Origin: Leucogyrophana mollusca
Taxonomy: Eukaryota; Basidiomycota; Agaricomycetes; Boletales
Assembly (NCBI GenBank): GCA_021014945.1
Contig: MU266717.1
Location: forward strand, 1 to 19,477
Reading direction: 5' to 3'
Length of the DNA: 19,477 nucleotides
The notes under the pieces are model-generated. The model was not told the origin of the DNA. It searched no databases and was given only the letters and a program-made list of their open reading frames with translations. Of this stretch, positions 1-19,477 are shown in pieces. The position numbers and the translations under genes were made by a program. Every line of letters begins with the position of its first letter. Position 1 is the first letter of the stretch.

Positions 1-2146
1 TGTGACGGTTCGTAGAACGTAGTCACACGAGAAAAGATCTTACTGGAATCAAAAGAGAACTGGCGTAATCTCTCGATTGGGGGGAAAGTAAGTCTACCGT
101 ACGATACTGTAAAACTACGAACTAAATACTAACTACAAGATCGAAGTCCACATGCTAAGGTACAGGAATCCTGACCCGCATGACGCCCGATGTCAGACTC
201 CATGCGGTCGACGCAATACGCGAACTATTCTGAATCGTCACAGGTACACTCCCCGCGCAGATAGGTCTTCCTCGCCTCTGCCTGCAGAGCCTCTGCTTTC
301 AGACTGACAATCCTCCGTAGATGGATGGAACGGCTGCAAGTCCAGAGAAATCGAAGTACGATAGCGTCAATGAAACTCCAGCATGGAGCACGTACATCCG
401 GTGGTGCTATCGACCTTTCCCGCATGCCACCACTCATCGTACGGGCCCGATATCTCTAGAATCTCGCCTTCGGTAGATGATATACAGTCTAGGTCATCAG
501 GAGGTGGTGTAAGGTGGCTTCGAGGATCGCACAAGGATCATGTGGCTACAGAATAAAAAAAGATATAGCCGCATGTACATTTCGCCTTCGCCTTAAAGGG
601 GTGTGATGTTGCTATAATGCGAAGGTGGATGCTGTGCTCCGCAGGAAGACTGCTGGAGTACGTGGGCGCCGAGGTGGGGAGTTCCGTAAGATGGTGTGCA
701 GGTGCGCTGATAAGTAATGTACAGCCTGGCTCCTCACTCAAGCTCGCTGCATCAATTTACGACAGGTGGCAGTGTGTACCAGTGAGAGAGCCCCACGGTT
801 CGATCTGATAACCTTCTGACCTCGACCGAGCCCACCGCTCATAGTGCGTTTCTAATAATTGAGCGGCTGCTCTATCATTACCACTTTATAGTTCCTCATA
901 TCTGCACGTACTGTTTATAACGGGAGCACCAAATTTTGATCAGACATTGAATCTCCGGACAACGTTTGGACCTGCTCGCCCAAGCGGCATGGAAATGCTT
1001 TGGCTGGATTGACCACCGAGCTGATTGGGTTGTAAGGCAATACCAAGCCCGAGACACGGGGCACCATATGCTGATACAGTGGTGGTCGGAAGAGAAGTTT
1101 GGAGCTCCGAAACCAGCAAATTGAGCGGCGAACGAATTGATCTTCGACCCTCCAGCAACTTGCTTTCCTTTGTTGTCACCGGCATCACCCTCAATGATCT
1201 GGAGTCAGAGTGTGGTTCGTAATTACATATCGCACCAGCTTTCGCCAACGCAAACAACGGTTCGTGCTATTTCGCATCAGTCGTAGGCTCATAGCGCTGG
1301 GTCTTTTTTATCTCCTTTTACAGGAATGCAGAATCGCCGTACTGAAAGCCTGCTCAATGGGTAATTCAACTGCTGTGTTGATCCTGGCTCCACTTCGTTG
1401 ATTCTTGAGGAAACTGATACATTGTCTTCACTTACATAGTTAGAGAACACCGAGAAGACCAAACATCAAGGGTTGATTCCTCAACTCCATCATGTAGATT
1501 AAATCTGTTCGACTAACAGTGCGTAGTAGCGGGGATTCCTCTTAAGCTAGCCTACCTCTTGCTAACTGATTCTAGAAGATCAAATTGCTCGAGGTTGGTA
1601 AAACTTGGTCCAATTGAGCGACTGCGAATATGACTAATAGAATACGATTCAACGTGGTTGTATTGTAGGATTCTGCTTTCGTCCGCCGGTCCCTCAAATG
1701 TCCTCGGGCCTTCGAAGCACTTTGGCTGCGTCATGATTCAAGATTCCAATGCCATATCCTGCATTTACTGGCGTCATTGGTCTGGAACGTTCGACTTAAT
1801 CATTCACATCATTTGTGGATACTGTGAGCCACACTCATGCCCCAAAAACACACACCTTCGATTGGTGACGGGCCATGGCGTTAGTCCTGGGGTCGCACGC
1901 TGCACGCTTAGCTTCCGGTGCTCAGATCAGATCGGGCCATCAGCAAGCCACCCCACTACCAGGACGATGTGGTCACGAACTGTGATCCCCACAGCCTGCG
2001 AGGTCATCACCCGCAACAATGATTAGCTCTACTTTCAGCTGATGACGCGGCCTCGATTTGATCACCGTTTGTTGGTATGATTGCCAGTTGCCGCACTCGC
2101 ATGCTATCTGTGATATGAACGTGGTGAACCTAAACCAGGACTATGC
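1..2146. other. No gene recognised
   Basis: Only short reading frames occur here (longest about 122 codons, 1658-2026 plus). None shows a recognisable domain, a signal peptide or a convincing chain of phase-compatible exons. A short intron-rich gene could still be hidden, because the supported genes of this window are also nearly invisible as open frames. No repeats, tRNA or transposon ends were seen. Confidence 0.5.
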
Positions 2147-2872
2147 TCAAGTATTCGTACTATTCCATGCATCGCCCATGTGATTTGTTCGCACAAAATC
2201 ATATGCCTTCTCCCAATCCCGACAAACATGTACAACACCGACCCCATCTGTTCCTGTCAACTTGCCATCGTCGTCCATATTCAAGGGGTCCAGGGTCATG
2301 TCGCTTGCACAGAGAATAGCCTGACGAAGGAGGTTGAGACAATGCTGCGTGTGACCGTCGGCGCTGTCCTTCTCGATGACAGCTTTACGAATCATCTGCA
2401 GGCAGTGCATCTGGTGGAACATGCTGACGCCGAACGCACGGCCTGCATCAGGTGTATTAGTTAAGCAAAGCGCTCCACAACAGAAGGCAACACATCCGAC
2501 TTGCCTTGTTTTCCGAGCCTCACAAAGCCATTTCCTCGCGGAAACAGATCTGTGGTCCGCCATTCTGGCCAGGCTTCTGGATTAGAAATACCAAACTTTG
2601 CAGAATCTTCGATTTGGAGGGCAATGTAGGGGAGATTTATTGGCAGGCTGGCTGGGTGGTCGTCGCCGATGTAGCCTGGATGACGGTCTAAGTATGTGCA
2701 CACTCCAGTTCAATAGCGCGAGAAGCTTACTATAACCACTGTCATCTGCAAGGATACGCGGCCCAGCATTGGCCAGCTCGACGCGGAGACGGTGTATGGT
2801 AAGTGCGTTCAGACCGACACATGTGAGCAACGCCAATACAGCAACAGATAGAACTACGGTTGGTCTCAGCAT
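2147..2872 (-). CDS. UstYa-like (DUF3328) membrane-anchored oxidase
   Basis: Three exons: 2731-2872, 2505-2687 and 2147-2442, giving 206 residues, typical for the family. Residues about 5-25 form one hydrophobic segment (VVLSVAVLALLTCVGLNAL), read as a signal anchor. The central part carries GYIGDDHPASLPINLPY and WPEWRTTDLFPRGNGFVRLG, as in UstYa proteins. Exon 3 carries both family hallmarks, HQMHC and HTQHCLNLLRQ, followed by CASDMTLDP and the C-terminal VHVCRDWEKAYDF. UstYa-family proteins catalyse oxidative cyclisation of Tyr-containing cores of secreted ribosomal peptides (ustiloxin, asperipin, phomopsin); the HxxHC motifs are thought to bind metal. Intron 1 (2688-2730) is GT-AG. Intron 2 (2443-2504) appears to be GC-AG, with donor AAG|GCAAGT and branch site TTAACTAAT; only this junction joins FVRLGKQG to RAFGVSMFHQMHC in frame. 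The gene is divergent from the first peptide precursor. The family call is firm; the substrate is inferred from position. Confidence 0.9.
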
Positions 2873-3686
2873 GTAGCTCGCGGAGTGAGTGAGTAACAGC
2901 GTCGCAATTGTGCTGCGAAGGGCACCTTTTGCAGGTCAGATGGTGAGTGTGAACATTCAATGTGTCTCCGATGTCCCGGTGTGATGTTCGCCTGAGGAAA
3001 CCCCCCAAAACAACCTTCATTGATCGGAGCGGTGGTGGTGCCATGGTGGTGGGGTGATGGGGTTTCCCCATTTGATCAGGCTCCGGCTACGTTTGAACAC
3101 CGATTGGCGCGCACTCGTTCGTTTCTGCAAAGGTAACTCCTCCGAACCTGTGCCAATATAGAAATTCTCATTCACTCATTCACTCACCCTCTCTCTCCTT
3201 ACCTATGCCATGGGCAGAAACTGTGGAAGGGCATGTACTTACACTTTGGCATCAATTAGCCGCGTCCTGGCCGATCCCTTTGCCAAAGCTCCAGTCGAAA
3301 GGCACGCGGGTTCTCCTGTTACGCTTCAAGTTCACGCGACGGCAGCGTCGCAACGCGACCCGCCTGTGTGGCGAGCACGTAAGCTGTAAGGACCAAAACG
3401 CCAGGATCCTCAGCTAGTCGAGCTTCTGAAGCTACTGGAGCTTCCATTGAAAAATGTAAGTACTTATCCCAACCAGATGAGATGCCGGGTTGATTGGCCT
3501 CAGACGTGTATGGCTGTTCGGTTTGCCATTGTCATGAACCTCGTTTCAGATTTTGGGGACCATTCTTCAGCGCTCTGATCGGGGAGCGATCGAGCCGAAA
3601 TTTATGCGTTAACATTGTGGTCCTTCGAGCCGACACAGTCCACGGACCTTCTGGCTTTCAAAGGGGTAAGTAACACCGTTGAAAAT
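2873..3686. promoter_or_regulatory. Divergent intergenic region between oxidase and precursor 1
   Basis: About 0.8 kb separates the start codon of the UstYa-like gene from the TATA box of precursor 1, so both promoters should lie here. A pyrimidine-rich run with a CATTCACT repeat sits at 3169-3200. Short frames follow it (for example from ATG 3210) and can be extended through a few plausible introns, but the product matches nothing I recognise. A small gene is possible but not supported. Confidence 0.45.
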
Positions 3687-3695
3687 TATATAAAG
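3687..3695 (+). promoter_or_regulatory. TATA box of precursor 1
   Basis: TATATAAAG ends 51 nt before the ATG at 3746. The other two precursor genes carry a similar box at nearly the same distance (8193-8199 and 16819-16826). Confidence 0.7.
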
Positions 3696-3745
3696 GCTGC
3701 CAGTCTTGACTTCAGCATTCTCCCATCCTCTCAAGCTCCACCACA

Positions 3746-5819
3746 ATGCAGCTCACTATCAAGTCTTTTATCATCACTCTCGCTGTGTTCATCGCTGGCG
3801 CTCAGGCTTTACCTGCCCAGGAAAAACGTACGATTCTCCTCTTTGTTGCTCAGCTCGATGTTGCTGACCCGATGCTTAGGTGTTCCGGATCGTGTCAGTA
3901 TTCCCCAGTCGCCTCCAGTACCTCAGAATGCCAGGCTGATATCCTTTTCACGGTATAGAAAGGGTACGATATCACAGGCGGGGACATTGAGAAGCGTAAG
4001 TTGATTAGTATCATTGGCTGAATGCTCGCTGACGAGCAGGATCTCAGGCATTCCCGACCGGGTTAGTCATCTCCCCAAATATTTGACTGCTGACGTTCCC
4101 GACTTATTCTCGGCGCTGTGTACTGTAGAAAGGGTATGATATCACCGGCGGGGACGTTGAGAAGCGTGAGCTTAGTTTCATCTGTGATCCCGCGCGTTCA
4201 CTGACGGCCCATGTTTTAGGTGACCGCGTAAGTGATATGCCAGTACTGCGGATTACTGTCAGCGCCGGGCTGACTCCCCACTATAGAAAGGATATGACAT
4301 CACTGGAGGGGACATTGAGACCCGTAAGCTCAGTTATCTTAGTTGATACGTTCACTTCACTAACATCGAGGTCGTTAGGCGATCGCGTTAGTTGCTTTCT
4401 AGCACTTCAAGGGTTAGCTCGCGCACCTGGCTAATCCCTTGCCTCCACAACAGAAAGGTTACGACATAACTGGTGGGGACATCGAAGCCCGTAAGCCCAA
4501 TCACCTTAGTTGGTTTGACCACATCCCTAACGATTGAAATCTTCAGGCGACCGCGTTAGTTGCTTTGTAACTCTTCAAGGATTCGCTTGGGCATTTGGCT
4601 GATTCCTTGTCTTGCCAATAGAAAGGTTATGACATCACCGGAGGGGACATCGAGACCCGTAAGCTCAGTTATCTTGGTTGATTTGTCCACATCGCTAACG
4701 ATTGAGGTCTTCAGGTGATCGCGTTAGTTTCTTTGTAACTCTTTAAGGGTTCGCTTGGGCATTTGCTGATTCCTTGCCCTTGCAACAGAAAGGTTATGAC
4801 ATCACCGGAGGGGATATCGAGACCCGTAAGCACCGTCATCTTAGTTTATTTGACCACTTCGCTGATGTATGGTGATCTTCAGGTGATCGCGTTCGTTGTT
4901 TTCTAGCACTGCAAGAGTTGGTTTGTACATCTTGCTGATTGATTGCCTCTCCAATAGAAAGGTTATGACATCACTGGCGGGGATATCGAGGCCCGTAAGC
5001 TCAGTTATCTTAGTTTATTTGCTCGCTTCGCTGATGATGGAGATCTTCAGGTGACCGCGTTAGTTGCTTTCTAGCACCTCAAGGGTAAAACGCGCATGTT
5101 GCTAATTTATTGCCTCTTCAATAGAAAGGTTATGACATTACTGGCGGAGATATCGAAACCCGTAAGCAAAGTCATCTTGGTTGATTCGTCCACTTCGCTG
5201 ACAATTGAGGTCTTCAGGTGACCGCGTTGGTTGCTTTCTTGCACTGCTTGGGCATCTGGCTGATTTCTCGCCTCTCCAACAGAAAGGTTACGACATAACT
5301 GGCGGGGATATTGAAACCCGTAAGCACAGTCCTGCGAGTTCATTTGTCCACTTTGCTAACGATTGAGATCTTCAGGTGATCGCGTTAGTTGCTCCCTAAC
5401 GCTTCAAGGGCTGGCTTGGGCATCAGGCTGATTTTTTCCTTCTCCAATAGAAAGGTTATGATATCACTGGCGGGGATATCGAAACCCGTAAGCTCTGTTA
5501 TTCTAATGATGTTCTCCTCGCTAATGATTGAGACCTTCAGGCGACCGCGTTAGTTGCTTTCTGGCCTTTCAAGGGTTGACTTGAGTATCTCGCTGATATA
5601 TTTCCTCTTCAACAGAAAGGTTATGATATAACTGGCGGGGATATCGAGATTCGTGAGCCCACTGTCCTATTTGGTCTGAGATTTCGCTGACGATTGAAAT
5701 TGTCAGGCTCGCCTGACCGGGTTAGTGATGCTCCTGGCACCCAAAGCCGTTTTAGTGCCAAACTGACATTGCTACCACTATAGAAAGGGTACGATATCAC
5801 CGGTGGGGACTTGGCTTGA
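3746..5819 (+). CDS. Precursor 1: secreted 12-repeat peptide precursor in 25 exons
   Basis: Rebuilt as 25 exons encoding 212 residues. Exon 1 (3746-3827) is a signal peptide ending AGAQALPAQEK. Then a microexon and a repeat exon alternate twelve times. Microexons: 3880-3893, 4048-4061, 4220-4227, 4379-4386, 4547-4554, 4715-4722, 4883-4890, 5051-5058, 5218-5225, 5376-5383, 5541-5548, 5707-5720. Repeat exons: 3959-3995, 4129-4165, 4287-4323, 4454-4490, 4622-4658, 4789-4825, 4958-4994, 5125-5161, 5283-5319, 5451-5487, 5616-5652, 5784-5819 (TGA). Repeat exons encode KGYDITGGD[IV]E plus K, T, A or I; the last ends GGDLA. Microexons encode RVPDR, RIPDR, RDR (nine times) and RSPDR. Every repeat exon enters in phase 0 and leaves in phase 1, with c|GTRAG as donor; every microexon is 2 mod 3 and restores the frame. 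The design (signal peptide, then near-identical Tyr-containing units between basic sites) matches Kex2-processed precursors of UstYa-type pathways, and a UstYa-like gene is divergent next door. Splicing is inferred, not observed. A non-modified secreted repeat peptide is the main alternative. Confidence 0.87.
3959..5819 (+). repeat. ~167-bp tandem repeat, 12 units, carrying exons and introns
   Basis: Repeat-exon starts are spaced 170, 158, 167, 168, 167, 169, 167, 158, 168, 165 and 168 bp apart. Similarity covers the introns as well as the exons. The first intron of most units contains versions of CAGTTATCTTAGTTGA, a CACTTCGCTAACGATTGA-like block and TCTTCAG. The second contains TAGTTGCTTTCTAGCACTTC and CTCTCCAAYAG. 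Each inner unit adds 45 coding nt (15 residues) without a frame change, so whole-unit gain or loss by unequal exchange is tolerated. Outer units (1, 2, 12) are more diverged than inner ones. Confidence 0.9.
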
Positions 5820-6273
5820 AGTAGGTAAAATCACGGTTGTGTGGCTGTGGTTGTTCTTTAACTGGTTCCATCTCAAGGTCGAGCACGTCAAGGAAATACA
5901 TGCAGATATCTATTCATGATTGCAGGGGCTGGAAAGGTCGATGCTCGCAGGATGGGTTTTTTCCTTACATACGATGAAATGTTGAACCGTTATGAATGTG
6001 GTTGACTTCGATGGGTTCGGACGGACTATCTACTGAAGTCCTACAATACTCGGTTTCCAATGAAATTTCTTGGCTTTCTCTTCACCAGCGGCAGAGTCTT
6101 CGCCCGTTTTGGACAATGTCCAAATTTGCCAATCACCACAACTCTGGGAAAATTCCTTGCATTTAAAATGTTGAACGACTGCCTTCCTCCGAAACTTTGA
6201 GTGCGCAGAGAAGCCTTCAATCAGGAATTCTAATCAAAGATGTCCCTAGACCTACCCCCGAATCCCAAGGCCT
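5820..6273. other. Intergenic, probable 3' end of precursor 1
   Basis: No gene seen. The stretch contains a perfect 17-bp palindrome, TTTGGACAATGTCCAAA, at 6108-6124 (8-bp arms around one base), upstream of the membrane protein gene. It could be a transcription-factor site or chance. Confidence 0.4.
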
Positions 6274-6281
6274 TATATAAG
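6274..6281 (+). promoter_or_regulatory. TATA box of membrane protein gene
   Basis: TATATAAG lies 72 nt before the ATG at 6353. An upstream ATG at 6240 precedes the box and is therefore less likely to be the start. Confidence 0.55.
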
Positions 6282-6352
6282 CTTGGAATAAATAACCATT
6301 TACAGCGGACTCCTTCCTCGACGTTCAACCATCACCTCCGCGCTGCCACTCG

Positions 6353-7355
6353 ATGCAAGGAAATCAAGACTCTTACCTGCCTCTTCTGCCCAAAGCTGGA
6401 GACGATGGAGAGGATTCTGAGTTTCCTAACGGCTTGGCCGGAGGGAGCCCACCACCACCACAGTACCTCTCCGCCGTCTCATTGATAACGCTCGTTGTGT
6501 CGCTTTTCTCAGTCCTGGCCACCGTGTGGTTGCATCTCGGTAGCACTTCGTTATCCCTAGACATCTCTAGTCCCCGCTTTGTTGCGTCTTTGCGCAAAGT
6601 GACACCATATCCGAACTTGGACGAGGATATCATTGACCAGGCCATGGAGCTCAAATCTGGTGAGCAGGCGTCTATACCGTGTCGGGTGAAGTGGATAACC
6701 AATATATCGAATTGTAGCGCCCAAGATGTGGTTTCCTTCGTACATCGCGCGTGCCAATGCTGCGGAGCCCGATAGAACTTATAGCAGTTCGAGCACAGTT
6801 ACGCTCAGTCCCTCGGTATGCAAATGAATAATTAAATATTGAACCTCTTTTCATCCGCTGTTCATACAGGATTCTATGTTCTACCGCTTTGGTATCATGA
6901 AGAATGCACCAAACAGCACATGCTACGTTGTGGCAGCTGTCCCGAATGCTTCAAAGCTCCTAGCCGGAAACAAGAGCTACGTCTCTGAGGGAGACGTCAG
7001 CGCCATCGAGATCTGGAAAGTGTCCTATAATGCCTCACAGACCGAGTTGAGCTGGAACACCCGTCCCCGACGCGAGTCACTCTTGGGCACCGTCAGCTTC
7101 ACGCCTCTCCCCGAGGTCTATGACCCCGAAGACGAACGCGACGGCATGGAACTTAGACCGCCGACGCCACTATTTGAATGTGATGGCGATAGTCGGATAG
7201 CGATTGAGGTCACATGTAGCGACTGTAGGCTGAATTTCGAGCAGGTATTCTCGGATCCTCCATTGGGTAAGTGATTTGACCGATCTTCGTGTGCTCTGAT
7301 GATGGTATTGATACTCATGGGTCGCACAGCCTTCGATGTGTGGGTTCTCAAGTAA
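6353..7355 (+). CDS. Single-pass membrane protein with a basidiomycete-type extracellular domain
   Basis: Four exons (6353-6659, 6718-6815, 6870-7266, 7330-7355) join in compatible phases (1, 0, 1) to give 275 residues. The N-terminus is polar and proline-rich (DSYLPLLPK..., GGSPPPPQYL). One hydrophobic segment follows at residues about 42-64 (VSLITLVVSLFSVLATVWL), so the rest should be lumenal or extracellular. That part carries WFPSYIARANAAEPDRTY, SPSDSMFYRF, CYVVAAVP, AIEIWKV, LSWNTRPRRESLLGTV, three late cysteines (ECDGD, VTCSDC) and a terminal AFDVWVLK. Several N-x-S/T sites are present (NST, NAS, NKS). The order resembles uncharacterised proteins common in Agaricomycetes that have a short cytosolic tail, one membrane helix and an ordered beta-rich domain; I know of no established function. 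It lies between two peptide precursors on the same strand, but a role in peptide maturation is only a guess. Confidence 0.8.
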
Positions 7356-8192
7356 ACCTCAATACACATTCGGACCGGAATCTACCTCACAATCACATCC
7401 ATACTTGTCTGTAGTTTGGGCACAATAGCAACTACCTTGCTCGTTTATCTCAAACCATGGCCTCGGATCGATGCTCGAAGCGTCTCTGCAAGTTTCCATG
7501 GAGTCCCATCTCTTGTAGTTCTATCGTATGCTCAAAGCCAAACTGATAGGCCAACATGGTATTTCAGTAAGGAGGTTAGGAGGAGAACTGGATACGTCCT
7601 TCGCGGCAGGCCCCCGACCGGTGACCTATCTCAGTTGCTCCTTTGACTCGCCTTGCTCTGGACCAGTCATGCGGTGTACCACCGATAACCCCCCATCGTC
7701 CAGCGTTATCGCTTTGATCACACTCAGGCTCAGAATTTGAGCATCTTCTCGTGGTAACGTTTAAATTTACAGTGTTCATTGATCACTGTTTCCCCTTACC
7801 CGACTCACCTGACAGCCCCAATGTAGCCGCCGTTGCGGTGGCGCAAAGTCAAGCGTAACTACCATTCAGGGGTCAGGCCGATCAGAGCGGGTCCCATTCC
7901 CACTGCCTGGGCAGAACGCACATGGGACACAGGAGAGTTGATTAGATTTCCGCCTGGGAGAAGATACACTTTGTCGCGCATCAAGATGTACAGGATCATA
8001 TCAATGATAGGCGTGTGCGTCGTTCCTAGTCCGAATGCAATTCTATTCCTTATGGAAGGAACCCGTGGATGATGTCTTTGTAGAGATTGTTCACCTGTGA
8101 TGAGGGCGAAAACATGCACGCTGTAGCGCTCGCACCCCTGCAATCCGCACCGTCTTCCGTGTTCGGTGTTAGCGGGAGCGATACGGAGATCA
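7356..8192. other. Intergenic; one unrecognised minus-strand frame
   Basis: No gene can be supported. A 94-codon minus-strand frame (7859-8143) has a fairly protein-like middle (AFGLGTTHTPIIDMIL, then VYLLPGGNLINSP). It matches no family I recognise and could not be extended by clean introns, so it may be a gene fragment or chance. Confidence 0.4.
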
Positions 8193-8199
8193 TATAAAG
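8193..8199 (+). promoter_or_regulatory. TATA box of precursor 2
   Basis: TATAAAG ends 55 nt before the ATG at 8255 (58 nt before the ATG at 8258), the same architecture as precursor 1. Confidence 0.65.
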
Positions 8200-8254
8200 C
8201 GAGTGCTGGCTCACTGACTTTCCCCCAGTGTTCCTACCCTCTGTTAGCTCCCCT

Positions 8255-8864
8255 ATGATGCAGTTCACCATTCTTTCGATTGCAGCTTTCGCCGCCCTTA
8301 TCGCAGGTGTTCAAGCGTTTCCCACACAGGAAAAGCGTTCGTTTGGTTCAAAATTCATTTCCTTGCTGCCGTACTAACGATGTTACTGAATGCCAGGCTC
8401 ACTTGGGGAAGGCGTTAGTTGATGTCATGTTTGTCCAGTGGAACGCCTTGCTGACTTTCTGCTCAACACAGAATGTTTACTACATGGCTGCTGATGTCCC
8501 CATCGTCGAAAAGCGTAAGTTTTACGACAATTACGCCCCAGCAACTCAATTCTGACTGCGATCTCCAGGTTCGTTAGGGGAAGGCGTTAGTCGATGTCAG
8601 GTTTGGTGAGCGGCGCGCAGGCTGACTTTTCGTTCTCTATAGAATGTATACTACATGGCTGCTGACGCGCCTGCTGACAAGCGTAAGCTGAACTACGATA
8701 ATGTTTCAGCACCTCATTGATGACCGCGATTTTCAGGCTCGTTGGGGGAAGGCGTAAGTCGATGTCACATTTGCTCTGTAGCGCCTTTGGCAGGCTGATC
8801 ATCCATGACGACGCAGAACATATATGAAATGGCAAACGACGTCACCGAGAAACGTGATATCTGA
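8255..8864 (+). CDS. Precursor 2: secreted 3-repeat peptide precursor
   Basis: Seven exons: 8255-8336, 8397-8413, 8472-8514, 8569-8585, 8643-8682, 8737-8753 and 8817-8864, ending TGA. Two ATGs are adjacent; the second (8258) aligns with the start of precursor 1 and gives 86 residues. A signal peptide (FAALIAGVQA) is followed by FPTQEKR. Three units follow, each split over a 17-nt microexon encoding RSLGEG and a larger exon: NVYYMAADVPIVEK, NVYYMAADAPADK, and NIYEMANDVTEKRDI before the stop. Every Lys-Arg is split as AAR C|GT. Phases agree at all six junctions, and intron 1 has a canonical branch site (GTACTAACG). The KR sites are all intact, unlike precursor 1. The Tyr-containing cores suit a UstYa-type modifying enzyme, but no separate oxidase was found beside this gene. 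A small unmodified secreted peptide is the alternative. Confidence 0.87.
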
Positions 8865-9814
8865 CCGAGGCGAGTTTCCCATCCAGGGCACTAGCCGTGG
8901 CTCCAAGATTTTTTAATATCCGAAATGCTCAGCTCGTTTACTCGCCGTAAAAGCTTGGTTTCGAGTGCGTACGCTAGCGCATAACGGGGATGAGAATAGG
9001 ATGATGAATCTCGATATTATAGGAATGATCATGAGGTCCTGTACATGTACAACAACGAGAATTGTGTTTATCAATTGTCGGATCAAGCGAGTCTGCCAAC
9101 TATCGTATTCAAGGGGAGAAAGACTTTTTGGATATAGCTTTTCAAGGTGCTGTCGTCCTGACTCCTTGCTCGGCCGCTCGTGGAGATCAAGTTGAAGTAC
9201 GAATCATGTTTCCCAACCTTCTTGGGTTCGTGCTCTTTGTCAACGGGCTGTTTAATAATTGTTGTGTCTTCAATATACTCATTAAGGGGCTCTAGTCCGG
9301 AATACACCCGCATTTCGGTGGGTGACTTTTCTCCGTCATCTCACGTCCCCCTGAACGCGAACGACTGGAACACGTAGTGTGTGCCACTTGATACAGGCGT
9401 GCATATGTACAGCGACTAGAATTTCGACTAATGTTGGCGCTCTGAGATTGATCCTCTTGGTGACCTGTATTTATCGCGCTCTACGGGCGACTCTATTCAC
9501 CATCAATAGCGCAGCCTGCATCACTCGTAGTCTCGCTCGGTATCCTAAGCCCATTGAAGACTTCGAGAGGTTGATCATGTCTAGCGTTGCTGGCTGAGAA
9601 CCTGCGGACGCATGGTTACTTGGGCCTTTCGTGGTGAGGGTCTTTCATTTCAGAATACATTCTCGATTTGACAAACAAACAACGGCGATACATGTACATT
9701 TCACTGGACGTGGTTCCAACTTCATGGCGTGGAGCCGAGGGATCAGAGTCGCCCCTACCTGTAAATGAAAATAAATTAGCTCAGAGACATCGTCGGGACG
9801 ACTGGAAGCTGTAC
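8865..9814. other. Intergenic, no gene recognised
   Basis: Only short frames are present. A perfect 12-bp palindrome TGTACATGTACA occurs at 9040-9051, downstream of precursor 2. No conserved exon chain was found. Confidence 0.4.
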
Positions 9815-10419
9815 CTACTTGTATTGGAGAACTTGAATGGTGCAGTCATCGTGGGACGCATCCGCCCGGTCCTCAGAGATGACCTGCCAGAACACAGGTG
9901 CGTTAGAAACACCGTTAAATCGCATTTCGTTTGCGCCTTACCGTTGCCACAAGGAACTTCATGGGGTAGTCTGGCTCGGGCTGCTTTTCGATCTGAAAAA
10001 GGGGTGGGAGAGTTAATACACAACCAAGAGTGTTCACCACCTCGCCAAAGACTCACCGCAAGAGGGCCGACCATCTTCGAAACATTCCAGCTTCCGCTGC
10101 CGTTGTTGGCGCTGATGGTGACATTGACTGTCGCAGTGAAGGTGAAGGGGCCAAAAGACCAGTATTCGCGATTGTTGAACACATCTCTCATGTGCACCCT
10201 GGTGCCTTGTCCTTCGAAAGTGGCGGACGTGAGCTGGTTTCCGTCCCTGGTTACCTGAATGAAGGCCCTCTGTTCGTAGTCGGCGTTGACGACCTGGCAC
10301 GTCAAACATTAGTCAAAAGCAACGGTCAAAGATAAAAATCGAGCAAGGGATTGACTTACACCAGCAACGAAGCCGCGGTATCCGGGCTCGAGGGTGAAGC
10401 TCACGGGTGTGCTGGACAT
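9815..10419 (-). CDS. Small all-beta protein, LecB-like; copy A, intact
   Basis: Four exons on the minus strand (10360-10419, 10057-10293, 9942-9992, 9815-9883), all joined in phase 0, give 138 residues and a TAG stop. Exon 1 encodes SFTLEPGYRGFVAG. Exon 2 encodes VVNADYEQRAFIQVTRDG, TSATFEGQGTRV, NNREYWSFGPF and SKMVGPLA. Exon 3 begins IEKQPEPDYP. Exon 4 is VISEDRADASHDDCTIQVLQYK. There is no signal peptide, so a cytosolic protein is expected. The order (FTLxPGxRxxV start, TxATFxGQGT in the middle, SEDxxDxxxxD near the end) resembles bacterial fucose-binding lectin II (PA-IIL/LecB), whose C-terminal acidic loop binds calcium and sugar. The loop here keeps several acidic positions but not all, so sugar binding is uncertain. 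The gene model is strong; the fold assignment is from memory of family patterns. Three relatives lie downstream at 12405, 13417 and 15621. Confidence 0.85.
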
Positions 10420-10521
10420 GATGGTAAAGAGGAAGACTGAAAGGCTGAGTTCAAGAGTGAGTAGATAGCTGCAGAGAAAGCCGCGGTTGATTCTGGGATT
10501 TGAGCTACCCTCTTCCAAAGG

Positions 10522-10528
10522 TTTTATA
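10522..10528 (-). promoter_or_regulatory. TATA box of copy A
   Basis: Read on the minus strand this is TATAAAA, about 100 nt upstream of the start codon at 10419. Confidence 0.5.
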
Positions 10529-12404
10529 GAGGTAGATACAGATGCTTGAGCTCCGCTTCAACACGACGACTTCGCCAATGCGAATGTCCATCGACAAACG
10601 CGAACTAGACCAAGGGTCGACGGCGCCGTGGAATGTTCGACAGCATGAATGGATGAACGACGGTGTCCTGTCTTCGTCCCTGTCCTGAAGCATGGAAGCC
10701 CCGATAATGGAAATTTCGTCACGGGACGATCAATCACGTACTTGACATCCCATTCCTGTCGAGGAAACAAGTCCCTCAAGGGCCATTGAGAACACGGCAT
10801 TTACCCCAGCCTCCGGTTTGTACTGTACCCGTCATCCGTTTTACTGGTGATAATGCCGCTCACAGAGTGCGTCTTGCGTGCAGGTGCTGATGTTCGTGCA
10901 GGTGCTGATGTTCGTGCGTGTGCTGTAGCAATGGCACATTGGTCGGGCGGGTTCCGTGAAAGCCGGGTTGGCTTAGACCTTTATGCATGCTGTCGTGCAA
11001 TGGGACCACTATTACCACAAAAATTCTCCAGAGGCTGGATCTCCAATATATCTTGATAACCCTCTTACAAGAGACAACCTTGAACTGTGCATTCAAAGAA
11101 ATAATGCACTAGCGTTCCCAGCCAGAAGGTTCGGTCACGCGTCTGACAGCGGTCAGGGTCCGGAGGGCTGTTAAGTTGACTCCGGGTCCGAGAGCTCGTG
11201 AATGAGCTAGTTGGTTATGGTTGTGCACAAAGACTGCATCGCGAAGGTCGGCTTCTATGCAGTACGACAGGGATACAGTCATACGCTCGTCCATTGAATG
11301 TTCCGCCCGCGCTAGCAGAGAAAGGCAGACCGCATTTCTTGGATCGCCGGGTGGTCGTACTGTATCTGGGTGAATTAAAACTCTCAACGCCGCCGTTTAA
11401 TTGACGGAGAACCTTCATAGCTATACGCGAAAGCTCCAGTAGAGGCGGAGCTTGCTGCGCACGAGACATTACTTGAAAGTCCGAGTCTTTTCATCAACAT
11501 TTCATTGAGAATGTAGTTTGGAAGGGTGAGGGAACTGGGCCCTGACTTGAAAGACGGATCCCTGAAGGCAGCAAAAAGGTGACAAAGTTCCCGTTCAAGT
11601 CGACACGTTCCGGAGGCTTGGTTGGCATTGCCAATGCCATGTCCAACTAGGGTTTAGTCGACACGACTGACAAGAACTCCGCCGTGAACGAGGCGGAGAC
11701 TGGCGGAGAACGTCGGAGTCTGATCATGTGAGCGCGGCATAATCGCGACGGGCTCAAGTTAAAGGAAATAATACCTGACATCTCGGACATCAACTCAGTG
11801 TCATGTTGTCTGTTCCTGCTTCCAGTGATACAACCGTGTCAACCTCAAGTATCGGTAGCGCTGACCTGTTTAATCTTGGGGCCGCATCTGCGCTGGCCTG
11901 GAGACTATGTCCATGAGCCGCCCCCTCGTGCATAGCTAGAAACCCTCCCTTCACAATTGAAGAGTGAGTTCTCATCCGACTGGATCCTTCCGAACAAAAC
12001 GCGCTGGGGGCTCAACGTCGCGTCTTCCCATCATGCTGTCAAACAACGGTGACTTGCGCCTCCGGCAGTGGACCTATTACCCCGGAGAGCGGAGCTTCTG
12101 GACGCGTAAGAATACAAGGAGGCATTCATCTGCGCGTATGTTACTCGGCGTGATTCGAAGGGTGGACGTCATGTAACCAACGTAAAGCGACCCCAATGCT
12201 CAACAACAATTTCAACCACCTACGTTCCTCATTCAGAAACAAGATCAAGTCTATCGCTAAGCCTGGACACGTTCGTCCATTTCCCTAAGGTGCTCTTAAA
12301 AGTGGGGCGAGCAGCTCTCTCGCCGCTTTGCTACCCCAGTGTTAAACAGAATGTATCTGTACCCAAACGAGCACCGTTTTCCGTCTACTTCCCATCCCTC
12401 AGAC
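10529..12404. other. Intergenic, no gene recognised
   Basis: Many short overlapping frames but no recognisable domain or exon chain. The stretch includes a short tandem repeat at 10877-10912 and several scattered CGGAG words around 11680-11720. Confidence 0.4.
10877..10912 (+). repeat. 18-bp tandem repeat, two exact copies
   Basis: The unit CGTGCAGGTGCTGATGTT occurs twice in direct succession and begins a third time. In one frame it would encode repeated RAGADV, but no gene around it is supported. Confidence 0.8.
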
Positions 12405-12955
12405 ATGTCAGTTGAGCGCCTTTCCATCGAACTTCAAGCGGGATTCAGGAGTTTTGTCGCTGGTGTGAGTAACGCTACTCATCCGAGTTGAGTAGTCAAG
12501 CGGGCTAACTAACAGGCCTTTCAGACCGTCAACACTAGCTTTAGGCAGCATTGACGTGTGGGCGCTGATGGCAAGAGAATCTCGTCCACTATTTTCCATG
12601 GGCAAGGATGGGGGAGCACCTGGTGTGTGTTTCTGGGCACACCAGCAAGTGAGTTGTCGACAGCAGTCCATAAGCTTCTGGCACTTCCTTTTAGCCGCAC
12701 TAGTGATACATGGAGATCACACAGAGTGCAGGTCTCGATATTAGCTCGTCACTTGCGAGTTTTCGTGGTTTTGCGCTTCGTGTTACGGACGGGGATCCCA
12801 TGCCTTTCGAGGCGTTTCAACGGTATGTCGACGGCTAAATGACACCAGGGCCTCCTTCCCAACCTCTTCTGTCTTCGTTTTGTCCCAGGCCATCTCCGAG
12901 GACCAACAATGCTGACCACGATAACTGCACCATTCAAATGGCTCTGTACAATGCA
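12405..12955 (+). pseudogene. LecB-like copy B, decayed
   Basis: Exon 1 (12405-12464) is well preserved: 20 codons ending FRSFVAG, followed by a GTGAGT donor, exactly as in copy A. The next exon begins at 12526 after TTTCAG with TVNTSFRQH and then meets an in-frame TGA. Similarity continues past it in the same frame (GADGKRISSTIFHGQG against the family's RDGNQLTSATFEGQG), then drifts between frames. A recognisable last exon starts at 12889 (AISEDQQ), then shifts frame to NADHDNCTIQMALYN. The third exon was not found. At least one nonsense change and one or more frameshifts make this a pseudogene. Confidence 0.75.
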
Positions 12956-13416
12956 GGTTTGTCTCCCTCAAGTTCGCTTGCCTAGGTAGTGCTCGGGGGA
13001 TATCCTCACCTCCAGGGCATCACCGTTACTTGATTTCTTGCAAGAATGACTTCAGTACCTTTGTTGGAATTAAGGCGCTCGTGCTCGAAAAGAGAAGAAT
13101 ACAGAGTACCCGTACAAAAAATCACTGTCCTCGGTCTTCCCTCTCTTAAATTGTAGAGAAATCGCTGCGGTATATCGAATAGGTTGAGCTTGGATTTTTG
13201 TTAACTTACGCCGCCTGATATGACTTGCGCCTTCGAACCTCCATTGGCCAAGTGCAGGCCTCACAAACCCCAATCCGCACCAGCTCGTTAACCCCAGTTG
13301 AGGTTTAAATGAAATGACGTCTGCTTACTCAAACCGTTCCATACCATTCGACCATCAGATGTACGGGCCCTGATTTAATCAGTGGGGAATGCGGGCGCTT
13401 GGGTCGATGACCCACC
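12956..13416. other. Intergenic, no gene recognised
   Basis: No domain, no TATA box of good quality and no exon chain seen between copies B and C. Confidence 0.4.
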
Positions 13417-14033
13417 ATGATCAATCTTCCCTCGATATCTTTTCCTCTTCACACCGGTTTTAAAGGATTCGTTGCAGGTGTGAGTGGACCCCTGGAGCTG
13501 CGCAGAGGCGTCGCAGCTGATCTCAAGGCTGTCAGATTACTAATCCACGGGCCAACTACAAGCAGCAGGCGTTCGTCGATGTGCGAGGGTCCGACGGCCA
13601 CACAATTACCTCTACTACCTTTGCTTCAGACGGGATTGGCAGGAGGAAGCCCATGAAACGCACTTCTGAGTCAAAATATTGGAGCTTCGGCCCTTTCGCA
13701 TACGATGCCACGGTCCATGTCACCATATCCTATGATTCCGGGGACGGTTTCAAACCGTCTAAAATGGTTGGCCCTTTGAGGGTGAGTTAATTGCCAGTTC
13801 ACCGCCAGTACAAAGAAAGTTGACCGACTTCTCTTGTTTCTTTCCTCGTAGATCGACAAGAAACCCGAGGATGATTATCCCAAGGAGTTCCACGTGTGGA
13901 CGGTGAGAAGACCCAACATCAGATCAGATGTCAGCTTCAGGCTTGCTCACTTTGAGCCTCCTAGGTCATCTCCGAGGATGGTGCCGATCAATCGCATGAT
14001 GATTGTACAGTTCAAGTGCTTCAGTACAAGTAG
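13417..14033 (+). CDS. Small all-beta protein, LecB-like; copy C, intact
   Basis: Four exons (13417-13479, 13536-13781, 13852-13902, 13965-14033) joined in phase 0 give 142 residues. Exon order and boundaries match copy A exactly. Exon 1 ends FPLHTGFKGFVAG. Exon 2 carries NYKQQAFVDVRGSDG, TITSTTF, KYWSFGPF and SKMVGPLR. Exon 3 begins IDKKPEDDYPKEF. Exon 4 is VISEDGADQSHDDCTVQVLQYK. Relative to copy A it has two extra residues near the start of exon 2 (ITNPRANY instead of VVNADY), and its middle loop lacks the FEGQGT block, reading FASDGIGRRKPMK. It is clearly diverged from copy A, which suggests an older duplication or separate specificity. There is no signal peptide. Confidence 0.85.
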
Positions 14034-15620
14034 ACTCACTCACAATGGTATACACTTGTAGTAGTTCTGTACCAGTCCGCGACTTTCGAGTTGCTCAACT
14101 TTCCGTTGGTCAACGGCGTCGCCGGTAATTGCCGTCGCATGTCTACCTCATCCCTTGTCTCCGCTGTACACAGCTGAATTCTGCATTTGAGACTTTGAGT
14201 CATTCGTCTTCAATAATGACTCTAGCTCGGCTACACCAGCAACGAGTCTCACAAACAGCACTCACGCCAATTCGTAGCGCTCGTGTTCCGACGCACGCAC
14301 TGGCTTTGCGAGGAATCGAACTCATTTGCGAAAATTCTGGTCACTGGTATGTACACAGCACAGCCAATTCATCTCGAGTGCGGATGAGTTCAATCGCTAG
14401 AGCCCCATTTCGACGATTACGCCTGCCCACACAGTCCCACACCTCCCAATGAACCGCTACAGCGGACAACTCGACGTCGTCAAGACCATGCCAATCAAGG
14501 AAACTCGCTTCGTGCATCGTTTTCGCTGACCATACTCGTTTGTCAATTCCAAATTATTTTCTCGATGATTACCTCTCAACTGGCAACTTACCGTCTCTCA
14601 TGGCCGTTACGCCAAAGCGTTATGTTGGCAGGTGTTCTGACGGGCCATTGCGGTCTCGCTCCACATCAGACTCCAGAGAACAAAGGGACGATTACCTGCT
14701 GAGATTTATCCGCACATGCAGCGAGGCGTCACGGCATACCCTGACACTGACCTTTCAATCTTACTTTCTTCGGCTGATGATCTTGCATTGACGAGCGATG
14801 GAAGTCGAAGCTTGTTACGAGCGGTGTCAAGGCAAAACGGGCCATCAGGAACCCTAAGTGATCCTCAGGGATTCTCTGTTACCCATTACCGGAAGGACTT
14901 GGACTCGCCCTCACTTCAGCGCAACTATTCGGCTCCCAAAGCATAGTTGTACAAGGGCCCCCCCAATGCCTTCATTTTCCGGCAGTCGTACAGCTTCCGC
15001 TGGTCTAGAACTTCTTCTGGCTGCTTTCTCCTGAGGTGTTGCCAATGTGTGAGTCTTCCTACATCGCTTAAAGGGGACGCTTTGAGACTGGATATTCACT
15101 ACGAGGGCTTCAAATGTATAGGCAGTGATTACACTTTGTATATCGCGACTTCGATAAGGAAAATGTCGGCGACTCAGCTCGACACACCACATACGGGGTG
15201 CCCTGCTGTACACGTATCAAAAACCACTATGTCATAATGATGGAGATCTGCTTGCCTCTTAAGGTGTGTGGGGTAGTGGGGTAGGGGACCCCTTCAGGGC
15301 GGAACTGGGAAAGACCTGCTGGCAACACGTTCGCCTTCGCTTAGGAGCCTGCATACCACCTGTCAAGCAAGAAGAACTCTATCCCGGTCGGGAATATGAA
15401 GACGAGGTCACGGCAAGTCTTCTTGTCCGGCCTCGCCATTCGAACGCCTTATGCTGCAGATCTGGAGATACCCTTACATCGTAAGTGATGTTTACTCCCA
15501 GCTGAATCAGAGCCCTTATCGACACCTCCTTGCCTATTCAATGGACAGGGAATAATTCTTCGAGCCCCAGAACCTAACAAACCTACTTCGTAACAAACTC
15601 TCAACCCGTCCTTCATCATC
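14034..15620. other. Intergenic, no gene recognised
   Basis: About 1.6 kb with short frames only (for example 14129-14452 and 14911-15213). None resembles a known family or continues through plausible introns. Confidence 0.45.
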
Positions 15621-16297
15621 ATGTCTAGCCCATTCCCGACTTTCACCCTTCAACCTGGCTACCGCGGCTTTGTCGCTGGTGTAAGCGAATACCTCGCTCG
15701 ATTTCTACCCTTAATGATCTCTGACCATCGGCCCCTCCAGGTCGTCAATGCTGACTTTGAGTAGAAGGCGTTCATTGAGGTGACTAGACATGGTACCCAG
15801 CTCACGTCCGCCACTTTCGAGGGGCAAGGCACTAGGGTACACATGAAGAACGTGTTCAACAATCGCGAACACTGGTCTTTCGTCCCGTTCGACTTTACTG
15901 CGACGGTCTGCGTCCCCATCAGCAGCAACAATGGTGGCAGGTCGTGGAACATCTCGAAGATGGTCGGTCCTCTCGCTGTGAGTACATCTTATTTGCGGAA
16001 CGCTTGCCACTGTCTTCTCCTTGCAACCTCCTTTGTAGATCGAGAAGAAGCCTGAACCGGACTATCCCACGGAGTTCCTCGTCGCAACGGTGAGCCTCGA
16101 CTGCGATTTAACATTGGTGGCAGCTTCTTAGGTACGGTTTTCCCGACACCTATATCATCTCCGAGGATAGGGCGGACTATACGGCGGAGCTTTCCATACA
16201 GACGCGGCGGGTTTTGGATCAGAAACGCAGCGAATTTAGGATCAGAAACGTCGGCGAGAGAGAACGGTTCGGGACTGCTGGAGTGCAACAATACTAA
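15621..16297 (+). pseudogene. LecB-like copy D, disrupted
   Basis: Exon 1 (15621-15680, ending PGYRGFVAG), exon 2 (15741-15977) and exon 3 (16039-16089, IEKKPEPDYPTEFLVAT) keep the family's boundaries and phases. In exon 2 codon 8 is TAG (15762-15764) where copy A has CAG (Gln), so translation would stop after 27 residues. Apart from this, 62 of 79 exon-2 residues match copy A. The last exon is recognisable as IISEDRADYTAELSIQ near 16154, but the usual acceptor directly before it is missing; using the upstream AG would shift the frame. The frame through this exon stays open to a TAA at 16295-16297, well beyond the family's usual end. A sequencing error at the TAG is possible, but two independent defects favour a pseudogene. 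Confidence 0.75.
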
Positions 16298-16818
16298 GGC
16301 CGAGACAAGAGATGTCGGACAGAGATTGGCAGGGGGCGGTTTTTTTCTTCTTGGGGTTACTCCTCAATGGAACGTTCCGGAGACCGCCTGCATGGTCCGG
16401 CGTGCCAATAAGAGAGCGGTATCAGTGATTGCATTTCCTTTGTGCTGGACTCATTGCGCACGCTGGATTTCGGCGGGCGACGGCAGCGCTCGAAATAAAT
16501 TCACAGCTGTGCAGCATCGCGCGGGTCTGATGGACTCTAGCACCGTGCTGGTCCACTTCAAGAGGGGCGGGGGGTGCGTGAATGGTAGGATGTGTGGTCG
16601 GCAATCGGGGGCCGCAGATGATAGATCGACCATGCTGCCCCCCCAGCCCCGGACCACCGATCTGTGCGGATCTGAGCCGTGGGGTTGGTGTGTGTTTTCT
16701 GCCAGTTTTAGTTATGTTCTGACAGAGAATAGTGGGGCATATAGGGCTAGAAGACACGGAAATGATACGCTTCCGCCTATCCAGCGGCAGAGAGTCACGA
16801 TAGGAGAAACCGAAATCG
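16298..16818. other. Upstream region of precursor 3
   Basis: A 214-codon plus-strand frame covers 16326-16970 but overlaps precursor 3 exon 1 in another frame and has no recognisable features, so it is probably chance. A purine/G-rich patch lies at 16561-16575. Confidence 0.4.
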
Positions 16819-16826
16819 TATTAAAG
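16819..16826 (+). promoter_or_regulatory. TATA-like box of precursor 3
   Basis: TATTAAAG, a one-base variant of the box seen in precursors 1 and 2, ends 61 nt before the ATG at 16888. Confidence 0.5.
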
Positions 16827-16887
16827 GTGCCCATACCACCAGCAAAATCATCACTCCTTCACGTCGATATCGCCCTACCCTACAACG

Positions 16888-17466
16888 ATGCATCTTGCTT
16901 TCACTTTAATCGTGGCTCTTGCCGTCGCTGTTGCGAGCGTCCAGGCTCTGCCTGCACAGGAAAAGCGTGAGCTGAACGTCATTATTGATCTCTGGCACCA
17001 TTGACGATGGCAAACTTCAGGCGGCCCCATCGATCTGGTCAGTCACTTTGTAATACAATTACCTTTGTGTGGCTTTGGACTGATTCTTCGCGGTGTCTCA
17101 TACAGGTGGACTACACCGCCGAAAAGCGTAAGCTGAGCACCCCTACCAGTCCTTGCTACCCGCTAACAATGATGACCCTCAGGTGCGCCGCTGGGAGTTA
17201 GTCGATTTTTCAAATACCCGAGTATTGTCTGCTAAAAACAGTTTCCCGGCACTTCTCGCAATACAGGCCGCCGTGCGTAGCATCCTAGCTCTCTCGCGTT
17301 TTCTTTTGCAGTGAACTAATTTTCGGTGTTTCCTAATATAGTTTCTCGTGAGTCACTTGAGGGTACCCTAATTTATTTGTGTGGCAGACTCATTTGCCGC
17401 CTCGCGTTGTAGTATGAGATCGCAGAGGGCGAGTCTGAGAACACGAAAGGCACCTCCAAGTTGTGA
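16888..17466 (+). CDS. Precursor 3: short secreted peptide precursor, 3' end uncertain
   Basis: Exon 1 (16888-16966) encodes a signal peptide and pro-region ending VASVQALPAQEK, nearly identical in layout to precursors 1 and 2. A 17-nt microexon (17021-17037) gives RGPIDL, exon 3 (17106-17127) gives VDYTAEK, and a 14-nt microexon (17183-17196) gives RAPLG. All four fit the phase pattern of the other precursors. The end is unclear. A 10-nt exon at 17267-17276 (AAV) could follow and then end quickly. Alternatively the gene may continue to 17413-17466, an in-phase stretch encoding YEIAEGESENTKGTSKL and a TGA stop after a TTGTAG acceptor. The second option would need a 216-nt intron, much longer than the rest. 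The downstream half may be degenerate. Confidence 0.7.
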
Positions 17467-19477
17467 TTGAGGTGAGTGTTATAAAGATCAGGCAGCTTGT
17501 CCTGGGCTGTTTTTCACCTAGCTTCATTCCCAGTCTGCGCTCGGGCCCAAGTCCATCATGATGCTTGTGGCGAGCTTGACCGTCTGTGTACCTACGACAT
17601 CTGTGCTCTGTAATGTTTGTTGTAGGAGCATTCGAAAATGTAATCTTTGCTTGTATGAACGCTCATGTTCGTGGATGGTTGGGAGTGTCAAATGCTGCAC
17701 GACCTTGAGTACGAGTGACGTGGTTGGCATGTGGTATGAGTTCTCTTACCGCATAAGTCTCGGGGTTCCCTCCGCCGTAAGCGACAGGATAGGCACAACC
17801 TGGGGACTTCCAGAGTTGACGCTGAGGATGGGCATTGAGGCAGGACTACAAGTACAGGACGGGCAATAAACAACCCACTAGTATGTGTGAACTAGTGAAA
17901 ATGATGCAATAGATACGCGAGATCACTTACAAACCTCATCCGTAAACAAATAGCCACGTCAAACGCTGTCCGAACCACAGTAAAATCCAACATCTGGGCA
18001 TCCGGAGGTTCGACAGGCGACGTTAGAGGCGCCGCTGTGGTGCGTGCGGGTCAGAATGTGTGCACAAAGCGTATAAACCGTCAGTATGGCAGATACGCTG
18101 GATGCTGGGTAAACGTGAGCACTCGGCGTGGTTATGGATTGCCAGTGAATGGAATCAGATGTGCACGTGTGGCCTAGGTGGATAACGATCCGCCGCGCGG
18201 AAGAGGTTAGTGGACGTACCGAGTGCAGCACCAAATGCTGAACGCACGTATAAGTAACGAGTGCGAGTGGCGTTCGGACGCGCCTTTGGGTCTAGGTTTT
18301 ACCTTGGATTTATTTCGATTTTCGTTGTCGACAGCTTGACTCCCGAGTATGGGTCATGGGGTGAGCGGTGAGCACGTTACTTGCTTGCGTCACGCGTGTA
18401 CGAATTTCGATTGATGAAGTCTTGGGGGTTGAAATTAAAACTTATAAGGGTCCAGCCGCAGGTGCGAATCATGGTGCCTTTGGTGCTTTCAACTTGGGAT
18501 AGATAGATTCGAGTCCGGGTCCGAGTTCCCGCGTTGTTTGGGTACTGGTTCGTATGCAGGAATGGATAGACTCGACTAGTGTTGCGTTGCAAAGCCGGGG
18601 CCAAAGTTAGGTTGACAGGAGACGAGGTCTAGGGAGTAGAAACGGAGAAACAAGAGGTAGAAAATGAAGAGACGACGGAAGGGGAGAAGAGGGATGTTGT
18701 GCTTCGGGAGAGGCAAGAGCGAGGAGGGCCAGTGGCGCTGGAGGATCTCGCTGACGGGCAAGCATCGAGTCAAAGTACTACGTACGACCATCGAGCTGCG
18801 TGCCATGTCAACGAACCACTCAATACTGGAATTGTCCATTGCTGTGGCCGGGCGGAGAGGTGCAGTCGACTGGTAGTCACGGTATCGACCGCAGGATACC
18901 AACAGCCTGAGGTACAGCCACCACTGACTCAGGCCAATGCGAATCCACAAGGTTAGTGTATATCTCAACGCCATGCCATGCTATGGACCGGAGTTGTGCC
19001 CTCCGTGGACGCCAAAACGCAACACTGAAGAGGGGTCGCCTTGGGGGAAGAAAACAGCGACGGTTGTGGCGTGGAGTGCAGCGGCAGGACCCCTGCATAT
19101 ACCCTTGGAGGGTGTATCCGGTGGGCTGACGGAAACCCCTCCAAAATTCCGGGTAGGTCCTACATCAGGAAACCGGGGAGGACCTGATATTTCCAGGCGG
19201 AGTTGAAAAGTGTTTATCGTGGGGCTGGGTGGTGGTCGGCCCTTATATTTAGTTATCATCCCCACTAAGGAGGGTGTTACGATGACAAATGTAGGCAATA
19301 TGGCTAGAAGAGTGCAGATGCTTTGCCACCAAATATCATACTTGCATTCAAGGCTCTTCCGCCGCCATCTGCAGAACATACTTGTGGGGTCCTTACCTGA
19401 ACCTCCCATGGTGATAGTGCGCCTCTCAGTGATTAGCGGTGTGAATCAGATAGATACCCATGCTAACCTGGGTACCA
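17467..19477. other. No gene recognised to the right edge
   Basis: The longest frames are on the minus strand (18576-18974, 132 codons; 18981-19409, 142 codons). The first has one leucine/phenylalanine-rich segment (IFYLLFLRFYSL), but neither resembles a known family, and compositional chance is likely. The 19112-19200 stretch is rich in short G/C-rich inverted words (for example GGAAACCCCTCC) without a clear transposon structure. Confidence 0.4.

What the first reader, a model, noticed from the sequence alone, without database searches (positions are those of the whole stretch)
3746..5819. A peptide precursor gene built from 25 tiny exons and 12 repeated cores
A signal-peptide exon is followed by twelve microexon/repeat-exon pairs that all join in frame and yield a 212-residue product with twelve KGYDITGGD units. 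Known UstYa-pathway precursors also have a signal peptide and repeated cores, but as far as I recall their repeats are usually carried in one or a few exons. Here every core has its own exon and every linker its own microexon. The exon model is read directly from the sequence; function as a modified-peptide precursor is inference.
Basis: partly seen in the sequence, partly recalled or inferred. Interest (0 to 1): 0.92.

Follow-up and report, generated by a model that had tools for sequence, protein, structure and literature searches.

The report
Mushroom peptide genes chopped into microexons
A wood-dwelling fungus appears to make small secreted peptides from genes cut into many tiny exons, with an intron inside the codon for the arginine at the end of each unit, which could help explain why such genes have been overlooked in mushrooms; none of this has yet been checked on RNA.

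Summary
Window 3746-5819 reads as 25 GT-AG exons giving one 212-residue protein: signal peptide plus twelve KGYDITGGD units, each a core exon of 36-37 nt behind an 8- or 14-nt linker microexon. A sister array in the same genome (23 exons, 11 units) shows coding constraint: dN/dS 0.06, no exon gaps, eight gap events in introns. It is not a one-off. The genome (almost surely Leucogyrophana mollusca, Boletales) holds a family of such genes: 14 of 23 candidates modelled to a stop codon, 176 exons (59 of at most 15 nt), 162 introns, all GT-AG. Units use one to four exons. In these models 74 of 74 phase-1 introns split an arginine codon, 55 of them after K or R. Twelve of 21 tabulated signal exons lie head-to-head with a UstYa match within 3.5 kb. 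Best reading: UstYa-type peptide precursors built of splice cassettes whose borders coincide with protease sites. Transcription, splicing and cross-linking are inferred. Against a simple reading, only 3 of this gene's 12 boundaries keep the dibasic KR.

The parts
3687..3694 (+). TATA box (TATATAAA)
   Evidence: 21 of 23 precursor signal exons have TATAWA within 130 nt upstream, 3% of random 130-nt stretches of the window do
3746..3827 (+). exon 1: signal peptide, then EK and the first base of the Arg codon
3880..3995 (+). unit 1: linker microexon 3880-3893 (14 nt), core exon 3959-3995
4048..4165 (+). unit 2: linker microexon 4048-4061 (14 nt), core exon 4129-4165
4220..4323 (+). unit 3: linker microexon 4220-4227 (8 nt), core exon 4287-4323
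4379..4490 (+). unit 4: linker microexon 4379-4386, core exon 4454-4490
4547..4658 (+). unit 5: linker microexon 4547-4554, core exon 4622-4658
4715..4825 (+). unit 6: linker microexon 4715-4722, core exon 4789-4825
4883..4994 (+). unit 7: linker microexon 4883-4890, core exon 4958-4994 (the unit left unpaired against the C270 sister array)
5051..5161 (+). unit 8: linker microexon 5051-5058, core exon 5125-5161
5218..5319 (+). unit 9: linker microexon 5218-5225, core exon 5283-5319
5376..5487 (+). unit 10: linker microexon 5376-5383, core exon 5451-5487
5541..5652 (+). unit 11: linker microexon 5541-5548, core exon 5616-5652
5707..5819 (+). unit 12: linker microexon 5707-5720 (14 nt), last core exon 5784-5819 with stop
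2150..2872 (-). UstYa-type oxidase gene (three exons), divergent from the precursor, two HXXHC motifs (HQMHC, HTQHC)
   Evidence: PF11807 E 3.1e-19 on a spliced protein; annotated protein P0002, 98% identical to it, on a contig of 19477 bases; exon matches; start at 2872
6353..7274 (+). But2-like gene with a hydrophobic N-terminal stretch; conserved exon 6843-7274, full exon structure not worked out; recurrent neighbour, function unknown
   Evidence: PF09792 E 1.8e-4, below cut-off; 7 strong copies in the genome, on contigs that also hold UstYa matches and precursor signal exons
8258..8864 (+). second precursor: exons 8258-8336, 8397-8413, 8472-8514, 8569-8585, 8643-8682, 8737-8753, 8817-8864; 86 aa, linker SLGEG, cores NVYYMAAD (2) and NIYEMAND (1)
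16888..17466 (+). third precursor: exons 16888-16966, 17021-17037, 17106-17127, 17183-17196, 17267-17272, 17342-17347, 17413-17466; 65 aa, two 6-nt exons; no TATA motif found upstream

Best explanation
The array is a working gene for a secreted, multi-core peptide precursor that serves the UstYa-type oxidase encoded head-to-head beside it. Shown by sequence: signal exon; twelve phase-consistent linker-plus-core exon pairs; an intron inside the arginine codon at each unit boundary; purifying selection on the peptide; TATA box; a sister array; a family of such genes, mostly near UstYa genes. Inferred: the two genes share a divergent promoter; short introns are recognised by intron definition, so 8-nt exons can be spliced; the product enters the secretory pathway; Kex2-like cleavage releases IPDRKGYDITGGD-type fragments where KR is kept, and another arginine-specific cut or none occurs at TR/AR boundaries; UstYa oxidises the core at Tyr, perhaps linking Tyr to the residue two places on (Y-D-I here, like Y-A-I-G of ustiloxin). 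Unequal crossing-over between 168-bp exon-intron units changes core number: breakpoints fall in introns and a linker-plus-core pair is 45 (or 51) coding nt, so frame and peptide survive.
For: 25-exon frame and GT-AG; branch points 24 of 24; sister array of 23 exons with dN/dS 0.06; unit pN/pS 0.03; UstYa at 874 bp, head-to-head; genome-wide pattern for the signal-exon end: 13 hits, 0 in the reversed control, 11 of 13 within 15 kb of a UstYa match, such stretches being at most 1.6% of the genome; 14 complete models, 162 introns in phase 0 (88) or 1 (74), none in phase 2; 74 of 74 phase-1 introns split Arg; TATA in 21 of 23; omitting a linker-plus-core pair keeps the frame in 3 of 3 cases tried; period 168.
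Against: No transcript, peptide or enzyme data. Only 3 of 12 boundaries are KR; the rest are TR (6), AR (2), IR (1). 3 of 21 tabulated signal exons (one on C58, two on C267) lie on contigs without a UstYa match, and 6 more have none head-to-head within 3.5 kb. That table was compiled partly from loci fetched because they hold UstYa, so it is biased; the pattern search is less so, although its pattern was drawn from some of those genes, and with one mismatch allowed it gave 23 hits with 2 in the reversed control. Window precursors 2 and 3 are 5.4 and 14 kb from the UstYa gene. The UstYa match beside the C270 sister array is weak (E 5e-4, 37% identity) and may be degenerate.
Confidence: 0.72

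Rival explanations
1. A Kex2-processed repeat protein that yields linear, unmodified signalling peptides; the UstYa neighbour is incidental.
For: Secreted repeat design and KR sites in the family; in a published survey only 103 of 1680 basidiomycete KEPs had a DUF3328 gene nearby (PMC7329392, passages).
Against: 11 of 13 signal-exon pattern hits lie within 15 kb of a UstYa match and 12 of 21 tabulated signal exons are head-to-head with one within 3.5 kb; Tyr in every unit of the array.
Confidence: 0.13
2. A repetitive secreted structural or cell-surface protein: most KR sites are lost, so the 15-residue repeats stay joined.
For: 9 of 12 boundaries here and 8 of 11 in the sister array are not dibasic, and the low dN/dS means these boundaries are held.
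Against: In the other 12 models 49 of 51 split-Arg boundaries are KR or RR; UstYa linkage.
Confidence: 0.1
3. The exon pairs are real but variably spliced, so the gene makes a set of precursors of differing core number (pair skipping) or truncated proteins (microexon skipping). This can hold together with the best explanation.
For: Skipping one linker-plus-core pair keeps the frame in 3 of 3 cases tried; skipping one microexon shifts it in 12 of 12. In relatives, 3- and 6-nt exons could be skipped in frame.
Against: No transcript data; a consensus-like splice signal at every exon favours constitutive inclusion.
Confidence: 0.25
4. A decaying or non-coding tandem repeat whose frame is coincidence.
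For: Tandem DNA arrays are common and no RNA evidence was at hand.
Against: dN/dS 0.06, 0 exon gaps, 24 of 24 branch points; TATA box.
Confidence: 0.02

Closest known systems
Dikaritins (ustiloxin, phomopsin, asperipin-2a precursors with UstYa/DUF3328 oxidases)
   Same: Signal peptide, repeated Tyr-containing units, KR sites in most family members, adjacent UstYa-type oxidase with two HXXHC motifs. The asperipin-2a cluster, like this one as far as seen, has no tyrosinase (review PMC6514808, passages).
   Different: Basidiomycete; each core in its own exon or exons; linkers as microexons; intron in each boundary Arg codon. The exon-by-exon search found one weak tyrosinase match, on another contig, and no S41 peptidase. 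Most KR lost in this one array and its sister.
KEX2-processed repeat proteins (KEPs), Le Marquer 2019 (PMC6339444) and Umemura 2020 (PMC7329392)
   Same: Secreted, repeated, Kex2-type boundaries.
   Different: Those surveys scanned annotated proteins or protein catalogues; the words intron and exon occur 0 times in both main texts (passages). This gene keeps KR at few boundaries and found no true match among predicted proteins of about 117-371 residues.
Epichloecyclin precursor GigA
   Same: Signal, repeats with core and KR sites, Tyr-based ring (PMC6514808, passages).
   Different: Four repeats, in the ascomycete genus Epichloe; its exon structure was not stated in what I saw.
Schistosoma micro-exon genes (MEGs)
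   Same: Secreted products from genes made of very short exons (3-81 bp), hard for automatic annotation (PMC10526429, passages).
   Different: Long introns (0.1-5 kb), exons mostly multiples of 3; in the passages seen, no protease-site rule and no oxidase partner.
Aphid bicycle genes (recalled; no paper seen)
   Same: Secreted proteins from many microexons.
   Different: Animal effectors, no repeated cores (recalled).
Microexons of Phanerochaete P450 genes
   Same: Basidiomycete exons as short as 6 bp with frequent small introns (PMC1184071, passages).
   Different: Small exons in enzyme genes, not described in the passages as tandem cassettes.

Membership tests
Dikaritin (UstYa-pathway) precursor | N-terminal signal peptide | tested here: met
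   A hydropathy scan found the start MQLTIKSFIITLAVFIAGAQALPAQEK; no dedicated signal-peptide predictor was available
Dikaritin (UstYa-pathway) precursor | Highly repeated core sequences | tested here: met
   12 units, 11 in the sister array
Dikaritin (UstYa-pathway) precursor | Kex2 dibasic site between repeats | tested here: not met
   KR at 3 of 12 boundaries in this gene and 3 of 11 in its sister; 49 of 51 split-Arg boundaries in the 12 other models are KR or RR
Dikaritin (UstYa-pathway) precursor | UstYa/DUF3328 gene nearby with two HXXHC motifs | tested here: met
   PF11807, HQMHC and HTQHC read in P0002, 874 bp away; motif as given in PMC12048977 (passages)
Dikaritin (UstYa-pathway) precursor | Oxidatively cyclised product | not testable with these tools
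   needs mass spectrometry
Dikaritin (UstYa-pathway) precursor | Tyrosinase (UstQ/PhomQ) in the cluster (absent from the asperipin-2a cluster) | tested here: inconclusive
   PF00264 gave one weak match in the genome, on contig C5, none on this contig; the search is exon by exon and may miss genes cut by introns
KEP | Signal peptide plus repeats separated by Kex2 sites | tested here: inconclusive
   Signal and repeats met; dibasic sites at 3 of 12 boundaries
Micro-exon gene architecture | Secreted product from many very short exons | tested here: met
   25 exons, 12 of them 8-14 nt; splicing itself is not shown

The most novel reading that the evidence does not exclude
Mushroom-forming fungi hold a hidden class of UstYa-linked precursors in which exons are processing cassettes: an intron interrupts the arginine codon of each protease boundary, a core is assembled from one to four exons down to 6 (perhaps 3) nt, and core number and sequence change by duplicating and mixing exon pairs, possibly also by alternative splicing. 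Annotation-based mining misses them, which would help explain why basidiomycete repeat precursors so rarely seem to have a UstYa gene beside them.
Probability: 0.6. Interest if true: 0.92.

Novelty: new variant of a known kind. Interest (0 to 1): 0.83.

Why it matters
A survey of 1461 fungal assemblies found DUF3328 genes near only 6.1% of basidiomycete KEPs, and its authors wrote that either the cyclisation factor differs between the phyla or cyclisation might hardly occur in Basidiomycota (PMC7329392, passages). A 2025 lichen study found no conserved repeated region in its two DUF3328 clans (PMC12048977, passages). If precursors are cut into 6- to 60-nt exons, mining of annotated proteins would miss them. 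The architecture gives a simple search rule (intron in a boundary Arg codon, phase 0 or 1 introns of about 50-70 nt, divergent UstYa) and makes the missing-precursor question testable. It would also be a clean case of introns serving as recombination buffers for a repeat peptide, and of exon borders that coincide with protease sites.

Tried and rejected
Database search with the 212-residue product: one hit at E up to 1, P0001 (E 3.8e-4), a low-complexity DITGGD protein with no signal or unit structure like this one, rejected. Only proteins of about 117-371 residues were candidates, so a shorter wrong gene model would not have shown. Search with the C364-type product: one hit, P0070 of Suillus ampliporus (E 3.8e-3), a partial protein with a like signal start and EELDSNL repeats, a probable relative (only the 7994 best candidates were scored).

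Rejected as precursors: the C164 pattern hit, which has no signal peptide before it; and, on the matched letters alone without fetching them, the one-mismatch hits on C92, C282, C393, C465 and C485, four of which share nearly the same letters. Of the five hits of the loose scan at four further UstYa matches (C289, C193 twice, C139), two were kept (C289, C193) and three dropped as unlike the family; C139 gave none. A shift control for the exon model was uninformative, since shifts by 3 nt keep most of each exon. Not modelled to a stop: L009 and L013 (cut by an N run and a contig end), L014, L015, L022, L035, L041, L042, L044, nine of 23 signal exons. Exon borders were set by me, by eye or by pattern, so that the frame stays open. 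The 3-nt exons of L020a and L020b can be left out without changing frame and are the least certain.

Structure of the But2-like partner exon from five paralogs: mean pLDDT 39.8, no use, not searched further. Pfam on the first two window precursors gave only matches below cut-off. NCBIfam gave nothing for P0002, the But2-like exon and the 9781-10308 frame. A linker-microexon pattern with up to 2 mismatches hit only this array and its sister, 14 of 14, control 0. Paper searches: for precedents and for the organism; no listing or passage that I saw reports intron-split UstYa precursors, but most subscription papers are not held.

Full report
What is there. The window is contig C391 of a 32.3-Mb assembly in 545 contigs.

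Is it real? A sister array on contig C270 (minus strand, start at 10900) has 23 exons and 11 units, and its protein of 197 residues keeps the same unit types at both ends. With units paired in order (one window unit left over), exons differ at 6.6-6.9% and introns at 13.6-15.1% of sites; the signal exon differs at 2 of 82; no gap lies in an exon, eight gap events lie in introns; 30 synonymous and 7 non-synonymous differences give dN/dS 0.06. The 300 bases on either side differ at 20-24% with 13 gap events each, so introns too are somewhat held. Within the window array the nine 8-nt-linker units give pN/pS 0.03, 0 exon gaps and 79 intron gap events summed over unit pairs. All 24 introns have a CTRAY motif in place (20 of 22 in the sister), against a shuffled mean of 3.1. 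A TATA box lies 57-59 nt before the ATG. On this evidence it is a coding gene under selection. What is missing is RNA.

A family, not one gene. A pattern for the end of the signal exon (A-L-P-x-Q-x-K-R and variants) has 13 hits in the genome and none when read backwards. One (C164) is chance, having no signal peptide. Eleven of 13 lie within 15 kb of a UstYa match, although such stretches make up at most 1.6% of the genome (binomial P 1e-18 treats clustered hits as independent; by contig, 5 of 7, P 3e-7). With one mismatch the pattern gives 23 hits, and 2 in the reversed control. Together with a scan of the fetched UstYa loci and other finds the list grew to 21 signal exons, plus two from a looser scan. 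Of the 21, 12 are head-to-head with a UstYa match within 3.5 kb, 6 have a UstYa match on the contig but farther off or otherwise placed, and 3 (one on C58, two on C267) have none on their contig. The two extra ones are head-to-head at about 0.7 and 0.8 kb by the coordinates. A TATA motif lies within 130 nt before 21 of 23 starts, 16 of them at 57-72 nt and 5 at 80-100 nt, against 3% of random stretches of the window; window precursor 3 and L044 have none, and four start regions were shorter than 130 nt.

The design rule. Fourteen of the 23 were modelled from ATG to stop: 176 exons, 59 of them 15 nt or shorter, 162 introns, every one GT-AG, 46-73 nt, median 57, in phase 0 (88) or phase 1 (74) and never phase 2. 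I set exon borders so that the frame stays open, so openness is not independent evidence; the phase was not chosen. In these models 74 of 74 phase-1 introns fall within an arginine codon: after K in 45, R in 10, T in 12, A in 4, E in 2, I in 1 (67, the other 7). The exon border thus coincides with the expected protease boundary. Units come in four grades: one exon per core (C364, ten of 57 nt), two (this array; the second window precursor; C41 29+49 nt; C86 20+52 nt), three (C58, 17+6+40 nt, six units) and four (C270:2633, 14+6+6+55 nt). The 6-nt exons show a recognisable signature: acceptor, six bases and GTGAGTCACTT has 12 hits in the genome, 11 of them in these genes (from which the pattern was taken), none in the reversed control. 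Since 6-nt exons do not change frame, their inclusion is less certain than that of the 8-, 14- and 17-nt exons. Differences among units of C58 and C270:2633 also favour coding (pN/pS 0.12 and 0.19; 2 exon gap events in C58, 0 in C270:2633).

The other window precursors. At 8258-8864 seven exons give an 86-residue protein with SLGEG linkers (17-nt microexons) and NVYYMAAD-type cores. At 16888-17466 seven exons give 65 residues, with two 6-nt exons. Neither was in the finding.

How it may work. Shown: anatomy, selection, linkage. Inferred: divergent co-expression with UstYa; splicing by intron definition, which short uniform introns would suit and for which basidiomycete P450 genes with exons down to 6 bp are a precedent (PMC1184071, passages); secretion; proteolysis at arginine; oxidation by UstYa. 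Several cores read Tyr-x-Ile, Leu or Met (YDI, YTI, YFL, YFI, YEI, YYM), which recalls YAIG of ustiloxin, while phomopsin has a Tyr-Ile ether ring (PMC6514808, passages); the analogy of position is mine, and other cores do not fit it (YDY on C364, YSA and YAS on C41, YYP on C86). The exon-by-exon searches found one weak tyrosinase match, on another contig, and no S41 peptidase, so a pathway here may be of the lean asperipin kind.

A result against the simple reading. In this array only three of twelve boundaries are KR; six are TR, two AR, one IR, and the sister shows the same trend (3 KR, 6 TR, 2 AR of 11). The arginine and its intron are kept but the lysine is not. Either another arginine-specific cut is used, or Kex2 tolerates TR/AR, or the middle of the array stays joined. 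I hold this as unexplained.

Novelty. Searches of the paper library listed no report of an intron-split UstYa precursor. The two KEP surveys hold the words intron and exon 0 times in the main text, and so does the lichen study; the Agaricomycete KEP study mentions introns once, in cloning (PMC9769878). I saw passages of these, not whole texts, and most subscription papers are not held. A protein search in 5.8 billion sequences, which holds annotated UstYa proteins of this species, returned no true match to the precursor within its length limits. The kind, a UstYa-linked multi-core precursor, is known; the gene design is a new variant and, as a rule of a family, would be surprising.

Noticed in passing
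window 6353-7274: But2-like gene (PF09792 below cut-off) between precursors 1 and 2; 7 strong copies in the genome, on contigs C391, C289, C193, C270 (two) and C41 (two), which also hold UstYa matches and precursor signal exons; an eighth, weak match is on C140: a likely unrecognised cluster partner.
   Followed up: partly
window about 9781-10430 (-), 13411-13790 (+), 15659-16055 (+): Three related genes for a small protein; the first begins like MSSTPVSFTLEPGYRGFVAGV. No Pfam match above cut-off for the pieces tried.
   Followed up: partly
window about 2455-2510 (-): The second intron of the UstYa gene appears to use a GC donor (AG|GCAAGT); the annotated protein P0002 agrees with that junction.
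   Followed up: no
L034, reverse-complement positions about 3720-3850: By eye, a relic of the But2-like gene downstream of the C270 sister array, so the array and its neighbour may have been duplicated together.
   Followed up: no
P0070, Suillus ampliporus: A partial annotated protein with a C364-like signal peptide and EELDSNL repeats suggests the family reaches other Boletales.
   Followed up: partly
L009, reverse-complement position 7535 onward: The C364:3089 array runs into a run of N, so its full core number is unknown.
   Followed up: no
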